Part shown: positions 1 to 64,000 of the stretch, piece by piece
Layout: every line of letters begins with the position of its first letter
Position numbering within the stretch: the first letter of the stretch is position 1
Assembly (NCBI GenBank): GCA_013359255.1
Contig: JABWCF010000009.1
Span: 62,001 to 126,000 of the forward strand
DNA: 64,000 bases
Direction: 5' to 3'
Origin: Flavobacteriales bacterium
GTDB lineage: Bacteria; Bacteroidota; Bacteroidia; Flavobacteriales_E; Vicingaceae
The notes under the pieces: generated by a model
What the model saw: the letters and a program-made list of their open reading frames with translations, nothing else
Database searches by the model: none
What the model was told of the DNA's origin: nothing
Position numbers and translations under genes: made by a program

Positions 1-2
1 AA

Positions 3-1718
3 TGGAACGTTGGCAGCAGGTTGAATGAACGTAAGAATAGTATTGAAACCGCTTATGTGTATCAGAACATCCATCAGAAATATCTTAACATCCGGTATTT
101 TGAATATTCCAACAATGGGAAAAGAAATAAGAATAAAAATCCTTATTCCTTAAAAGCTCCCGACACCAACACTAAATATTCCATTTGTTTGTACGGAGAA
201 CACTTGTTAAGCAAGGATAAAATCATTTGCCTTGTAGAAAGTGAAAAGACAGCGGTTATTGCCAGTTTCTTTTATCCTGATTTTGACTGGCTCGCTACCG
301 GGGGCAAAAGCGGATTAACCGATGAGAAAATTCATGTGCTGTTTAATCGTGAGATCTATTACCTGAATGATGCTGACAAGGCAGGAAATAAAAATAGTAC
401 CATTGATAAGCTAAAAGGCTATCAGCTCAATTTTAAGAAGATTGATTTATTTCCTGAGCGGAACGATGGTTATGATATAGCAGATGCAATCATTGATGGA
501 ATACAACCTGAAATAAAACCTTCAGCCAAAACCAATTCTGTAAGCTATGATCCGGTTCCTGTACAGGAAATACCCCATAAGAAAATTTCAGCCTTCGAGA
601 AAGTAGAAATCTATTTACGGGAGCTATACGACATACGCTATAATGAGGTTTCCAATGAAATAGAATGTAAAGCTAAAGAAGAAGGCGGGTTTAAAAAGAT
701 CAACGAAAACAATATTTACCGGCTCCTGCAACACAATAATATTAAATTTTCACTCACTAATATCTCTGCATTGTTACGTTCCGACTTTGTTCCGGTGCAT
801 AACCCATTTAAAGATTATTTTGAAGGCCTGCCTACATGGAATGAAGAAACAGGCGAGGATTATATAGATAAATTGTCCGGCTATATAAAAGCGAAAGATC
901 AGCAGCGCTTTAAAAAACATTTTAAAAAAATGCTGGTGCGCTGCATTGCCTGTGGCTTGATGGATGATGTATTCAACAAACATGCTTTTATCCTGGTGCA
1001 TGAAAAACAAAGCACGGGCAAAACAACCTTTTTGCGCTGGCTATGTCCTCCCGCTCTTAAAGAATATTATACCGATACATTTATTGTCGGAAAAGACGGG
1101 GAAATGAGCTTGTCGGATAATATGTTTATTAACCTGGATGAGTTATCTACTTTAAGTAAACAGGACATTAATGCGTTAAAAAGTTCTTTCAGCAGGGTAA
1201 ATATCCGCCAGCGAAGGCCATTTGACCGGACCATGTCCAATATGCCCAGGAGAGCCAATTTTGTGGGATCAACAAATAAGGCAGAATTTTTAACGGATGA
1301 AACCGGATCGGTACGTTGGCTCTGCTTTGAAATTGAGAGTATAGACTGGAATTACAATAAGGATATTGATATTAATTCAGTATGGAGCCAGGCCTATTCT
1401 CTCTTTAAAGCCGGATTCAAGTACGAATTAACCGCAGATGAGATCATAGAGAATGAAAGCGCCAATAAGGATTACCAGATCACTACAGCAGAAATAGAAT
1501 TAATACAAAAGCATTATACCCCTGCCACCAAGGAAAAACACGAAGTTTTTTACACTTCTTCAGAATTTCAAAATAATCTCTCGGAGAAATATCCTCACAT
1601 ACAATTGAACACGAATAATATTGGGAAAGCCCTCAAAGTATTAGGATTTATGAAAAGCCAAAAATACAATGGCAACTATCCGATTAAAGGATATTACAGC
1701 AATTTTATAACAGAATAA
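3..1718 (+). CDS. Toprim / VirE-type primase-helicase of a mobile element (5' partial)
   Basis: The reading frame is open from the window edge, so the true start lies upstream. Within the visible ~571 codons, a Toprim-like region comes first, with a conserved glutamate in CLVESEKTA and an acidic DxD motif in YYLNDADKAGNK. A VirE-family P-loop ATPase follows, with Walker A QSTGKTTFLRW near visible residue 330, Walker B MFINLDEL near 368 and a sensor/arginine-finger-like TGSVRWLCFEI near 428. Family knowledge: Toprim plus VirE proteins prime and unwind DNA of plasmids, phages and integrative elements in Bacteroidota. Here the gene directly precedes iteron-like repeats, which fits a replication initiator. 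Substrate and exact family are inferred. Confidence 0.85.
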   Translation, partial: WNVGSRLNERKNSIETAYVYQNIHQKYLNIRYFEYSNNGKRNKNKNPYSLKAPDTNTKYSICLYGEHLLSKDKIICLVESEKTAVIASFFYPDFDWLATGGKSGLTDEKIHVLFNREIYYLNDADKAGNKNSTIDKLKGYQLNFKKIDLFPERNDGYDIADAIIDGIQPEIKPSAKTNSVSYDPVPVQEIPHKKISAFEKVEIYLRELYDIRYNEVSNEIECKAKEEGGFKKINENNIYRLLQHNNIKFSLTNISALLRSDFVPVHNPFKDYFEGLPTWNEETGEDYIDKLSGYIKAKDQQRFKKHFKKMLVRCIACGLMDDVFNKHAFILVHEKQSTGKTTFLRWLCPPALKEYYTDTFIVGKDGEMSLSDNMFINLDELSTLSKQDINALKSSFSRVNIRQRRPFDRTMSNMPRRANFVGSTNKAEFLTDETGSVRWLCFEIESIDWNYNKDIDINSVWSQAYSLFKAGFKYELTADEIIENESANKDYQITTAEIELIQKHYTPATKEKHEVFYTSSEFQNNLSEKYPHIQLNTNNIGKALKVLGFMKSQKYNGNYPIKGYYSNFITE

Positions 1719-1730
1719 TTCCCCAATACA

Positions 1731-1875
1731 TTACTTCGTTACTAAATTCTTCTAAAAGCATTGACTTCACTGTATAATTAACTTAGTAATGTTATTCTTT
1801 CAACCTTACTAAGTACCTTACTTCATTACTAAAAAATCGCCCTCCATTTTGTTAGTAACGTAGTAAACTTAGTAG
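1731..1875. repeat. Iteron-like repeats downstream of the primase-helicase
   Basis: A 16-bp motif TTACTTCGTTACTAAA occurs at 1731-1746, again with one mismatch at 1818-1833, and inverted with two mismatches at 1851-1866. A shorter related motif TTACTAAGT occurs at 1806-1814 and inverted near 1781-1789 and 1867-1875 (the last with one change). Six related copies in 145 bp of non-coding DNA right after a replication gene resemble the iterons of a replication or partition origin. The function is inferred. Confidence 0.6.
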
Positions 1876-1943
1876 CTTACTTTACTGATATTTCAAAAAA
1901 TTATAAAGAGAATTTTTTCGTTTTGTAAAAAATAAAAAATCAA

Positions 1944-2003
1944 TTTACTTGAGTAAAAGAATTATAATAACTCGAGTAATTTATACGCATTTACTCGAGT
2001 AAA
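1944..2003. promoter_or_regulatory. Three palindromes at exact 23-bp spacing (candidate operator)
   Basis: TTTACTTGAGTAAA (1944-1957), core ACTCGAGT (1970-1977) and a perfect TTTACTCGAGTAAA (1990-2003) have centres at 1950/51, 1973/74 and 1996/97, i.e. 23 bp apart both times. A TATAAT hexamer (1963-1968) lies between the first two, and an AGGAG followed by an ATG lies just after the third. This looks like a cooperatively bound repressor operator controlling transcription to the right, into the hairpin array. The cognate regulator is not identifiable in the window. Confidence 0.6.
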
Positions 2004-2018
2004 AAGGAGATAATTTTT

Positions 2019-2135
2019 ATGAAATTTATTACAAACAGACCGGCAATTTTTTTTGCTAAATCTCTACAGTCCAAAAAACAAATCCCTTTAAGGTTTCGGA
2101 TTTTTCTCTTAAGGAGCTGCAAGAAAAGTCCTTAA
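2019..2135 (+). CDS. Possible 38-residue leader ORF running into the hairpin array
   Basis: ATG at 2019 is preceded at 9 nt by AGGAG (2005-2009), an unusually good ribosome-binding site for this genome, and sits directly after the triple palindrome. The frame codes a basic 38-residue peptide (start MKFITNRPAIFF) and ends in the TAA of the third array unit, so about its last 15 codons are array sequence. It may be a leader peptide, a regulatory short ORF or chance. No homolog is recognised. Confidence 0.25.
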   Translation: MKFITNRPAIFFAKSLQSKKQIPLRFRIFLLRSCKKSP

Positions 2136-2810
2136 GGCCTGCGTACAAATCTCTTAAGGGCTTGCGTAGAAAAGCCGTTAAGAGCGTCGTAGAAATCTCT
2201 TATAGGGCTTTCACAGGAAACTTCTAAAAGGCCGGTGTGTAGAAAGTTCTTATAAGGCCTTCGGATTTTTTTCCTTAAGGTGTTCGTACAAAAGTCCTAT
2301 AAGGCTTTCAAAAAAAATGTCCTATAAGGGCTCGCGAATTTTGCCCTTAAGGGCCCGAAAAAAAAGAGCCCTATAAGGCCTTTCAAAAAAAATGCTCTTA
2401 TAGGAGCTTAAAAAATAAAGTCCTTAAGGACCGAAATAAAAAATGTCCTATAAGAACCTTCAAATTTTAAGTCCTATAGGAAGTGAAAAACAAAAGCCCC
2501 TTATAGGAGGTCGTGTAGAAAGGTTCCTATAGGAGGTCGTGCAGAAAGGCTCCTTAAGGAGCTGTTGTAGAAAAGCTCTTATAGGAGCCTTTGTAGAAAA
2601 AAGCTCCTTAAGGACTGTTTTTATAAAATTGATCCTATATAGGACAAATTCTGCAATGCCTCCTAATAGGAGCTCGTGTAGAAAAGCTCTTTAAGGACTT
2701 GTTTTGCAAAAAGTGCCCTAATAGGAGCCTGTACAGAGAAAAGCCCCTTAAGAAAACATTTTGTGCAAATTGCCCTAATCAGGACTGTGTGTAAAAATGA
2801 TCCTTAAGAA
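2084..2810. repeat. Array of ~29 short variable palindromes (mini-hairpins) with increasing spacing
   Basis: About 29 units each hold a G/C stem of 3-5 bp around an A/T centre, joined by A-rich linkers often ending GTAGAAAG or GTACAAAAG. Clear examples: GCCCTTAAGGGC (2343-2354), GTCCTTAAGGAC (2420-2431), GCTCCTTAAGGAGC (2549-2562), GCTCTTATAGGAGC (2394-2407 and 2575-2588), CTCCTAATAGGAG (2660-2672), ATCCTATATAGGAC (2632-2645). The stem bases differ between units but stay complementary, and centres are TTAA, TATA, TATAA, TAATA or TATATA, i.e. loops of 4-6 nt. Centre spacing rises from about 22 bp on the left to about 28 bp on the right. It is not a CRISPR: no constant repeat and no cas genes. 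The first units (2084-2230) and the last are more degenerate. Function unknown; structured RNA, single-strand DNA hairpins or clustered protein sites are all possible. Confidence 0.85.
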
Positions 2811-3219
2811 ACTTTGCAATACTTATGTTTGATGAGCAAAATATTTTTTTGAAAGCCCAAATTGGAAAAGTTATTTTACCCGGTTAATTTTTTTTGAAAA
2901 AAGGCAGTCCCAAAAAAGCCAGGAAAATTGTTTTGATATTTTTACCTCTTGGAAAAATATTCTGTGAAAATCCGAATAAACAAAAAAAGATTATTGCGTG
3001 TTCTATTTCATTTCCGACTGAATCAGCTTTAATGGGTCTGTTTCAGGTTTTTGCTTGTAAAAATTAAAAAATGTTTTGTAAAAGTTGTGGCAAACTTTTC
3101 TGCCGAACTCCTTTATTTTCAATGCTTTGATTTTTTCTTTGTAGGAAGCCACCAAATTAGCTCTTGACTTTTGGCAAAACGTTGTTATATCTTTGTTGCA
3201 GAATTTATTTCAGCATGTC
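2811..3219. other. Gap between hairpin array and small-gene operon
   Basis: About 400 bp without a convincing gene. Two weak items: a 20-codon plus-strand ORF (2825-2887), and a minus-strand frame open from about 3209 to a TAG at 3003-3005 that reads like a lysine-rich protein C-terminus but has no ATG start. The minus frame would be transcribed towards the array. Neither is called as a gene. The promoter of the downstream operon must lie at the right end but no clear box is seen. Confidence 0.4.
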
Positions 3220-3429
3220 ATGAAAGAAAAAACAATCAAGGAAGAACTGCAAGAGGCACTCGACAGCCATAGTTCAGAGACTTATTCGCAAGGGTTAAAT
3301 CCCTATGTGAAAGGTGTTCTTTACATCGCCGGAGCAGTAGCCGTTGTGTGGACTTCTCAGTTTGTTTTCTCGGCTTTTGCCGGAGCAATTCGTGGGTTTA
3401 AAGACCTCAAGAAAAGTATCCATGAATGA
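3220..3429 (+). CDS. Small single-pass membrane protein upstream of recombinase
   Basis: 69 residues from ATG 3220; a TTG at 3193 would add nine residues but has no better context. A charged, helical N-terminus (about residues 1-30) precedes one hydrophobic segment (about 32-53, GVLYIAGAVAVVW...), then a short basic tail. The stop overlaps the start of the next gene (ATGAATGA), so the two are translationally coupled and co-transcribed with the recombinase at 3600. I do not recognise the family. The hydrophobic profile resembles small holin-like or phage accessory proteins, but this is only a resemblance. Confidence 0.55.
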   Translation: MKEKTIKEELQEALDSHSSETYSQGLNPYVKGVLYIAGAVAVVWTSQFVFSAFAGAIRGFKDLKKSIHE

Positions 3430-3634
3430 TTCTGCTGAAATAAAAACAATAACCACCGCTGAACTAAAACAACTCAGCGGTATGGACGGATTAAGTGATG
3501 CAAAGGCTCAAATGCTGTCAGAAAGTTTAAAAACGTTCTCAATCATTCTATTCCGACACTATCAACAAACATTCCCTAACGGGAAGAAAGTGTCAGACAA
3601 TGGAGACGTTAAGAAACTTTCGCGCCTTTGTTAA
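3422..3634 (+). CDS. Small protein overlapping the recombinase start
   Basis: 70 residues from ATG 3422, which overlaps the stop of the upstream membrane-protein gene; its own 3' end overlaps the recombinase start by 35 bp. The product is mostly helical and polar, has no cysteine pair or membrane segment, and ends in a basic stretch. The tight ATGA overlap, and a downstream overlap far longer than four bases, suggest coupled translation of three genes. Family not recognised. A regulatory or directionality role for the recombinase is an inference from position only. The upstream in-frame ATG at 3344 is rejected because it lies deep inside the preceding gene. Confidence 0.55.
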   Translation: MNDSAEIKTITTAELKQLSGMDGLSDAKAQMLSESLKTFSIILFRHYQQTFPNGKKVSDNGDVKKLSRLC

Positions 3635-5120
3635 GAAAGGCGATGCACGAAGCAAAGAGAGCAATAACCATGCGGTTATTTATACCCGTGTCTCCACTAA
3701 AGAGCAGGCAGAGAACAATCTGAGTTTAGATACCCAGAAAAAGTATTGCCAGCAGTTTGCGGAGAAACAGAAATTAATAATCCGGGGGTATTTCGGAGGA
3801 ACCTATGAGAGCGCACAGACAGATGAGCGCAGAGAGTTTAAAAACATGCTGGCCTTTGTCAGAAAGAACAGCGTTTCTCATATCGTGGTTTACAGCATAG
3901 ACCGTTTCTCCCGTTCAGGAGCCGGTGCGATTGGTATCATTGCAGAATTAAGCAAGAAAGGCATTTTGGTTCGTTCGGTAACACAACCTACGGATCCAAA
4001 AACATCAATGGGTTCGTTCTATCAAAACATCCAGCTTGTGTTCAGCCAGTATGATAATGAACAAAGGCGGGCAAAGTGTATCACCGGGATGAAGGAACGC
4101 TTAAGCCGGGGTTATTGGGTTGGTAAAGCTCCCCTGGGATATTGCCATATACACGATGCAAACAATAAACCAGTTGTTGTCATCAGCGAACAAGGTAAGC
4201 TGTTGCAAAAATCATTTCTGTGGAAAGTACATGAACGCTTAACCAATACAGAAATAGCCAGACGATTAAAAGCGCTTGGATTAAGTATCAGTAAGCAACG
4301 ACTCACGGAAGTATTCAGGAATCCATTTTACTGCGGTATAATCACTCATGGCCTCTTGAGTGAACCTGTAATGGGATCACATGAACCATTGGTATCGCAG
4401 GAGGTATTTTTGAAGGCCAACCAGATTGTAAAAAAGGTTCCACATGACTATAAGCACCAGGTGGTGAATGATGATCTGCCATTAAAGCGCTTTGTCAAAT
4501 GCAAACAATGTGGAGTGCCTTTCACCGGGTACTTTGTAAAGAACAAAGGCAAGCATTATTACAAATGCAATAATCCACATTGCAAATCAAACACCAGTAA
4601 GGATAAACTGCATGACCTTTTCAGACAACTGCTTGTCAATTTCAGGGTTGATAAAAAATTGATCGAGCCATTGAAAATGCAATTGAAATATGTGTTCGAA
4701 CATTTTTGTAAAGTAGATACCAGCGAATATGCAGTTCTCCGAAAAAGATTCTGTGAGATAGAACAAAGAATAGAAAAGCTAAAAGAGCGCTTTGCTATTG
4801 GTGAGCTGGATAAAGCATTGTACGAACAATTCATGGATAAATTCAGTGAAGAAAAAGAATCCATTGCCAAAACAATCAACTCTTTAAATGGAGGTGATGA
4901 CCTTGCCAGTTTTACCGCATACGCTGAGGAAGTTTGTAAAAATTTACTATTACTATGGGATCAGGGAAACTATGAACAAAAACAGCGCTTGCAATACCTT
5001 CTTTTTCCGGAAGGATTATTGTACAGCAAAGAAAGTAATTTATTCGATCTGTTGGGAATGAATCCTATATGTTCAGATAAGCGACTTTCAGATTACGATA
5101 CTATCTGTTCCGGAACATGA
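3600..5120 (+). CDS. Large serine recombinase 1
   Basis: 506 residues with the standard large serine integrase layout. The N-terminal resolvase domain carries catalytic Ser32 in YTRVSTKEQ, followed by YSIDRFSRSG. A recombinase domain spans about 180-285 (FRNPFYCGIITHG). A zinc ribbon spans about 301-329 (CKQC and CNNPHC), and a helical coiled-coil region (about 360-430) precedes the C-terminus. The protein has a typical full-length end (LFDLLGMNPI...) and its own stop, unlike the second copy. A perfect palindrome GTTCCGGAAC (5107-5116) covers the last codons. It catalyses site-specific integration or excision through a Ser-DNA intermediate. It is co-transcribed with two small overlapping genes. 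Confidence 0.93.
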   Translation: METLRNFRAFVKKGDARSKESNNHAVIYTRVSTKEQAENNLSLDTQKKYCQQFAEKQKLIIRGYFGGTYESAQTDERREFKNMLAFVRKNSVSHIVVYSIDRFSRSGAGAIGIIAELSKKGILVRSVTQPTDPKTSMGSFYQNIQLVFSQYDNEQRRAKCITGMKERLSRGYWVGKAPLGYCHIHDANNKPVVVISEQGKLLQKSFLWKVHERLTNTEIARRLKALGLSISKQRLTEVFRNPFYCGIITHGLLSEPVMGSHEPLVSQEVFLKANQIVKKVPHDYKHQVVNDDLPLKRFVKCKQCGVPFTGYFVKNKGKHYYKCNNPHCKSNTSKDKLHDLFRQLLVNFRVDKKLIEPLKMQLKYVFEHFCKVDTSEYAVLRKRFCEIEQRIEKLKERFAIGELDKALYEQFMDKFSEEKESIAKTINSLNGGDDLASFTAYAEEVCKNLLLLWDQGNYEQKQRLQYLLFPEGLLYSKESNLFDLLGMNPICSDKRLSDYDTICSGT

Positions 5121-5262
5121 TACTTGGATAAAAATCTAATTTGTAAAGGGGGAATTGACAAAGCAACAACTGAGAAATATTCTGTAGCTCAAAAAGAAAT
5201 GAAAAGACGGAAGTTTTATAGTTAGGATTACTATATTTATCCTATTGATTGAAATTATTAAT

Positions 5263-5543
5263 ATGAGGAAAAAAAAGATTGATCCTATTGTCAAATTAGC
5301 TTCTGAAATTCAAAAAATACAAAAGCAGGCTAAAGCATTAGGTATTTTTATAAACGACAGAGAGCTGATTGAATGCCAGAATTGTGGCTTATTGGAAGAT
5401 GTACAGAGCAATGGTAAACTAATCACTTACTTCAAAGAAAATCACATCCAAGATATTGGCTTGCGGTTTCTTAAAAAAAACAAAACGTTTTTCAATGCCC
5501 TAATTGTAAAAGCAATATAGAATTAAATGAAAAAAGTAATTGA
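5263..5543 (+). pseudogene. Zinc-ribbon protein gene with frameshift in an A8 run
   Basis: The annotated frame from ATG 5263 ends at 5520 and holds only one CxxC (CQNC). A run of eight A's at 5473-5480 follows. A -1 shift there continues the frame to TGA 5541-5543 and restores a second knuckle, CPNCKSNIELN. The two CxxC pairs make a complete four-cysteine zinc ribbon of about 94 residues. The run reads CTT AAA AAA AAC, which contains the heptamer A-AAA-AAA, a known slippage-prone sequence. So the break may be a mutation, a homopolymer sequencing error, or real transcriptional or ribosomal slippage. Family unknown. An in-frame TTG at 5245 could add six residues. Confidence 0.5.
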
Positions 5544-5640
5544 TCATGCTTGAAGTAAAAGAAGATAATTTGAAGGATTTTCTTGCGAATTTTACTTACG
5601 ATGAAGTTCAATCAGAATAATTATGTTATCATGCTGTGTT

Positions 5641-5672
5641 ATACTTATTTTTTTATGAAAAAAAATAAGTAT
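5641..5672 (+). terminator. A/T-only hairpin with 14-bp stem
   Basis: The arm ATACTTATTTTTTT (5641-5654) pairs fully with 5659-5672 across an ATGA loop and is followed by a T-rich stretch. It lies between the zinc-ribbon remnant and the AbiEi-type gene, where it may end transcription from the left. The stem has little G/C, so terminator strength is uncertain. Confidence 0.45.
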
Positions 5673-5724
5673 TTATTTTCTTTAGTTATCATAATATTAA
5701 TACTTTAGCACTTAAATTAATTAA

Positions 5725-6549
5725 ATGAAAAAACGGCATCCATACCATGCTCTTGATAAATGGGTAATAGAACTGCAATCTGAAGGCAGGCATAGTGTTT
5801 CATTAGAGGAACTAAGAAAGAAGTTTCCTAAAAAGAGCGAGGCTGCCCTTAAGCTGAACATTAACCGCCTCATAAAAAAGAGAAGTATAGTTTCCGTTTA
5901 CAGGGGCTATTATCTTCTTATTCCTCCCCAATATCATAGATGGGGTATCTTACCTGCTGTGCTTTTTATTGACGGATTAATGAAATACCTGGGCAGGAAA
6001 TACTATGTAAGTCTTTTGAGCGCAGCGGCCCAACATGGAGCCGCTCATCAACAACCTCAGGAATATTTTGTTATTATTCCTCCACCGGCCCTTAAGCTGA
6101 CGGTTAAAAGGGGGATAAAAATAAATTTTATCAATAAAAAGAAGGTTGACATGCGGTTTGTGGAAAAAAGAAAAACGGCAACGGGCTATTACAATGTTTC
6201 TACCCCGGAAATGACGGCAGCAGATCTTGTTTTTTATGCGAAAAGGGTTGGCTGGATGAACCGTGTGGCAACCGTATTGGCTGAACTGGCCGATGAGATG
6301 AAACCTGAAAAGCTGAATGTTAGCTTTGTGAAAGCCATCGGGGTAGCTACCTTACAAAAATTAGGATATTTACTGGACGAAGTATTGGAAAAAAAAGAAT
6401 TGGCAGAGGCTCTTTATAAGGCTGCCAGGAAAGCGAGAATATCTTTTTTCACAATACCGCTTATGAGAGAAGCCGGGCGCAAAAGATATGCGGTCAGCAA
6501 AAAATGGAAAATAATAGATAATGTTCAGATTGAAATAGACGACTTGTAA
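5725..6549 (+). CDS. AbiEi-type (type IV) antitoxin / abortive-infection regulator, orphan
   Basis: 274 residues. An N-terminal winged-helix region (about 1-75: EELRKKFPKKSEAALKLNIN... then YRGYYLLIP) is followed by the AbiEi C-terminal fold (YYVSLLSAAAQHGAAHQQP, VSTPEMTAADLVFYAKRVG). Family knowledge: AbiEi represses its operon and neutralises the nucleotidyltransferase toxin AbiEii. No AbiEii follows; the next gene, 20 bp downstream, is a serine recombinase. So it is either an orphan, has a partner elsewhere, or has been taken over as a regulator of the recombinase. The start ATG is well placed after an A/T-rich leader. Confidence 0.75.
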   Translation: MKKRHPYHALDKWVIELQSEGRHSVSLEELRKKFPKKSEAALKLNINRLIKKRSIVSVYRGYYLLIPPQYHRWGILPAVLFIDGLMKYLGRKYYVSLLSAAAQHGAAHQQPQEYFVIIPPPALKLTVKRGIKINFINKKKVDMRFVEKRKTATGYYNVSTPEMTAADLVFYAKRVGWMNRVATVLAELADEMKPEKLNVSFVKAIGVATLQKLGYLLDEVLEKKELAEALYKAARKARISFFTIPLMREAGRKRYAVSKKWKIIDNVQIEIDDL

Positions 6550-6569
6550 TAAATTCTAAAACTTTTTCT

Positions 6570-8171
6570 ATGAAAAAAATTCATCAATTCCAGCAGTTTG
6601 CCAAAGGTAAGGTTAATCAGGCTTTGCAAGGCAATAATAATGCGGTGATCTATACCCGTGTATCATCCAAGGAGCAGGCGGACACTAATCAGAGCCTTGA
6701 AACTCAGAGAAAATATTGTACAGAGTATGGTATAAAAAACAACCTGAACATATTGGGATTTTTCGGAGGAACTTATGAAAGTGCAAAGACAGATGAACGC
6801 AATGAGTTCAACCGGATGATAAAATTTCTAAAAAATTCAAAAGAAAAAACTTCGTGCATTCTTGTATATAGTCTTGACCGTTTCAGCCGTTCGGGAGAGA
6901 ATGCCATTTATATTTCTTCACAGCTTAAAAAGCAAGGAGTTACTATTGTTTCCGTAACACAGCCTATTGATGTTTCCACACATGCCGGAGTATTGCAACA
7001 GAACATACAATTTATTTTCAGTAAATATGACAATGATTTGAGAATGCAGAAATGTGTAGATGGTATGCGGGAAAAATTAAAGAGAGGAGAATGGTTAGGC
7101 GCTGCTCCTACCGGGTATTCCTATGATCGCACTCACGGTGGAAAAGAACAGAAAATAATTATCAACGAATATGGTAAAGCGCTTCAAAAGGCTTTTCAGT
7201 GGAGGCTGGAAGGACATTCCAATCCACAGATTGTTGAAAAACTAAAAGCATTGGGATTAACTCTCCCATTTCAAAGGATCAGCGAAATATTTAGAAATCC
7301 TTTTTACTGCGGACTGATTTCGCATAATATGCTGAACGGAGAGATAGCGGAAGGAAAGCACCCTGCACTTGTTTCCAAAGAAACGTTCCTGAAAGTATTC
7401 CAATTGAATAAACGGGGAGGTTATAAGCAGAAAAAAGAAAATGAGCATCTTCCATTGAAGCTATTCGTTAAATGTGAAAAATGTGAATCACCTTTTACAG
7501 GTTATATTGTAAAAAAGAAGAACATCTATTATTACAAGTGCAATGATGTAAAATGTCATTGCAACAGGAGTGTAAAAACCATGCACAATAACTTTGTTCA
7601 TCTTCTTGATAACAAATCAGCGGATTCTACTTACAGCCAAGTTTATAAAAAAGCGTTGGAATATATTTACAACAAAGAAACTTCATCCGGCAAAACCAAG
7701 CAGGAGGCTTTTTCTGTACAGTTAAATGAGATAAAAGAGAAGCTCTACAAAACGGAAGAGAGATTTGCTTGTGGAGAAATTGACCGGGATATTTATAACA
7801 AGGTGTCTGAAAAATTTAAGTCAGAAATAAGGACAATAGTGGAGGATATTGAAAAATCAGCCTTAAAATTATCTAACCCGGAAAAGGCGATAAGTTTTAT
7901 AGTGGATTTGTCCTCAAAACTCTCTACTACGTGGAATTTGAACGATTATTCTCAAAAACAGAATGTTCAGAAATTACTGTTTCCTGATGGTATTCGGTAC
8001 AATATTGAAAATGACGAATATCTAACTTCCAGATGGGTTTCTCCTATCGTTGTAACTTCTTATCTGTCAGCGACTTTAAAGGAAAAGAAAAACGGGATAC
8101 CAGATGATTTATCTGAAATATCCCGTTTAGTAGCGAGGGGGGGATTTGAACCCCCGACCTCAGGGTTATGA
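6570..8171 (+). CDS. Large serine recombinase 2, reading frame entering tRNA antisense
   Basis: 533 residues. The same architecture as the recombinase at 3600: catalytic Ser in YTRVSSKEQ (about residue 33), YSLDRFSRSG, a recombinase domain (FRNPFYCGLISHN), a zinc ribbon with CEKC and CNDVKC, and a coiled coil. It follows the AbiEi-type gene by 20 bp, probably as one operon. The last ~30 codons are not typical: they are encoded by a hairpin (8091-8129) and the reverse of the tRNA-Met 3' half, giving the well-known spurious-looking ending VARGGFEPPTSGL, and the stop lies in the anticodon-loop region. The native C-terminus is probably different in the excised form. Likely integrase of the element. 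Confidence 0.88.
   Translation: MKKIHQFQQFAKGKVNQALQGNNNAVIYTRVSSKEQADTNQSLETQRKYCTEYGIKNNLNILGFFGGTYESAKTDERNEFNRMIKFLKNSKEKTSCILVYSLDRFSRSGENAIYISSQLKKQGVTIVSVTQPIDVSTHAGVLQQNIQFIFSKYDNDLRMQKCVDGMREKLKRGEWLGAAPTGYSYDRTHGGKEQKIIINEYGKALQKAFQWRLEGHSNPQIVEKLKALGLTLPFQRISEIFRNPFYCGLISHNMLNGEIAEGKHPALVSKETFLKVFQLNKRGGYKQKKENEHLPLKLFVKCEKCESPFTGYIVKKKNIYYYKCNDVKCHCNRSVKTMHNNFVHLLDNKSADSTYSQVYKKALEYIYNKETSSGKTKQEAFSVQLNEIKEKLYKTEERFACGEIDRDIYNKVSEKFKSEIRTIVEDIEKSALKLSNPEKAISFIVDLSSKLSTTWNLNDYSQKQNVQKLLFPDGIRYNIENDEYLTSRWVSPIVVTSYLSATLKEKKNGIPDDLSEISRLVARGGFEPPTSGL
8091..8129 (-). terminator. Terminator of tRNA-Met
   Basis: The arms AAACGGGATA (8091-8100) and TATCCCGTTT (8118-8127) enclose a second inner stem (CAGAT/ATCTG). 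Read on the minus strand the hairpin follows the tRNA 3' end by a few bases and is followed by TTTTTCTTTTCC, a classic intrinsic terminator. It also lies inside the reading frame of the plus-strand recombinase. Whether it belongs to the host or to the element decides where the boundary is. Confidence 0.75.
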
Positions 8172-8204
8172 ATCCTGCGCTCTAACCACCTGAGCTACCT
8201 CGCC
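8131..8204 (-). tRNA. tRNA-Met (CAT), elongator type
   Basis: 74 nt on the minus strand, 5' end GGCGAGGTAGCTCAG at 8204. It has a D-arm, an anticodon loop TTCATAA with anticodon CAT (8168-8170), a T-arm GGGGGTTCAAATCCCCC, and a 7-bp acceptor stem whose first pair is G-U, with discriminator A. CCA is not encoded. The absence of the initiator-type mismatch (C1-A72) argues for elongator tRNA-Met. A tRNA-Ile read by lysidine-modified CAU is the alternative. It is the apparent integration target of the element to the left. Confidence 0.95.
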
Positions 8205-8216
8205 AATTTTAGGCTG

Positions 8217-8246
8217 CAAATATAGGTTTTTTGTTATTTTTCAAAA
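8217..8246 (-). promoter_or_regulatory. Promoter of tRNA-Met
   Basis: On the minus strand TTTTG (8246-8242) and TATATTTG (8224-8217) are separated by 17 nt, matching the Bacteroidota TTTG / TAnnTTTG consensus, with the tRNA 5' end 12 nt further on. It shows that the tRNA is driven from the chromosomal side and remains expressible after integration. Confidence 0.7.
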
Positions 8247-8330
8247 TATTTTTTGATATTTAATCTTTTAAGTGTACTTTGCAGCAATATTTGAATACAG
8301 TATTTTCTGTTTAGTTCTTAACCTTAACTC

Positions 8331-8717
8331 ATGGCGAATAAAAAAATATACGAACTGGAATATCAGGTAAACGCTTCTCCTAAACTTCTATACAATTACT
8401 TAAGTACTATAAGCGGCCTTTCCGAGTGGTTTGCAGACGATATAAACTCCAGAGGCGATGAAATGGAATTTATTTGGGATGATGACACCCGTGCTACAGC
8501 CCACATAATTGCTAAAAAACAAGGGGCATTTATTCGCTTTAAGTGGGAAGGTGATATTGACAGCGATGCATTTTTTGAAATGAAAATTCAAATTGATGAA
8601 CTAACCAAAGATGTATCCTTAATCATTACCGACTTTGCCGAAGAAAATGAAATGGAAGATGCCGTGCAACTTTGGAATGCTCAAATTTCAAAATTACTTC
8701 AGGTTCTAGGCTCTTAA
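8331..8717 (+). CDS. START-like domain (SRPBCC fold) protein
   Basis: 128 residues from ATG 8331. It is a conserved Bacteroidota family related to AHSA1/START-like hydrophobic-ligand folds: YEYQVNAS-type strand at the N-terminus (here YELEYQVNASPKLLYNYL), then LSEWFADDINSRG, a central FIRFKWEGD strand and a long C-terminal helix (EDAVQLWNAQISKLLQVLGS). No signal peptide, so cytosolic. Ligand unknown. It is the first gene right of the tRNA and sits 18 bp before the PAP2 gene, probably co-transcribed. Full length compared with the family. Confidence 0.85.
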   Translation: MANKKIYELEYQVNASPKLLYNYLSTISGLSEWFADDINSRGDEMEFIWDDDTRATAHIIAKKQGAFIRFKWEGDIDSDAFFEMKIQIDELTKDVSLIITDFAEENEMEDAVQLWNAQISKLLQVLGS

Positions 8718-8735
8718 TTTTTTTCGCTTCTACGA

Positions 8736-9383
8736 ATGAGGAGTTTACTCAGAAAAAACGCCATTTTCTTTATCCCCTATATCATTATTTTAGCATTTTC
8801 TTTATGCCTTTTGCTATTTTTCGACAAAGCCTCTATTCACTTGTTTATTAATCGGTTTCATTCCAGTTCTTTCGATTTTTTCTTTACCTATTTTACTCAT
8901 TTAGCCGATGGCTTATTAATCCTTTTTATTGGAATTATATTTTTCGCCTTCAACAAAGAAAGAAGCCTCTTTATTTTGGTATCTTTTGGCATATCATCGG
9001 CTATAACCCAAATTTTAAAAAAAGTGATTTATCATGAACAATTAAGACCCAGTGTTTTTTTTAACGACCTGTCTAATTTATACATTGTTCCAGGAGTAGA
9101 TATTCACGGTTATTTTAGTTTTCCATCGGGCCACACAGCAGGAGCTTTTTGTTTGGCTACTTGTCTTGTTTTATCGGGTAGTAATACTAAATTGCAACTC
9201 TTTCTTTTACTGTACGCATTATTGGCGGCTTATTCCAGAATGTATTTATCTCAACACTTTTTAGTAGATGTAGTTGTAGGTAGTACCATTGGGGTTTGTT
9301 CTGCTCTTGTTGTATACCCGATATTTTACCATTGGATGTTTCTAAAAAAAATCTTCCCCAATAAAAAAAATGCAGGCAAATGA
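8736..9383 (+). CDS. PAP2-family membrane phosphatase
   Basis: 215 residues, about six membrane segments. The three phosphatase motifs are present: KX6RP in KKVIYHEQLRP, PSGHTAG, and SRX5HX3D in SRMYLSQHFLVD. Family knowledge: such integral phosphatases hydrolyse undecaprenyl-diphosphate or phosphatidyl phosphates at the outer face of the inner membrane. The gene overlaps the next glycosyltransferase by 4 bp (ATGA), so it is coupled to it. This suggests recycling of polyprenyl carriers, or lipid A dephosphorylation; the exact substrate is not predictable. Confidence 0.9.
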   Translation: MRSLLRKNAIFFIPYIIILAFSLCLLLFFDKASIHLFINRFHSSSFDFFFTYFTHLADGLLILFIGIIFFAFNKERSLFILVSFGISSAITQILKKVIYHEQLRPSVFFNDLSNLYIVPGVDIHGYFSFPSGHTAGAFCLATCLVLSGSNTKLQLFLLLYALLAAYSRMYLSQHFLVDVVVGSTIGVCSALVVYPIFYHWMFLKKIFPNKKNAGK

Positions 9384-11014
9384 AATGGTTTGTAAATAAA
9401 ACAGAATACCTATTATTTGTATTTGCGCTATTCCTTTTTGTACCTTTCTTAGGAAATGTACATTTGTTTGACTGGGATGAAATCAATTTTGCCGAAGCCT
9501 CTCGCGAAATGTTGGCTAGCGGAAATTATGCTATTGTTCAAATTGATTACATGCCCTTTTGGGAAAAACCTCCTTTCTTTTTTTGGCTTCAAGCTCTTTC
9601 CATGAAAGCTTTTGGTGTAAACGAATTCGCAGCACGATTACCAAATGCACTTTGCGGAGCATTTACCGTACTTGCTCTATTTCGAATAGGTAAAAAATTA
9701 TTCGATGTAAATTTTGGTCTTATTTGGGTATTAGCTTACATAGGTTCGCTGCTGCCATTCTTCTATTTTAAATCCGGAATAATTGACCCTTGGTTTAATT
9801 TATTTATTTTTTTAAGCATCTGGCATTTGTATTTGTATCTAAACAAACACCCCAGCCAACTATTACAAATTGTGGCCTCGGCCTTATTTTTAGGGTTTGC
9901 GGTATTAACCAAAGGACCGGTTGCCATATTAATTGTTGGATTATGTTACAGTATCTATTTACTATTTAACCGATTTAAAAATGTACCCCCACTAAAACAC
10001 CTATTTCTGTATTTTGCAGTTGTTTTGGGTATTGGTGGTATTTGGTTCTTTGCATTATTATTGAATGGTAACTACGAAATTATTTCTGAATTTATTCTTT
10101 ACCAAATTCGCCTGTTTAAAACTCAAGATGCCGGACACGGAGGTCCTTTTTATTATCATTTTATTGTTCTTTTAGCAGGCTGTTTTCCTGCTTCTATTTT
10201 TGCTATTCCTTATCTAAAAAAAGATTATACCATTACGTTGCTTCAACAATCATTTCATTATTTCATGCTTTTGTTGTTTTGGGTGGTACTAATTCTATTT
10301 TCTATCGTTAAAACTAAAATTGTTCATTACTCTTCTCTATGTTATTTTCCATTAACCTTTTTTTCGGCAATAGCTCTATATAAATTATTTTACTCCGAAA
10401 AGAAAATACATTCTACAGTCGTTTTTCTAATTGCATTGGTTGGGCTAAGCCTTTCGCTTATTTTAATTGCTGTTCCTTTTATAGAAATAGTAAAACCTTT
10501 TTTAATGGCACAAAATATTCCTTCGGATGAGTTTGGGAAAGAAGCCTTTAAAACAAGTGTAAACTGGAGCGGCATTGAAAGTATTGGAGGAGTGCTATTA
10601 TGTATTGGTATATTTTTCTTTTTGTACTATCGTAAAAGAAAAATATCAAAAGCTGTTCTTATTTTGTTTTTTGCCTCTTTGCTTTCTACCTCTCTTGCCA
10701 TGCTGCTCATTGCTCCTAAAGTAGAACCATACTCGCAAGGGGCAGCCATTGAATTTTACAAAAGCAAAAGAAACGAGGAATGTTTTATTCTACCCCTAGG
10801 ATTTAAAAGCTATGCTCATTTGTTTTATGCACAAAAAAAATACGGTTTAAATCCTCCTCACTATTCTGAAGATTGGGCATTAAGCAGAGATACAAACATT
10901 CCGGTATATTGTGTAGTAAAAATAAATCGCTCCAAAGAATACGAGAAATACTACCCACAACTCGAAAAATTGTACGAAAAAAATGGTTTTGTTTTTTACA
11001 AAAAGAGAGACTAA
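9380..11014 (+). CDS. GT39 / ArnT-like membrane glycosyltransferase
   Basis: 544 residues with some ten to twelve transmembrane helices and the N-terminal periplasmic-loop motif FDWDEINFAEASREM typical of ArnT/PMT (GT-C) enzymes, where the acidic residues act in catalysis. Such enzymes use polyprenyl-phosphate sugars as donors and modify lipid A or proteins in the periplasm. A small soluble domain closes the C-terminus. It starts in the stop of the PAP2 gene and ends 4 bp into the convergent GT2 gene, whose product is the kind of enzyme that makes polyprenyl-phosphate sugar donors. A lipid A-modifying branch is an inference. Confidence 0.85.
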   Translation: MKWFVNKTEYLLFVFALFLFVPFLGNVHLFDWDEINFAEASREMLASGNYAIVQIDYMPFWEKPPFFFWLQALSMKAFGVNEFAARLPNALCGAFTVLALFRIGKKLFDVNFGLIWVLAYIGSLLPFFYFKSGIIDPWFNLFIFLSIWHLYLYLNKHPSQLLQIVASALFLGFAVLTKGPVAILIVGLCYSIYLLFNRFKNVPPLKHLFLYFAVVLGIGGIWFFALLLNGNYEIISEFILYQIRLFKTQDAGHGGPFYYHFIVLLAGCFPASIFAIPYLKKDYTITLLQQSFHYFMLLLFWVVLILFSIVKTKIVHYSSLCYFPLTFFSAIALYKLFYSEKKIHSTVVFLIALVGLSLSLILIAVPFIEIVKPFLMAQNIPSDEFGKEAFKTSVNWSGIESIGGVLLCIGIFFFLYYRKRKISKAVLILFFASLLSTSLAMLLIAPKVEPYSQGAAIEFYKSKRNEECFILPLGFKSYAHLFYAQKKYGLNPPHYSEDWALSRDTNIPVYCVVKINRSKEYEKYYPQLEKLYEKNGFVFYKKRD

Positions 11015-11760
11015 AAGTTGAGTTCGTATCGGTCCATTTTTAAAATGCCCCACTTACAAAGCCTATGTGAACAGGACGTGAAGAGTACTCCCATTCCGTA
11101 TACCATGCTCCGTTTAAAATTTATAGAAGATGCTTCTTTAAAATATTTTGTGGGGCAGGTTACTTCGGCAATATCATAACCGGCATATATAATTTGCGAA
11201 AGCATTTGGTTATCAAAAACAAAATCATCGGAATTCCGATTATATTTAATCTTCAGCAATACTTCTTTAGAAAATGCACGATACCCGGTATGGTACTCTG
11301 ATAATTTTTGGTTTACCAAAATATTTTGAGTGAAAGTGAGTACCCTGTTAAAAAAATATTTATACAAAGGCATACCCCCTTTTAATGCTCCATTTCCTAA
11401 AATTCGAGAACCCAATACAACATGAAAAAGGTTGTTAGAAATAAGAGAAGCCATTGAGTGAATTAACTTGGGGGTGTACTGATAATCGGGGTGAAGCATA
11501 ATGACTATATCGGCACCAAGTTCTAAAGCTTTAGTGTAACAGGTTTTTTGATTTCCTCCATACCCCCTATTTACCTCGTGTTGTATAATGTTTTTGATTC
11601 CTAATTTCTTTCCTACTTCTACGGTATTGTCCTTGCTACGGTCGTCTACTAAAACCACATCATCAACAATATCAAATGGAATTTCACTATACGTTTTTTC
11701 AAGCGTAAGTTCTGCATTATATGCAGGCAATACTACAATAACTTTTTTCCCGTTTATCAT
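11011..11760 (-). CDS. GT2 family glycosyltransferase, dolichyl-phosphate mannose synthase-like
   Basis: 249 residues, GT-A fold. N-terminal VVLPAYNAELTLEKTYSEIP, then DDRSKDNTVEV, the acidic metal-site region MLHPDYQY (about 90), GSRILGNGALKGGMP and YRAFSKEVL. No C-terminal membrane helices, so it matches the soluble DPM1-type group that charges polyprenyl phosphate with a hexose from a nucleotide sugar. It is transcribed convergently with the GT39 gene and overlaps it by 4 bp. Donor and acceptor are inferred from the family. Confidence 0.88.
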   Translation of the reverse strand: MINGKKVIVVLPAYNAELTLEKTYSEIPFDIVDDVVLVDDRSKDNTVEVGKKLGIKNIIQHEVNRGYGGNQKTCYTKALELGADIVIMLHPDYQYTPKLIHSMASLISNNLFHVVLGSRILGNGALKGGMPLYKYFFNRVLTFTQNILVNQKLSEYHTGYRAFSKEVLLKIKYNRNSDDFVFDNQMLSQIIYAGYDIAEVTCPTKYFKEASSINFKRSMVYGMGVLFTSCSHRLCKWGILKMDRYELNF

Positions 11761-11837
11761 TTAAAAAATAATTTTCGTACAAAAGTAATCAAACCCATAG
11801 AATTGCGTTAATTAGCAATATTCATGAATATGTATCT

Positions 11838-13379
11838 TTGCTAACCAATACCATTGAATTGAATACTGCATCAAAATTTATATTAAAATCTTTTTTAGGT
11901 CCGTTTATTCTTACCTTCTTTATTGCCTTGTTTGTACTTATTATGCAATGGCTATGGTTGTACATAGACGATATGGTAGGAAAAGGAATTGAAACGCACT
12001 ACATCATAGAATTATTTATTTACGCCTCGGCTCATTTTGTGCCAATGGCCTTGCCCTTAGCTATTCTTTTATCTTCTCTAATGACAATGGGCAATCTTGG
12101 CGAACAGTACGAACTGGTTGCCTTTAAGGCCGCAGGAGTGTCACTTATGAAAGTAATGCAACCGCTTATTGTATTTGTATTTTTTTTATCTATTTCTGCC
12201 TTCTTGTTTTCTAACTACGTTTTGCCTGTGGCCAATCTTAAAATGAATTCACTCTTCTACGATATTCGCGAAAAAAAACCGGCCGTTGATATTAAACCGG
12301 GTAGATTTTATAATGAAATAGAAGGCTTTTCTATTCGTATTAAAGAAAAAAGAAAAAAAGGGAACAACGAAGTGTTATACGGTTTAATGCTATACGACCA
12401 TAGAGAAAGAAATGGAAACCGTATTGTTACCATTGCCGATTCGGGTATGATGCAAATTACCCCCGATAAATTATATGCTGTAATGACTTTACACAATGGT
12501 AGTTCCTACGTAGAACAAATGGATAAAGACCCTTCTAAACCCACATTTCCATTTTACAGAAGATACTTTAAAAACACACAAATAGTGCTAGATCTTTCCG
12601 AGTTTAAGATGTCGCGTACCGATGAAGATCTTTTTAAAGATAACTACCAAATGCTTAACATCACTCAGCTTAGCGATGCCATGGATACTATCAACAAACA
12701 ATTTGAACGTAAAAAAATAATGCATTTAGTAGGTTTAAAAGAAAGTATGGTTTATTTTAATCCCTCTTACTTAAATGATTTTTTACCCAAAGACACTAGC
12801 CAGGCTAAGAATATTACAAATGATTCCTCCCAGTACAAATTAAATAATCTTGCTTTCGATAAATACATTGACACCCTCTCTTTTTTCGATAAAGGGAGAA
12901 TTTATTCCAATGCTATTTCGTTGGCTCGTACCGTTGCCAACCGAACTAATCTTTACATAGAAGAAAAAGCCGGAATGTTTAATTATTACATTCAACACGA
13001 AATAGAATGGCATCGAAAGTTTACACTTTCAATTGCTTGTTTAATTTTATTCTTCATCGGTGCTCCATTAGGTGCTATTATTAGAAAAGGTGGATTAGGA
13101 ATGCCCGTAGTAATGTCTGTAATCTTTTTCATTTTCTTTCACATACTTTCTATCAGCGGAGAAAAGATGACCAAAGAAGTAGTATTGCCCTCTTGGCAGG
13201 GTATGTGGATCGCTACAATAGTATTTTTACCCATGGGCATTTTCTTTACGTGGAAAGCGGCCAGCGATTCTGGTTTATTTAGCATTGATAATTATATTGA
13301 AAGCTTAAAAAAAGTGGTTCATCTAATGAGTCCCAAAAACTGGCGTAAAAAAAATGAATCTTTTACAAGTAACCTCTAA
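11838..13379 (+). CDS. LptG/LptF-type permease (YjgP/YjgQ family)
   Basis: About 513 residues. Three N-terminal membrane helices (about 15-130), a large periplasmic β-jellyroll-like region (about 140-370) and three C-terminal helices (about 395-480, ending FLPMGIFFTWKAASDSG) match LptF/LptG, the membrane part of the lipopolysaccharide exporter LptBFG. No ATG exists near the N-terminus. TTG 11838 is given, but it lies inside a TATCTTTG box (11833-11840) that matches the -7 consensus, so TTG 11859 is a strong alternative. The middle region is longer than in proteobacterial LptG. The gene overlaps the next glycosyltransferase by 26 bp. Confidence 0.88.
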   Translation: MLTNTIELNTASKFILKSFLGPFILTFFIALFVLIMQWLWLYIDDMVGKGIETHYIIELFIYASAHFVPMALPLAILLSSLMTMGNLGEQYELVAFKAAGVSLMKVMQPLIVFVFFLSISAFLFSNYVLPVANLKMNSLFYDIREKKPAVDIKPGRFYNEIEGFSIRIKEKRKKGNNEVLYGLMLYDHRERNGNRIVTIADSGMMQITPDKLYAVMTLHNGSSYVEQMDKDPSKPTFPFYRRYFKNTQIVLDLSEFKMSRTDEDLFKDNYQMLNITQLSDAMDTINKQFERKKIMHLVGLKESMVYFNPSYLNDFLPKDTSQAKNITNDSSQYKLNNLAFDKYIDTLSFFDKGRIYSNAISLARTVANRTNLYIEEKAGMFNYYIQHEIEWHRKFTLSIACLILFFIGAPLGAIIRKGGLGMPVVMSVIFFIFFHILSISGEKMTKEVVLPSWQGMWIATIVFLPMGIFFTWKAASDSGLFSIDNYIESLKKVVHLMSPKNWRKKNESFTSNL

Positions 13380-14535
13380 ACCACCTTTTCCCGGAAAAGA
13401 TGGTGGCTGCAAGGCCATGGCAGCTCTTACCAATGGACTTATACTGCAGGGAAATGAGGTACAATTACTATGTATTGCCACACAAAAGCACCCGTTTAAT
13501 ATTGCTTCATTTCCTCCTTCCTTAACAGAAAAAACAAAATCGGTATTCATTAATACCAAACCCAATTTTATCAAAGCCGTTCTTGCATTTATTCTAAATA
13601 AATCGTACAATATTACTCGTTTTGATAGCCCAAAAATGCACCAACTCGTAAAGCAATCCTTACAACAAAATAAGTTTGATGCCATTATTTTAGACAGTTT
13701 ATACACCACACCCTATTTGCCTACAATTCTAAAAAATACCACATGCCCCGTAATTTACAGAGCTCACAATATAGAGTACGAATTGTGGGAAGCCCATGCC
13801 AAGACCGAAAAAAATATTTTTAAAAAATTATATCTTCAACATCTTGCCAAACGATTAAAAAAATACGAAATAAACTTCCTTACTGAAGTAACCGGAATAG
13901 CCTGCATCAGCCCTGAAAATGCCATTCAAATTAAAAACATTTCAAAAAATAAAAGGGTATCGTACATTCCATTTTCGATAAACGATTCTCTGCCCAAAAT
14001 CGCAACTTCCAAAAAACTTTTTTTTATTGGCTCTTTTGAATGGGAGCCCAATATAATTGGTTTAAAATGGTTTATAAAAAACGTATGGGGTAAAATCATT
14101 GATTTCGATTCAGAAATTGAATTTCACATTGCTGGAAAAGGCATGAACAGAAAGGAATGGGAAGGAAAAAATATTGTTTGCCATGGCGAAGTTGAAAATG
14201 CAGAAAAATTTATAGAGCCCTTTTTTATAATGCCGGTTCCTCTGTTTAACGGAAGCGGAGTACGCATTAAAATTATAGAAGCAATGGCTGCAGGAAAAAT
14301 TATAATTGCTACTCCAAAAGCAGCCGAAGGTATACCATACACCCATCAAAAAAATATATTTATTGCTCAATCGGAGAATGAGTTTATAAATTATATTAAA
14401 TATTGCATTTTAAATCCAGAAGTAGCAATTAGCATAAGTTTAGAAGCACAAAAGTTGGCTGCGGAACAATATGGAAACAGGAAAGTAATGCACGATTTTA
14501 TCACATTCATCAATAAATTAAAAGAAGATGAATAA
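13354..14535 (+). CDS. GT4-type glycosyltransferase
   Basis: 393 residues, GT-B fold. N-terminal GG-loop region (PPFPGKDGGCKAMAALTNGL), acceptor domain with IYRAHNIEYELW, and C-terminal donor-binding domain with IGSFEWEPNIIGLKWF, LFNGSGVRIKIIEAMAAGK and TPKAAEGI. It begins inside the 3' end of the LptG gene (26-bp overlap) and overlaps the next glycosyltransferase by 8 bp, so the three form one operon. Its donor sugar is probably a nucleotide hexose and its product a surface polysaccharide or lipopolysaccharide outer core; not determinable from sequence alone. Confidence 0.9.
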   Translation: MNLLQVTSKPPFPGKDGGCKAMAALTNGLILQGNEVQLLCIATQKHPFNIASFPPSLTEKTKSVFINTKPNFIKAVLAFILNKSYNITRFDSPKMHQLVKQSLQQNKFDAIILDSLYTTPYLPTILKNTTCPVIYRAHNIEYELWEAHAKTEKNIFKKLYLQHLAKRLKKYEINFLTEVTGIACISPENAIQIKNISKNKRVSYIPFSINDSLPKIATSKKLFFIGSFEWEPNIIGLKWFIKNVWGKIIDFDSEIEFHIAGKGMNRKEWEGKNIVCHGEVENAEKFIEPFFIMPVPLFNGSGVRIKIIEAMAAGKIIIATPKAAEGIPYTHQKNIFIAQSENEFINYIKYCILNPEVAISISLEAQKLAAEQYGNRKVMHDFITFINKLKEDE

Positions 14536-15703
14536 GCGAAAAAAACTTTTTTTTCTGCTTTCTCGTGTTCCCTACCCACTCGAAAAAGGGGATAAACTAA
14601 GAGCTTTTCATCAAATTAAAGAATTGTCGGTACAGTACGATATTTATTTGTGTGCCTTATCCGACAAAGCAGTTCATGCGGATGCCCCGAACATTCTGAA
14701 TTTATATTGCAAAGAGATTTTTATTATAAAAATTTCAAAAGCGGCCATTCTGTTTAATTTAATAAGAAATTTATTTTTCAGTAAACTCCCCTTACAGGTA
14801 GCCTATTTTTACTTTCCTTTTGCAAAAAACAAAATAGAAGAACGCTTAAACCAAATAAAACCCGATCATATCTTTTGTCAATTGGTAAGAATGAGTGAAT
14901 ATGTGAAAGATCTTAGCATACCTAAAACCATAGATTATATGGATGCCCTATCAAGAGGCATGGAAAGAAGAGTAAACAAAGCCCCCTTTTATCTGAAACC
15001 ATTATTGAGAATAGAAACCCGCAGATTGAAACTATACGAGCATGATATTTTTGGATTTTTCGAAAACCGAATGATTATTTCTGAGCAAGACAGAAACCTG
15101 ATAGTACACCCCGAAAATTATAAAATACATATAATAGAAAACGGAGTAGATGCCGAGCATTTTACTCCAAAAGAAAAAAGTGTAAAAAAATATCAGCTTA
15201 TTTTTTCGGGCAACATGTCATACCCTCCTAATATCGATGCTGCAAAGTACTTGGTAAAAGAAATAATGCCCTTGGTTTGGAAAATAAAACCCAATGTAAA
15301 AGTGGCTATTGCCGGAGCTAATCCTACGGCAGAAATTAAAAAACTACAATCGCCATTTGTTGAAATTACAGGTTGGGTAGAAAATATGGCCGATTATTAC
15401 AATGCATCTGAAATTTTTGTTGCTCCCATGCAATTAGGCAGCGGATTGCAAAATAAATTATTAGAAGCTATGGCCGTGGGTATTCCGTGTATTACTTCCG
15501 ATTTAGTAAACAATGCTCTTGGCGCCCAGCAAAATAAAGAAATACTTATAGCCCAAACAACCCAAGAATTTGCTGAAAAAATATTACTTCTTCTCGAAAA
15601 CAAATCGGTTTATTATACTATTGCAAACAACGGTCGCACATTTATACTTTCTACCTATAGCTGGAAAAAAGCCACAGAAAAAATGGCTTGCTTAATGAAT
15701 TAA
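14528..15703 (+). CDS. GT4-type glycosyltransferase (TIGR03087-like)
   Basis: 391 residues, GT-B fold. N-terminal LLSRVPYPLEKGDKLRAFHQ resembles the TIGR03087/Stp1 group. Donor domain motifs FSGNMSYPPNIDAAKYL, PMQLGSGLQNKLLEAMAVG and CITSDLVNNALGA are visible. It overlaps the previous glycosyltransferase by 8 bp. Length is normal for the family. Likely works with its neighbour in assembly of one glycan, as shown by the shared operon with LptG. Confidence 0.88.
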   Translation: MNKRKKLFFLLSRVPYPLEKGDKLRAFHQIKELSVQYDIYLCALSDKAVHADAPNILNLYCKEIFIIKISKAAILFNLIRNLFFSKLPLQVAYFYFPFAKNKIEERLNQIKPDHIFCQLVRMSEYVKDLSIPKTIDYMDALSRGMERRVNKAPFYLKPLLRIETRRLKLYEHDIFGFFENRMIISEQDRNLIVHPENYKIHIIENGVDAEHFTPKEKSVKKYQLIFSGNMSYPPNIDAAKYLVKEIMPLVWKIKPNVKVAIAGANPTAEIKKLQSPFVEITGWVENMADYYNASEIFVAPMQLGSGLQNKLLEAMAVGIPCITSDLVNNALGAQQNKEILIAQTTQEFAEKILLLLENKSVYYTIANNGRTFILSTYSWKKATEKMACLMN

Positions 15704-15890
15704 TTCAAGAATTTAATTTCATTATTTGTACTGTATACAAGGAATTATTTTTTTTGCACAACTATTTAATTTTCTTACTTTTACATGAACATTACAAATT
15801 TTTTTTCGTCTGAAAAAACAAGTTCATACTTCATCTTATACACCATCTGTTTTAAAAATCAAAAAACAGATTGCCGATAAAGATTTACTG

Positions 15891-16952
15891 ATGAGGGAAC
15901 TAAAAAAACAAATCACAGAACTTAAAAAATTTAAAACTGTTGCCAAAGATAACGAGTCGAAATACCGATCCTTGTTTGAAATGTCGGACGATGCTATTTT
16001 AGTTATTGAAGACCATACGTTTGTAGAATGTAATAAGGCGGTGGTAAAAATGCTTGGATATAAAAATAAAGAAGAATTACTCAATACCCACCCTTCAGAA
16101 TTATCGCCAGAAAAACAACCCGATGGCAGATACTCATACGAAAAAGCACAAGAAATGATGGCACTTGCCATACAAAATGGCAGTCATCATTTTGAATGGA
16201 TACACACCAGAGCCAACGGAGAAAATTTTCCGGTAGAGGTATGGTTATCTTCTTTCAAGTTTAAAGGCAAAACACTTATTAATACCATTTGGCGAGATTT
16301 AACAGAAAAGAAAAAAGCAGAACAAACCATTTTAAAAAATATTGAAGAAAAAGAAACTCTGTTAAAAGAAATACACCACAGAGTAAAAAACAATTTACAA
16401 ATTATTAGTAGCTTGTTAAACTTGCAGGCCAACAGTGTAAACGATGCTTTTGTTACCAATATTCTAAACCAAAGTAAAGCCCGCATAGAATCTATGTGCA
16501 AGGTACACGAAATGCTTTACAAATCAGAAAATTTTTCTAAAATCAATTATCATCAGTATCTTTTAGAGCTGGTATCCAAACTTATTCATAACGTAAAAGG
16601 AGAAAAGAACAATGTTACCATAGACATTAAGGTTACTGAAAATTTTAATATAAATACAGCGATTCCACTTGGACTTATTATTAACGAAATAATAACCAAT
16701 ACACTTAAATATGGAATTACAGGAAACTCTAATGGAAAAATATACATCCACATAAATAAAGTTCCGAACAATCAATACACCATGCTTATTGGTGATAACG
16801 GGAAAGGATTTCCGAAAACCATTTCTATTTCTAACAGCAACACACTCGGGTTTCAGCTCATTGCGAGCCTTACAGAACAATTAAATGGCAACATTAAAAG
16901 AAACCTTAATAAAAATGGAACTCATTACATCATTACATTTGAAGCCATTTAA
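15891..16952 (+). CDS. PAS-domain sensor histidine kinase (HisKA_2 family)
   Basis: 353 residues from ATG 15891. A PAS domain (about 20-140: YRSLFEMSDDAILVIEDHTF, IWRDLTEKKKAEQ) precedes a HisKA_2 H-box (LKEIHHRVKNNLQIISSLL, phospho-acceptor His) and an ATPase domain with N-box LIINEIITNTLKYG and G-box GDNGKGFP. No membrane helix, so cytosolic sensing. The frame is open upstream to 15789 and reads as a coiled-coil-like lysine-rich stretch; a T8 run at 15799-15806 separates it from an ATG at 15785, so the true N-terminus may be longer. No response regulator is adjacent. Confidence 0.9.
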   Translation: MRELKKQITELKKFKTVAKDNESKYRSLFEMSDDAILVIEDHTFVECNKAVVKMLGYKNKEELLNTHPSELSPEKQPDGRYSYEKAQEMMALAIQNGSHHFEWIHTRANGENFPVEVWLSSFKFKGKTLINTIWRDLTEKKKAEQTILKNIEEKETLLKEIHHRVKNNLQIISSLLNLQANSVNDAFVTNILNQSKARIESMCKVHEMLYKSENFSKINYHQYLLELVSKLIHNVKGEKNNVTIDIKVTENFNINTAIPLGLIINEIITNTLKYGITGNSNGKIYIHINKVPNNQYTMLIGDNGKGFPKTISISNSNTLGFQLIASLTEQLNGNIKRNLNKNGTHYIITFEAI

Positions 16953-16953
16953 T

Positions 16954-17343
16954 ATGGAAAAATTTTTTCTGTTTTTGGTATTTTATAGCCTTCTTTTACT
17001 TACCACTTCATGCAAAGTGCAAAAAAAAGAGAATATACCTCTACGAGAGAAAGACCCGAATAATCCTTACACCACCTGCGAACTAATAGAAATAGCTTTT
17101 GAAAATAAAATAGGTAAAATACAACCATATAAGGAATATTATTTACGCTGCTCCATTCAAGACTATTTTATAAAATTGTGCGAAAGTTCTGTAAAATCTG
17201 ATGAGTTGAAACCCTTCCTAAATAAAGGAATTACGGTAGAGATGGAAATAAAAGAAGGTTTATGGGATAAATGTAATTCCGATTTAGAACAGGTTCAAAG
17301 CAGAACAGGTAAATATGTGGTAATAAAAAGAATTATCAAATAG
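16954..17343 (+). CDS. Small putative lipoprotein
   Basis: 129 residues from ATG 16954, directly behind the kinase stop (1-bp gap). N-terminal signal peptide with lipobox LLLTTSC (Cys about residue 21). The mature part contains several cysteines (CELIE, RCSIQ, LCES, KCNSD), which could form disulfides after export. The upstream in-frame ATG at 16885 is rejected because it would lie inside the kinase and mask the signal peptide. Family not recognised. Confidence 0.7.
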   Translation: MEKFFLFLVFYSLLLLTTSCKVQKKENIPLREKDPNNPYTTCELIEIAFENKIGKIQPYKEYYLRCSIQDYFIKLCESSVKSDELKPFLNKGITVEMEIKEGLWDKCNSDLEQVQSRTGKYVVIKRIIK

Positions 17344-17383
17344 TTTTCTGCCCTAATGCTTTTTTATTACAAGAAAATAAAAT

Positions 17384-18808
17384 CTATTTTTCTATTGTTC
17401 TTACAAGCACCTTAGCCTCAAGCATATCATTTATAGCATATTTTACACCTTCTCTTCCAAGCCCCGAATCTTTAATTCCTCCGTAGGGCATGTGATCGGC
17501 ACGAAATGTTGGTACATCATTTATTATAACTCCTCCAACTTTTAACCGATTAAAAGCAATATCTATTTCGCTCTGCGAATCGGTAAAAAGACCTGCCTGC
17601 AAGCCAAAAGAGGAATGATTTACTTCACTTACAGCCTGCATAAATGAAGAATATTTTTCTATTATCACAACCGGACCAAATACTTCGCAGCTATTTACTT
17701 TCATTGATGCATGGGTATCGGTAAGTACAGTTGGTTCCATAAAATTACCCCTGCGCTTACCTCCACATAGCAACTTAGCCCCTTGCAAAACCGCTTCGTT
17801 AACCCATTCTTCTACTCTTACTGCATTCGCTTCGTCTATCATACACGAAATTTCCGTTTCGGAATTCTCCGGACTTCCCTGTTTTAATGATTTAACTTTT
17901 TCAATAAACTGTTCCGTAAATGTATCAAATAGGGTTTCGTGTAAATATATACGTTGTGTATGTATACAAACCTGACCTGAATATGCAAAGGCTCCGTTTA
18001 CACACTTCGATAATGCGGCATTTAAGTGAGCTGATGGGCTAATAATTACTCCGGCATTACCACCCAGTTCCAACACTACCTTTTTCTTTCCGGCTATTGC
18101 TTTCATTGCCCACCCAGCCTTTGGCGAGCCCGTAAAACTTAATAATTTAATTCGATTGTCTGCAATTAAAGGTGCTGCCACATCATGTGTTGTAGGTAAA
18201 ACAGAAAATATGGCTTTGGGTAATTCAGTTTGGTGAATAATTTCAGCTAATTCCAAGGCAGAAATTGGAGTGCGTAAATCGGGTTTTATAATAATAGGAC
18301 AACCTGCTGAAATAGCAGGAGCAACTTTATGAGCAAGCAAATTCAGAGGGAAATTAAATGGGGTAATGCCTGAAACAACACCCACCGGAAAATATTTTAC
18401 CCAAGCCTCCTTGTTATCTAATCCGGGTTGCCAATCTATAGAAAGATATTCTTTAGGTAATCGTTTGCATTCTTCGGCTGCTATTAAAAACGTAAATGCC
18501 GCTCGTTGCACTTCAGAAATTGCATATTTGTAGGGTTTTGCACTTTCGGCCGAAATTATTTTTGCCAAATAGTCGGCTTTCTTATTGATTTCGTTTGAAA
18601 TAAACATTAATGCATTGTACCGCAAATAAGTGGGTATAAGTGAACACTCTTCCTCTATTTGTTGAGCCTTATAAATAGCTTCCTCCACCTGCTCTGCTGA
18701 GGCCAAATAAGTGTGTGCAATATTCTTTGAATTGTATGGATTTTTAATTTCAATTTCTTGTGAACTTGAAACCCAACTTCCGGATAAGTAAATTTGATAA
18801 GTTTTCAT
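17384..18808 (-). CDS. NAD(P)-dependent aldehyde dehydrogenase family protein
   Basis: 474 residues, full family length. Rossmann region GVVSGITPFNFPLNLLAHKV and FTGSPKAGWAM, catalytic base Glu in VVLELGGNAG and nucleophilic Cys in AYSGQVCIHTQRIY; the C-terminal MPYGGIKDSGLGREG loop is also typical. The overall pattern is closest to succinate-semialdehyde, lactaldehyde or non-phosphorylating glyceraldehyde-3-phosphate dehydrogenases; a narrower call is not safe. It is preceded on the minus strand by the terminator at 18824-18841 and so is a separate unit from the HMA genes. Confidence 0.9.
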   Translation of the reverse strand: MKTYQIYLSGSWVSSSQEIEIKNPYNSKNIAHTYLASAEQVEEAIYKAQQIEEECSLIPTYLRYNALMFISNEINKKADYLAKIISAESAKPYKYAISEVQRAAFTFLIAAEECKRLPKEYLSIDWQPGLDNKEAWVKYFPVGVVSGITPFNFPLNLLAHKVAPAISAGCPIIIKPDLRTPISALELAEIIHQTELPKAIFSVLPTTHDVAAPLIADNRIKLLSFTGSPKAGWAMKAIAGKKKVVLELGGNAGVIISPSAHLNAALSKCVNGAFAYSGQVCIHTQRIYLHETLFDTFTEQFIEKVKSLKQGSPENSETEISCMIDEANAVRVEEWVNEAVLQGAKLLCGGKRRGNFMEPTVLTDTHASMKVNSCEVFGPVVIIEKYSSFMQAVSEVNHSSFGLQAGLFTDSQSEIDIAFNRLKVGGVIINDVPTFRADHMPYGGIKDSGLGREGVKYAINDMLEAKVLVRTIEK

Positions 18809-18823
18809 TTCTTAAAATAAAAA

Positions 18824-18841
18824 AAGCGGCAAAAGCCGCTT
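18824..18841 (-). terminator. Intrinsic terminator of the HMA gene pair
   Basis: AAGCGGC and GCCGCTT flank a 4-nt loop; on the minus strand the stem is followed by TTTTTTTATTTTA. It ends transcription of the two heavy-metal genes before the aldehyde dehydrogenase start. Confidence 0.8.
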
Positions 18842-18862
18842 CAATATTAATCATTATAAAAA

Positions 18863-19351
18863 TTACCCTGCAATATTATTCAGAATATAACTTAACAAAA
18901 GTGGCAAAATAAATTCTGTTTTTGGTTTTGTGCCGTCAAATCCACCCATTTTTTCTGTTGTATTTGCCGAACTTACTATTTTGGCCGTATCCGCACTGGC
19001 AGGCACGGCATTTTCGGAGACTACGGTGGCGGTGTATTGGCCCTCGTTTATATCTTCTATCAGTGCAATAATATCGCGTTCTTCAAGCTTCGATTTATCG
19101 TAAATAACGGTTGCACTTTCTGATTCAAAATCTACTTCACAACTTACAATACCATTTACAGTACTCAATTCCTTTTCTATTCCTTTGGCACACCCACTGG
19201 CACATACCATTCCTTCTACTGCAAGATGCAATGTTGCCCTATTCTCAGTAGCTACTTCTGTTTTCTGAATTTCAGCCTCTTGCTTGGGACTGCATGATAA
19301 ACTAAATAAAAGAGCAGATGCAATGAAGATAGCAACGATTTTTACTTTCAT
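18863..19351 (-). CDS. Lipoprotein with heavy-metal-associated (HMA) domain
   Basis: 162 residues. Signal peptide with lipobox LLFSLSC (Cys about residue 20), then an HMA ferredoxin-like domain (about 40-112). The metal site reads GMVCASGCAKGI, a CxxxC spacing instead of the canonical CxxC; I recall similar forms in Bacteroidota but cannot verify it here. After the domain comes a low-complexity linker (about 113-150) and a hydrophobic C-terminus. It likely binds copper or another soft metal in the periplasm. It starts 2 bp after the small HMA chaperone gene, in one operon, and is ended by a clear terminator. Confidence 0.85.
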   Translation of the reverse strand: MKVKIVAIFIASALLFSLSCSPKQEAEIQKTEVATENRATLHLAVEGMVCASGCAKGIEKELSTVNGIVSCEVDFESESATVIYDKSKLEERDIIALIEDINEGQYTATVVSENAVPASADTAKIVSSANTTEKMGGFDGTKPKTEFILPLLLSYILNNIAG

Positions 19352-19353
19352 AC

Positions 19354-19563
19354 TTATTTGGTTTTAAATATTTCTGATTGGTTTATTACCGATTTTATGA
19401 TGTCAAGTGAAGTTACTTTTTCGTCAAACTTCACAGAGGCTTGTTTCTCAATTAAATTAACCTCTGCCTGTATCACTCCGGTTTGTTTTTCTATAATATT
19501 TTTTACTTGTTGTACGCAATGCCCACAACTCATTCCCTCTATATACAATGTTTCTTGTAACAC
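19354..19563 (-). CDS. HMA-domain copper chaperone (CopZ-like)
   Basis: 69 residues, one complete HMA domain βαββαβ with canonical metal site GMSCGHCVQQV near residue 10 and no signal peptide, so cytosolic. CopZ-type proteins deliver Cu(I) to P-type ATPases; none is in the window. It is followed after 2 bp by the HMA lipoprotein, so the operon pairs a cytosolic and an exported HMA protein. Confidence 0.88.
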   Translation of the reverse strand: MLQETLYIEGMSCGHCVQQVKNIIEKQTGVIQAEVNLIEKQASVKFDEKVTSLDIIKSVINQSEIFKTK

Positions 19564-19646
19564 AGACCAAAATTAATAATTTTTGGTTTAATCTTGCACC
19601 GGGTAATTCTTTAAAAAAAGTTAAATCTGCTATAATTCTATTTATT

Positions 19647-20519
19647 GTGCTATCAAACAAAAAATGGCAACTTTTTATACTGTTTGTGCTTGCGTTTATT
19701 TGGGGCAGTTCTTTTATTTTAATGAAACGGGGCATGGAGGTTTATTCAGCCAACCAAGTAGCTTCGCTAAGAATTTTTATCGCTTTTATTTCTCTGTTTC
19801 CTTTTTTTATAAAATATCTTCGTGCCGTAGATAAAAAGAAAATTCCTTTTTTCGTGATAGTGGGCTTATTTGGAAATGGAATTCCTGCCTTTTTATTTAC
19901 TTCTGCTCAAACGGGTATAAGCAGCTCTTTATCGGGAATGCTCAATTCGCTTACTCCTTTGTTTACCATACTTATTGGAGCCTTATTTTTTAAAACACAC
20001 GTTACATTTGCTAAAATAATTGGCGTTGTGCTTGGTTTAATTGGTGCAGTGGGCCTAATATGGGCCGGAGGGATTGAGCATTTTGGTAACAACCTTCTTT
20101 ATGGCTTACTGGTAATTGCCGCCACTTTGTGCTACGCCATTAGTGTAAATACAATTAAAACCCATCTTCAGCAAACCGATGCTATGATTGTTACTTCTAT
20201 GGCCTTTTTTTTTATTGGAATTCCCATTGGCACTTACCTTTTTACAACTGATTTTATTGCCGTAACCAAAAACAACCCACATGCCGCTTCTGCCCTAGGT
20301 TACATTTTTATACTCTCTACCATAGGCACCTCACTCGCTGTACTTGTATTTAACTTCTTAATTAAACACACTTCGGCAGTTTTCGCCTCATCGGTTACCT
20401 ACTTAATCCCCATAACAGCTATTTTTTGGGGTTGGCTTGATGGAGAAAGCCTGAATCTACTTCACTTATTATTTATTACCCTTATTCTATTCGCTGTTTA
20501 CATGGTAAATAAAAAGTAA
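19647..20519 (+). CDS. EamA/DMT-family transporter
   Basis: About 290 residues with ten transmembrane helices in two EamA repeats: FVLAFIWGSSFILMKRG near the N-terminus, FTSAQTGISSSLSGMLNSL at the end of the first half, GTSLAVLVFNFLIKHTSA in the second. Start chosen at GTG 19647, just before the first helix; an ATG at 19548 would add a 33-residue tail and overlap the divergent HMA gene start. Likely drug/metabolite export; substrate unknown. Confidence 0.85.
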   Translation: MLSNKKWQLFILFVLAFIWGSSFILMKRGMEVYSANQVASLRIFIAFISLFPFFIKYLRAVDKKKIPFFVIVGLFGNGIPAFLFTSAQTGISSSLSGMLNSLTPLFTILIGALFFKTHVTFAKIIGVVLGLIGAVGLIWAGGIEHFGNNLLYGLLVIAATLCYAISVNTIKTHLQQTDAMIVTSMAFFFIGIPIGTYLFTTDFIAVTKNNPHAASALGYIFILSTIGTSLAVLVFNFLIKHTSAVFASSVTYLIPITAIFWGWLDGESLNLLHLLFITLILFAVYMVNKK

Positions 20520-20529
20520 AAGACCTTTA

Positions 20530-21027
20530 TTAGGGTTCTAACACCCTTATACAAGTACCTTTTTTACTTAAATAATACACCTTGTAACTGTACGGATTTA
20601 TGGCAAGATAAACCGATGCCGGAATATTGGTTAACAAACCACTAACACCCCACACCTTTGCAAAAGTGCTTGCTTTATTAAATGCTTCTATAGAAGGGTA
20701 TTTAATGAAAAAGTAAGAGGAAGAGCCCACACAATATGCCAATAAAATAAACTTAACGAAATCTAATTTTCTAACCGACAGAGTATTCATGCTTTCAAAA
20801 TATACCGTATCCCTTCGGGTAATCATAAAATCTTCTTCAATTATACTAACCTTTGTTTTGATTTCTTTGCTTTCTCCTTTCAACGAATATTTAATTTTTT
20901 TGCCCGATTTTATTTTTACCATAATCTGAGAAGAAAGACTATCATACAGCATCAATTGTTTTTCCTGAGAATATAATAGCCTACAAATTAACACGGTAAG
21001 CAGCAACGCAATTAACCTTAACATCAT
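20530..21027 (-). CDS. Hypothetical exported membrane-anchored protein
   Basis: 165 residues. N-terminal signal peptide (LIALLLTVLICRLLYSQEKQ), a β-rich middle part with repeated short strands (about 25-85), then one or two hydrophobic segments (about 90-150). No recognised motif. It lies alone between the EamA gene and the divergent rplU promoter. Outline similar to other short Bacteroidota proteins with a β-domain followed by membrane segments, such as the one at 40539-41165, though sequences do not clearly match. Confidence 0.6.
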   Translation of the reverse strand: MMLRLIALLLTVLICRLLYSQEKQLMLYDSLSSQIMVKIKSGKKIKYSLKGESKEIKTKVSIIEEDFMITRRDTVYFESMNTLSVRKLDFVKFILLAYCVGSSSYFFIKYPSIEAFNKASTFAKVWGVSGLLTNIPASVYLAINPYSYKVYYLSKKGTCIRVLEP

Positions 21028-21065
21028 GAGGCGAAAGTAATATTTACAATTTTATTACATAATAC

Positions 21066-21095
21066 TTGCAACAATAAAAATCTTTTGTAACTTCG
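21066..21095 (+). promoter_or_regulatory. rplU promoter
   Basis: TTG (21066-21068) and TAACTTCG (21088-21095) lie 19 nt apart, one mismatch from the TTG-N19-TAnnTTTG consensus, about 30 bp before the L21 start. It drives the ribosomal-protein pair. Confidence 0.65.
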
Positions 21096-21124
21096 CAACC
21101 CATTTAATATTTATACAACACATT

Positions 21125-21541
21125 ATGTATGCAATCGTTGACATAGCCGGGCAACAATTTAAAGTTGAAAAAAATCAACAGCTTTTTGTGCACCGCTTAG
21201 AAGGTGAAGAGGGCTCTAAAGTTGAGTTTAATCAAGTTCTTTTGATTGATGACAAAGGAAAAATAAAAGTAGGCACCCCTGCGTTAGAGGGCGCTTTGGT
21301 TTCGGCTAAAATTGTAGAACACCTTAAAGGAGACAAAGTAATTGTTTTTAGGAAAAAAAGAAGAAAAGGCTACAAAGTAAGAAACGGACACCGCCAGTAT
21401 TTAACCAAGATACAAATAGAGGCTATTTCGGAAAGTGGTGGCAAAAAAACAAAAACAGCTGCTACCGAAAATGTGGCAAATGAAGAAGTGGCAACAGCTC
21501 CAAAAACGAAACGTAGCACAAAAAAAACAACAGAAGAATAA
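21125..21541 (+). CDS. rplU: Ribosomal protein bL21
   Basis: 138 residues. The L21 core (about 1-103: MYAIVDIAGQQFKVEKNQQL, VIVFRKKRRKGYKVRNGHRQ) is followed by a 35-residue lysine/threonine/alanine-rich tail (KKTKTAATENVANEE...), an extension seen in many Bacteroidota. It binds 23S rRNA in the large subunit. Followed after 21 bp by rpmA, the usual bL21-bL27 order. Confidence 0.97.
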   Translation: MYAIVDIAGQQFKVEKNQQLFVHRLEGEEGSKVEFNQVLLIDDKGKIKVGTPALEGALVSAKIVEHLKGDKVIVFRKKRRKGYKVRNGHRQYLTKIQIEAISESGGKKTKTAATENVANEEVATAPKTKRSTKKTTEE

Positions 21542-21562
21542 CTTTTAAGTAAATTATAAATT

Positions 21563-21823
21563 ATGGCACATAAAAAAGGAGCCGGGAGTAGTAAAAACGG
21601 ACGTGAATCGGAAAGTAAACGCCTAGGTATTAAAATATTTGGCGGACAAGAAGTAAAAGCCGGAAATATTATCGTTCGTCAACGTGGCACAAAGCACCAT
21701 CCGGGCGAAAATGTAGGTTTAGGTAAAGACCATACCATCTTTGCATTATCAGACGGAAAAGTTCTTTTTAAGAAAAAAAAGGATAACCGTTCTTATGTTT
21801 CGGTTATACCGGCTCAGGCTTAA
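21563..21823 (+). CDS. rpmA: Ribosomal protein bL27
   Basis: 86 residues, starting [20 protein letters not shown] and containing [20 protein letters not shown], the conserved bL27 core near the peptidyl-transferase centre. There is no Firmicutes-type cleaved N-terminal extension. It is in one operon with rplU and is ended by the terminator at 21846. Confidence 0.97.
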
Positions 21824-21845
21824 TCATCGTCTTTAATATTTTTAT

Positions 21846-21883
21846 ACTCCTGCTATAACTTGTATGGCAGGAGTTTTTTTTTA
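21846..21883 (+). terminator. Intrinsic terminator of rplU-rpmA
   Basis: ACTCCTGC (21846-21853) pairs with GCAGGAGT (21867-21874) and is followed by nine T's. It closes the L21-L27 operon. Confidence 0.85.
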
Positions 21884-21903
21884 CACACTTCGCTATATTC
21901 TAT

Positions 21904-21911
21904 TAAATTTG
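21904..21911 (+). promoter_or_regulatory. -7 box of serS
   Basis: TAAATTTG matches the TAnnTTTG consensus 21 bp before the serS ATG. The -33 element is not clear. Its position shows that an upstream in-frame start at 21860 is not used. Confidence 0.5.
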
Positions 21912-21931
21912 TACTCCTTAAATATATCTAT

Positions 21932-23203
21932 ATGTTAACCCTTTCGTACCTGAGAGAAAATACTAATGACGCCATAGAAAGGCTCTCCAAAAGAAATATT
22001 GAAGCCTCTCCATTATTAAACAAAGTGCTTGAATTGGACAGTGAAAGAAAAAATAAGCAAACTGAAATGGATAATTTGCTTGCAGAAGCAAACTTGTTGG
22101 CCAAACAAATAGGCCTATTGATAAAAGAAAACAAAACACAAGAAGCTAATAAAAACAAAGAAAGGACTATCCTTTTAAAAAACAATACGCAAGAGCTGAA
22201 AACAAAGATTACAGAACTAGAAGAAGAAATAAAATCTCTTTTATACACCCTGCCAAACACCCCACACCATTCGGTTCCTAAAGGAAAAACAGCCGATGAT
22301 AACGAAATAGTTTTTACCTCAGGTAATGTTCCTCAACTACCCGAAGAAGCACTTGCCCACTGGGATTTGGCATCTAAATACAATCTTATCGATTTTGAAT
22401 TGGGAAATAAAATTACCGGAGCCGGATTTCCTGTTTATACAGGAAAAGGAGCAAAGTTGCAAAGAGCATTAATTAGTTTTTTCTTAGACGAAGCCATCAA
22501 AGCCGGTTACTCTGAAGTAATACCTCCATTAATGGTTAATGAAGCTTCCGGCTATGGTACCGGGCAGTTACCCGATAAAGAAGGGCAGATGTACCACGCT
22601 GCCACTGATAATTTTTACCTGATTCCAACAGCCGAAGTGCCCATTACCAACATCTACCGCGATGTAATTCTCAAAGAAAACGAATTACCCATTAAAAAGG
22701 TTGGCTACACTCCTTGTTTTAGAAGAGAAGCCGGATCATACGGAAAAGATGTTAGAGGACTAAACCGCTTACACCAATTCGATAAAGTAGAAATTGTACA
22801 AATCGCAAATCCCGAAAATTCTTATACTATTTTACAAGAAATGGTAGAACATGTAAAAGGTTTATTAACCAAGCTAGAACTACCCTTTAGAACATTAAAA
22901 CTTTGCGGAGGCGATATGGGCTTTACTTCAGCATTAACATATGATATGGAAGTATTTTCCGCTGCACAAAAAAAATGGCTCGAAGTAAGTTCTATTTCTA
23001 ATTTCGAAACCTTTCAGGCTAACCGACTAAAATTACGATTCAAAGATAAAACAGGAAAAACTCAATTGGCACACACCCTTAACGGTAGTGCGTTGGCATT
23101 ACCCCGAATTGTTGCCGCTCTGCTGGAAAATAACCAAACTCCCAACGGTATTAAAATTCCCTCGCACCTTGTACCATACACAGGCTTCGAACTAATAAAT
23201 TAA
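21932..23203 (+). CDS. serS: Seryl-tRNA synthetase
   Basis: 423 residues from ATG 21932. The N-terminal antiparallel coiled-coil arm (about 30-110) contacts the long variable arm of tRNA-Ser. The class II core carries TAEVPITNIYRD, motif 2 FRREAGSYGKD, and motif 3 NGSALALPRIVAALLENNQ. It activates serine with ATP and charges tRNA-Ser. An in-frame upstream start at 21860 is rejected because it would fall inside the preceding terminator and before the -7 box. Confidence 0.97.
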   Translation: MLTLSYLRENTNDAIERLSKRNIEASPLLNKVLELDSERKNKQTEMDNLLAEANLLAKQIGLLIKENKTQEANKNKERTILLKNNTQELKTKITELEEEIKSLLYTLPNTPHHSVPKGKTADDNEIVFTSGNVPQLPEEALAHWDLASKYNLIDFELGNKITGAGFPVYTGKGAKLQRALISFFLDEAIKAGYSEVIPPLMVNEASGYGTGQLPDKEGQMYHAATDNFYLIPTAEVPITNIYRDVILKENELPIKKVGYTPCFRREAGSYGKDVRGLNRLHQFDKVEIVQIANPENSYTILQEMVEHVKGLLTKLELPFRTLKLCGGDMGFTSALTYDMEVFSAAQKKWLEVSSISNFETFQANRLKLRFKDKTGKTQLAHTLNGSALALPRIVAALLENNQTPNGIKIPSHLVPYTGFELIN

Positions 23204-23209
23204 ATTAAA

Positions 23210-23767
23210 ATGAAATATTTAATCCTATTTACCTTCATTATTTCAACACTTTTATTCTCCTGCCAAAGCGGAAAATACCAAAAAGAAATTAGTGCATTAG
23301 ATAGTTTGCACAACCTCTTAAATATAGCCGAACAACAACTTGCCTCAACCGACACCGCCAAGGTAAGAACCATTAAAGCGGAAATGCAAAAAAATATGGA
23401 TTTTATTACCGAAAACTATAAAGATACTTTTTCCATGGATATGGCCATGATGCTTTCCGATTACGCTTTCCCCAAAAAAAAGGTGTACCGAAATTTTATT
23501 GGAAACTACTCAAAATTTTTAAAAGATATTGAATACACCCGCTCCCAGTTAAGCAACTTAAAACAAGATTTAGAAAATAAAAGCATACCGGAAGACAAAG
23601 TGTTAACATACTTTACCACCGAGCAAAATGCAGTATTAACTATATGCAACACCATTGACCAAAACGTGAATACGATTCAAACCTATTTTTTAAGATTTGA
23701 TACCTTGCATCCAAAAGTACTGCACATTGTAGATAGCATAAAAACGGCACAAAATATGCGACCTTAA
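23210..23767 (+). CDS. Hypothetical lipoprotein
   Basis: 185 residues. Signal peptide with lipobox TLLFSC (Cys about residue 18), then an almost wholly helical mature part with a coiled-coil flavour (about 25-60 and 100-130). Seven bp behind serS and 5 bp before the TPR gene, so probably co-transcribed with both. Family not recognised. Confidence 0.75.
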   Translation: MKYLILFTFIISTLLFSCQSGKYQKEISALDSLHNLLNIAEQQLASTDTAKVRTIKAEMQKNMDFITENYKDTFSMDMAMMLSDYAFPKKKVYRNFIGNYSKFLKDIEYTRSQLSNLKQDLENKSIPEDKVLTYFTTEQNAVLTICNTIDQNVNTIQTYFLRFDTLHPKVLHIVDSIKTAQNMRP

Positions 23768-23772
23768 GCTCA

Positions 23773-25632
23773 ATGCACTTCAAAAAAATCATACTATTCG
23801 CAATCCTCTTTCTTTTTGGGTTTTATCCTATTTTAATTTTTTCTCAAAATAACAACGATGCCGAACTAGCTATGCAGCATATGCAAGAGGGCGAATATGA
23901 AAAAGCCTCGTTCTATTTAGAAAAATTGTACAATAAAAGCGGTATTGAATACTATTATGATAACTTGCTAGTTTGCTACATTAAACTGGGAGAGTTTAAA
24001 AAAGCCGAAAAACTTGCCGAAAAACAACTCAACAGATTTCCTACCCGCTTACAATATTTAGTTGATTTAGGCTCCGTTTACGAAGAAGCCGGAAACAAAA
24101 CGAAGGCAACCCAACAATATGAAAAAAGCATTAAGGAACTTTCTATCGACCAAAAACAAATAACTGAACTCGCCAATGCTTTTGCCAGAAAAAAATTATT
24201 CGAATACGCTATCAATACCTATCTTAAAGGCCGTAAACTACTGAAAGGCTTTTACCCATTTAATATGGAACTAGCCTCTGTTTACAAAGCAAACGGCAAT
24301 TTCGATTTAATGATTGGCGAATACTTAGACTTACTCCTTATTCACGATTCGTATATTCAAAGTGTACAAAATGCGTTGCAAAACGAACTTGCCCCCGACC
24401 CCGACCTTAAAAAAACAGAACTACTGAAATCCGAACTACTGAAAAGAATTCAAAAAAATTCAGACAAAACTATTTTTTCCGAACTACTTATTTGGTTTTA
24501 TGTTCAAGAAAAAAACCACACAGCCGCCCTGTTACAAGCTAAAGCTCTAGATAAAAAATTAAACGAAGATGGTTACCGAATAATGGAATTAGGCATGTTG
24601 GCCCTCTCCGACAAAAACTACGATGCCGCCACCGAATGCTACGAATACATTATTAAAAAAGGTAGAAATTCATTCAACTACCTTAATGCTCGCATGGAAT
24701 TAGTAAACGTACTACATTTAAAAATTACCACCTCAGGAGCCTACACCCCAAACGATTTAATCCTACTGGAAACAAACTACATTGCAGCCATTAATGATTT
24801 AGGAAAAAGCCACTCCACCATTCCCTTGTTACTCGGCTACGCCCAACTACAAGCATTTTACCTTTATAAATACAAAGAAGCAATACAAACTATTAACGAA
24901 ATTCTGCTTCTGCCACAACTAAAAGGACATGATAAAGCTAAAGCAAAAATTCTACTGGCCGATGTAAACCTCTTAACTGGAGAAATTTGGGAAGCCTCTC
25001 TTCTCTATTCTCAGGTTGAAAAAGAATTTAAGTACGACATATGGGGAGAAGATGCAAAGTTTAAAAATGCAAAAATTTCTTACTACACCGGAAATTTTAA
25101 ATGGGCAAAAGCACAATTAGATGTTCTAAAAGGCTCTACCTCTAAGCTCATTGCAAATGATGCCCTTGAACTCTCTTTACTAATTACCGACAACACTACC
25201 CTAGATACTAACACCCTACCCCTTTTTGTTTTTGCACAAACCGATTTACTTATTTACCAAAACAAATTCGATGAAGCCTTATTGAAATACGATACACTTC
25301 TTACCGCCTTTCCAAGTCATAGCCTAAACGATGAAATTATTTACCGGAAAGCCCAAATCATGCTAAAGAAAAAAGAATTTCAAAAAGCTGCTTTCTATTA
25401 TTCAGAAATTTTAAAAGATTATTCATACGATATATGGAGCGATAATGCCCTTTTTTACCTTGCCGAACTTTACGAAAAACACCTCAACGATAAAGAAAAA
25501 GCAATGAACTATTACAAACAACTATTTACCAATTATACCGGAAGTATTTTTGTAATTGAAGCACGTAAAAGATTCCGAACACTCAGAGGCGACTCAGCCT
25601 CTGATGATTTTGATAAACTACTAGAAAAATGA
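23773..25632 (+). CDS. Exported tetratricopeptide-repeat protein
   Basis: 619 residues. Signal peptide (about 1-25, ILFAILFLFGFYPILIFSQ) followed by many TPR-type helical hairpins across the whole chain: for example MQEGEYEKASFYLEKLYN (about 37), LGEFKKAEKLAEKQLNRFP, KEFQKAAFYYSEILKDYSYD, DKEKAMNYYKQLFTNYTGS at the end. Tandem repeats of the TPR/BamD-like kind serve as scaffolds for envelope assembly; the specific partner is unknown. It is coupled by an ATGA overlap to the next gene. Confidence 0.85.
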   Translation: MHFKKIILFAILFLFGFYPILIFSQNNNDAELAMQHMQEGEYEKASFYLEKLYNKSGIEYYYDNLLVCYIKLGEFKKAEKLAEKQLNRFPTRLQYLVDLGSVYEEAGNKTKATQQYEKSIKELSIDQKQITELANAFARKKLFEYAINTYLKGRKLLKGFYPFNMELASVYKANGNFDLMIGEYLDLLLIHDSYIQSVQNALQNELAPDPDLKKTELLKSELLKRIQKNSDKTIFSELLIWFYVQEKNHTAALLQAKALDKKLNEDGYRIMELGMLALSDKNYDAATECYEYIIKKGRNSFNYLNARMELVNVLHLKITTSGAYTPNDLILLETNYIAAINDLGKSHSTIPLLLGYAQLQAFYLYKYKEAIQTINEILLLPQLKGHDKAKAKILLADVNLLTGEIWEASLLYSQVEKEFKYDIWGEDAKFKNAKISYYTGNFKWAKAQLDVLKGSTSKLIANDALELSLLITDNTTLDTNTLPLFVFAQTDLLIYQNKFDEALLKYDTLLTAFPSHSLNDEIIYRKAQIMLKKKEFQKAAFYYSEILKDYSYDIWSDNALFYLAELYEKHLNDKEKAMNYYKQLFTNYTGSIFVIEARKRFRTLRGDSASDDFDKLLEK

Positions 25633-25937
25633 TTATCTACAATGTTACAATTAGTATAGACCCGTCCGAGCATGAAAACTGGCTGGAATGGATGAGAAAT
25701 TACCATATACCCAATGTAATGCAAACCGGTTGTTTTACCCATTATAAAATTTGTAAAATACTCTCTACACAACCCGATGAAACAGGCATCACATACGCCA
25801 TTCAATACACCTGTAATTCCATAAACGAATTAAACCAATATCAGGAAAAATTTGCAGGTTCGTTGCAAAAAGAACATTCTGAAAAATACAGAGGTAAGTT
25901 TGCTGCGTTCAGAACCATTCTTGAAATAATAGATTAG
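25629..25937 (+). CDS. DUF4286-family protein
   Basis: 102 residues, an αβ ferredoxin-like fold with MIIYNVTISIDPSEHENWLE at the N-terminus and HIPNVMQTGCF, typical of DUF4286, a small Bacteroidota family of unknown function. It overlaps the TPR gene by 4 bp and precedes rsmA by 23 bp. No catalytic motif is apparent. Confidence 0.85.
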   Translation: MIIYNVTISIDPSEHENWLEWMRNYHIPNVMQTGCFTHYKICKILSTQPDETGITYAIQYTCNSINELNQYQEKFAGSLQKEHSEKYRGKFAAFRTILEIID

Positions 25938-25960
25938 ATAAGGCTAATTAAAACTTTATT

Positions 25961-26731
25961 GTGAGCAAGGTAAAACCAAAAAAACATTTAGGTCAGCATT
26001 TTTTAAAAAATATAGAAATTGCCGAAACCATAGTCAATTCACTTACTCAACATGGCTCTTATTCTACTGTATTAGAAATTGGACCCGGCATGGGTGTGCT
26101 TACCCAATTTCTTATAAAAAACACAACTTTTAAAACATGGGTAGCTGAAATAGACAAGGAATCTATACATTATCTTAAAAACCATTTTCCCGAAATTACC
26201 AACCGAATAATTGAAGGCGATTTTTTAAAAATGTCGCTGAATCTGTATTTCAAAAATAACCCTATTGCTATTATTGGCAATTTTCCGTACAACATTTCTT
26301 CGCAAATACTTTTTAAAGTTTACGAAAATAAAAATCAGGTAACCGAAGTAGTAGGTATGTTTCAGAAAGAAGTGGCCCAACGTATAGCCTCTAAACCAGG
26401 CAATAAAGAGTATGGCATTTTAAGTGTTTTAATGCAAGCTTATTACCACATCGAATATTTATTTACTGTAAACGAAAACGAATTTTATCCACCACCTAAA
26501 GTAAAGTCGGGTGTTCTCCGCCTTTGCAGAAACCAAACCCACACGCTACCCTGCAACGAAATCCTTTTTAAAAAAGTGGTAAAAACCGCTTTTAATCAAC
26601 GAAGAAAAACTCTCCGTAATTCTTTAAAAACCCTGCTACCACAAGAAATCGTATCGTTATCCATTTTTAATAAACGCCCCGAACAACTTAGTGTAGAAGA
26701 ATTTGTTTCCATTACAGAAATGATATCTTAA
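25961..26731 (+). CDS. rsmA: 16S rRNA (adenine1518-N6/adenine1519-N6)-dimethyltransferase
   Basis: 256 residues, start GTG. SAM-binding motif [12 protein letters not shown], acidic GDFLK and catalytic [13 protein letters not shown] (NxPY) identify KsgA/RsmA, which dimethylates two adenines in the 3' terminal helix of 16S rRNA late in 30S assembly. N-terminal [11 protein letters not shown] and C-terminal helical domain are complete. Confidence 0.96.
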
Positions 26732-26763
26732 TCTCAAGCACAAGATTAAAACGCTAATTATAC

Positions 26764-26771
26764 TACCTTTG
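26764..26771 (+). promoter_or_regulatory. -7 box of mgtE
   Basis: TACCTTTG matches TAnnTTTG exactly, 20 bp before the mgtE start. No good TTG upstream partner is seen. Confidence 0.45.
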
Positions 26772-26791
26772 CACTCTTAAAAAAAGGGTGA

Positions 26792-28150
26792 ATGAATTTT
26801 GAACTTACCAAAGAATTTTTAGATGAATTACGAGGTGCTATAAAACTTGGTAACCAATCTTTTATTCAGGAAAAGATAAGCACCCTCCACCCTGCCGACC
26901 TTGCCGAAATTTTAGACCAGTTAGACTCGGAAGAATCCATTCAATTCTATCAATTTCTCGACAAAGAAATTGCAGGAGATGTATTGGTAGAAATGGAAGA
27001 AGATGTTCGCGAAAAATTTCTTACACAATTTACCTCAAAAGAAATTGCACAGGATTTTATCGAAAACATGGAATCGGACGATGCTGCCGATATTATTTCG
27101 GAACTTCCCGACTCCGTTAAAGACGAGGTAATTTCGCACATTGAAGATGCCGAACAGGCCAGTGATATTGTAGATTTGCTGAATTACGATGAAGACACTG
27201 CCGGGGGACTGATGGCAAAAGAACTTATTGCCGTTAACATCAATTGGAGTGTACAAAAATGCATAAAGGAAGTAAGAAAACAGGCCGAAGAAATTGAAGA
27301 TGTTTATACCACCTATGTGATTGACGACAGAGGAAAATTGCTAGGTTTGCTCTCTTTGAAAAAACTGCTGCTAACACCCGAGGAAGCCAAAGTAAGCGGC
27401 ATTTACAAGAAAGATATTGTTTTCGTAGAAGCCTCTACTAGCTCCGAAGAAGTATCTAACATTATGGAAAAATACGACTTGGTAGTCGTTCCGGTAGTAG
27501 ATAAATTAGGCCGGCTTCTTGGCCGAATTACCATTGATGACGTAGTAGATGTTATAAAAGAGGAAGCAGAAAAAGATTTCCAATTAGCATCGGGTATCTC
27601 AGAAAAAGTAGAACATAGCGACAGTGTTTGGATATTAAGTCGTTCGCGTTTACCATGGCTTTTAATCGGATTATTGGGCGGAATTTTAGGCTCTCGCATC
27701 ATTGGGAACTACGAATCCGAAATTCAAATCTACCCGGAAATGGCTCTTTTTATTCCGCTTATTGCCGCCATGGGTGGAAATGCAGGAGTGCAATCCTCGG
27801 CAATTGTAGTACAAGGATTGGCAAACAACTCACTAGGATTTACGGGCATTTTACCGAAACTTTTTAAAGAACTTTTGGTGGGTTTAGTAAATGGTATCGT
27901 ATGCTCTACCATTATTTTTACCTACAATTTCTTCTTAAATGATTCTTTTCAGCTTGGCTTAACCGTTGGTATTGCACTAATTTCTGTCATCGTATTTGCT
28001 ACTATTTTGGGCACTTTTGTTCCACTGGTTCTAGATAAATACGATATCAATCCGGCATTGGCTACCGGACCTTTTATTACTACTATGAACGATGTTTCGG
28101 GTTTATTTATTTACTTCTTAGCCGGACACTTACTATACATACCCCATTGA
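26792..28150 (+). CDS. mgtE: Magnesium transporter MgtE
   Basis: 452 residues: N-terminal superhelical MgtE_N domain (about 20-130, with HPADLAEILDQL), tandem CBS domains (about 135-255, VYTTYVIDDRGKLLGLLSLK and VVPVVDKLGRLLGRITIDDV), then five membrane helices including the conserved PLIAAMGGNAGVQSSAIVVQ. The CBS and N domains gate the channel by Mg2+. Ends 4 bp into the next gene. Confidence 0.96.
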   Translation: MNFELTKEFLDELRGAIKLGNQSFIQEKISTLHPADLAEILDQLDSEESIQFYQFLDKEIAGDVLVEMEEDVREKFLTQFTSKEIAQDFIENMESDDAADIISELPDSVKDEVISHIEDAEQASDIVDLLNYDEDTAGGLMAKELIAVNINWSVQKCIKEVRKQAEEIEDVYTTYVIDDRGKLLGLLSLKKLLLTPEEAKVSGIYKKDIVFVEASTSSEEVSNIMEKYDLVVVPVVDKLGRLLGRITIDDVVDVIKEEAEKDFQLASGISEKVEHSDSVWILSRSRLPWLLIGLLGGILGSRIIGNYESEIQIYPEMALFIPLIAAMGGNAGVQSSAIVVQGLANNSLGFTGILPKLFKELLVGLVNGIVCSTIIFTYNFFLNDSFQLGLTVGIALISVIVFATILGTFVPLVLDKYDINPALATGPFITTMNDVSGLFIYFLAGHLLYIPH

Positions 28151-29085
28151 AAATACTTTTTTTAGATAGCATTCACCCTATATTAGAACAAAGACTTACC
28201 GAAAAAGGCTTTGTATGCCTGCACGAATATCAAAAAACCAAAACTGAAGTAGAAAAAATCATTCACGAATTTGATGGAATTGTTATTCGCAGCCGGTTTA
28301 AGATAGATACTTTTTTTATCGACAAGGCCACTCAACTTAAATTTATTGCCCGCTCAGGAGCAGGAATGGAAAACATTGATCTACCTTATGCTTTACAAAA
28401 GGGAATTAAATGTTACCACTCGCCCGAAGGCAACCGAGATGCTGTAGCAGAACATGCATTGGGAATGTTACTTTCTTTATTTAACCACCTATGCCGCTCC
28501 AACACTGAAGCAAAACAGGGAATTTGGAATAGAGAAAAAAATAGAGGCCTTGAAATTTCAGATAAAACCGTTGGCATTATTGGTTATGGCTACATGGGTG
28601 CCGCATTTGCTCAAAGACTAAAAGGTTTTCAGTGCAAAATATTAGCTTACGATAAATACAAGAAAAACTTCGGAAACGAATATGTTACCGAATGTTCACT
28701 TCAGGAAGTTTTTGAAAAAACAGATATTTTAAGCATTCACCTGCCTTTAACAGAAGAAACTCTTTACTACATAAATCAAGAATTTATCAATCAATTTGCA
28801 AAACCATTTTACCTTATTAATACTGCCAGAGGGAAGAATGTAAACACGAATCATTTAGTTGAAGCCCTAAAAAATGGAAAAATAAAAGGAGCATGTTTAG
28901 ATGTATTGGAATACGAAAAAGTAAGTTTCGAAAATCTAAACAACGATGAACTTCCGGAAGCATTTCGTTTATTGGCAAACAACGATAATGTAATCCTTTC
29001 CCCTCACATAGCCGGCTGGACGAAAGAAAGCTACATTAAACTTTCCTCTTTTTTGGCCGATAAAATTTTAAGCGATTTTTGCTAA
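28147..29085 (+). CDS. D-isomer 2-hydroxyacid dehydrogenase (SerA-like)
   Basis: 312 residues from TTG 28147 (overlaps mgtE stop). It has the substrate domain FIARSGAGMENIDL, Rossmann motif TVGIIGYGYMGAAFA, INTARGKNVN and the catalytic His in SPHIAGWT. It matches 3-phosphoglycerate dehydrogenase-type enzymes but without ACT regulatory domain, so activity on 3-phosphoglycerate, glyoxylate or another 2-keto acid cannot be told apart. Confidence 0.88.
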   Translation: MKILFLDSIHPILEQRLTEKGFVCLHEYQKTKTEVEKIIHEFDGIVIRSRFKIDTFFIDKATQLKFIARSGAGMENIDLPYALQKGIKCYHSPEGNRDAVAEHALGMLLSLFNHLCRSNTEAKQGIWNREKNRGLEISDKTVGIIGYGYMGAAFAQRLKGFQCKILAYDKYKKNFGNEYVTECSLQEVFEKTDILSIHLPLTEETLYYINQEFINQFAKPFYLINTARGKNVNTNHLVEALKNGKIKGACLDVLEYEKVSFENLNNDELPEAFRLLANNDNVILSPHIAGWTKESYIKLSSFLADKILSDFC

Positions 29086-29092
29086 TTCTACT

Positions 29093-30868
29093 TTACTTGA
29101 ACACCGTAATGTATCCTGTTGTACTGTAATCGGTGGTTTTAGATTTTGCTGTTAACGTAAAGTAGTAAGTTCCGGCAGAAACTTCAAGACCCGCATTAGT
29201 TCTTCCTTCCCATGCAATTTGAGGAGCTTTTGCCTCAAACATTTGGGAACCCCAACGGTTAAATATTTTTATCTCAAACTCTTCAAAACCACCACCCGAT
29301 ATAAAGAACACATCATTACTCCCATCTCCATTTGGAGAAAATACATTAGGAATTAATATACCATCAATAATTTCTATCCAAATGTGAGCTGTATCAGAGC
29401 ATCCATTAGAATCTACTACAGTAAGTACAACCTGATAAGTTCCTGGTCCAGGAAAAGTGTGCCATGGATTTTGAACGGTAGAAGAACTGCCGTCACCAAA
29501 ATCCCAGTTCCAAGAAATAGGGTTTCCTTGGCTTGTATCGGTAAACAAAATAGGATGGTTAGCAAAAACCCTATTTGTATCGCTATATCCGTAGGCTGAG
29601 GGGCCTGTATATACATTAATATTAAGTGAAGCCGGGGCCGAATTACATCCACCTGACTGGCTGGCCGAAATAACAGAAACCGTGCCGGGGCCTGTATTCC
29701 AGTTTACAGTTATACTATTAGAAGTGCTATCTATAATTACAACGCCAAGAGGTACTGTCCAAATATAATTTCCGTTTCCCCCCGAAGCAGTGAAGGTGGT
29801 TGAAGTTGAACCTATGCACAAAATGGTATCACCAGAAATAGTAGGAGCAAGTGGAGCTTGTTCTGTTAACACATAAGGCTCTCCCGGATTTGCAAATTGC
29901 CAGGTACTTCGGGTAAGGGTGGCAAAAATACCGGCCGTTCCGGGTGTGGTAGTGGCCATATCATTCCACTGGTTATTGTTTGTTCTCCAATGTGCCATAC
30001 CATCATAATTGCCATCGGTACCTGCAATGTAATGTAATCGAATATCAGCAGGTGAGTTTCCGGTTGTTCTAAGTATAGCATGGTAAAAAGTATCGTTTGC
30101 CTGACAAACGAGGCCATCGTTTATATTTCGGTTAAACCCGTCAATATCGGGGTTGTGATTTACAAAACGTACCGTATAAGTTGCCGCATTAGCATCATTA
30201 GGAGTTAGCTCAACTGGTCTGTAACGGGTAACAGCCACACTTGAACCAACAGGATAGAGATAGGTCGCATTGGTGTTTGTTTCGCGAGATAGGGTGCCTG
30301 GAGCCAAGCTGCTTACAAAACCTTCGTTTCCGGGAGTGGTATTGTTGACAATAGATGTGGTTGAAGGGTTTAACACGAACATTGAGTTTGTGGCTGTTGC
30401 CAACTCTCTGTCATTCAGGTTAAGTGTTCCTGTAGCATCAATATTGGCATCTATCGTTTGTGTTTTTATGCCCGTTCCGGTAAGAGTTAAATCATGAAAA
30501 GTCGTAACCACCGAACCAGTTATTAACTGATTGTTTCCATTAAGTGTTACCTCGCTTTGGTTTGCTGTAAAGGTGGCATTGTTTATCCAATTATTTTCTA
30601 TAAAATAATCTCCGTTTCCGGAAACTACTGCGTTGTTGTTTATTTCAAAATCGCCATTATTAAGGCTATTGGCCACGGTAAAACTGCCATGGTTTGTTAA
30701 TGTGGTACCTACTCCTGTATTAAGTGTATTTCCGTTTACCTGAACAATTCCTCCGTTTGCAACATATATGCTGCCCTGATTAAATAATACATTTTGAGCA
30801 TTAACAGTAAATGAAGCCATTGACACTAGCAAAAACGCTATAAGCCTATTGTTACTTTTTTTTCTCAT
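29093..30868 (-). CDS. Surface protein with PKD and gliding-type (CHU_C) C-terminal domain
   Basis: About 591 residues. Start set at ATG 30868, because a signal peptide (LIAFLLVSMASFTVNAQ) begins there; an upstream ATG at 30973 would add 35 residues in front. The N-terminal part has repeated short Asn/Gly-rich β-strand units (about 20-150), the middle an Ig-like and a PKD domain (WNWDFGDGSSSTVQNPWHTF), the end a CHU_C module (ILIPNVFSPNGDGSNDVF ... AGTYYFTLTAKSK). This C-terminus is a T9SS type B sorting signal. The protein is likely cell-surface or secreted. Confidence 0.88.
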   Translation of the reverse strand: MRKKSNNRLIAFLLVSMASFTVNAQNVLFNQGSIYVANGGIVQVNGNTLNTGVGTTLTNHGSFTVANSLNNGDFEINNNAVVSGNGDYFIENNWINNATFTANQSEVTLNGNNQLITGSVVTTFHDLTLTGTGIKTQTIDANIDATGTLNLNDRELATATNSMFVLNPSTTSIVNNTTPGNEGFVSSLAPGTLSRETNTNATYLYPVGSSVAVTRYRPVELTPNDANAATYTVRFVNHNPDIDGFNRNINDGLVCQANDTFYHAILRTTGNSPADIRLHYIAGTDGNYDGMAHWRTNNNQWNDMATTTPGTAGIFATLTRSTWQFANPGEPYVLTEQAPLAPTISGDTILCIGSTSTTFTASGGNGNYIWTVPLGVVIIDSTSNSITVNWNTGPGTVSVISASQSGGCNSAPASLNINVYTGPSAYGYSDTNRVFANHPILFTDTSQGNPISWNWDFGDGSSSTVQNPWHTFPGPGTYQVVLTVVDSNGCSDTAHIWIEIIDGILIPNVFSPNGDGSNDVFFISGGGFEEFEIKIFNRWGSQMFEAKAPQIAWEGRTNAGLEVSAGTYYFTLTAKSKTTDYSTTGYITVFK

Positions 30869-30980
30869 AGTAGCTTTATAATGAACTAATAAACAAATGT
30901 AAAAAAATATTTTGTAAGTAAAAAATTTATTCCCATGAATGCGATTTATGTAGTTTACATAAATTTCAAACAATATTATT

Positions 30981-31589
30981 CTATAGAACTCTAATAATTT
31001 TATTTAAAACTATATATAGAAAATAAGAAAGTACAGAAATCGTTAAGAATGCTATTAAATTAATATGCCCAATAAACCCCGCAAATAGCGAAATAAAAAA
31101 CAAAAAAACTACAACAGATGATATTTTCCAGATAAACTCTCGTTTATCGAAAAAAAGAATAATATAAATTGTTATAATTAGAATGTATTCAACTTTTGAG
31201 TATGTAAAATCTAACAAACTATTTCCACTTAGTATAAATTTATTGAACGTCCACATAATAGTTAAAATAGATATTTTGGATTTCTGGCTTTCAAATGAAT
31301 AATCATTTTCTGTTTGAGGAAGTATTGAGTAACTAATAAAATAGATTAAAATAGGATTTACAAGAGTAATTAAGAGTAGCATTGGAGAGTTTATTTGACT
31401 AAAATCTCTCTTTATAAACCACTCCCAAACAATAATTAAAAAAAATAACAAGGACCAAACATATTGATGCCAGAGAATTTTTTCATGTGGAAAATTTTTT
31501 AAAATTCTTGCCCAATTTATTATTATCGTTGATGCAGCTATTCCAATAAAAATTGAATAAAAACTTAATATGTATTCTTCTAAATTCAA
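30981..31589 (-). CDS. Hypothetical multi-pass membrane protein
   Basis: 202 residues, rich in phenylalanine and isoleucine, with about six predicted membrane helices and short loops. No conserved motif recognised. Codon use is very A/T-rich compared with neighbours, and it stands alone with no overlap. Could be a small accessory-gene insertion. Confidence 0.5.
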   Translation of the reverse strand: MNLEEYILSFYSIFIGIAASTIIINWARILKNFPHEKILWHQYVWSLLFFLIIVWEWFIKRDFSQINSPMLLLITLVNPILIYFISYSILPQTENDYSFESQKSKISILTIMWTFNKFILSGNSLLDFTYSKVEYILIITIYIILFFDKREFIWKISSVVVFLFFISLFAGFIGHINLIAFLTISVLSYFLYIVLNKIIRVL

Positions 31590-31669
31590 CGTAGTAGATG
31601 TTATTCAAAAAGGACTTCTAACCTATTCTGTATATTTTTTTTATAGAAGTAAGGATACGTTCAACGAAA

Positions 31670-32044
31670 TTATTTATCGATAAAAACCAACTTAAAAGCC
31701 ACTACCAGCAATACCATTCCAAATATTTTTTTTACCATTGATTCGCTGAATATATCTATGGAAAGTTTTGAGCCAATATACCCTCCTACTACAAAAGCCA
31801 AAGAAATAAGTAAGGCGTATTTCCACTCCAAATTTCCGGCTTTGTGGTAGTTGTAAACTGCCATAAAACCAACAGGTGGCAACATAATGGCTAGGCTAGT
31901 GCCTTGTGCTGTAAGTTGTGATAATCCTACAAAGAAAACCAAAGCCGGCACAATGACTATTCCGCCTCCAATACCAATCATTCCGCTTAAAATACCGGCA
32001 ATTACACCGATTAACAAAAGGGTTATTATGGTTAAAATACTCAT
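31670..32044 (-). CDS. Half-length TauE/SafE (TSUP) permease
   Basis: 124 residues, four membrane helices with GMIGIGGGIVIVPALVFF and TSLAIMLPPVGFMAV. Most TSUP transporters are about 250 residues and contain two such repeats; here only one is present, so it would act as a dimer. Possible substrates are sulfite or organosulfonates, by family only. It lies 10 bp downstream of the large TolB-like gene stop and may be co-transcribed. Confidence 0.8.
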   Translation of the reverse strand: MSILTIITLLLIGVIAGILSGMIGIGGGIVIVPALVFFVGLSQLTAQGTSLAIMLPPVGFMAVYNYHKAGNLEWKYALLISLAFVVGGYIGSKLSIDIFSESMVKKIFGMVLLVVAFKLVFIDK

Positions 32045-32054
32045 GATAAATAGA

Positions 32055-35000
32055 TTAAATGTCTAAACTTAAAGAAAGATAAAAAATAGGCTTTTGTATT
32101 ACTCTATCTACCACACCCCAAGCCCAATCTGCTTTCACAAAGTAACCCAAAAATTTGGTTCTTACACCAAAACCATATCCGCCTACAATGGGTTCATAAT
32201 TATCGAACAGCGTAATGGTAATGGGGCCATCAATAATTTCTTTTTTATTTAAAGAATTTTGGTCGGAATAAGGCGAAAGCCCATTCCAGGCACACCCCAA
32301 ATCGCCAAAAGCGGTAATTTGGAAATTAGTTATAAATGCCGATTTTATAGGCCTCTGAGAAAAATATTTAAAAATTGGCCAACGGATTTCTGAATTTACA
32401 ACGGCAAAATTATTTCCGTTTCGAATGTTTTGGTTAAAACCTCGCATAGGTGAAGCTAATGTTTGAAAACGGTAGTTCTGAGAATAATCTATTTTTTGTT
32501 CATAATTAAATCGGTCGCGATTACCCAGTATAATCCAATCGTCAACACTACCTAAATAGTGGATGAGTTTTTGTGAGCCAAAAGAAGTTCCTCCTGCCAC
32601 ACGAGTTACCCAAATAAGTTCACGATGAATTTTTTGGTATCTGCGAAAATCCATTCCCATTACAATGGTATGAATTCGGTCTTTGTATAAACCTATTAAT
32701 GGGTTGTCGGCAAATGTAAAAACTTCACTGTTTTTTTCTGCTTGTTGGTAATATTCTGCAAAAAGCTTAAACTTGGTTCCGTAGTAAATATTCAGCATAC
32801 GAAAACGGGAATTATCAAACACGTATGATAGTTTGGCCACTCCCCAGTAATCGTTGAAAGGTTGTTGTGCTAACATGCTGAGTTCGGTTGATTTGGGAAC
32901 CACATTATCATGCCGCATACCCAACACCGCTCTAATGCTTGATACCTCGCTAAACGGATATTTTAATGAATATAAAAGCTCGTTGGTTCTATATCCGTAA
33001 ACCGAAAGACCTCGAGTTTGTCTGTTTTCTCTGCGTGTTGCAATTACTTCCTTATCCAGTCTGCGGGCTAAATTTTGATAGCCCATAAAATACTCCATTC
33101 CATTTCCACCAATTCTAATTCCTCCGTAAATTTTATGGTCTTCCATTACATCGCTTATTCCAAAACGCACTACGGCACCAAGCCCCGGACTAATATATGG
33201 TCCACCATTAAACATTTGGTACTGCCCATTTACAAAATTTCCATTGAGTTGTGTAACGGAATTATCATTTAAAAAAGAAAGAAAATATTTGCGTTGTTGA
33301 GTTAGCTTAAACACCTCCGTTTCCGATGTATCAGATTGTAAGGTATTAGCTTTTATACCCATTATAGGCCTTTCTTTTTTATTTTCGTTGTTTTCGTTAC
33401 CTATAGTTACTACTTTCTTTTTAACTTTTACTTCTGCGTTTATTTCTTCTTCAAAGCGATAATTTTTGATATCAACCTCTCCTTTCTCAAAAACTGTATC
33501 GGTAAATGTAGGATACACTATAAAGGACTCAGCTTTAATCTGCATTTTATCGGCACTTTTATCTTGGCCTTTACTTAGCTCTTTCGACCATTCTATATCA
33601 TCTATTTTATTCAAATAAAGCCTGTATTTCCCTTTGTTGTACGTTATTTTTGTGTAACTATTATTTTTCGGTTCAATGTTGTATTCTTCTATATTTCTTC
33701 GGTAGTTAGAAACGGGTTTAGTTACATAGAAATAACTATAATGTATAGAGGTATCTATATGAGAAATGGTACTATCGAAATAAGCCGAATAGCGATTAAT
33801 GGTACCGTTGTATGGAGCCAAGAAATACAGCAATGAATCTTTTGAGGCGGGCATTTTTTCAGAAATAGCAGGGGTATTTGTTACGCGTTGCAATACCTTA
33901 TCGTTAGCAGGGTCTAAAATAAAAATATCATAATGCATGGGCATAAGATTAATTTCTACTTTTTGCCTAAGGGTATCATCGGGTCTGTTCGATTCAAATA
34001 CAATATTACCGGTATTCGCAATGAATGAAGGGTTTAAATCATCGTAAGGATCATCGGTAAGTTTTTTTTGTGTGTTAGGACCAATATTATAGAGGTAGAT
34101 ATCTGACCTACCTTTATGAACGGCCGATAAAACCATTTGCCGGCCATTTGGAGAGTATGAAAAAGAAAGAACCTTATCAAGCAAAAAAACAGGTTTGGTT
34201 TCGAGCAACTGCTCTTCTAAATCGTATTGCATTAATAATACTTTTCCTTTGTACTCTGCAAAAAAAGCAAGTGTTTTACCCGATGGGTGCCAGCCTAGTA
34301 CGGGAAAAGAATAATCGTTTATGCGATCTAACTTTTTATCTCCTTTGTATAAGAGTTTTCTTTTTTTCGTTTTGATGTTGTACAGAAACACCTTGTATTG
34401 CCCCATCTGATTCGTAACATATGCCACATGTTCTCCATCGGCAGAGAGTTGAAGGTGCATATATACCCGATTTCTTCGGGTTTTAATTTTTACTTCACTA
34501 TCGGGTACTGAAACAGAAATTCTGTCTTGTGCCGAAAATTTATCTTCGTAATAAGCCTGATACTCTTTACTTAAACTTTTTATAGACATGCCTAGCACAA
34601 AGAGAAATCCGCTTTCTATATTCCGACTTAGCCTAGCCATAGAAATAATATTCGGAATAACAGAAGCCCCATAGGTTTCGGCAATGTAATGCCAAATAGC
34701 ATGCCCTGCTAAAATGGCTTCATCACCCTGAAGTTTATTAAACTTTTTAAACTTTCCGGTAGAGATGCCGTCTTTAATTCGGTTTTCTACTTCTGGTGTC
34801 CAACCGCGTGATCGGTATGAAATAAGGCCTTTCATGTACCATTCCGGAAAAACCATGAGCGAAGAATTTTTTAATACCTCCCGCCAATTACTTCCATATA
34901 CAATTTGGTTTAAAAACACTTCGGAAACACCTGCTTTTATTTGGGTTTCCAAATTAGTATAGCTTCCGTCAAAATACAAAAAAACTTTTGAACCGAATAT

Positions 35001-35387
35001 TTGTGAAACTCCGCCAATATTATATTGTTCATTATCTACTATGCCTACATTGCTTTGTTTAAACTGCGAAAGTTTTTTATAAATTACAAACTGGATACGG
35101 TCTTCCACAAAAAAATCAAAATACTCTTCGGTTTCGTTTATATACTTATCGGCCACTCTGGCGGTGTATTCAGCCAAATCTTTTCCACCTTCGTAAAAAT
35201 AGGTTTCGTATTTTTTAAAACGGAAATACTGCCAATTAAATCCATCGTATTGTACTCGGTTTTTACCAAATTCGGTTTGCGAGCCATTATAAAATTGGCT
35301 GCTAGCCGGTGTTATAGCAAAAACGAAACCAATTAATAATATGAATCGTGAACAAGAGTACACTACAAAAACTCGTTTAATAAGCAA
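32055..35387 (-). CDS. Very large TolB-like β-propeller protein with outer-membrane barrel C-terminus
   Basis: About 1110 residues. Start set at TTG 35387, giving signal peptide LIKRVFVVYSCSRFILLIGF; the ATG at 35486 would overlap the divergent MBL gene, and GTG 35363 is another option. N-terminal part (about 60-300) resembles peptidase-MA-like domains, with FPEWYMKGLISYRSRGWTP but no HExxH, so it is probably inactive. A TolB-type propeller (about 340-600, SFSYSPNGRQMVLSAVHKGR) follows, then a charged linker, then β-strands ending in an aromatic residue pattern (YFVKADWAWGV ... FYLSLSLDI) typical of an outer-membrane barrel. I know similar Bacteroidota proteins but no assigned function. Confidence 0.75.
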   Translation of the reverse strand: MLIKRVFVVYSCSRFILLIGFVFAITPASSQFYNGSQTEFGKNRVQYDGFNWQYFRFKKYETYFYEGGKDLAEYTARVADKYINETEEYFDFFVEDRIQFVIYKKLSQFKQSNVGIVDNEQYNIGGVSQIFGSKVFLYFDGSYTNLETQIKAGVSEVFLNQIVYGSNWREVLKNSSLMVFPEWYMKGLISYRSRGWTPEVENRIKDGISTGKFKKFNKLQGDEAILAGHAIWHYIAETYGASVIPNIISMARLSRNIESGFLFVLGMSIKSLSKEYQAYYEDKFSAQDRISVSVPDSEVKIKTRRNRVYMHLQLSADGEHVAYVTNQMGQYKVFLYNIKTKKRKLLYKGDKKLDRINDYSFPVLGWHPSGKTLAFFAEYKGKVLLMQYDLEEQLLETKPVFLLDKVLSFSYSPNGRQMVLSAVHKGRSDIYLYNIGPNTQKKLTDDPYDDLNPSFIANTGNIVFESNRPDDTLRQKVEINLMPMHYDIFILDPANDKVLQRVTNTPAISEKMPASKDSLLYFLAPYNGTINRYSAYFDSTISHIDTSIHYSYFYVTKPVSNYRRNIEEYNIEPKNNSYTKITYNKGKYRLYLNKIDDIEWSKELSKGQDKSADKMQIKAESFIVYPTFTDTVFEKGEVDIKNYRFEEEINAEVKVKKKVVTIGNENNENKKERPIMGIKANTLQSDTSETEVFKLTQQRKYFLSFLNDNSVTQLNGNFVNGQYQMFNGGPYISPGLGAVVRFGISDVMEDHKIYGGIRIGGNGMEYFMGYQNLARRLDKEVIATRRENRQTRGLSVYGYRTNELLYSLKYPFSEVSSIRAVLGMRHDNVVPKSTELSMLAQQPFNDYWGVAKLSYVFDNSRFRMLNIYYGTKFKLFAEYYQQAEKNSEVFTFADNPLIGLYKDRIHTIVMGMDFRRYQKIHRELIWVTRVAGGTSFGSQKLIHYLGSVDDWIILGNRDRFNYEQKIDYSQNYRFQTLASPMRGFNQNIRNGNNFAVVNSEIRWPIFKYFSQRPIKSAFITNFQITAFGDLGCAWNGLSPYSDQNSLNKKEIIDGPITITLFDNYEPIVGGYGFGVRTKFLGYFVKADWAWGVVDRVIQKPIFYLSLSLDI

Positions 35388-35447
35388 TGCGTAAAGGTAA
35401 GAATTTACATTTGGAAATGGTATTTTTGAACCGTATAATTTCCACTT

Positions 35448-36089
35448 ATGATTATTGTAGAAAAATTCAGCTTCAATCCGTTTCAAGAAAACACTTTTAT
35501 TTTATTTGATGAAACTAAAGAATGTGTTATTATTGACCCTGGTTGTTACTACACCGAAGAGGAGCAAACCTTAAGCAATTTTATTGAAAAGAACAAGTTG
35601 AAACCGGTTAGCCTTTTGCTTACCCATGCCCATATAGACCACGTACTTGGCTGTAATTATATTTTAAAGAAATACGGTTTACTGCCCACAATGCACCCGG
35701 CAGAAAACTTTAATATAGAGAGTGTAGAGCAAATTGGCAAAATGTACGGAATACCCAATGCAAGCAATCCTCAAAAACCCCAACATTACCTCTCTGAAAA
35801 CCAAAAATTCACTTTTGGGAACTGTGTTTTAGAACTACTGTTTGTGCCCGGTCATTCACCCGGCCATTTAGCTTTTGTTTGCCATGACCAACAATTTGTT
35901 ATAAATGGCGATGTACTTTTTTATGAGAGCATTGGTCGTACCGACTTGCCTGGCGGAGACTTTGATACCCTAATAAAAAGTATAAAAGAAAAAATGTTTG
36001 CTTTACCCGATGAATATACGGTTTATTGCGGCCACGGACCGGAAACTTCTATAAAACACGAAAAAGAATTTAATCCGTTCTTAAACTGA
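35448..36089 (+). CDS. MBL-fold metallo-hydrolase (glyoxalase II-like)
   Basis: 213 residues. Metal site THAHIDHVLGC (HxHxDH), third His in VPGHSPGHLAF, Asp in NGDVLF, last His in YCGHGPETS. Small cytosolic type with no extra domains, as in glyoxalase II or persulfide-dioxygenase relatives. A TATTTTTG box (35421-35428) lies 20 bp before the ATG, and the gene diverges from the TolB-like gene. Confidence 0.92.
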   Translation: MIIVEKFSFNPFQENTFILFDETKECVIIDPGCYYTEEEQTLSNFIEKNKLKPVSLLLTHAHIDHVLGCNYILKKYGLLPTMHPAENFNIESVEQIGKMYGIPNASNPQKPQHYLSENQKFTFGNCVLELLFVPGHSPGHLAFVCHDQQFVINGDVLFYESIGRTDLPGGDFDTLIKSIKEKMFALPDEYTVYCGHGPETSIKHEKEFNPFLN

Positions 36090-36110
36090 TTTTTTGTAAA
36101 AAGGAGTAAA

Positions 36111-37049
36111 TTACTCTACACCCTTCAACTTTGGTGATTTTCCATCGGGCCCCACACCGGCAGGGTTGTAAACAGGCGGGCAATCGTTTTTAGCTTTTCT
36201 AATAAACATAAACCTTACACTTATTAGCATGGGTCGATACCTACTATTAAAATAAGGGAGGGTAGAAACAATATGAGTAAAAGCAAGAATATTAAAAATG
36301 GGCATTTCTAAAGTGGGCACAATCAATAATCGTTCTTTGGCTCTTATACCAAAACCAAATTTATAATGTAACTGCAACGGCATTTGTACAGGAAAAGTTA
36401 CTCCTCCGTTTTTGGATAAAGCCAAACCTCCACTTCTGTTAGGAATTAAGGTATAATCGAAGTTTACTCCTAATGCATTGGTTATAAATAGGCGGCCATT
36501 AATATGCCGTTGGCTTACTGCATTAAAATGAAGAGAAAGAAAATGGTCGGAAAAAGTTTGTTTTATTTCTGTTTCACTTAACATAACATTATTAATCCAG
36601 TTTTGCTGAATAAACTTTTTCGAACCACGCAACATTTTGTAACTTAATCCAAAATCAATGTATTCAACACCTCTCGGTCTTCGGAAAGAATGAAACCAAC
36701 CTAGTTCTGCCATTAATCCGAACCGTCCTCGGGGCAACGCATCATAATTATTGCTTAATATAACAGATGAACCTGCCGTATCGGTAAGGTTAGAAACCAT
36801 TTCATCTTTATCGCCCGGGTACGCCAGCATATAGGTTGGACCTATACCGAATAACCAACCTCCTAATCGATATTTGGTTTCCAAGGGAAAAACATCAAAA
36901 TCGTTTCGTTTTTTATTTTTATTTAGGTAGCCTTGTCCATGTCCGTATTCCTGTTTCGTTTTCTTAGTTTGTTTTTTCTTGTTTTGGGCAATTAGAAGTG
37001 ATGGGATAAAAAGAAATAGGAAGAAAATATATTTTAAGAAATTTCTCAT
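36111..37049 (-). CDS. Putative outer-membrane β-barrel protein
   Basis: 312 residues. Signal peptide (about 1-21, FLFLFIPSLLIAQ), a basic low-complexity stretch (KKKQTKKTKQE), then alternating β-strands ending in aromatic residues (RPMLISVRFMFIR near the end). It overlaps the KMO stop by 1 bp (TAATG), so it is coupled to the kynurenine genes, but nothing shows a metabolic link. Family not firmly recognised; PorT-like proteins have a similar outline. Confidence 0.65.
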   Translation of the reverse strand: MRNFLKYIFFLFLFIPSLLIAQNKKKQTKKTKQEYGHGQGYLNKNKKRNDFDVFPLETKYRLGGWLFGIGPTYMLAYPGDKDEMVSNLTDTAGSSVILSNNYDALPRGRFGLMAELGWFHSFRRPRGVEYIDFGLSYKMLRGSKKFIQQNWINNVMLSETEIKQTFSDHFLSLHFNAVSQRHINGRLFITNALGVNFDYTLIPNRSGGLALSKNGGVTFPVQMPLQLHYKFGFGIRAKERLLIVPTLEMPIFNILAFTHIVSTLPYFNSRYRPMLISVRFMFIRKAKNDCPPVYNPAGVGPDGKSPKLKGVE

Positions 37050-38386
37050 TACAACATATTTAAAATTTTATTTTCAATTTCGGTACTGTTCCATTTCTCC
37101 TCGATGCTTTCTAAGGTCAATATTTTTTCCATTATTTCATCGTGTTTTTTACTGGTACTTAATGCCTCATGGTATGGTATGTTACTGAATTTTACCTGAG
37201 AGTATAACGGAAGCCATTTGTTAGGATATTTTTCCTGCATTTTATCTTCTATTTTTTTTCTAAGCATAAACGAAGGTTCTGCTACCAGATGCCTCATCTC
37301 TATAAAATTTCGGAGCGATAACTCTGCTATAGCATCTCCATTTGGTTTTCTTAATTGATGATAGTCCATAAGCAGAGATTCCATGTCTGTATCGCCTATT
37401 TTTTCGAGCAAGGAATTAAATACAAAACAATCTTCAAACCCACAATTCATACCCTCGCCATAAAAGGGAACAATGGCATGAGCCGCATCGCCTATGAGTG
37501 CCACTTTGCCTTTATGCACCCAAGGAGAACAGCGTACAATAGCTAATGAAGATGTTTTATTCTCAAAAAAATCATGTACTAAAGTGGGCATTAAATCAAT
37601 TGCATCGGGGAATACTTCTTTAAAAAAATGGATTAAATCGTTTTCATTTTTAATTTTATCGAAAGAGTGTTCCCCTTCGTACGGAAAGAAAAGTGTACAT
37701 GTAAAGCTGCCATCGGTATTAGCTAAGGCCATCAGCATAAACTCACGCCTTGGCCATATGTGCAAACCATTTTTATCTAATTGATGTGTTCCATCGATAT
37801 TGGCGGGAATAACCAGTTCTTTGTATCCATGCTCAATGTATTCGATAGAAAAATTAAATCGATCTTTTTGCATCATTTTTTGCCTTACGAGCGAATAAGC
37901 CCCGTCTGCTCCAAAAAGTAAATCTGCTGCAACATCTATGTTTTTACCATTTTCAGTGTGTTCAAAAGTGGCATAAGCATGGTCTAAATCTACATCTGTG
38001 CATTTATAGTTAAAGTGTAAGGAAACATTTGGAAATTTTTCTGCTATGTCTAGTAATTTAGCATTAAGCCCACCTCTGGAAACCGACCATATTGCTTTAT
38101 TCTCTATAGAATACGGATGTTTGGTTTGATTACCGTGCACATCATGTGTAATGCGGGCATATACCGGAACCGTAATTTTTTTTATTTCCTCCTCTAACCC
38201 TGCTGCCTGTATAGCATTCCATCCACGGTGCGATATTACAAGATTAATAGAACGGCCTGCCAGTATATTTGTTTTTCTTAAATCAGGTCTTCTCTCATAT
38301 ACGTTTATATTATATCCTTTTTTGGCTAAAAAAATGGCGAGTAAACTTCCCACTAAACCTCCGCCAACAATGGTAATATTTTTCAT
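37049..38386 (-). CDS. kmo: Kynurenine 3-monooxygenase
   Basis: 445 residues. FAD-binding NITIVGGGLVGSLLAIFLAK at the N-terminus, ribose-binding LIGDAAHAIVPFYGEGMNCG near residue 300, and a C-terminal helical region (about 380-445). It hydroxylates L-kynurenine to 3-hydroxykynurenine with NADPH and O2. It begins 3 bp after the kynureninase stop, so the two are one transcription unit. Eukaryote-like KMO genes are known in Bacteroidota and a few proteobacteria; no tryptophan dioxygenase or 3-hydroxyanthranilate dioxygenase is in this window. Confidence 0.92.
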   Translation of the reverse strand: MKNITIVGGGLVGSLLAIFLAKKGYNINVYERRPDLRKTNILAGRSINLVISHRGWNAIQAAGLEEEIKKITVPVYARITHDVHGNQTKHPYSIENKAIWSVSRGGLNAKLLDIAEKFPNVSLHFNYKCTDVDLDHAYATFEHTENGKNIDVAADLLFGADGAYSLVRQKMMQKDRFNFSIEYIEHGYKELVIPANIDGTHQLDKNGLHIWPRREFMLMALANTDGSFTCTLFFPYEGEHSFDKIKNENDLIHFFKEVFPDAIDLMPTLVHDFFENKTSSLAIVRCSPWVHKGKVALIGDAAHAIVPFYGEGMNCGFEDCFVFNSLLEKIGDTDMESLLMDYHQLRKPNGDAIAELSLRNFIEMRHLVAEPSFMLRKKIEDKMQEKYPNKWLPLYSQVKFSNIPYHEALSTSKKHDEIMEKILTLESIEEKWNSTEIENKILNML

Positions 38387-38389
38387 ATT

Positions 38390-39682
38390 CTATATGTTTT
38401 TAAATGCGTTGTTAAGTAGTTGGCCAAATACAAATACATCTTCAAAGGAGTTGTATAATGGAACCGGAGCAAGGCGAATTACATTGGGTTCTCTCCAGTC
38501 GGCTATTACACCGTTGTCGCTCAAATAATCAAAAATTTTCTTTCCATTGTTTCCTGTTAACACAGATAACTGACAACCACGTTCGGATATGTTTCTTGGA
38601 GTAATGATTTGCAGATTGGCATTTTTATTTTCGGCACACACCGTATCAATAATGTATTCTAAATAGCCCGTAAGGCGGTGGCTTTTTTCGCACAATGCAT
38701 CAAACCCTGCTTTTGCAAACACCTCTAACGCTACTTTGTGCGGAGCCATAGCAAAAACAGCGGCATTGCTCAGTTGCCAACCATCAGCTCCGAAGGCAGG
38801 GGTAAAACCGGGTTCCATTAAAAAACGTTTGTTTGCCGGATAGCCCCACCAACCTGCAAAACGAGGCAACTCTTTGTTATTTGCAAATTTTTCATGGGTA
38901 AAAATTCCGGATACACTTCCTGGTCCGGAATTTAAATATTTATAAGAACACCATGCTGCAAAATCTACATTCCATTCGTGCAGATTTAATTGAATATTTC
39001 CTGCAGCATGGGCTAAATCGAAACCGGCATAGGCACCCGCCTTATGAGCCGCTTGTGTAATTTCTTTGATATTAAATACCTGCCCGGTATAATAGTTTAC
39101 TCCTCCAATAAATACTAAAGCCAACTCATTTTTATTTTCTTCTATTGCTCTTAAAATATCTTCGTGTTTTATGGTATGCTCTCCCTCTCTTGGCTGTACT
39201 TCTATTAAATGCTCCTTTGTATTTAATCCATGAAATTTAAGTTGCGATTCGATGGCATAATAATCAGACGGGAAAGGTTTGGCTTCACATAGTATTTTAG
39301 TACGTTTACCTTGTGGCTGATAAAAAGAAACCATCAATAAATGGATGTTTACAGTTAATCCGTTCATTACGGTTACCTCGTGTGGTAGTGCCCCTACCAA
39401 ATGGGTTAGTGGTTCTTTAAACATTTCGTGGTAAGAAAACCATGGATTTTTTGCTTTGAAATGGCCTTCTACACCATACTTCTCCCAGTCGTTTAATTCG
39501 TTGAATAGTGCCTGCTTTACCGAAACAGGCTGCAAACCCAAAGAATTTCCTGTAAAATAAATAACCTCTTTGCCGTTGTGTTGAGGAAACAAAAATTCTT
39601 TTCTAAACTTATAAAGTGGGTCGGTAGCATCGGCTGATAAAGCAAATCCTATGTCGTTTCTGTAATCCATATTAGGGTTCAT
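38390..39682 (-). CDS. kynU: Kynureninase
   Basis: 430 residues, fold type I PLP enzyme. PLP lysine in WCSYKYLNSGPGSVSG, FDLAHAAGNIQLNL upstream, EPGFTPAFGADGWQLSN downstream. It cleaves kynurenine or 3-hydroxykynurenine to anthranilate or 3-hydroxyanthranilate plus alanine. It lies between a UbiA-like gene (22 bp upstream) and KMO, all on the minus strand. Confidence 0.94.
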   Translation of the reverse strand: MNPNMDYRNDIGFALSADATDPLYKFRKEFLFPQHNGKEVIYFTGNSLGLQPVSVKQALFNELNDWEKYGVEGHFKAKNPWFSYHEMFKEPLTHLVGALPHEVTVMNGLTVNIHLLMVSFYQPQGKRTKILCEAKPFPSDYYAIESQLKFHGLNTKEHLIEVQPREGEHTIKHEDILRAIEENKNELALVFIGGVNYYTGQVFNIKEITQAAHKAGAYAGFDLAHAAGNIQLNLHEWNVDFAAWCSYKYLNSGPGSVSGIFTHEKFANNKELPRFAGWWGYPANKRFLMEPGFTPAFGADGWQLSNAAVFAMAPHKVALEVFAKAGFDALCEKSHRLTGYLEYIIDTVCAENKNANLQIITPRNISERGCQLSVLTGNNGKKIFDYLSDNGVIADWREPNVIRLAPVPLYNSFEDVFVFGQLLNNAFKNI

Positions 39683-39704
39683 CTATTTGCCAAAGGTAAA
39701 AAAC

Positions 39705-40529
39705 TTAAAAGAAACCTTTTGCCATATAAAAGAATAAAAAACGAGCAATCAAAGTAGCTTCTAAAAAAAAAGAATAATAGTATTCGCTTTTAGTTTGAGT
39801 AGCATTTAAAATAAAAATAGCAGCATAAATGACCGAGAAAACAGATCCTATGCTGTATGCTTTTTGTTCACTCATTAGGGCAAATGCAAGAGATAGAGAA
39901 AGAGAGATAATACAAATAATTTTAGTTTTACTTACACCAATTAATCTGGGAAGTGTGTTTGTATTAGTACTTTTATCTACCTCCATATCGCGAATATCAA
40001 ATGGTTGTGTAACCGAAAAAATAAAGAAAAACATCTCTGCTCCGTAAATAATTGCAAGATGATTTATTTCGGCATTTGAATAATAGGGCAGCCCAACGGA
40101 AGCTATTGTCCAAGCCAAAGCAACAGAAAAAGTTTTAGCCACCGGTAATGATCTCACTCCTTTAGGGAGCAAACGAGGCACATAGACATAAAATATAGAC
40201 AAGGCTACCATTAATAAAATAAAGTATTGTACAATATATGTAAATGTAAAAAAAAGAAGGGTACAAGCCATTGAAGTAACTATAGCCACAACCAATAGCA
40301 CTTTGCTATTTTTATCATACCATTTCCATCTTTCAAACTCAATTAATGAAGGATATTTTCTGAGAATGTACAATCTTTGTAAATTGTATAAGGCTAGTAC
40401 CGAAAAAAAAACAAATAGGGGTGCGTATTCATTCTGAGAAGATACAAAGACTTGAAAATACAACATACACAGAAACATTGCACCCAAAGCCACCCACACA
40501 TTTAAACGGATAAGCAAAGAAAAAAACAA
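39705..40529 (-). CDS. UbiA-superfamily-like membrane protein
   Basis: 274 residues, about eight membrane helices. The second Asp-rich motif is readable as FDIRDMEVDKSTNT, typical of UbiA prenyltransferases, followed by LPRLIGVSKT. The first motif, normally NDxxDxxxD, is replaced by YNLQRLYILRKYP, so the canonical prenyl-diphosphate site is incomplete. It may be a diverged or non-catalytic member. Genomic neighbours are the kynurenine genes, but a role in that pathway is not implied. Confidence 0.75.
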   Translation of the reverse strand: MFFSLLIRLNVWVALGAMFLCMLYFQVFVSSQNEYAPLFVFFSVLALYNLQRLYILRKYPSLIEFERWKWYDKNSKVLLVVAIVTSMACTLLFFTFTYIVQYFILLMVALSIFYVYVPRLLPKGVRSLPVAKTFSVALAWTIASVGLPYYSNAEINHLAIIYGAEMFFFIFSVTQPFDIRDMEVDKSTNTNTLPRLIGVSKTKIICIISLSLSLAFALMSEQKAYSIGSVFSVIYAAIFILNATQTKSEYYYSFFLEATLIARFLFFYMAKGFF

Positions 40530-40538
40530 AATAAAAAA

Positions 40539-41165
40539 TTATTGATTATTTACAACAACGGAAGAAACGGCAAAACCAAGCCCAAAGCCTATTACACTGC
40601 TTAATAAAGAACGCTGCACTTTTCTAGAGCGTGCTACTCTTTCATAACCATATAAATAATTTTCTTTAATCATATATCCCTTGTTGCTTACCTTACTAGT
40701 ATTTACCCTAATTTTAGGCAATAGCTGAAAAGCGGTATAAACAAAAGGGGTGGCAATTAAAATGATTCCTCCATCGTAGCCCATATATGCACCGGCAGCT
40801 CCGCCTACAATAACTCCTCCAATAACACTTGCAGTGGGCTTATACCCTAAATCGGCATCTTTTTCACCGTATATGAAGTGTTTCATGTCCTCTTCGAGCA
40901 AATAGTTTCCCATGCTTGAATCTTGTTTATAAACCACTACCTCTCTGCCATTTTGGGTGTAAGAAAAAACCCTGTACTTTTCTATCAATTGTTCTCTTAA
41001 TTCTGTTTTTCTTTGGTATTCGTACTTTAGTTCATACTCTGTTTCTGTTAGCACTTTTCCGGTTATTTCTTTTCCGGTTAGGAGTAATATTTTATCTTGA
41101 GCGTTTACCTTGCACAACAGAAATAAGTTGCTAAGAAATAGTAAAATATAAATTAAATGTTTCAT
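40539..41165 (-). CDS. Hypothetical exported protein with glycine-rich membrane segments
   Basis: 208 residues. Signal peptide (about 1-22), a β-rich domain (about 25-85, LLTGKEITGKVLTETEYELKY), then two glycine-rich hydrophobic segments (about 110-145, ASVIGGVIVGGAAGAYMGYDGG; about 190-205). Family not recognised. First gene of the minus-strand operon with the UbiA-like, kynU, kmo and OMP genes. Confidence 0.6.
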   Translation of the reverse strand: MKHLIYILLFLSNLFLLCKVNAQDKILLLTGKEITGKVLTETEYELKYEYQRKTELREQLIEKYRVFSYTQNGREVVVYKQDSSMGNYLLEEDMKHFIYGEKDADLGYKPTASVIGGVIVGGAAGAYMGYDGGIILIATPFVYTAFQLLPKIRVNTSKVSNKGYMIKENYLYGYERVARSRKVQRSLLSSVIGFGLGFAVSSVVVNNQ

Positions 41166-41251
41166 TAATCAATGAATATGCGCCAAATTTAGCAATAGAA
41201 ACGAGGCTAAGAAATTTTTAAACAAAAAAACCGCCTGCCTTAGAATAGTTC

Positions 41252-41259
41252 TATATTTG
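41252..41259 (+). promoter_or_regulatory. -7 box of gcvP
   Basis: TATATTTG matches TAnnTTTG exactly, 24 bp before the gcvP ATG. A matching TTG partner is not obvious. No glycine riboswitch is seen in this leader. Confidence 0.5.
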
Positions 41260-41282
41260 TTTCCCAATTAAAAAACATACTT

Positions 41283-44156
41283 ATGAACACAAATTTTGCA
41301 TCACGCCACATTGGTCCGAGAAATAAAGACTTACAACAAATGTTGGAAAAGACGGGCGTAAACTCTTTAGATGAATTAATAGATCAAACCATACCTTCCT
41401 CTATTCGGTTAAAAAAAACGCTTTCGCTGCCCGAAGCAATGAGCGAATACGAATATATGAACCATATTGAAGAGTTAGGAAGCAAAAACAAAATGTACAA
41501 ATCGTACATCGGTTTAGGATATTACAATACCATTTTGCCAAATGTTATCAAAAGGAATATTCTAGAAAATCCGGGATGGTACACCGCATATACCCCCTAT
41601 CAGGCAGAAATATCGCAAGGAAGATTAGAAGCCCTTTTAAATTTTCAAACCATGGTAAGCGACCTTACCGGCTTACCTATTGCTAACGCATCCTTATTAG
41701 ATGAGGCCACTGCCGCATCGGAAGCTATGATTATGTTTTATAACAATCGCACAAAAGAAGCCAAACAATCAAATGCTACTAAATTTTTTGTTTCGGAACA
41801 ATGCTTTCCACAAACCATCGATGTGATAAAAACAAGGGCACTTCCACTTGGTATAGAACCCGTAATTGGCAATCATGAGAATATTCAATTCGACTCCTCA
41901 TTCTTTGGTGCCATTGTACAATATCCTGCTGCCAATGGCGAAGTTTTTAATTATTCTTCATTTGTTCAAAAAGCACATGCCTCTCACCTTTATGTGGCTG
42001 TAGCTACCGATATACTTAGTTTAGCCATTTTAACACCTCCCGGAGAGTGGGGAGCCGATGCGGTACTAGGCTCTACACAACGCTTTGGTATTCCCATGGG
42101 ATATGGGGGGCCTCATGCGGCTTACTTTTCAGTAAAAGACGAATTTAAACGTGCCATTCCTGGAAGAATTATTGGTGTTTCTATTGATGCCTCCGGAAAC
42201 CGCGCATTACGCATGGCTCTTCAAACACGCGAACAGCATATTAAAAGAGACAAAGCCACCTCTAATATATGTACCGCACAGGTATTGCTTGCCGTAATGG
42301 CCGGAATGTATGCGGTATATCATGGAAAAGAAGGTATCTGTAATATTGCCCAAACTGTGCATAACCATACCGCTGCACTAGCCGAGGCTCTTTCTTCTGT
42401 TGGCATTTACCCCGCTCACAAAACTTTTTTCGATACCCTGCACTTTGCCTCAGGAACTTTTGACCCACAAAAGCTAAAAGCAGTTTCTGAAAAGAATAAA
42501 ATAAATTTCAGATACAATCCTGACCATACTGTATGCATTACTCTAGATGAAACCACAACAACAGAAGACCTAAACCGGATTATTTCTATCCTTTCTGAAA
42601 CAAAAGGAATAACTATTCCACCCATTGCTCAAGTTGTTCTAAAACATCTGTATCCTTCCGAATTAAAAAGAAAATCGGCATTTCTTACACACCCCGTTTT
42701 TAACACCTACCATTCTGAAACGGAAATGATGCGATATATCAAAAGCCTTGAAAACAAAGATATCTCCTTGGTTCATTCTATGATTTCTTTGGGCTCATGC
42801 ACCATGAAATTAAATGCCGCATCGGAATTAATTCCCTTAGGCTGGAGCAACTGGGCAAACATTCACCCTTTTGTTCCTAAAGAACAAGCGGCAGGTTACC
42901 AAAAACTCATTTCGAATTTAGAAAAATACCTTTCAAGAATTACAGGTTTTTTTGCCACCTCACTTCAACCAAACTCGGGAGCACAGGGAGAATACGCAGG
43001 TCTAATGGTTATCAGAGCTTACCACCTGAGTCGTGGCGATTCACACAGAACCATTTCACTAATTCCTTCATCAGCTCATGGTACAAACCCTGCCAGTGCC
43101 GTTATGGCTGGAATGCAAGTGGTAGTAGTAAAATGTGATGATAAAGGAAATATAGACATTGCTGATTTAAAAGCCAAAGCTGAACAGTACAAGGATAACC
43201 TATCCTGCCTGATGGTTACCTACCCCTCTACACATGGGGTTTACGAAGAGGGTATTAAGGAAATTACCAAAATAATACACAAATACGGAGGCCAAGTGTA
43301 TATGGATGGAGCTAACATGAATGCACAAGTAGGATTAACAAGCCCTGCAAATATTGGTGCCGATGTGTGTCATTTAAACCTTCATAAAACATTTGCCATC
43401 CCTCATGGTGGTGGTGGCCCCGGAGTAGGCCCTATTTGTGTTGCCAAACACTTGGCTCCATTTTTACCTTCCAACCCGGTGCTAAAAACCGGAGGAGAAA
43501 ATGCTATTACGGCTATTTCGGCTGCACCTTACGGTAGTGCACTAGTTCTTCTTATTTCATATGGATATATAAGAATGTTAGGTGCCGAAGGGCTAACCCA
43601 ATCAACCAAGTATGCAATATTAAATGCCAACTACATTAAATCTTGCTTGCAAAACCACTACAAAACTCTTTATACCAATAAAAACGGAAGAGTGGCACAC
43701 GAAATGATTTTAGATTGCCATCAGTTTAAAACCACTGCGGGTATTGAAGTGGGCGATATCGCAAAACGCCTGATGGATTACGGGTATCATGCCCCCACGG
43801 TTTCTTTTCCTGTACACGATACCATTATGGTAGAACCCACCGAAAGCGAACCTAAATCAGAGTTAGATAAGTTCATCTCTGCCCTTATTCAAATTCGAAA
43901 AGAAATAGATGAAATTGCAGAAGGGGTAGCTGATAAAACCGATAACGTATTAAAAAATTCACCACATACAGCCGATTGCTTAATAAACAGCCATTGGCCA
44001 CATAGCTACACACGCGAAAAAGCCGCTTATCCAGTTGCTTTTGTTAAACAAAATAAATTTTGGCCAAGTGTAAGAAGAGTAGATAATGCTTACGGTGACA
44101 GAAATTTAGTTTGCAGTTGTTTACCTATAGAGGAATACGAAAAGGCAGAGGCATAG
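41283..44156 (+). CDS. gcvP: Glycine dehydrogenase (decarboxylating), P protein
   Basis: 957 residues, the fused α2 type with both halves of the P protein. N-terminal [18 protein letters not shown] lysine about residue 702 in [18 protein letters not shown], and C-terminal [12 protein letters not shown] with [18 protein letters not shown]. It decarboxylates glycine and passes the aminomethyl group to lipoyl H protein in the glycine cleavage system; the gcvT and gcvH genes are not in this window. It has its own promoter and a strong terminator, so it is a single-gene unit. Confidence 0.97.
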
Positions 44157-44191
44157 TGTCCTCTTTTAATAATAAAAAGTGTTGAGTCAAA

Positions 44192-44230
44192 TAAAAAAAA
44201 ACAATAGCGAGTACGCTATTGTTTTTTTTT
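44192..44230 (+). terminator. Strong terminator of gcvP
   Basis: The core arms CAATAGCG (44202-44209) and CGCTATTG (44214-44221) around loop AGTA extend on each side into an A-run and a T-run, giving about 17 paired bases and nine T's after the stem. Confidence 0.88.
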
Positions 44231-44233
44231 ATT

Positions 44234-44241
44234 TAAATTTG
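44234..44241 (+). promoter_or_regulatory. -7 box of the T9SS cargo gene at 44266
   Basis: TAAATTTG matches the consensus exactly and lies 24 bp before the ATG, directly after the gcvP terminator. Confidence 0.5.
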
Positions 44242-44265
44242 TGGTCAAACTAAAATAAATAAATT

Positions 44266-45330
44266 ATGAAAAAAATCTACTTTATTGCTGCTTCATTGAT
44301 AAGTTGCGGATTATTTGCACAAAATATTGAAGCACCTATGCAGCACTACACTGCAAAAACAATGAAAGCCAAGATGGAAAACAACAAAGCTGTTGATGAC
44401 ACTTTGGGTTTAAACGAATTTTTGAATGCCGGACAAGCTCAAATTTTTGGCATTAATGGTGCCGATGGTTACGTTAACGGAACGTATTGGGTAAGTGGAG
44501 TTCCCGGTAATTCTCATGGAGCTTTTGTAGGGTATATTAACTACGGAAAGTATACTGTTGAAGGAATCTTGGCTTGGTTAGGAGTTAAAGACTACCCTGG
44601 TGCAGGAAATTCTACCATTGTTTCTAAAGTATTAAAAATTGATGGTACTACTTCGTATTCTCAAGGTGGTGTTCCTGTTTTCTCTGGTCCGGCTCCTTTA
44701 ACCCAAGTAGGTGGTAATGGTTCCACAACCGTAGCTGCAATTGATACAAACTCAAATGGTGCGGCTGGTTTTGTGTATATGCCACTTCAAACTCCTGCCA
44801 ACATCGAAGCAAACACAGGCGACTGGGGTGTATTTCTTAACTGGACAGCTTGCTACGCAGCAGGTGATACTGTAGGATTTGTTCTTTCAGCAGATAACCC
44901 TTCTGTAACCTATACCAATTCTCAGGATTATGTTTTCCAATATTACTTACCCGGACAACTTGACTGGGTTCGTTTCTATGATGCTTGGCAAAGTTGGGCA
45001 TTGAATATCCCTGCGGTTTGGCCATGTGTTCAAACTAAAGTAGGTATGCCTGAAGATTACAACTTAAAAGGTGCTATGCTTTATCAAAACGTACCGAACC
45101 CATCAACTGATTTTACCCGTATTTCATACAGCGTAAAAGAAAACATGATGGCTTCTTTTGAAATCATTGATGCACAAGGAAAAAGAATTTATTTTGACGA
45201 AGGTGTAAAAGCTGCCGGAAAAACCTACAACGTAGATTTCAACAAAGGAGATTTAGCTCCTGGAATTTATTTCTACTCTTTGGCTACTAACGGTCACCGT
45301 TTAACTATGAAAATGGTTATCGCTGAATAA
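44266..45330 (+). CDS. Secreted T9SS cargo protein, unknown function
   Basis: 354 residues. Signal peptide (about 1-19, IAASLISCGLFAQ), a β-rich mature region (about 60-265, VGGNGSTTVAAIDTNSNG), and a type A sorting domain at the end (YQNVPNPSTDFTRISYSV ... GIYFYSLATNGHRLTMKMV). It has a clean promoter and a strong terminator, a layout suggesting high expression. It has a likely paralogue directly downstream, sharing TxVxEVLxWxGxK motifs. No catalytic motif is seen. Confidence 0.85.
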   Translation: MKKIYFIAASLISCGLFAQNIEAPMQHYTAKTMKAKMENNKAVDDTLGLNEFLNAGQAQIFGINGADGYVNGTYWVSGVPGNSHGAFVGYINYGKYTVEGILAWLGVKDYPGAGNSTIVSKVLKIDGTTSYSQGGVPVFSGPAPLTQVGGNGSTTVAAIDTNSNGAAGFVYMPLQTPANIEANTGDWGVFLNWTACYAAGDTVGFVLSADNPSVTYTNSQDYVFQYYLPGQLDWVRFYDAWQSWALNIPAVWPCVQTKVGMPEDYNLKGAMLYQNVPNPSTDFTRISYSVKENMMASFEIIDAQGKRIYFDEGVKAAGKTYNVDFNKGDLAPGIYFYSLATNGHRLTMKMVIAE

Positions 45331-45347
45331 TTTTTCTTAAACTCTTT

Positions 45348-45387
45348 AATAAGAAAGCCTCGAAAATTTCGGGGCTTTCTTATTTTT
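45348..45387 (+). terminator. Terminator of the T9SS cargo gene
   Basis: AATAAGAAAGCC (45348-45359) pairs with GGCTTTCTTATT (45373-45384) and is followed by T's. It separates the two cargo genes. Confidence 0.85.
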
Positions 45388-45407
45388 ACACAAACTAACT
45401 CTTTGCT

Positions 45408-46433
45408 ATGAGCAAACATATTATTTCTCTTTTTATTACCAGTATTCTTCTTTTGGCTTACGCCTTCCCTCAATTTGCCCTTGAAGGTAAAAGCTCTTTG
45501 TTTAAAAAAAATACGTTTAACGATAAAACTGGAGGCATTGATACATTAAACAGAGATACCGTTTTCGCTAAACAAGGCAGCGTATATCTATATAAAAATT
45601 CAGGAGGTGGGTATGTTTTTGGCACAAGCAAAATAAACGGACAGGCTGGCTTTACGCAAATTGCACAAAAACAAATTAATTCAGGCAATTTAGATATGGT
45701 TACCGAAGTGTTGATTTGGTTTGGTATTAAAAAGGAAGGGAACACCCTCTCAAGTATAGATGTTTCGGTTAGAAGTATTTTACCCAACAGTGCTACCGGA
45801 GGTGAACTGCCAAACGGCACCATAGTAGAAGGCCCCGGCAACATTATCGGAGATGTTTCACAAATTCCCTTTTCAGCTATCGATACTTCATCGCTAGGCT
45901 TGATTTTTACCACAATTCCGATTGCAAATGCAAAAAATATTACAGGCAATTTTTTCATTCAACTAGACTTTACAAATTGCTACGCCAATGCCGATTCCGT
46001 AGGAATTTGGGCTGATAAAAATGGAGACGGTTTTTTGGGATCCTATTCTAAATTCGGAAACACTTGGTATCAAACAAATACAGCGTATCAAAATTCACTT
46101 GATGTGAATATGGCTGTGTTTGCCGTAGTTGAAGAGAGTAATTCCATAAAAAAGCAAACCTATTTTAACGGCATAAAACTACATCTTTATCCTAATCCGG
46201 TAAAGAATAAAATGCAAGTAGAAATTGCCACTGAAGTAGAATCAGAAAATCTAAGTATAGAAATAATAGATTTAAACGGAAGAATAGTTTACTCAAATCA
46301 AGTAAAACATAATCACCACCTTTCTCAGCAAATTGAAATGGATGTAAGTAATCTGAAAGCCGGCACGTATTATATTTCTGTTTATGGAAATAACACTACC
46401 GGAAGAATAACCAAAAAATTTATAAAACAATAG
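45408..46433 (+). CDS. Secreted T9SS cargo protein, paralogue of its upstream neighbour
   Basis: 341 residues. Signal peptide (about 1-25), β-rich body (about 50-240: VYLYKNSGGGYVFGTSKING, MVTEVLIWFGIKKEGNT, then DSVGIWADKNGDGF), type A sorting domain (LYPNPVKNKMQVEIATEV ... AGTYYISVYGNNTTGRITKK). Motif order matches the gene at 44266. Function unknown. Confidence 0.82.
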   Translation: MSKHIISLFITSILLLAYAFPQFALEGKSSLFKKNTFNDKTGGIDTLNRDTVFAKQGSVYLYKNSGGGYVFGTSKINGQAGFTQIAQKQINSGNLDMVTEVLIWFGIKKEGNTLSSIDVSVRSILPNSATGGELPNGTIVEGPGNIIGDVSQIPFSAIDTSSLGLIFTTIPIANAKNITGNFFIQLDFTNCYANADSVGIWADKNGDGFLGSYSKFGNTWYQTNTAYQNSLDVNMAVFAVVEESNSIKKQTYFNGIKLHLYPNPVKNKMQVEIATEVESENLSIEIIDLNGRIVYSNQVKHNHHLSQQIEMDVSNLKAGTYYISVYGNNTTGRITKKFIKQ

Positions 46434-46439
46434 TTGTTC

Positions 46440-47192
46440 TTAGTGCTTACTCTTGAGCAATTTCATGATATGAGAAGCGTATACAAATTCGCTTATTTCC
46501 TTATTATCGGTTTCTAAAATAGAGTTCTTATCGCCTTTCCACCAAAGCTCGCCCTTATAAATAAAAAATATTTTTTCTCCTATTTCCATTACCGAATTCA
46601 TATCGTGCGTTACCACAATGGTGGTTATGTCATATTCGTGTGTAATTTCTTGAATCAGGTTATCTATTAATATAGAGGTTTGCGGGTCGAGACCGGAATT
46701 AGGTTCATCGCAAAATAAGTATTTTGGATTTAGGGCAATGGCTCTGGCAATGCCTACTCTTTTTTGCATACCTCCACTTAATTCAGCGGGATAAAGGTGA
46801 TTTGCATTAACGAGATTTACCCGCTTCAGACAAAAATTGACCCTATCCAACATTTCCGATTTAGACATTCCGGAATACATAATAAGCGGAAACATTACAT
46901 TTTGCTCAACTGTTAGCGAATCAAACAAAGCACTGGCCTGAAATAACATTCCTAGCTCCCGCCTTATTTCTCTTCGTTTAACAATATCCATTGATTTAAA
47001 ATCGCGATTATCATAAAGTATTTCGCCACAATCGACTTCGTGTAAACCCACAATACATTTAATGAGTACCGATTTTCCCGAGCCGCTGGCACCAATAATA
47101 AGGTTTGTTTTACTTCTTTCAAACAAGCAGGAAACTTCTTTAAGCACTTGCTTTTCTCCAAAGGCTTTCGAAATATTTTTTACCTCAATCAT
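46440..47192 (-). CDS. ABC transporter ATPase, MlaF-like
   Basis: 250 residues. Walker A GASGSGKSVLIK, signature LSGGMQKRVGIARA, Walker B YLFCDEPNSGLD; SALFDSLTVEQNVMFPL is typical for MlaF. It powers phospholipid trafficking between the membranes with the permease upstream (overlap 4 bp). No MCE substrate-binding gene is adjacent here. Confidence 0.92.
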   Translation of the reverse strand: MIEVKNISKAFGEKQVLKEVSCLFERSKTNLIIGASGSGKSVLIKCIVGLHEVDCGEILYDNRDFKSMDIVKRREIRRELGMLFQASALFDSLTVEQNVMFPLIMYSGMSKSEMLDRVNFCLKRVNLVNANHLYPAELSGGMQKRVGIARAIALNPKYLFCDEPNSGLDPQTSILIDNLIQEITHEYDITTIVVTHDMNSVMEIGEKIFFIYKGELWWKGDKNSILETDNKEISEFVYASHIMKLLKSKH

Positions 47193-47929
47193 ATAAGCAG
47201 CAACTGAGTTAAGAGATAGTTCACTACTAAAATAGCAATACTGCTGTAAACAACAGCCCGCGTACTCGACCGACCTACTTCTAAAGCACCTCCCCTTGTG
47301 TAATACCCATGATATGCAGGAATAGAAGTGATAACAAAAGCAAAAACTACCGTTTTAATTAAGGCATACGTAATGTCGAAGGGCTTAAAATCGTATTGTA
47401 TTCCGTAGATGTATTGGTTTGATGTAACTATTCCTGTACTAATAGCCACAATCCAACCACCGAACATTCCTAGAAACATACTATAAATGATAATAAATGG
47501 ATTAATAAACAAAGCAGCAATAATTTTTGGTAAAGTAAGATAAGAAGCCGAGTTTATTCCCATAATTTCTAGTGCATCTATTTGCTCTGTTACACGCATT
47601 GTACCAATCTCCGATGCAATATTAGAACCTATTTTTCCGGCTAAAATTAAGGCAATAATAGTAGGAGAAAATTCTAATATAACCGATTGCCGTGTAGTAA
47701 AACCAACAGTGTATGAGGGTATCCAGGGACTATCTATATTAGAGGCTGTTTGAATGGTGATAACGGCACCCATAAATAAAGAAATAATAGCCACAATACC
47801 CATTGATCCTATCCCTAAAGAAATCATTTCCTTAAATGTATTTTCTCTGTAAATACCAAATTTTTCGGGTTTACTAAATACCCTATACATCATAATAAAA
47901 TACCGACCAAAATGGAAAACAATATTCAT
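47189..47929 (-). CDS. ABC transporter permease, MlaE-like
   Basis: 246 residues, MlaE/DUF140 fold with about five membrane helices and the conserved GSNIASEIGTMRVTEQIDA. It overlaps the ATPase gene by 4 bp. Together they form the inner-membrane part of an Mla-type lipid transporter that keeps the outer membrane asymmetric; direction of transport in this phylum is not known. Confidence 0.92.
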   Translation of the reverse strand: MNIVFHFGRYFIMMYRVFSKPEKFGIYRENTFKEMISLGIGSMGIVAIISLFMGAVITIQTASNIDSPWIPSYTVGFTTRQSVILEFSPTIIALILAGKIGSNIASEIGTMRVTEQIDALEIMGINSASYLTLPKIIAALFINPFIIIYSMFLGMFGGWIVAISTGIVTSNQYIYGIQYDFKPFDITYALIKTVVFAFVITSIPAYHGYYTRGGALEVGRSSTRAVVYSSIAILVVNYLLTQLLLI

Positions 47930-48008
47930 TTGTAAATTTTGAAGCCATAAAATTAGGTATAATTTGCTTTAGGCTTTTTAATATCTATTCTATTCGTAAT
48001 TTTAGGCA

Positions 48009-48164
48009 ATGAAATACAAGTTAATATCGAAATGCATTGGAATTTTGCTCCTTACCGCCTTGCTTGTTTCATGTGCCATTTTTCGTAAGAAAAACAAATG
48101 TAACGACTGCCCAAAATGGGGAGGCAAAAAGCACATGATTCTTTTACCTATCAACTTCCATTAA
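48009..48164 (+). CDS. Very small putative lipoprotein (51 residues)
   Basis: ATG 48009 to TAA 48162. Signal peptide with lipobox LLTALLVSC (Cys about residue 22), then a basic stretch (RKKNK) and CNDCPKWGGKKH, a C-x-x-C-P-K-W motif. I recall similar tiny CP-rich lipoproteins in Bacteroidota; function unknown. It diverges from MlaE and precedes feoA by about 115 bp. Confidence 0.6.
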   Translation: MKYKLISKCIGILLLTALLVSCAIFRKKNKCNDCPKWGGKKHMILLPINFH

Positions 48165-48248
48165 GTAAAAGTTCTTCATTTTCTATACTTTATGCCAAAA
48201 CGGAGTAAAATACCCAGTTTTAGCTACTACAGAACCATTCTTTAAATG

Positions 48249-48278
48249 TATTTTTGCCCTTAATTAGAAACATTCTAA
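48249..48278 (+). promoter_or_regulatory. feoAB promoter and candidate operator
   Basis: TATTTTTG (48249-48256) matches the -7 consensus. A palindrome TTAGAA-ACA-TTCTAA (48264-48278) sits at the expected transcription start and ends just before the feoA ATG at 48282. It is well placed for an iron-responsive repressor of the Fur or DtxR/IdeR kind; which one is not known. Confidence 0.5.
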
Positions 48279-48281
48279 ATT

Positions 48282-48506
48282 ATGGAAACAGCACTTTCTA
48301 ACATGCATAAAGGACAAACAGGGAAAATTATAGAAATTTTAGATTGTGCCTTAGAGCAACAATTAGTTGCGATGGGCTGTGTTCCAGGTGAACAACTGTT
48401 TGTAGAAAACTTTGCCCCTTTTAAAGACCCGATTGAAGTGAGAATTCAAGATCAATTTATTTCTATAAGAGTTGCAGATGCCGGAAAAATTATCATAGCT
48501 ATTTAA
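48282..48506 (+). CDS. feoA: Ferrous iron transport protein A
   Basis: 74 residues, SH3-like β-barrel with LEQQLVAMGCVPGEQLFVEN and AGKIIIAI at the end, characteristic of FeoA. It sits in the usual place 2 bp before feoB and is thought to modulate it. A candidate operator overlaps its leader. Confidence 0.92.
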   Translation: METALSNMHKGQTGKIIEILDCALEQQLVAMGCVPGEQLFVENFAPFKDPIEVRIQDQFISIRVADAGKIIIAI

Positions 48507-48508
48507 GA

Positions 48509-50443
48509 GTGAACGACACAACTGATCTAAACCATACGATTTGCGTAACATTAGTAGGGAATCCAAATTGCGGAAAAACTTCTTTATTTAATGCGTTAAC
48601 AGGGCTAAACCAAAAAGTAGGAAACTTTCCCGGGGTAACGGTTGAAAAAAAAACGGGCAAATTCAATCTTCACTCAGGCACAATGGTTTATATAACCGAT
48701 TTACCGGGCACATACAGTTTAAATCCGTGTTCGGAAGATGAAAAAGAAGCGGTGAATTACATTAAAAGTACTTCTTCTAAGGACATTATTTTAGTGATTG
48801 CCGATGCCACACAACTAAAACGTTCTCTGCTTCTTTGCTCCCAAATAATAGATTTGCAAAAACCCGTTGTTTTAGTATTAAATATGATGGATATTATTCA
48901 AAAAAACAACATTCATATAAATATTGAAGGGCTCTCTGAATCATTGAAAATACCCGTTATACCTATAAATGCCAGAATAGGAAAAGGAATAGAAAATATA
49001 AAAAAAGTACTCGAAAATGTTAGTTATACTCATAAACCATTTCTTGATACAGAGCAAGCAGAATTGTTTTCTAATGAGAGAATAGAAAAAATTAACTCTC
49101 TTGTTTCAAAAAATGTAGTATCGGCAAACCAACTTAGAGAAACTATTTTTACTCAAAAACTAGATAAAATTTTAACCCATTCCATTGGAGGTTATTTATC
49201 TTTTTTATGTATTATGTTTTTAATTTTTCAAGCCGTATTTTCATTTGCCCAATACCCCATGGAATGGATTGAAAGCGGTTTTATCTATTTAAGCAACATA
49301 CTAAATGAAACCATCCCCAATGGTGCTGCAAAAGATTTATTATTAAACGGCTTATTGGCAGGGCTTAGCGGAGTGTTCGTTTTTATCCCCCAGATTGCCA
49401 TTTTGTTTGCTCTTATTGCTATTTTAGAAGACACCGGTTACATGGCTCGTATAAGTTTTATAATGGATAAGCTACTTCGACCCTTTGGACTAAACGGACG
49501 TTCGGTGGTGCCCTTGCTCAGCGGTACCGCATGTGCCGTACCTTCCATAATGAGTGCCAGAACCATAGGCAATTTAAAAGACCGGCTTATTACCATATTT
49601 GTAATCCCGTTGGTTAGCTGCTCTGCACGAATACCCGTTTACACTTTATTAATTTCTTTATGCATTCCGGCCGATAGCAAAGTAGGTATTTTTAATCTTC
49701 AGGGAGTGGTTATGATGGGGTTATATCTATTAGGTTTTATAGCGGCTCTACTTACCTCGCTTTTATTAAAATATATCATCAAACAAAAAATAAAATCATA
49801 CTTTATTATGGAGATGCCCATTTACCGACCGCCCCGGTGGTCATCGGTAGTAATGGAAATGCTTAATAAAGTAAAAATATTTGTTTGGGAAGCCGGCCGA
49901 ATTATCGTGGCCATTTCTATTGTTTTATGGGTTCTTTCTTCATATGCCCCTCCCGGAAAGTTTAAAGAAATTGAAGAAAAACACAAAAACCACAATGTTT
50001 CTGATAATGAAATAAATAACCTAATTGCTAGCGAAAAACTGGAGGCCTCCTATGCCGGTATTTTAGGAAAAAGCATAGAACCCCTAATAAAACCCCTAGG
50101 CTTTAACTGGAAAATTGGTATTGCTTTAGTAACTTCGTTTGCCGCTAGAGAGGTATTTGTAGGCACCATGGCTACTCTATACAGCATTGGCGATGCAGAA
50201 AAAACAACGAGTATAAAAAATAAAATGAAACTTGCAAAAAATAATATTACAGGCAAAGAAGAATACACATTGGCAACCTGTATGTCTTTACTTATTTTTT
50301 ATGCGTTTGCCATGCAATGCATGGCCACATTGGCCGTTGTAAAACGGGAAACAAACAGTTGGAAATGGCCCATTTTACAGGTAATATACATGGGGTTGCT
50401 GGCTTGGTTTTCGGCATTTTTAACTTATCAGTTTTTTGTATAA
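48509..50443 (+). CDS. feoB: Ferrous iron transport protein B
   Basis: 644 residues, start GTG 48509. N-terminal G domain: G1 GNPNCGKTSLFNALTG, G2 VGNFPGVTVEKKTG, G3 DLPGTYSL, G4 LNMMD. Membrane part with two Gate domains (SGTACAVPSIMSARTIGNLK; SFAAREVFVGTMATLYSI). It imports Fe2+ through the inner membrane. Shorter linker than in E. coli FeoB. Confidence 0.96.
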   Translation: MNDTTDLNHTICVTLVGNPNCGKTSLFNALTGLNQKVGNFPGVTVEKKTGKFNLHSGTMVYITDLPGTYSLNPCSEDEKEAVNYIKSTSSKDIILVIADATQLKRSLLLCSQIIDLQKPVVLVLNMMDIIQKNNIHINIEGLSESLKIPVIPINARIGKGIENIKKVLENVSYTHKPFLDTEQAELFSNERIEKINSLVSKNVVSANQLRETIFTQKLDKILTHSIGGYLSFLCIMFLIFQAVFSFAQYPMEWIESGFIYLSNILNETIPNGAAKDLLLNGLLAGLSGVFVFIPQIAILFALIAILEDTGYMARISFIMDKLLRPFGLNGRSVVPLLSGTACAVPSIMSARTIGNLKDRLITIFVIPLVSCSARIPVYTLLISLCIPADSKVGIFNLQGVVMMGLYLLGFIAALLTSLLLKYIIKQKIKSYFIMEMPIYRPPRWSSVVMEMLNKVKIFVWEAGRIIVAISIVLWVLSSYAPPGKFKEIEEKHKNHNVSDNEINNLIASEKLEASYAGILGKSIEPLIKPLGFNWKIGIALVTSFAAREVFVGTMATLYSIGDAEKTTSIKNKMKLAKNNITGKEEYTLATCMSLLIFYAFAMQCMATLAVVKRETNSWKWPILQVIYMGLLAWFSAFLTYQFFV

Positions 50444-50450
50444 ATAACTC

Positions 50451-51086
50451 ATGCGAAACGCCAAGAAGAAAATAGAATTGATTCGTGATTACCTTCCGGA
50501 GGGTTGTGAAAACCTATTGTTACGATGGTTTCGGGAAGTAGAAAAAGATTTTGAATTAGTAATAAGCAAAGAACGAGCTTCTAAACTTGGTGATTTCAGA
50601 CCACCATACAGAAGGAACGAACTTCCTGTAATTACAGTCAACAACAACTTAAATCACTATTCGTTTCTTATTATTTTAACTCACGAATTTGCACACCACA
50701 CGAATTGGTCTAAATACGGAAACAGTATTAAAGCACACGGAAAAGAATGGAAAAACGATTTTGCAACCCTTCTAGGACAACTTGTTTTACGAGGCATATT
50801 TCCGGAAGATATTGAAACTGCTTTAGAGAAGCAGTTACAATCTCCTACTGCCACCATCTACTCCGATATAAATTTAGTAAGGGTATTAAAAAAATACGAT
50901 AAAGGAAGAAAATCTTTGCTGTTAGACGATATCCCCGATCGGTCTATTTTTGAATTAAACACAGGGCGATTTTTTAGAAAAGGAGAAAAACAAAGAAAGC
51001 GTTACAAGTGCTTGGAATTAAAATCGAGACGACTTTACTACGTGAGTGCGTTGGCAGAAGTGAAACTTGTTAATAATTCAAAGTAA
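50451..51086 (+). CDS. SprT-like zinc metalloprotease domain protein
   Basis: 211 residues. Metal site HEFAHH (HExxH) in ILTHEFAHHTNWSKYG, then HGKEWKNDFATLLGQ, matching the SprT-like family. The C-terminal part is basic and includes YKCLELKSRRLYYV. Bacterial SprT proteins have no firm function; SPRTN relatives cleave DNA-protein crosslinks. It is 7 bp after feoB and so likely cotranscribed. Confidence 0.85.
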   Translation: MRNAKKKIELIRDYLPEGCENLLLRWFREVEKDFELVISKERASKLGDFRPPYRRNELPVITVNNNLNHYSFLIILTHEFAHHTNWSKYGNSIKAHGKEWKNDFATLLGQLVLRGIFPEDIETALEKQLQSPTATIYSDINLVRVLKKYDKGRKSLLLDDIPDRSIFELNTGRFFRKGEKQRKRYKCLELKSRRLYYVSALAEVKLVNNSK

Positions 51087-51143
51087 ATTCAACCTCTCTT
51101 CTTCGTTTCGTTTTATTAAATTCGCAACATAAAATTTGTATCA

Positions 51144-52436
51144 ATGGCAAACGCATTAATCGAACCCATTATTAATTTAAGAGTATCTGAAATGGCCGAG
51201 AACCTTATTGGTTCTGAAATAATAAAACTAGCCGGTGAGGTAAAAGAAAAAATTGCCAAAGGAGAAAAAATTTACAATATGACCATTGGAGATTTTGATC
51301 CCAAAATTTTCCCTATACCCAATGAACTACAAAACGAAATTACAAACGCCTATTTAAACGGAGAAACAAACTACCCTCCTGCCGATGGGATGAAGGAATT
51401 AAGAGAAGTAGTTTCTCGTTTTTTACACACCCGGCAAACATTAGAATATAACGAAAATCAAATATTAATTGCCGGAGGTGCTCGCCCTCTTATCTACTCA
51501 CTTTATCAAACCATTTTAAACCCCGATGATGTAGTTCTTTTTCCTGTACCCTCTTGGAACAATAACCACTACACACATTTATCACACGCAAAACAAATTT
51601 TTATTGAAACAAAGGCTGAAGACAACTTTATGCCAACGGCACAACAACTACAACCATACATTTCTTCGGCTACACTCATTTCTCTTTGTTCTCCCCTAAA
51701 CCCAAGTGGTACTACTTTTGGCAAAGAACAACTTTTTAAAATATGCGACTTAATAATGGACGAAAATAAAAAAAGGGCCGCCTCGCATAAAAAACCACTC
51801 TACTTAATGTACGACCAAATATACTGGACACTTACCTATGGCGAAACAGTACACGTTGACCCCGTAAGTCTTTTTCCGGAAATGAAAAATTTTACCATCT
51901 TTATAGACGGTATTTCTAAAGCTTTTGCAGCAACCGGTGTAAGAGTAGGCTGGGCGTTTGGGCCACAAAAAATAATAGATAAAATGAAATCTATATTAGG
52001 ACATATTGGAGCTTGGGCACCCAAAGCAGAACAAGTAGCCTGCGCAAAGTATTTAAAAAACGACACCTTGGTTGATGCATATTTAGAAAATTTTAAAGCA
52101 CAATTAAACAACCGGCTCACTTCCTTTTACAATGGGTTTATTCATCTCAAAAACGAAGGCTTTAAAGTAAATGCAATAGCTCCGCAAGCGGCCATTTATC
52201 TTACCATTCAGTTTAATCTCTTTGGTTTAAAAACAGAAACAGGTAAAGAAATTAAAACTACGGAAGATATTACCTCCTATATCTTAAACGAAGCTAAATT
52301 GGCTGTGGTTCCCTTTTCTGCCTTTGGTTCAACAAAAAACTCTACTTGGTATAGGCTTTCCGTTGGAACAGCTTCTACAGAAGATGTAGAGGACATTATA
52401 AATAATCTGCGAATAGCCTTAAGCAAACTCTCGTAA
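51144..52436 (+). CDS. PLP-dependent aminotransferase class I/II
   Basis: 430 residues, fold type I. PLP lysine in ISKAFAATGVRVGWAFGP (about residue 258), substrate loop NYPPADGMKELREVV, NPSGTTFG and the arginine in WYRLSVGTA. Close to aspartate or aromatic aminotransferases; specificity is not clear. 9 bp before the manC gene. TAAATTCG (51117-51124) resembles the -7 box used by rplU. Confidence 0.9.
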   Translation: MANALIEPIINLRVSEMAENLIGSEIIKLAGEVKEKIAKGEKIYNMTIGDFDPKIFPIPNELQNEITNAYLNGETNYPPADGMKELREVVSRFLHTRQTLEYNENQILIAGGARPLIYSLYQTILNPDDVVLFPVPSWNNNHYTHLSHAKQIFIETKAEDNFMPTAQQLQPYISSATLISLCSPLNPSGTTFGKEQLFKICDLIMDENKKRAASHKKPLYLMYDQIYWTLTYGETVHVDPVSLFPEMKNFTIFIDGISKAFAATGVRVGWAFGPQKIIDKMKSILGHIGAWAPKAEQVACAKYLKNDTLVDAYLENFKAQLNNRLTSFYNGFIHLKNEGFKVNAIAPQAAIYLTIQFNLFGLKTETGKEIKTTEDITSYILNEAKLAVVPFSAFGSTKNSTWYRLSVGTASTEDVEDIINNLRIALSKLS

Positions 52437-52445
52437 AGGAATAGA

Positions 52446-53534
52446 ATGAATAACTCTTCGCACTATGCCGTAATTATGGCAGGCGGTATTGGTAGCCGCT
52501 TTTGGCCAATGAGCCGCACTTCTTATCCAAAACAATTTATCGACTTCCTGGGTGTTGGGAAAACACTTCTACAACTTACATTTGAACGATTAAAAAATAT
52601 TGTACCCGAAAATCATATTTTTATTGTAACTAACAGCGAATACGAAACGCTGGTAAAAACACAACTACCCACATTAAACAATGAACAGATTTTACTCGAA
52701 CCATCGCGTAAAAATACAGCCCCTTGCATTGCTTATGCAACCTATAAAATTTCTTTATTAAACAAAAATGCCTGCGTTTTAATAGCACCCTCCGACCACC
52801 TGATATTAAAGGAAACCGTATTCTGCGAAATGGCAAAAAAGGCGATGAATTATTGTAATAAAAACCAAAGTTTACTAACCTTTGGCATAACACCCACACG
52901 CCCCGATACCGGATACGGTTACATTCAATTTGATGATAAAGACTCTTCGTACTCTTCCGAAATTAAAAAAGTAAAAACATTTACCGAAAAGCCAAATCTT
53001 GAACTGGCAAAAGTTTTTATAGAAAACGGAGATTTTGTATGGAATTCGGGAATGTTTATATGGAACGTACAAACCGTTATTTCGGCATTAGAAAAATACA
53101 TGCCTGAGTTGGCCAACCAGTTTAATGAACACCTTCCCTCTTTCTTGGAAAATGAAAAAGAAGCCATTGCTTCTATTTACCACGAATGTAAAAGTATCTC
53201 TATTGATTATGGAATAATGGAAAAAGCAGATAATGTTTTTGTGATTAGTGCCGATATTGGCTGGAGCGACCTTGGAACCTGGGGATCTATTTACACCCAT
53301 TTGCCTCACGATGAAAATAAAAATGCTCTCATTAGCAAAAAAATACTTTTATACGAATCGACTAATTGTATAGTAAACATTCCAAAAAATAAACTTTGTG
53401 TAATACAGGGATTGGATAACTACATTGTTGTAGATACCAAAGAAGTGTTACTGATTTGCAAAAAAGACGATGAGCAAAAAATTAAAGATTTTGTAAATGA
53501 CATTAAACTAAAAAAGTGGGATAAATATCTCTGA
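52446..53534 (+). CDS. manC: Mannose-1-phosphate guanylyltransferase
   Basis: 362 residues. Nucleotide-binding MAGGIGSRFWPMSR at the N-terminus, APSDHLI, FTEKPNLELAKVFI and FVWNSGMFIWNVQ are all characteristic. It makes GDP-mannose from mannose-1-phosphate and GTP, feeding glycan synthesis such as that by the glycosyltransferases at 13354-15703. It lacks the isomerase domain of bifunctional ManC/AlgA, so it is the short Bacteroidota type. Confidence 0.93.
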   Translation: MNNSSHYAVIMAGGIGSRFWPMSRTSYPKQFIDFLGVGKTLLQLTFERLKNIVPENHIFIVTNSEYETLVKTQLPTLNNEQILLEPSRKNTAPCIAYATYKISLLNKNACVLIAPSDHLILKETVFCEMAKKAMNYCNKNQSLLTFGITPTRPDTGYGYIQFDDKDSSYSSEIKKVKTFTEKPNLELAKVFIENGDFVWNSGMFIWNVQTVISALEKYMPELANQFNEHLPSFLENEKEAIASIYHECKSISIDYGIMEKADNVFVISADIGWSDLGTWGSIYTHLPHDENKNALISKKILLYESTNCIVNIPKNKLCVIQGLDNYIVVDTKEVLLICKKDDEQKIKDFVNDIKLKKWDKYL

Positions 53535-53596
53535 AATTAAAACCCTGCTCTCTCTAAAAACTTTTTTAATTCTCGCACTAATAATTAACCCGTTTA

Positions 53597-53932
53597 TTAG
53601 GCTGAAAAAATTTTGTTTTTACTGAGAAAAAACAAATGCTTGAATAAAAGAGTAAAGAAACCGGTTACACAAAATACCATTGAAACAATCCCACTGAAAA
53701 GAGCTAAATCATTCGCAAATTTGCTTTCAAATTCGCTGTTGTAATGATTGGGCAATGCCCCCGAAAATGCAAGGATATAAGTAATAGCAAAAGCACCAAA
53801 ACCCATTACAAAAAAAAGGATGTAATAAAGAAATATTAATTTATTACCCAACTTCTGAAAATGAAAAATTATTTTATAATGCAGAAATATCAGCACTATT
53901 AAAATAAGTATACTTAGTAAATTCAGAATCAT
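53597..53932 (-). CDS. Hypothetical small membrane protein
   Basis: 111 residues, three membrane helices (about 1-20, 30-52 and 75-105) and a short basic C-terminus. Not recognised. It stands alone, and its 3' end faces the manC stop. Confidence 0.5.
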   Translation of the reverse strand: MILNLLSILILIVLIFLHYKIIFHFQKLGNKLIFLYYILFFVMGFGAFAITYILAFSGALPNHYNSEFESKFANDLALFSGIVSMVFCVTGFFTLLFKHLFFLSKNKIFSA

Positions 53933-54052
53933 AAGGCTTTACTTATATTGTTCATCAAAAAAATCTTCTTAGAAGAATAAATATTTTCGTTTATCATAAT
54001 GGATAATCAACATCCCTAGTATCCTTTTCGCTTCTTTCTCGAACTGAATTGA

Positions 54053-54094
54053 ACATAAAAAAAGCCAAACGTATGGTTGGGCTTTTTTTATGTT
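54053..54094 (-). terminator. Bidirectional terminator behind the M4 protease
   Basis: AACATAAAAAAAGCC pairs with GGCTTTTTTTATGTT around an inner stem AAC-GTAT-GGTT. On the minus strand it follows the protease stop by 12 bp and carries a T-run. Confidence 0.85.
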
Positions 54095-54105
54095 TTAGTA
54101 GGTAC

Positions 54106-56976
54106 TTACCTACTAATTGCTATTCTGTATGCTGAATTAACTCCATCAATACGCAGGTTATAAATATACATTCCTTCTGCCAAACCAGAAATATCCATCT
54201 GTACTTTGTTTTTTCCTTTTGCAAAATTTCCTGAAGAAATATTCAACACTTCTTTGCCGGTAATATCGGTCATTTTCATTTCTATATCTGATGAATGGGT
54301 TAGATCAAACTCTATTGTTAATACATCATTGGCAGGATTTGGATACACCAATATTTTTCCAACACCATTTTCAGAAATGCCGGCACAAGGCTCTACAAAC
54401 GCTTCGGTTGGAGTACGCTCACTCACACAATCGGCTTCTTTTACCTCCCAGTTATATAAATAATAATAATAGCTGGCACCGGCAGAAGACCCGGTAATAC
54501 TTACTACTCCATTTAGTGTGTAAGGATAGTTTGGTCCAGAACTATTTCTATATAAATTCATTCCTCCCGTACCTCCTAAACGATAGCCTGTACCCGGAGT
54601 AAGCGGAATATTTAATGTAACGGTACTTGGTCCGTCCGGAATATTTACAGGATATGTTTGTATTACATTTCCCTGATTATCCCAAAGGGTAAATGTTCTT
54701 ACTGCTGTGCCTTGTGCTAATGCCCATGCTGAAACAATCGTACAAGGCTTCAACACATCAAAAACCAAGAATTGGCTTGAACCATTACTATGGTTGTTTC
54801 CTCCACCAATGGTATTATTTATGGGACCTACATTTCCTGTAGGGCCGGGTGTAGCATTATCCACATAATAGTTTGTGGTAATAGTTAGAGCAGGTGTTGT
54901 AAATGTAGTTCCTGTTCCAACCATGTTTCCTCCAATTTGGGCATCGTACCAAGTCAGATTTCCAGAACCTGATGCAGTAAGTGTGGCTGTTTGATTGGTG
55001 CAAACAGTATCTCCTACAGATGTTGGAACAGGAGGTGTATTGATTACAATGTAGGTATTTTTAGTAATGGAATCTATTCCACAATTTCCACCATCGGCTA
55101 CTAGTTTTACATTATATGTTCCGGCTTGATTGTACGTGTACGAAGGAGAAATTTGTGTGCTAGCACCTCCATCTCCAAAACTCCAATTAAATGTAGAAGC
55201 GTTAGTACTGGTATTATTAAATGACACTGTAAATGGCACCGTACAGCTTGTAGTAGAGTTAGCTGCAAAATTAGGAATTACGATGGCTTGGTATGGACCG
55301 CCTACCCCCACTGCATACCATGCATTTGTACATTGTTCTACTTCAAAAGAGCATGCTCCATACAAATCTTCGGCAGCTTTAACTGCATAAAAACGAGCAT
55401 CGGCATATTGTGAATTTTGAGATAAATAAACCGTTAGATTTCTGAATGCAATAGCACCCGCCTTTGTCATTCCTATTCCTGTAATGTTGTATGAATCTCC
55501 GTTATCATTAGTTCCAGACCCTCCAACACTTAATCTGTAAAACCAATGATTTTGTACACCACTGTTAGTATGCACTCCGCCATTATCGTTTGGCCCCACA
55601 TACCAATACTGCCCTAAATAAGTGTGTGGATCAGCATAAACCTTTGGATTTAACATAGAACGAAATGCACTACCAATATCTTCACCAATCAGCCAGTTTG
55701 CTTGCCCCGGATTTTTACCGAACCATTCTACTGCTGTTCCAAAAATATCGCTAAAAGATTCGTTTAATGCACCCGATTCGTAAGAGTAAACCAAATCGGC
55801 CGTAAAGGTGGTTAAACCATGAGTAACTTCATGCCCACAAATATCTAATGATGTTAATGGTGTGTAGGAATTATCTCCATCTCCGTAGGTCATTTTTTGT
55901 CCGTCCCAAAATGCATTCACATAATTGGTGCTGTAATGTACATAACTGTTTAACTGAAATCCGTTATTATCAATGCTATTTCTGTTATAATTTTGGAAAT
56001 AATAATCGTAAGTCATTTGTGCTCCCCAGTGTGCATCTCCTGCATATTGGTCTTTCTGTGGGTTTACATTATTCCAATAATTGTCTGTGTCGGTAAAATC
56101 AACTGCATTGCCATAATTGGTTCCTGTTAAAAGATTAAATGTGCGAACTCCGTTTCCTCTAGTAGTTTCGCGTAAGCGGAATTGTGTGGGAGAAACACTA
56201 TCTGTCGTCATGGGGTGTGTGCCACTGTATGCGGTTACCACGGTACCATTACTATTTCCGTGGTGAATTCTATCAACAGATAAAAGAATTACTCCAGTTG
56301 AAGCATCCACATAAATATCTTGTCGACTCATGGGGGCATGTGCGTAAATATTAAATTTGTAGGCGAGTTTAGTTATCGGCTCAAAAAATTTATTTTCGGG
56401 GTGCACAATATGTAATTCTGCTTTCGGAAAATAAGTAGCAGCCGAATTGTTTTCGTGTTCTTTTAAATGCTCCTCTTCTTCGGCAACTTGCCACTTATAA
56501 ATTTGAGCACCAATATGCGATAGTGCATTTTGCAGTGCTGCTTGCTCTGAGATAACAGGTGTTTCTGAAGTAAGGTTTACAGGAAAAAAATCTCCATTCA
56601 CACTTACTAATTTTCCTTCTTTAATATGTGCTTTGTAGGTAGCATTAGTAACACGTACCCCTTTGTATAGCTGATTAAAATTAATGTGTGTAAATCCAAT
56701 TTGGTCGGTTTCTTCGTTACGTTTTTCTATGGTATAATTACTTCCTTCTTCGCCAAAAAAAGATTGCAACCACTTTTCTAGTGTACTTTGATTAAAAGCA
56801 ATAGGCATACCGTATTCCACATAATTTGGCACTAGAGAATAGGATTTCATTCTTACCATTTTTGCTGTAGGAACTATCCGGTTGGCATCGGCACCTTTAT
56901 AAACATTTTCGGTAATAGATGAAAAGGATGGAAATGTAAATGCTAATGCTACTAAAAGAATAATAATTTTTTTCAT
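54106..56976 (-). CDS. Secreted thermolysin-like (M4) metalloprotease with PKD and T9SS domains
   Basis: 956 residues. Signal peptide (about 1-20), FTP/PepSY propeptide (about 50-245), M4 catalytic domain with zinc site GHEVTHGLTTF and third ligand Glu in GALNESFSDIFGTAVEW; the C-terminal helical half of M4 ends near residue 560. A PKD domain (FNWSFGDGGASTQISPSY) and a long β-sandwich region follow, with a type A sorting domain at the end (VYPNPANDVLTIEFDL ... YRIAISR). Roughly the last 390 residues closely match the S8 protease directly upstream on this strand. Broad-specificity extracellular proteolysis. Confidence 0.95.
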   Translation of the reverse strand: MKKIIILLVALAFTFPSFSSITENVYKGADANRIVPTAKMVRMKSYSLVPNYVEYGMPIAFNQSTLEKWLQSFFGEEGSNYTIEKRNEETDQIGFTHINFNQLYKGVRVTNATYKAHIKEGKLVSVNGDFFPVNLTSETPVISEQAALQNALSHIGAQIYKWQVAEEEEHLKEHENNSAATYFPKAELHIVHPENKFFEPITKLAYKFNIYAHAPMSRQDIYVDASTGVILLSVDRIHHGNSNGTVVTAYSGTHPMTTDSVSPTQFRLRETTRGNGVRTFNLLTGTNYGNAVDFTDTDNYWNNVNPQKDQYAGDAHWGAQMTYDYYFQNYNRNSIDNNGFQLNSYVHYSTNYVNAFWDGQKMTYGDGDNSYTPLTSLDICGHEVTHGLTTFTADLVYSYESGALNESFSDIFGTAVEWFGKNPGQANWLIGEDIGSAFRSMLNPKVYADPHTYLGQYWYVGPNDNGGVHTNSGVQNHWFYRLSVGGSGTNDNGDSYNITGIGMTKAGAIAFRNLTVYLSQNSQYADARFYAVKAAEDLYGACSFEVEQCTNAWYAVGVGGPYQAIVIPNFAANSTTSCTVPFTVSFNNTSTNASTFNWSFGDGGASTQISPSYTYNQAGTYNVKLVADGGNCGIDSITKNTYIVINTPPVPTSVGDTVCTNQTATLTASGSGNLTWYDAQIGGNMVGTGTTFTTPALTITTNYYVDNATPGPTGNVGPINNTIGGGNNHSNGSSQFLVFDVLKPCTIVSAWALAQGTAVRTFTLWDNQGNVIQTYPVNIPDGPSTVTLNIPLTPGTGYRLGGTGGMNLYRNSSGPNYPYTLNGVVSITGSSAGASYYYYLYNWEVKEADCVSERTPTEAFVEPCAGISENGVGKILVYPNPANDVLTIEFDLTHSSDIEMKMTDITGKEVLNISSGNFAKGKNKVQMDISGLAEGMYIYNLRIDGVNSAYRIAISR

Positions 56977-57047
56977 AGTGTTAAATTTTGACCGTTAAAT
57001 TACAAAAAAATGCATATCGCAAGCAAATTAATAAATATCAATTCTTG

Positions 57048-59582
57048 TTATTCTGAAACAATTACTTTAAATATTTTCTTTCGATTATCTTTTTGTATGT
57101 GAAGAAAATAGAAGCTGGGTGATAATGATGTTATATTGAATTGTTTCTTATTCATTCCCTGAACCCCATCAACTATTTCGGAATTTATTATCTTTTTTCC
57201 GGTAATGTCATAAAAACTGAACTGAATATTACCTGATTCTTTTAACACATATTCAAGGGTAATATTCTCCTTTGCAGGGTTTGGATACAAGAAAATTTGA
57301 CCCGATATAAATTCTTCTACACCGACACAAGAAATAACCGTTGCTTCTACAGGGGTTCTTTCACTTATACAATCATCTTCTTTTATTTCCCAGTTATATA
57401 GGTAATAATAGAAGGCCGCCCCTGCACTAGAACCCGTAATGTTAAGAACTCCGTTTAACGTATAGGGATAATTAACCCCCGCGTTATTTCTGTATAAATC
57501 CATATTGTTTCCTCCTATTCTGTAGCCTGTACCTGGGGTTAGGGGAATATTTAAGTTAATGGTGCTTTGCCCGGCACTCACGTTTACATTTACTGTTTGC
57601 AAAACTACTCCCGAACTGTTTAAGAGAGTAAATGTTCTACTTCCCGAGCTATTTGCATTTACCCATGCGGTTGATAGTGTACAAGGTTTTAAAACGTCAA
57701 ATACAAGATATTGGCTGGTGCCATTATTATGATATCCTCCGCCTCCAAATGAATTATTTATCGGTCCTACGTTTGCGGTGTTTCCAGATATTATGTCTTC
57801 TACATAATATGCTTTGGAAACACTTAAAGAGGGGGTGGTGTATGTATTTCCGGTTCCAAACAATGTTCCTCCGGTTGGTGCATCAAACCATCGTAGAGTA
57901 CCATTTCCGGTTCCGATTAATGTGGCAGTTTGGTTCTCGCAAATTGTATCTCCTATAGCTGTGGGTGCCTGAGGGGTATTTATTACAATGTACATGTTTT
58001 TAATAAGTGAATCTACTCCATTATTGCCGGTGGCCACCAATTTTACATTGTATGTTCCGCTTTGAGTGTAAAAGTGAGTAGGGTTGGTTTGTGTACTAGT
58101 GCTGCCATTCCCAAAGTCCCATAAAAAAGTATTTGCATTAAACGAGTTATTGGTAAACTTTACTTGTTGCGGCACTTTACATGCTTCTGTAATATCTGCC
58201 ACAAAATCTACAGTAGGTGGAGCTGTTTTTGCTTGGTCTACACACTGCAATGCCGCATAGGCATCTATACGCCCTGCACCTAGTAAGCCAATGTAATTTG
58301 GATTTTGTGTGTTTATATTTTTGCAGGTAGAAAGTAAGCAGGTTATTACATCGTTATTAGCCATGGTAGGGTAATGCGATAACATTAATCCCAATAAACC
58401 TGCAACCATTGGAGAAGCCATTGAAGTACCCGACATGTTGGCATAATTTCCGAATGGAGTTGTACTCATTATGGTGCTTCCGGGAGCAGATACATCAACC
58501 CAAGCACCGTAGTTGGAAAAACTTGATTTTACATCGTTAGTTGTAGTAGAGGCAACCGAAATAACATTATTATAAGCCGCAGGATAAAACAGGGTACTTA
58601 CATTATCGTTTCCTGCTGCTGCTACTATAATAGAGCCGCTATTCCATGCACTATTAATAATGTTTTGAGCAGTTTGAGAAAATCCTGTACCTCCCCACGA
58701 ACAGTTTATTACTCTTGCTCCGGCTGCTGCTGCATACGTAATACCCGCATATCCATTTGTAATAGAATTTGAATTATCGTTATTTCCTGTTGCTTTTACT
58801 CCTATAATGCTTATTCCGGCACCTATTGAAGCTACGCCAACTCCATTATTTGTAGAAGCACCCGTAATGCCTGCTACATGCGTACCATGACTAAACTGTG
58901 TAGAAGGAGGATTCGGATTGTTATCATTGTCGGCTACATCAAATCCATTTATATCGTCAATGTATCCGTTTCCATCATCATCTATTCCATTTCCGGCTAT
59001 TTCGCCCGGATTTACCCACATTGCATTTTGCAAATCGGCATGGTTTGTTTGAACGGCATTATCTACAGTTGCTACAGTTATTGCTGCATTTCCTAGAGAG
59101 ATGTTCCATGCTAGCTGAGAACTTATTTGCACCAAGCCCCATTGGTTGGAGACAAACTGTGGATCGTTGGGAGTCCAAACCAACTGATTGTATGGCACTT
59201 TTTCGGCATATTCTACTTTTCCGGATTTTATAATCTCTTTTATTATTTCTTCTACCGAGCCAACATCTGAAAAATGCAATTCGTAGGTGCGTAGTAATTC
59301 CTGCGAACTTTTTATTGTTACAAAAGGCTGAGACAACTTGGTGATGTTGTATTTTAAACTCAGTTCTTGAATAAAAGAAAGAGTATTTAAAGGCAAATCC
59401 AAGTAGGGAGTTCTATCTTGTCCGCTATGATTTTTAGGCAAAGCAATGGCTTGCTCATTTTTAAGTTTAAACCAAATTTTACCATCTTGGTATTCGTGAA
59501 AAATATTTTGAGAAAATATTCCCGAAGTATAAACACAAAGAAATATTGTAAATACTGTCTTTAAATTGTATTGTTTTTTCAT
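57048..59582 (-). CDS. Secreted subtilisin-like (S8) protease with PKD and T9SS domains
   Basis: 844 residues. Signal peptide (about 1-24), a short propeptide (about 30-140), S8 triad: Asp in VATVDNAVQTNHADL, His in SHGTHVAGITG, Ser in SGTSMASPMVAGLLG. Then PKD (FLWDFGNGSTSTQTNPTHF), the shared β-region, and a type A sorting domain (LYPNPAKENITLEYVL ... KIFKVIVSE). The Asp site VDNAV departs from the usual VxDTG/VDDG but the Asp is retained. It lies 71 bp from the M4 gene and shares its C-terminal half. Confidence 0.94.
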   Translation of the reverse strand: MKKQYNLKTVFTIFLCVYTSGIFSQNIFHEYQDGKIWFKLKNEQAIALPKNHSGQDRTPYLDLPLNTLSFIQELSLKYNITKLSQPFVTIKSSQELLRTYELHFSDVGSVEEIIKEIIKSGKVEYAEKVPYNQLVWTPNDPQFVSNQWGLVQISSQLAWNISLGNAAITVATVDNAVQTNHADLQNAMWVNPGEIAGNGIDDDGNGYIDDINGFDVADNDNNPNPPSTQFSHGTHVAGITGASTNNGVGVASIGAGISIIGVKATGNNDNSNSITNGYAGITYAAAAGARVINCSWGGTGFSQTAQNIINSAWNSGSIIVAAAGNDNVSTLFYPAAYNNVISVASTTTNDVKSSFSNYGAWVDVSAPGSTIMSTTPFGNYANMSGTSMASPMVAGLLGLMLSHYPTMANNDVITCLLSTCKNINTQNPNYIGLLGAGRIDAYAALQCVDQAKTAPPTVDFVADITEACKVPQQVKFTNNSFNANTFLWDFGNGSTSTQTNPTHFYTQSGTYNVKLVATGNNGVDSLIKNMYIVINTPQAPTAIGDTICENQTATLIGTGNGTLRWFDAPTGGTLFGTGNTYTTPSLSVSKAYYVEDIISGNTANVGPINNSFGGGGYHNNGTSQYLVFDVLKPCTLSTAWVNANSSGSRTFTLLNSSGVVLQTVNVNVSAGQSTINLNIPLTPGTGYRIGGNNMDLYRNNAGVNYPYTLNGVLNITGSSAGAAFYYYLYNWEIKEDDCISERTPVEATVISCVGVEEFISGQIFLYPNPAKENITLEYVLKESGNIQFSFYDITGKKIINSEIVDGVQGMNKKQFNITSLSPSFYFLHIQKDNRKKIFKVIVSE

Positions 59583-59666
59583 TTTTAGTTTTTTACGCAG
59601 TCAAATTACTAAAATTATTTACAATTGGTTTTATTTATAGACTAATTAAGCAAGTTTGCCTATAAA

Positions 59667-61796
59667 TTAAATTTCTACCATAAAATATCCAAGCTTTTGC
59701 ACTTCATGAATATCTTCATTGCTGAGTTTTTCTTTTATATACTCTGCTTTTCTAAATGATACAGATGAATCGAAAATAATTTTGTTGAAGGAAAAGTATT
59801 TTCTCAGATGATTAAAATTCATTTTCCCTTTGGCGGTTATCACTAAATAATCAACAAAAATAGGATTATTGGGAAATGCCTTAGGCAACTCACTATTGTG
59901 TATATAAATTCTCTTTCCGTTAAAACCTATAAAGTTTCCGTTAATATACAAGCCTGCATCGAGAGTTTTATATAGGTTAGATAACTGGTGTTGCTTGCTA
60001 AGACTACTTAAATAGAGTACTCTCTCGTTTTCTAAACCATGTTTTATCCAGTTATTTTGAATATGAAACAATATTTTTTCTTTGTTTTTATGTAATTCTA
60101 AATCGGTAATTAAAACATTTCTTGTATTCTGAATAAGATTGATAGCGGTAAAAGCCGGAATATTGTAAACAATAAATTTAGAATTATTTTGATAAGTGTT
60201 TGAAAGATGTACTCTGTATCCTAAACTTAAAATAATGCAACATAGTGCAGAAAAAAAATAGCCATACCGTTTATACCATCCAAAACAAATAATAAAAAAT
60301 AAAAACAGATAAAGCATCCAGGTTTCAAAAACAGAAAAGGAAATATTTTGTATTAAAGCATTTGGTAATGATTCTACATATTCTACAAACTGGTTTAAGA
60401 TAATTAGTAAGTGGTTTATTCCCATGGCTAAATACGTGGCAATATACTTAAAGGATGATACTAAAAATAAAAGGATACCGGCAGGAAGAACAATTAATGC
60501 CAATGGAATAACTACCAAATTGGAAAATAAAAAATAAGTCGGAAACTGATGGAAATATAAAAGACTTAGCGGAAATGTAACCAGTTGTGCCGACAACGAT
60601 ACAGAGGTTATAGACCACACATAATCTATGATTTTATTTTTTATTTTAAGAACAGAATATATCCAAGGATAAAATACCACAATGCCTATTACCGCTAAAT
60701 AAGAAAGCTGAAACCCTACTTCCATTATTATAAAAGGATTTACGAGTAATAAAAAGAATGCAGAAGAAGCTAGTGTGTTAAAAAAACTGGTATTCCGGTG
60801 GGTGGCTTTGGCAATGGCCATAAAACTAAACATGGTTGCCGCACGCAACACCGAAGGAGACAATCCGGTAAGCAATGCATAAAACCATAGAGCCATTAAA
60901 AGAAAAAACAATTGAATGAATTTTCCGTATTTTTTGTTTTCAATAAAAAATAATAATTTGGAAACTATAAGAAAAATAATTCCAACATGCAGCCCGGAAA
61001 CAGCCAATACGTGCATTGCTCCCGAACTGGAGTAGGCTCTTTTTAACTGAGCATCTATTTCGTCTTTATATCCCAGCACCAATGCCGATGCTACGGCTAA
61101 TTGCTTTCCTTCTATTTTAAATTCCGAAAAAATAGAAATAAGTTTTTTTCGCAAACTACCGGCATACCTTGTTAAGGTATTGGAACGAGTGTTTTTAATC
61201 AATATCCATTCGTCTGATTTTAAAAAAGCTTGTTTTTGAATTAAATGAAAGGACATGTATTGACGGAAATCAAACTCATTCGGATTTTTAGGTGCGGGTA
61301 CATCTTCAAATTTCGGCAGAAATGACAATAAATCTCCTGCCTGTATCTTGTGGCACAAACTATCGGTTTTAAGATATAGTATCATTTTGCCTGTTGTACT
61401 GCTCCATTCGCTGGCATTTCTAACACCTTTTACATCTAATATTACTTTGGTAGAATGCGACCGCACTACCGGAGATTCCAACACCTCGCCTATTACTACA
61501 CCATGTTTGTGAATTTCTATTTTTGTAAAATAATTTGAATTGTTAAATGAGGTTCGGTTTAACGTATATAAATAACCAAATAGAAATAATAATAAATGGA
61601 TAAGTACTCCATTTAAGAAGTTATACTTAAATGCGTTTATTGAATTTACTTTAAGCAATATGAGAAAACCTGTGATTAATAATACGCTTAAGGCCGGCAA
61701 AAACCAAGAAAAATAGTTTGCATAAATTGCCAATATAACCCCTATAACAAAAGGTAACAAAAGGCGGAGCATAGGCACTTGTGCTTTTGTAAGCAT
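59667..61796 (-). CDS. comEC: ComEC/Rec2-family DNA uptake channel
   Basis: 709 residues. N-terminal membrane segments and OB-like DUF4131 region (about 20-195), the competence core with HVLAVSGLHVGIIFLIVSK and LRAATMFSFMAIAK, and only a short C-terminal soluble part (about 560-709). The β-lactamase-like metal motifs of full ComEC are not recognisable, a shortened form met in some Bacteroidota. It transports single-stranded DNA across the inner membrane during transformation. Start ATG 61796 just after the terminator. Confidence 0.88.
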   Translation of the reverse strand: MLTKAQVPMLRLLLPFVIGVILAIYANYFSWFLPALSVLLITGFLILLKVNSINAFKYNFLNGVLIHLLLFLFGYLYTLNRTSFNNSNYFTKIEIHKHGVVIGEVLESPVVRSHSTKVILDVKGVRNASEWSSTTGKMILYLKTDSLCHKIQAGDLLSFLPKFEDVPAPKNPNEFDFRQYMSFHLIQKQAFLKSDEWILIKNTRSNTLTRYAGSLRKKLISIFSEFKIEGKQLAVASALVLGYKDEIDAQLKRAYSSSGAMHVLAVSGLHVGIIFLIVSKLLFFIENKKYGKFIQLFFLLMALWFYALLTGLSPSVLRAATMFSFMAIAKATHRNTSFFNTLASSAFFLLLVNPFIIMEVGFQLSYLAVIGIVVFYPWIYSVLKIKNKIIDYVWSITSVSLSAQLVTFPLSLLYFHQFPTYFLFSNLVVIPLALIVLPAGILLFLVSSFKYIATYLAMGINHLLIILNQFVEYVESLPNALIQNISFSVFETWMLYLFLFFIICFGWYKRYGYFFSALCCIILSLGYRVHLSNTYQNNSKFIVYNIPAFTAINLIQNTRNVLITDLELHKNKEKILFHIQNNWIKHGLENERVLYLSSLSKQHQLSNLYKTLDAGLYINGNFIGFNGKRIYIHNSELPKAFPNNPIFVDYLVITAKGKMNFNHLRKYFSFNKIIFDSSVSFRKAEYIKEKLSNEDIHEVQKLGYFMVEI

Positions 61797-61815
61797 GAAT
61801 TAAAGGTATAAAAAA

Positions 61816-61843
61816 AAGAGCAGACGAAAATTCATCTGCTCTT
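61816..61843 (-). terminator. Terminator of the zinc-ribbon and Nif3 operon
   Basis: AAGAGCAGA and TCTGCTCTT flank a 10-nt loop; on the minus strand the stem is followed by TTTTTTTT. Confidence 0.85.
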
Positions 61844-61865
61844 AAATTAAACTTTACTTTGTTTA

Positions 61866-62639
61866 TTATACTTTCTCTTTTTCGGAATTTATTGCATTAT
61901 CTACCAATATACGCCCGCAATGTTCGCACACAATTACTTTTTTATGGCTTTTAATATCTAATTGGCGTTGAGGGGGTATTTTATTAAAACATCCACCGCA
62001 AGCATCTCTTTCTACAGTTACAACGGCCAATCCGTTTTTTGCGTTACTTCTAATTCTACTGTATGCTGTTAAAATTCTTTCTTCAATTAAGCCACTTTGT
62101 TTTTTCGATTTTTTAAGCAAATCGGCTTCCTCTTTTTCTGTTTCCGCTATTATATCGTCTAACTCTTTTTTCTTTATTTTAAGGTCTTTTTTTCTTCCGT
62201 CAAATAATTCTTTTGCCTCTTCTATTTGTTGCTTTTTATTTTCTATGGCAAACTTGTGTTCCTTAATTCTTTTTTCAGCCAACTGAACTTCTAAATTCTG
62301 AAATTCTATTTCCTTGCTTAAAGAATCGTATTCTCGGTTATTTCTTACACTGTTCTGTTGAGACTCGTACTTTTTTGTAAGTGCTTTCGATTCTTTAATG
62401 AGTTGTTGTTTATTACTGATTTCGGATTCAATACTCTTAAGTTCTTCTTCAAATTTATGTAAACGGGTTTCCATACCGGCCACCTCATCTTCTAAATCTT
62501 GAACTTCTAATGGCAATTCTCCTCTTACAATTTTAATTTTATCTATTTGCGTATCTATTAATTGCAATTCATATAAAGCACGCAATTTCTCTTCAACCGA
62601 AATTTCTATGGTTTTAATTTGGCCCTCTTTTTTCGACAT
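61866..62639 (-). CDS. Coiled-coil zinc-ribbon protein (CT398-like)
   Basis: 257 residues. A long antiparallel coiled coil (about 15-195, including EDEVAGMETRLHKFEEEL and KYESQQNSVRNNREYDSL) followed by a C4 zinc ribbon (GGCFNKIPPQRQ and VCEHCGRIL, about 210-240). It is the CT398/HP0958 type; the H. pylori member chaperones RpoN and FlgE mRNA, but that role cannot be transferred. It lies 3 bp after the Nif3-like gene in one operon, a frequent pair. Confidence 0.9.
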   Translation of the reverse strand: MSKKEGQIKTIEISVEEKLRALYELQLIDTQIDKIKIVRGELPLEVQDLEDEVAGMETRLHKFEEELKSIESEISNKQQLIKESKALTKKYESQQNSVRNNREYDSLSKEIEFQNLEVQLAEKRIKEHKFAIENKKQQIEEAKELFDGRKKDLKIKKKELDDIIAETEKEEADLLKKSKKQSGLIEERILTAYSRIRSNAKNGLAVVTVERDACGGCFNKIPPQRQLDIKSHKKVIVCEHCGRILVDNAINSEKEKV

Positions 62640-62642
62640 AAT

Positions 62643-63737
62643 TTAAAGGTAATTTATTGGGTTTGTGTTTACTGTTGATAAATGGACGGCAAATTTAGGA
62701 AATTTTTCAATTAAAATCTTGTAAAAGATTTCTGGGGTAAATTGCTCACTTTCAAAGTGTCCGATGTCTGCTATCACTATTTTTCCTTCTGCATCAAAAA
62801 ACTGATGGTATTTAAAATCGGCCGAAATAAACACATCGGCTCTTGCTTTTATAGCCTTTGTCAGCAAAAAGCTGCCGGAACCTCCACAAATGGCAACTCT
62901 TTTAACTGGCTTATTTCTTAAGGCCGTATAACGTATCACGTTAACATTCATTTTTAGTTTCAGTGCTTCAAGAAATTCTCTTTCGGATTCTTCATTATCT
63001 AGCCTACCTATTAAACCACTCCCAATAAAAGGATGGGTATTTTCCATCTTAAAAATATCGTAGGCTACCTCTTCGTAAGGATGTGAATTTAAAAGTGCAG
63101 CAACTATTTTCTCCTGTAGAAACTGGGGAAAAATAGTCTCTATTCTTGTTTCTTGTTCGTGGTGCCTTTCTTGTGGCTTACCAACAAAAGGGGTTGTAAA
63201 TTCATTCCCTTTAAAAGTTCCAATCCCTTCTGTATTAAAACTACATTCATTGTAGTTTCCTATGGATCCTGCTCCTACATTGAATAGTGCGTTTCTAACT
63301 TTTTCGGCATGTTCTAAGGGGCAAAAAGTTACTAGTTTGCCTAAAACATTTTTTTGGGGTTCTAGTACACCTTCTACATTAAGTCCAAGTTTTTGGGCAA
63401 TTAATCCGTTTACTCCATTAAGCACATTATCCGTATTAGTGTGAGCAGCATAGATGGCTATATTATTTTTTATAGCTTTTATAACTACCCGCTCTATGTA
63501 GTTGTTACCGTTTATTTTTTTTAGTCCTGCAAATACAATGGGGTGGTGTGTTATAACCAAATTAATTTTTTTTAGTATTGCTTCTTCTAACACTTCTTCG
63601 GTACAATCTAAAGCAAGTAGTACTCCGTTAACTTCAGTTTCAGAGTTTCCTATAATTAAACCACAATTATCGTATCCTTCTTGCAGAGATATAGGTGCAA
63701 ATTCCTCTATGGTTTCTATAATTTCTTTAATCTTCAT
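62643..63737 (-). CDS. Nif3-like dinuclear metal-centre protein with inserted domain
   Basis: 364 residues. Metal ligands in LVITHHPIVFAGL and ADIGHFESEQFTP. The length and the middle part (about 130-240) show the PII/CutA-like insertion typical of the long YqfO/Nif3 subgroup. GTP cyclohydrolase activity has been proposed for the family but is not established. Co-transcribed with the zinc-ribbon gene. Confidence 0.92.
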   Translation of the reverse strand: MKIKEIIETIEEFAPISLQEGYDNCGLIIGNSETEVNGVLLALDCTEEVLEEAILKKINLVITHHPIVFAGLKKINGNNYIERVVIKAIKNNIAIYAAHTNTDNVLNGVNGLIAQKLGLNVEGVLEPQKNVLGKLVTFCPLEHAEKVRNALFNVGAGSIGNYNECSFNTEGIGTFKGNEFTTPFVGKPQERHHEQETRIETIFPQFLQEKIVAALLNSHPYEEVAYDIFKMENTHPFIGSGLIGRLDNEESEREFLEALKLKMNVNVIRYTALRNKPVKRVAICGGSGSFLLTKAIKARADVFISADFKYHQFFDAEGKIVIADIGHFESEQFTPEIFYKILIEKFPKFAVHLSTVNTNPINYL

Positions 63738-63862
63738 TTTATATTTACTTAATCTTTCAAAGATACGGATATTGAATTTTATTCACTTTTTAGCAATCGC
63801 ATTATCTATTCTATGATATTCATCATATATTTGCTCTTTAACAAAAACCTAAATAAAAAAGT

Positions 63863-64000
63863 ATGAAAAAAATTTTATTCACTGCTGCCTTGTTTTGTTC
63901 GCTCTCTTTAATGGCTCAAAGCAATTTTAATGAACAAAATATCCTTTCTTCAAAAGAAGAAATCAGTGCCGAGTTTTCGAAATCGCTCTCTGAAAAAACC
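63863..64000 (+). CDS. Exported protein, cut by the right window edge
   Basis: Only 46 codons are visible. ATG 63863, signal peptide KKILFTAALFCSLSLMAQ with a likely cleavage after AQ, then a helical, Ser/Glu-rich mature N-terminus. The signal resembles those of the T9SS cargo genes in this window. Product unknown. Confidence 0.7.
   Translation, partial: MKKILFTAALFCSLSLMAQSNFNEQNILSSKEEISAEFSKSLSEKT

Follow-up and report, generated by a model that had tools for sequence, protein, structure and literature searches.

What makes the distance between neighbouring palindromes widen, unit by unit, along a row of them in the genome of a Flavobacteriales bacterium? The row lies in a stretch of 64,000 nucleotides (contig JABWCF010000009.1, positions 62,001 to 126,000), referred to here as the window (W), and its features are collected in Table 1. 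Units were called with a purpose-built scoring that seeks a YY-T..A-RR core of inner length 3-6 and chains the cores by spacing. This gave 29 units at 2089-2806, each with a near-palindromic core of the form YYT-W..W-ARR, and a scoring variant without pairing terms again gave 29. Since a three-unit pattern with 8 matches in the window's genome gave one lone match in all the remaining 394 genomes of a draw of 395 across the phylum, the array lies beyond chance.

The centre-to-centre spacing begins at 21.5, 23, 22, 23, 23.5 and 25 bp and ends at 29, 28.5, 29 and 27 bp. Against unit number it rises by 0.226 bp per unit (r2 0.79, Spearman 0.91), with a permutation p of 0.0002 in 5000 shuffles. An earlier note on this DNA, which used TTAA centres only, had described such a rise and considered it unlikely to arise by random decay; its averages, recomputed from the 29 centres, came to 23.7, 24, 25.7, 26, 27, 27.5 and 28.4 bp, and the widening is confirmed as real and non-random. 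It is carried by linker length (rho 0.89), the mean linker growing from 14.9 bp in the first eight to 19.1 bp in the last eight, while core length is flat (rho 0.07). For the window alone, BIC prefers a straight line (6.1) over one step (27.0) or two steps (17.5).

Table 1 Features of the window around the palindrome array.
Feature	Position	Strand	Remarks
VapE/DUF6371 primase-like gene, 3' part	1-1718	+	gene starts 325 bases before the window begins; L003:15676-17718
Repeats of the TTACTTCGTTACTAA / ACTTAGTAA kind	1731-1880		behind the primase gene
Three ACTYGAGT palindromes	1943-2004		at 1947, 1970 and 1993, exactly 23 bp apart; conserved in four window-type elements
Array of 29 near-palindromic units	2084-2815	+	spacing from ~22 up to 29 bp; array has an orientation, its linkers being A-rich on the + strand
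Centres of units 1-10	2089, 2110.5, 2133.5, 2155.5, 2178.5, 2202, 2227, 2252.5, 2276.5, 2300		
Centres of units 11-20	2325, 2348.5, 2374, 2400.5, 2425.5, 2451, 2476.5, 2503.5, 2529.5, 2555.5		
Centres of units 21-29	2581.5, 2609.5, 2638.5, 2666, 2692, 2721, 2749.5, 2778.5, 2805.5		
Short-linker block	2084-2202	+	mean spacing 22.6 bp, 5 spacings
Middle block	2202-2582	+	mean spacing 25.3 bp, 15 spacings; rising internally, rho 0.69, p 0.004
Long-linker block	2582-2810	+	mean spacing 28.0 bp, 8 spacings
Non-coding flank, array to small ORFs	2816-3219	+	85% identical to L179
Two small ORFs, 69 and 70 aa	3220-3634	+	77-90% identical in three close relatives
Large serine recombinase 1, 506 aa	3600-5120	+	
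AbiEi-like antitoxin gene	5725-6549	+	between the two recombinases
Large serine recombinase 2, 533 aa	6570-8171	+	43% identical to recombinase 1 of relatives; 3' end overlaps tRNA-Met
tRNA-Met	8130-8204	-	presumed edge of the element

Counting the window's own, ten distinct arrays were found: W, L179 (contig CALMVZ010000024.1, the same as L091), L022, L023 (MEPB01000031.1), L024, L025, L138, L139 (JAUXZS010000061.1), L169 (JAURXZ010000001.1) and L259; L138 and L148 are one array stretch in two records (JAGVJJ010000011.1 and JAUXSA010000132.1). Named records among the carriers are Bacteroidota, Bacteroidetes or Bacteroidia MAGs. BLAST of 100 related genomes gave a second array (that of L004, listed here as L025), which served as query for a class-wide BLAST; 15 of 395 genomes had a match, and 5 held arrays after inspection, the other ten having been dropped by a motif-density scan, with one of them also read. 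The three-unit DNA pattern, run over the genome contigs, returned at least 119 stretches; a chain detector was run on these 119 and 15 of them were read, so that further arrays may exist among these contigs, and the detector had missed the L139 and L169 arrays. On viral contigs one pattern scan gave 23 stretches with a longest unit chain of 6, none judged an array; another pattern scan and protein scans of viral contigs found nothing, and two arrays used as BLASTN queries matched nothing in phages or plasmids. A different row of CCTATAGG-like units in Aquimarina macrocephali (L163:3539-4301), with no P2 match, is perhaps an independent palindrome array. A literature search without full texts found no such palindrome arrays, and the gene-and-array module described below, well conserved as it is, is apparently undescribed.

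The carriers fall into two types. Type A (W, L179, L022 and L023) has the ACTYGAGT palindromes, in some elements as two exact copies and one variant, followed by the array, by a pair of small ORFs and by a large serine recombinase that is 86-89% identical to the window's. A second recombinase (90% identical) is also present in W, L022 and L023, and the VapE primase in W, L179 and L022. In the window (6570-8204) and in L022 (7533-9167) the recombinase 2 gene overlaps the 3' end of tRNA-Met; a direct repeat of the tRNA end, marking the other edge of the element, was looked for and not found. L022 has a Fic-domain gene in place of AbiEi between its recombinases, and a separate AbiEi-AbiEii pair lies upstream on the window's island (L003:12727-14390). 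In type B (L024, L025, L138, L139, L169 and L259) the array lies close upstream of a giant ORF, which in L024, the one scanned, carries DUF6908 and N6-methylase domains; in L025 SNF2 and helicase domains come next.

Comparison of the slope across these homologous arrays, which the earlier note had proposed, divided them. The gradient is repeated in the close relatives L179 (rho 0.79) and L023 (rho 0.90; p 0.0002 for both), and L022 has no significant gradient (rho 0.24, p 0.17). No clear gradient emerged in the six more distant arrays: rho was 0.15 in L025, -0.49 in L024, -0.30 in L169, -0.25 in L139, and 0.47 and 0.00 in L148 and L138, the last two being one array with units called in two cut-outs, and all of these values are non-significant; L259 gave 0.64 (p 0.03), but units at one of its ends are doubtful. 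Relatives of constant spacing, which the earlier note had regarded as telling against its gradient, thus exist in the sense of six distant arrays (L259 being doubtful) and L022 without a significant gradient, and L179 and L023 do not belong among them. A step model with two steps favoured beats the line in L179 (BIC -1.9 vs 2.7) and in L022 (13.6 vs 53.4); in L023 the line beats the steps (-4.9 vs -1.8).

The array of L022 lacks the gradient because a block of 25-26 bp units occupies its near end, after which the spacing returns to 23 bp before a 28-bp end. Its linkers 2-10 match linkers 19-27 of L179 with a similarity of up to 0.94, though at the opposite end, and the last units of the window's long-linker block align with the last units of L179, L023 and L022. 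Units at the near end of one array thus match the middle units of another, and spacing therefore follows unit ancestry more than position. Consistent with this, where linkers share long ungapped matches although their relative positions are distant, their spacing differs by 0.96 bp (n=12), vs 2.8 bp for unrelated linkers. Over all linker pairs, the difference in spacing is predicted by position (partial correlation 0.35) but hardly by similarity (-0.04), which we attribute to most linkers being too diverged to have a detectable relative. Spectral clustering of the linkers into four groups gave mean spacings of 23.7-25.1 bp and did not reproduce the three blocks; the groups differ little in spacing, and the subfamilies therefore rest on the step fits and on the linkers matched between arrays.

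Of the two origins that the earlier note had suggested for the rise, directional growth at one end found no support: the segments by which arrays differ are internal and 2-5 units long (a 5-unit, 116-bp segment is repeated in L025 and a 4-unit segment in L022, and L169 has two units absent from L139), and neighbouring linkers are not graded by similarity. Nor did a helical phase rotating along the array, since 11 of 12 phase tests at 10, 10.5 and 11 bp resembled shuffled spacings, the exception being L023 at 10.0 bp (fraction 0.031). We propose instead that the array consists of unit subfamilies, each with its own linker length (~23, 25-26 and 27-28 bp centre to centre), and that it would change through internal duplication, deletion and relocation of segments of 2-5 units. 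The order of the subfamilies, rather than position as such or growth at one end, would then produce the rise, as a staircase blurred by drift; the slope within the window's middle block (Table 1) is left over by this model, and the better fit of a line in the window and L023 likewise speaks against it. What we observe directly is the gradient, the fact that two relatives repeat it, its disruption in a third by units resembling middle units of another array, the conservation in one species pair and the co-occurrence with the small proteins described below; the relocation of units is our inference. The gradient would accordingly be an inherited mosaic of unit subfamilies, and the array itself a selected cis-element of a mobile-island module made up of an XRE repressor, two small proteins P1 and P2, and the array; we give this reading a probability of roughly 0.6. 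If it is right, a spacing gradient becomes a marker of unit ancestry from which the construction of such arrays can be read.

The module emerged from an all-against-all protein comparison, in which two small proteins and a divergent HTH gene were common to type A and type B loci. P1 has about 100 aa; P2 is hydrophobic and has 52-74 aa, typically ~55. The XRE repressor, P1 and P2 lie near 9 of the 10 arrays, the exception being L025 with only a P1 some 60 kb off on the same contig; in the window's genome, P1, P2 and the HTH gene are found at L003:11685-12574, 4.3-3.4 kb upstream of where the window begins. In L023 the HTH gene has a match to HTH_3; the XRE gene was named by position in L139, L169 and L259, and in L139 and L169 also by sequence. 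P2 is ~200-300 bp from the array in L023, L138, L169 and L259, and other genes separate the two in W, L022, L179, L024 and L139. No match to P1 was found in Pfam, PHROGs, NCBIfam or PADLOC, and P2 had only a weak Pfam match below the cut-off. The predicted structure of P1 has four helices (mean pLDDT 67) and gave nothing at E<=0.001 with Foldseek against PDB; tblastn of P1 against plasmids and phages, and of P2 against plasmids, gave no match.

P1 occurs in 18 of 395 class genomes, including all 5 with arrays, a co-occurrence with a hypergeometric probability of ~1e-7 if both draws are the same genomes, as their handles suggest, and kinship is ignored. A P2 search gave matches in 5 of 87 genomes of one order, and all five have an array, that of L259 being new through this search and the other four known beforehand; the 82 genomes without a P2 match lay outside the array search. 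A P2 profile run on the loci then in hand, a biased set, had strong matches only at array loci. The small module may thus be usable to predict further arrays. Weak P2-like hydrophobic small proteins (E ~1e-4) were also seen in L024 (~17.8 kb), L025 (~2.1 kb) and L169, in L024 and L025 beside an HTH_36 gene. Other genomes (L231-L250) have P1 next to an XRE gene, as seen in L245, but without array or P2, so P1-XRE looks like a wider small cassette.

Several other explanations were weighed against an inherited mosaic. Graded spacing might be a direct functional design, needed by a process that runs along the array; the rise is smooth in the window and L023, and its direction relative to neighbouring genes is the same in three of the four close elements. 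We consider this improbable, given that L022 keeps the array, the recombinases and the module yet has no gradient, that the distant arrays show no clear one, and that the phases look like those of shuffled order. Even less probable is a neutral, decaying tandem repeat, or minisatellite, with no function. Array size and order do vary between relatives, and between L024 and L169 the array is less alike (85.0%) than the start of the giant gene (91.7%). Between L138 and L259, on the other hand, the array is 84.8% identical over 243 aligned bases, whereas the giant gene reaches 64.4% in its first 2.4 kb, P1 58.6% and the stretch separating array and P2 64.5%; the order of the array is kept unit by unit; with flanks included, differences amount to 23% outside cores and stems vs 12.6% in cores. 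Since L024 and L169 show the opposite and the type A arrays are rearranged (between flanks 85-90% identical), strong conservation, with the array better kept than the adjoining genes, is established for this one species pair. Together with the constant company of P1 and P2, the L138/L259 alignment largely refutes the minisatellite reading. The array could also be the iterons of a replication origin served by the VapE/DUF6371 primase, whose gene it adjoins in W, L179 and L022. This, too, we judge very unlikely: BLAST of loci of up to 20 kb found no primase match in L023, L024, L025, L138 or L148 (L139, L169 and L259 lay outside the comparison), and among 13 primase-bearing loci a unit chain of at least 9 occurs only in the window's locus and in L192, which is the L022 element. 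Repeats of the TTACTAAGT kind (window 1731-1880) follow VapE/DUF6371 primase genes also where there is no array and are candidate origin iterons; because a similar stretch stands behind a distant primase relative without an array (L193), they are the better origin candidate.

As to what the array does, it may be a putative folded nucleic-acid element or a putative protein-binding DNA array, both roles being unproven, and its fold, transcription, binding partner and function are inferred. Our best guess, a tentative one, is that the tandem palindromes fold into hairpins, either within a transcript or within a single strand of DNA, and that the module's proteins sense or bind them. In type A the folding energy is far below that of dinucleotide shuffles on either strand (z -5.4 to -9.2); in type B z is -2.8 to -5.5 on the minus and -1.2 to -4.0 on the plus strand (25 shuffles each throughout). 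Aligned folds are also below column shuffles, as any palindrome would give. A half-site gap that varies in length also speaks for a fold. The linkers flanking a unit tend to be reverse complements (all 10 arrays exceed the mean of the permutations, 5 of them with p<0.05), and pairing across linkers, as linker-register hairpins, gave no signal. Against a fold, the wobble bias G.T:A.C is opposite in strand between type A (96:65) and type B (21:47), counted in both directions and hence non-independent. Rfam 15 had no match over the array at gathering score, with three chance-level matches (E<=1), far below that score, in 1700-3300.

Only slightly less likely, in our view, is that the array acts as a double-stranded DNA platform of 12-38 operator- or centromere-like sites for XRE, P1 or another protein, in which linker length matters little and which would serve the regulation, partition or organisation of the element. 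The half-sites vary independently: units called without pairing terms show no covariation beyond the consensus, and double changes (24 vs 20 expected and 16 vs 9.8) show no clear compensatory excess. Conservation is highest at the T and the A closest to the centre, as it would be in a recognised sequence; another palindrome set, with exact 23-bp spacing, adjoins the array, and the module includes an HTH_3 regulator. Rigid dimers or cooperative binding, however, sit awkwardly with a half-site gap that varies by 1-4 nt and with the lack of helical phase; the linkers are fairly conserved too (the L138/L259 differences given above), and visual inspection of the XRE-P1 interval in L003 and L023 showed no core motif. 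Returning to hairpins, a bolder form of that guess would take the whole array, with its 12-38 units, as one giant RNA (or single-strand DNA) of tandem hairpins. Together with P1 and P2, and with XRE as the repressor, it would make up a control or defence module, so far undescribed, on mobile islands of Bacteroidota that are unrelated to each other: one kind carries paired serine recombinases, the other giant anti-restriction-like methylase/helicase operons. In this full extent we hold the guess to be rather unlikely.

Among known systems, plasmid iteron and centromere-like arrays resemble the present ones in having tandem short sites of about two helical turns close to genes for replication or maintenance. 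The repeats of iterons are direct and near-identical, whereas the palindromic units here are degenerate and vary in centre and linker, and no gene for replication or partition proved common to all arrays. Nor does the array always stand beside a replication gene, as a plasmid iteron would: a VapE-type primase adjoins 3 of 10 arrays (L139, L169 and L259 being outside the BLAST), and relatives of the primase occur without an array. CRISPR arrays likewise place many short palindromic repeats in a row with ~13-20 bp between cores; here, by contrast, there is no constant repeat, tandem-repeat matches being 62-82% instead of near-identical, and linkers are related between arrays rather than unique spacers. 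No cas genes were found in the subset of neighbouring ORFs given to Pfam. The Bacteroidetes TraG-family ATPase TIGR03783, taken as the criterion for CTnDOT-type conjugative elements, was found in 0 of 10 array genomes searched. Its absence also distinguishes the arrays from Frpo-type single-stranded promoters of plasmid leading regions, where hairpins lie upstream of anti-restriction genes; the distant arrays similarly sit directly upstream of a giant methylase-like gene, but with tens of units in place of a promoter hairpin region. The RNA repeats of Type III toxin-antitoxin systems (ToxIN) are alike in being tandem hairpin-like repeats near a small gene; they differ in that no recognised toxin was found here, P1 being without a PADLOC match, and in scale, a few units in ToxIN against 12-38 here.
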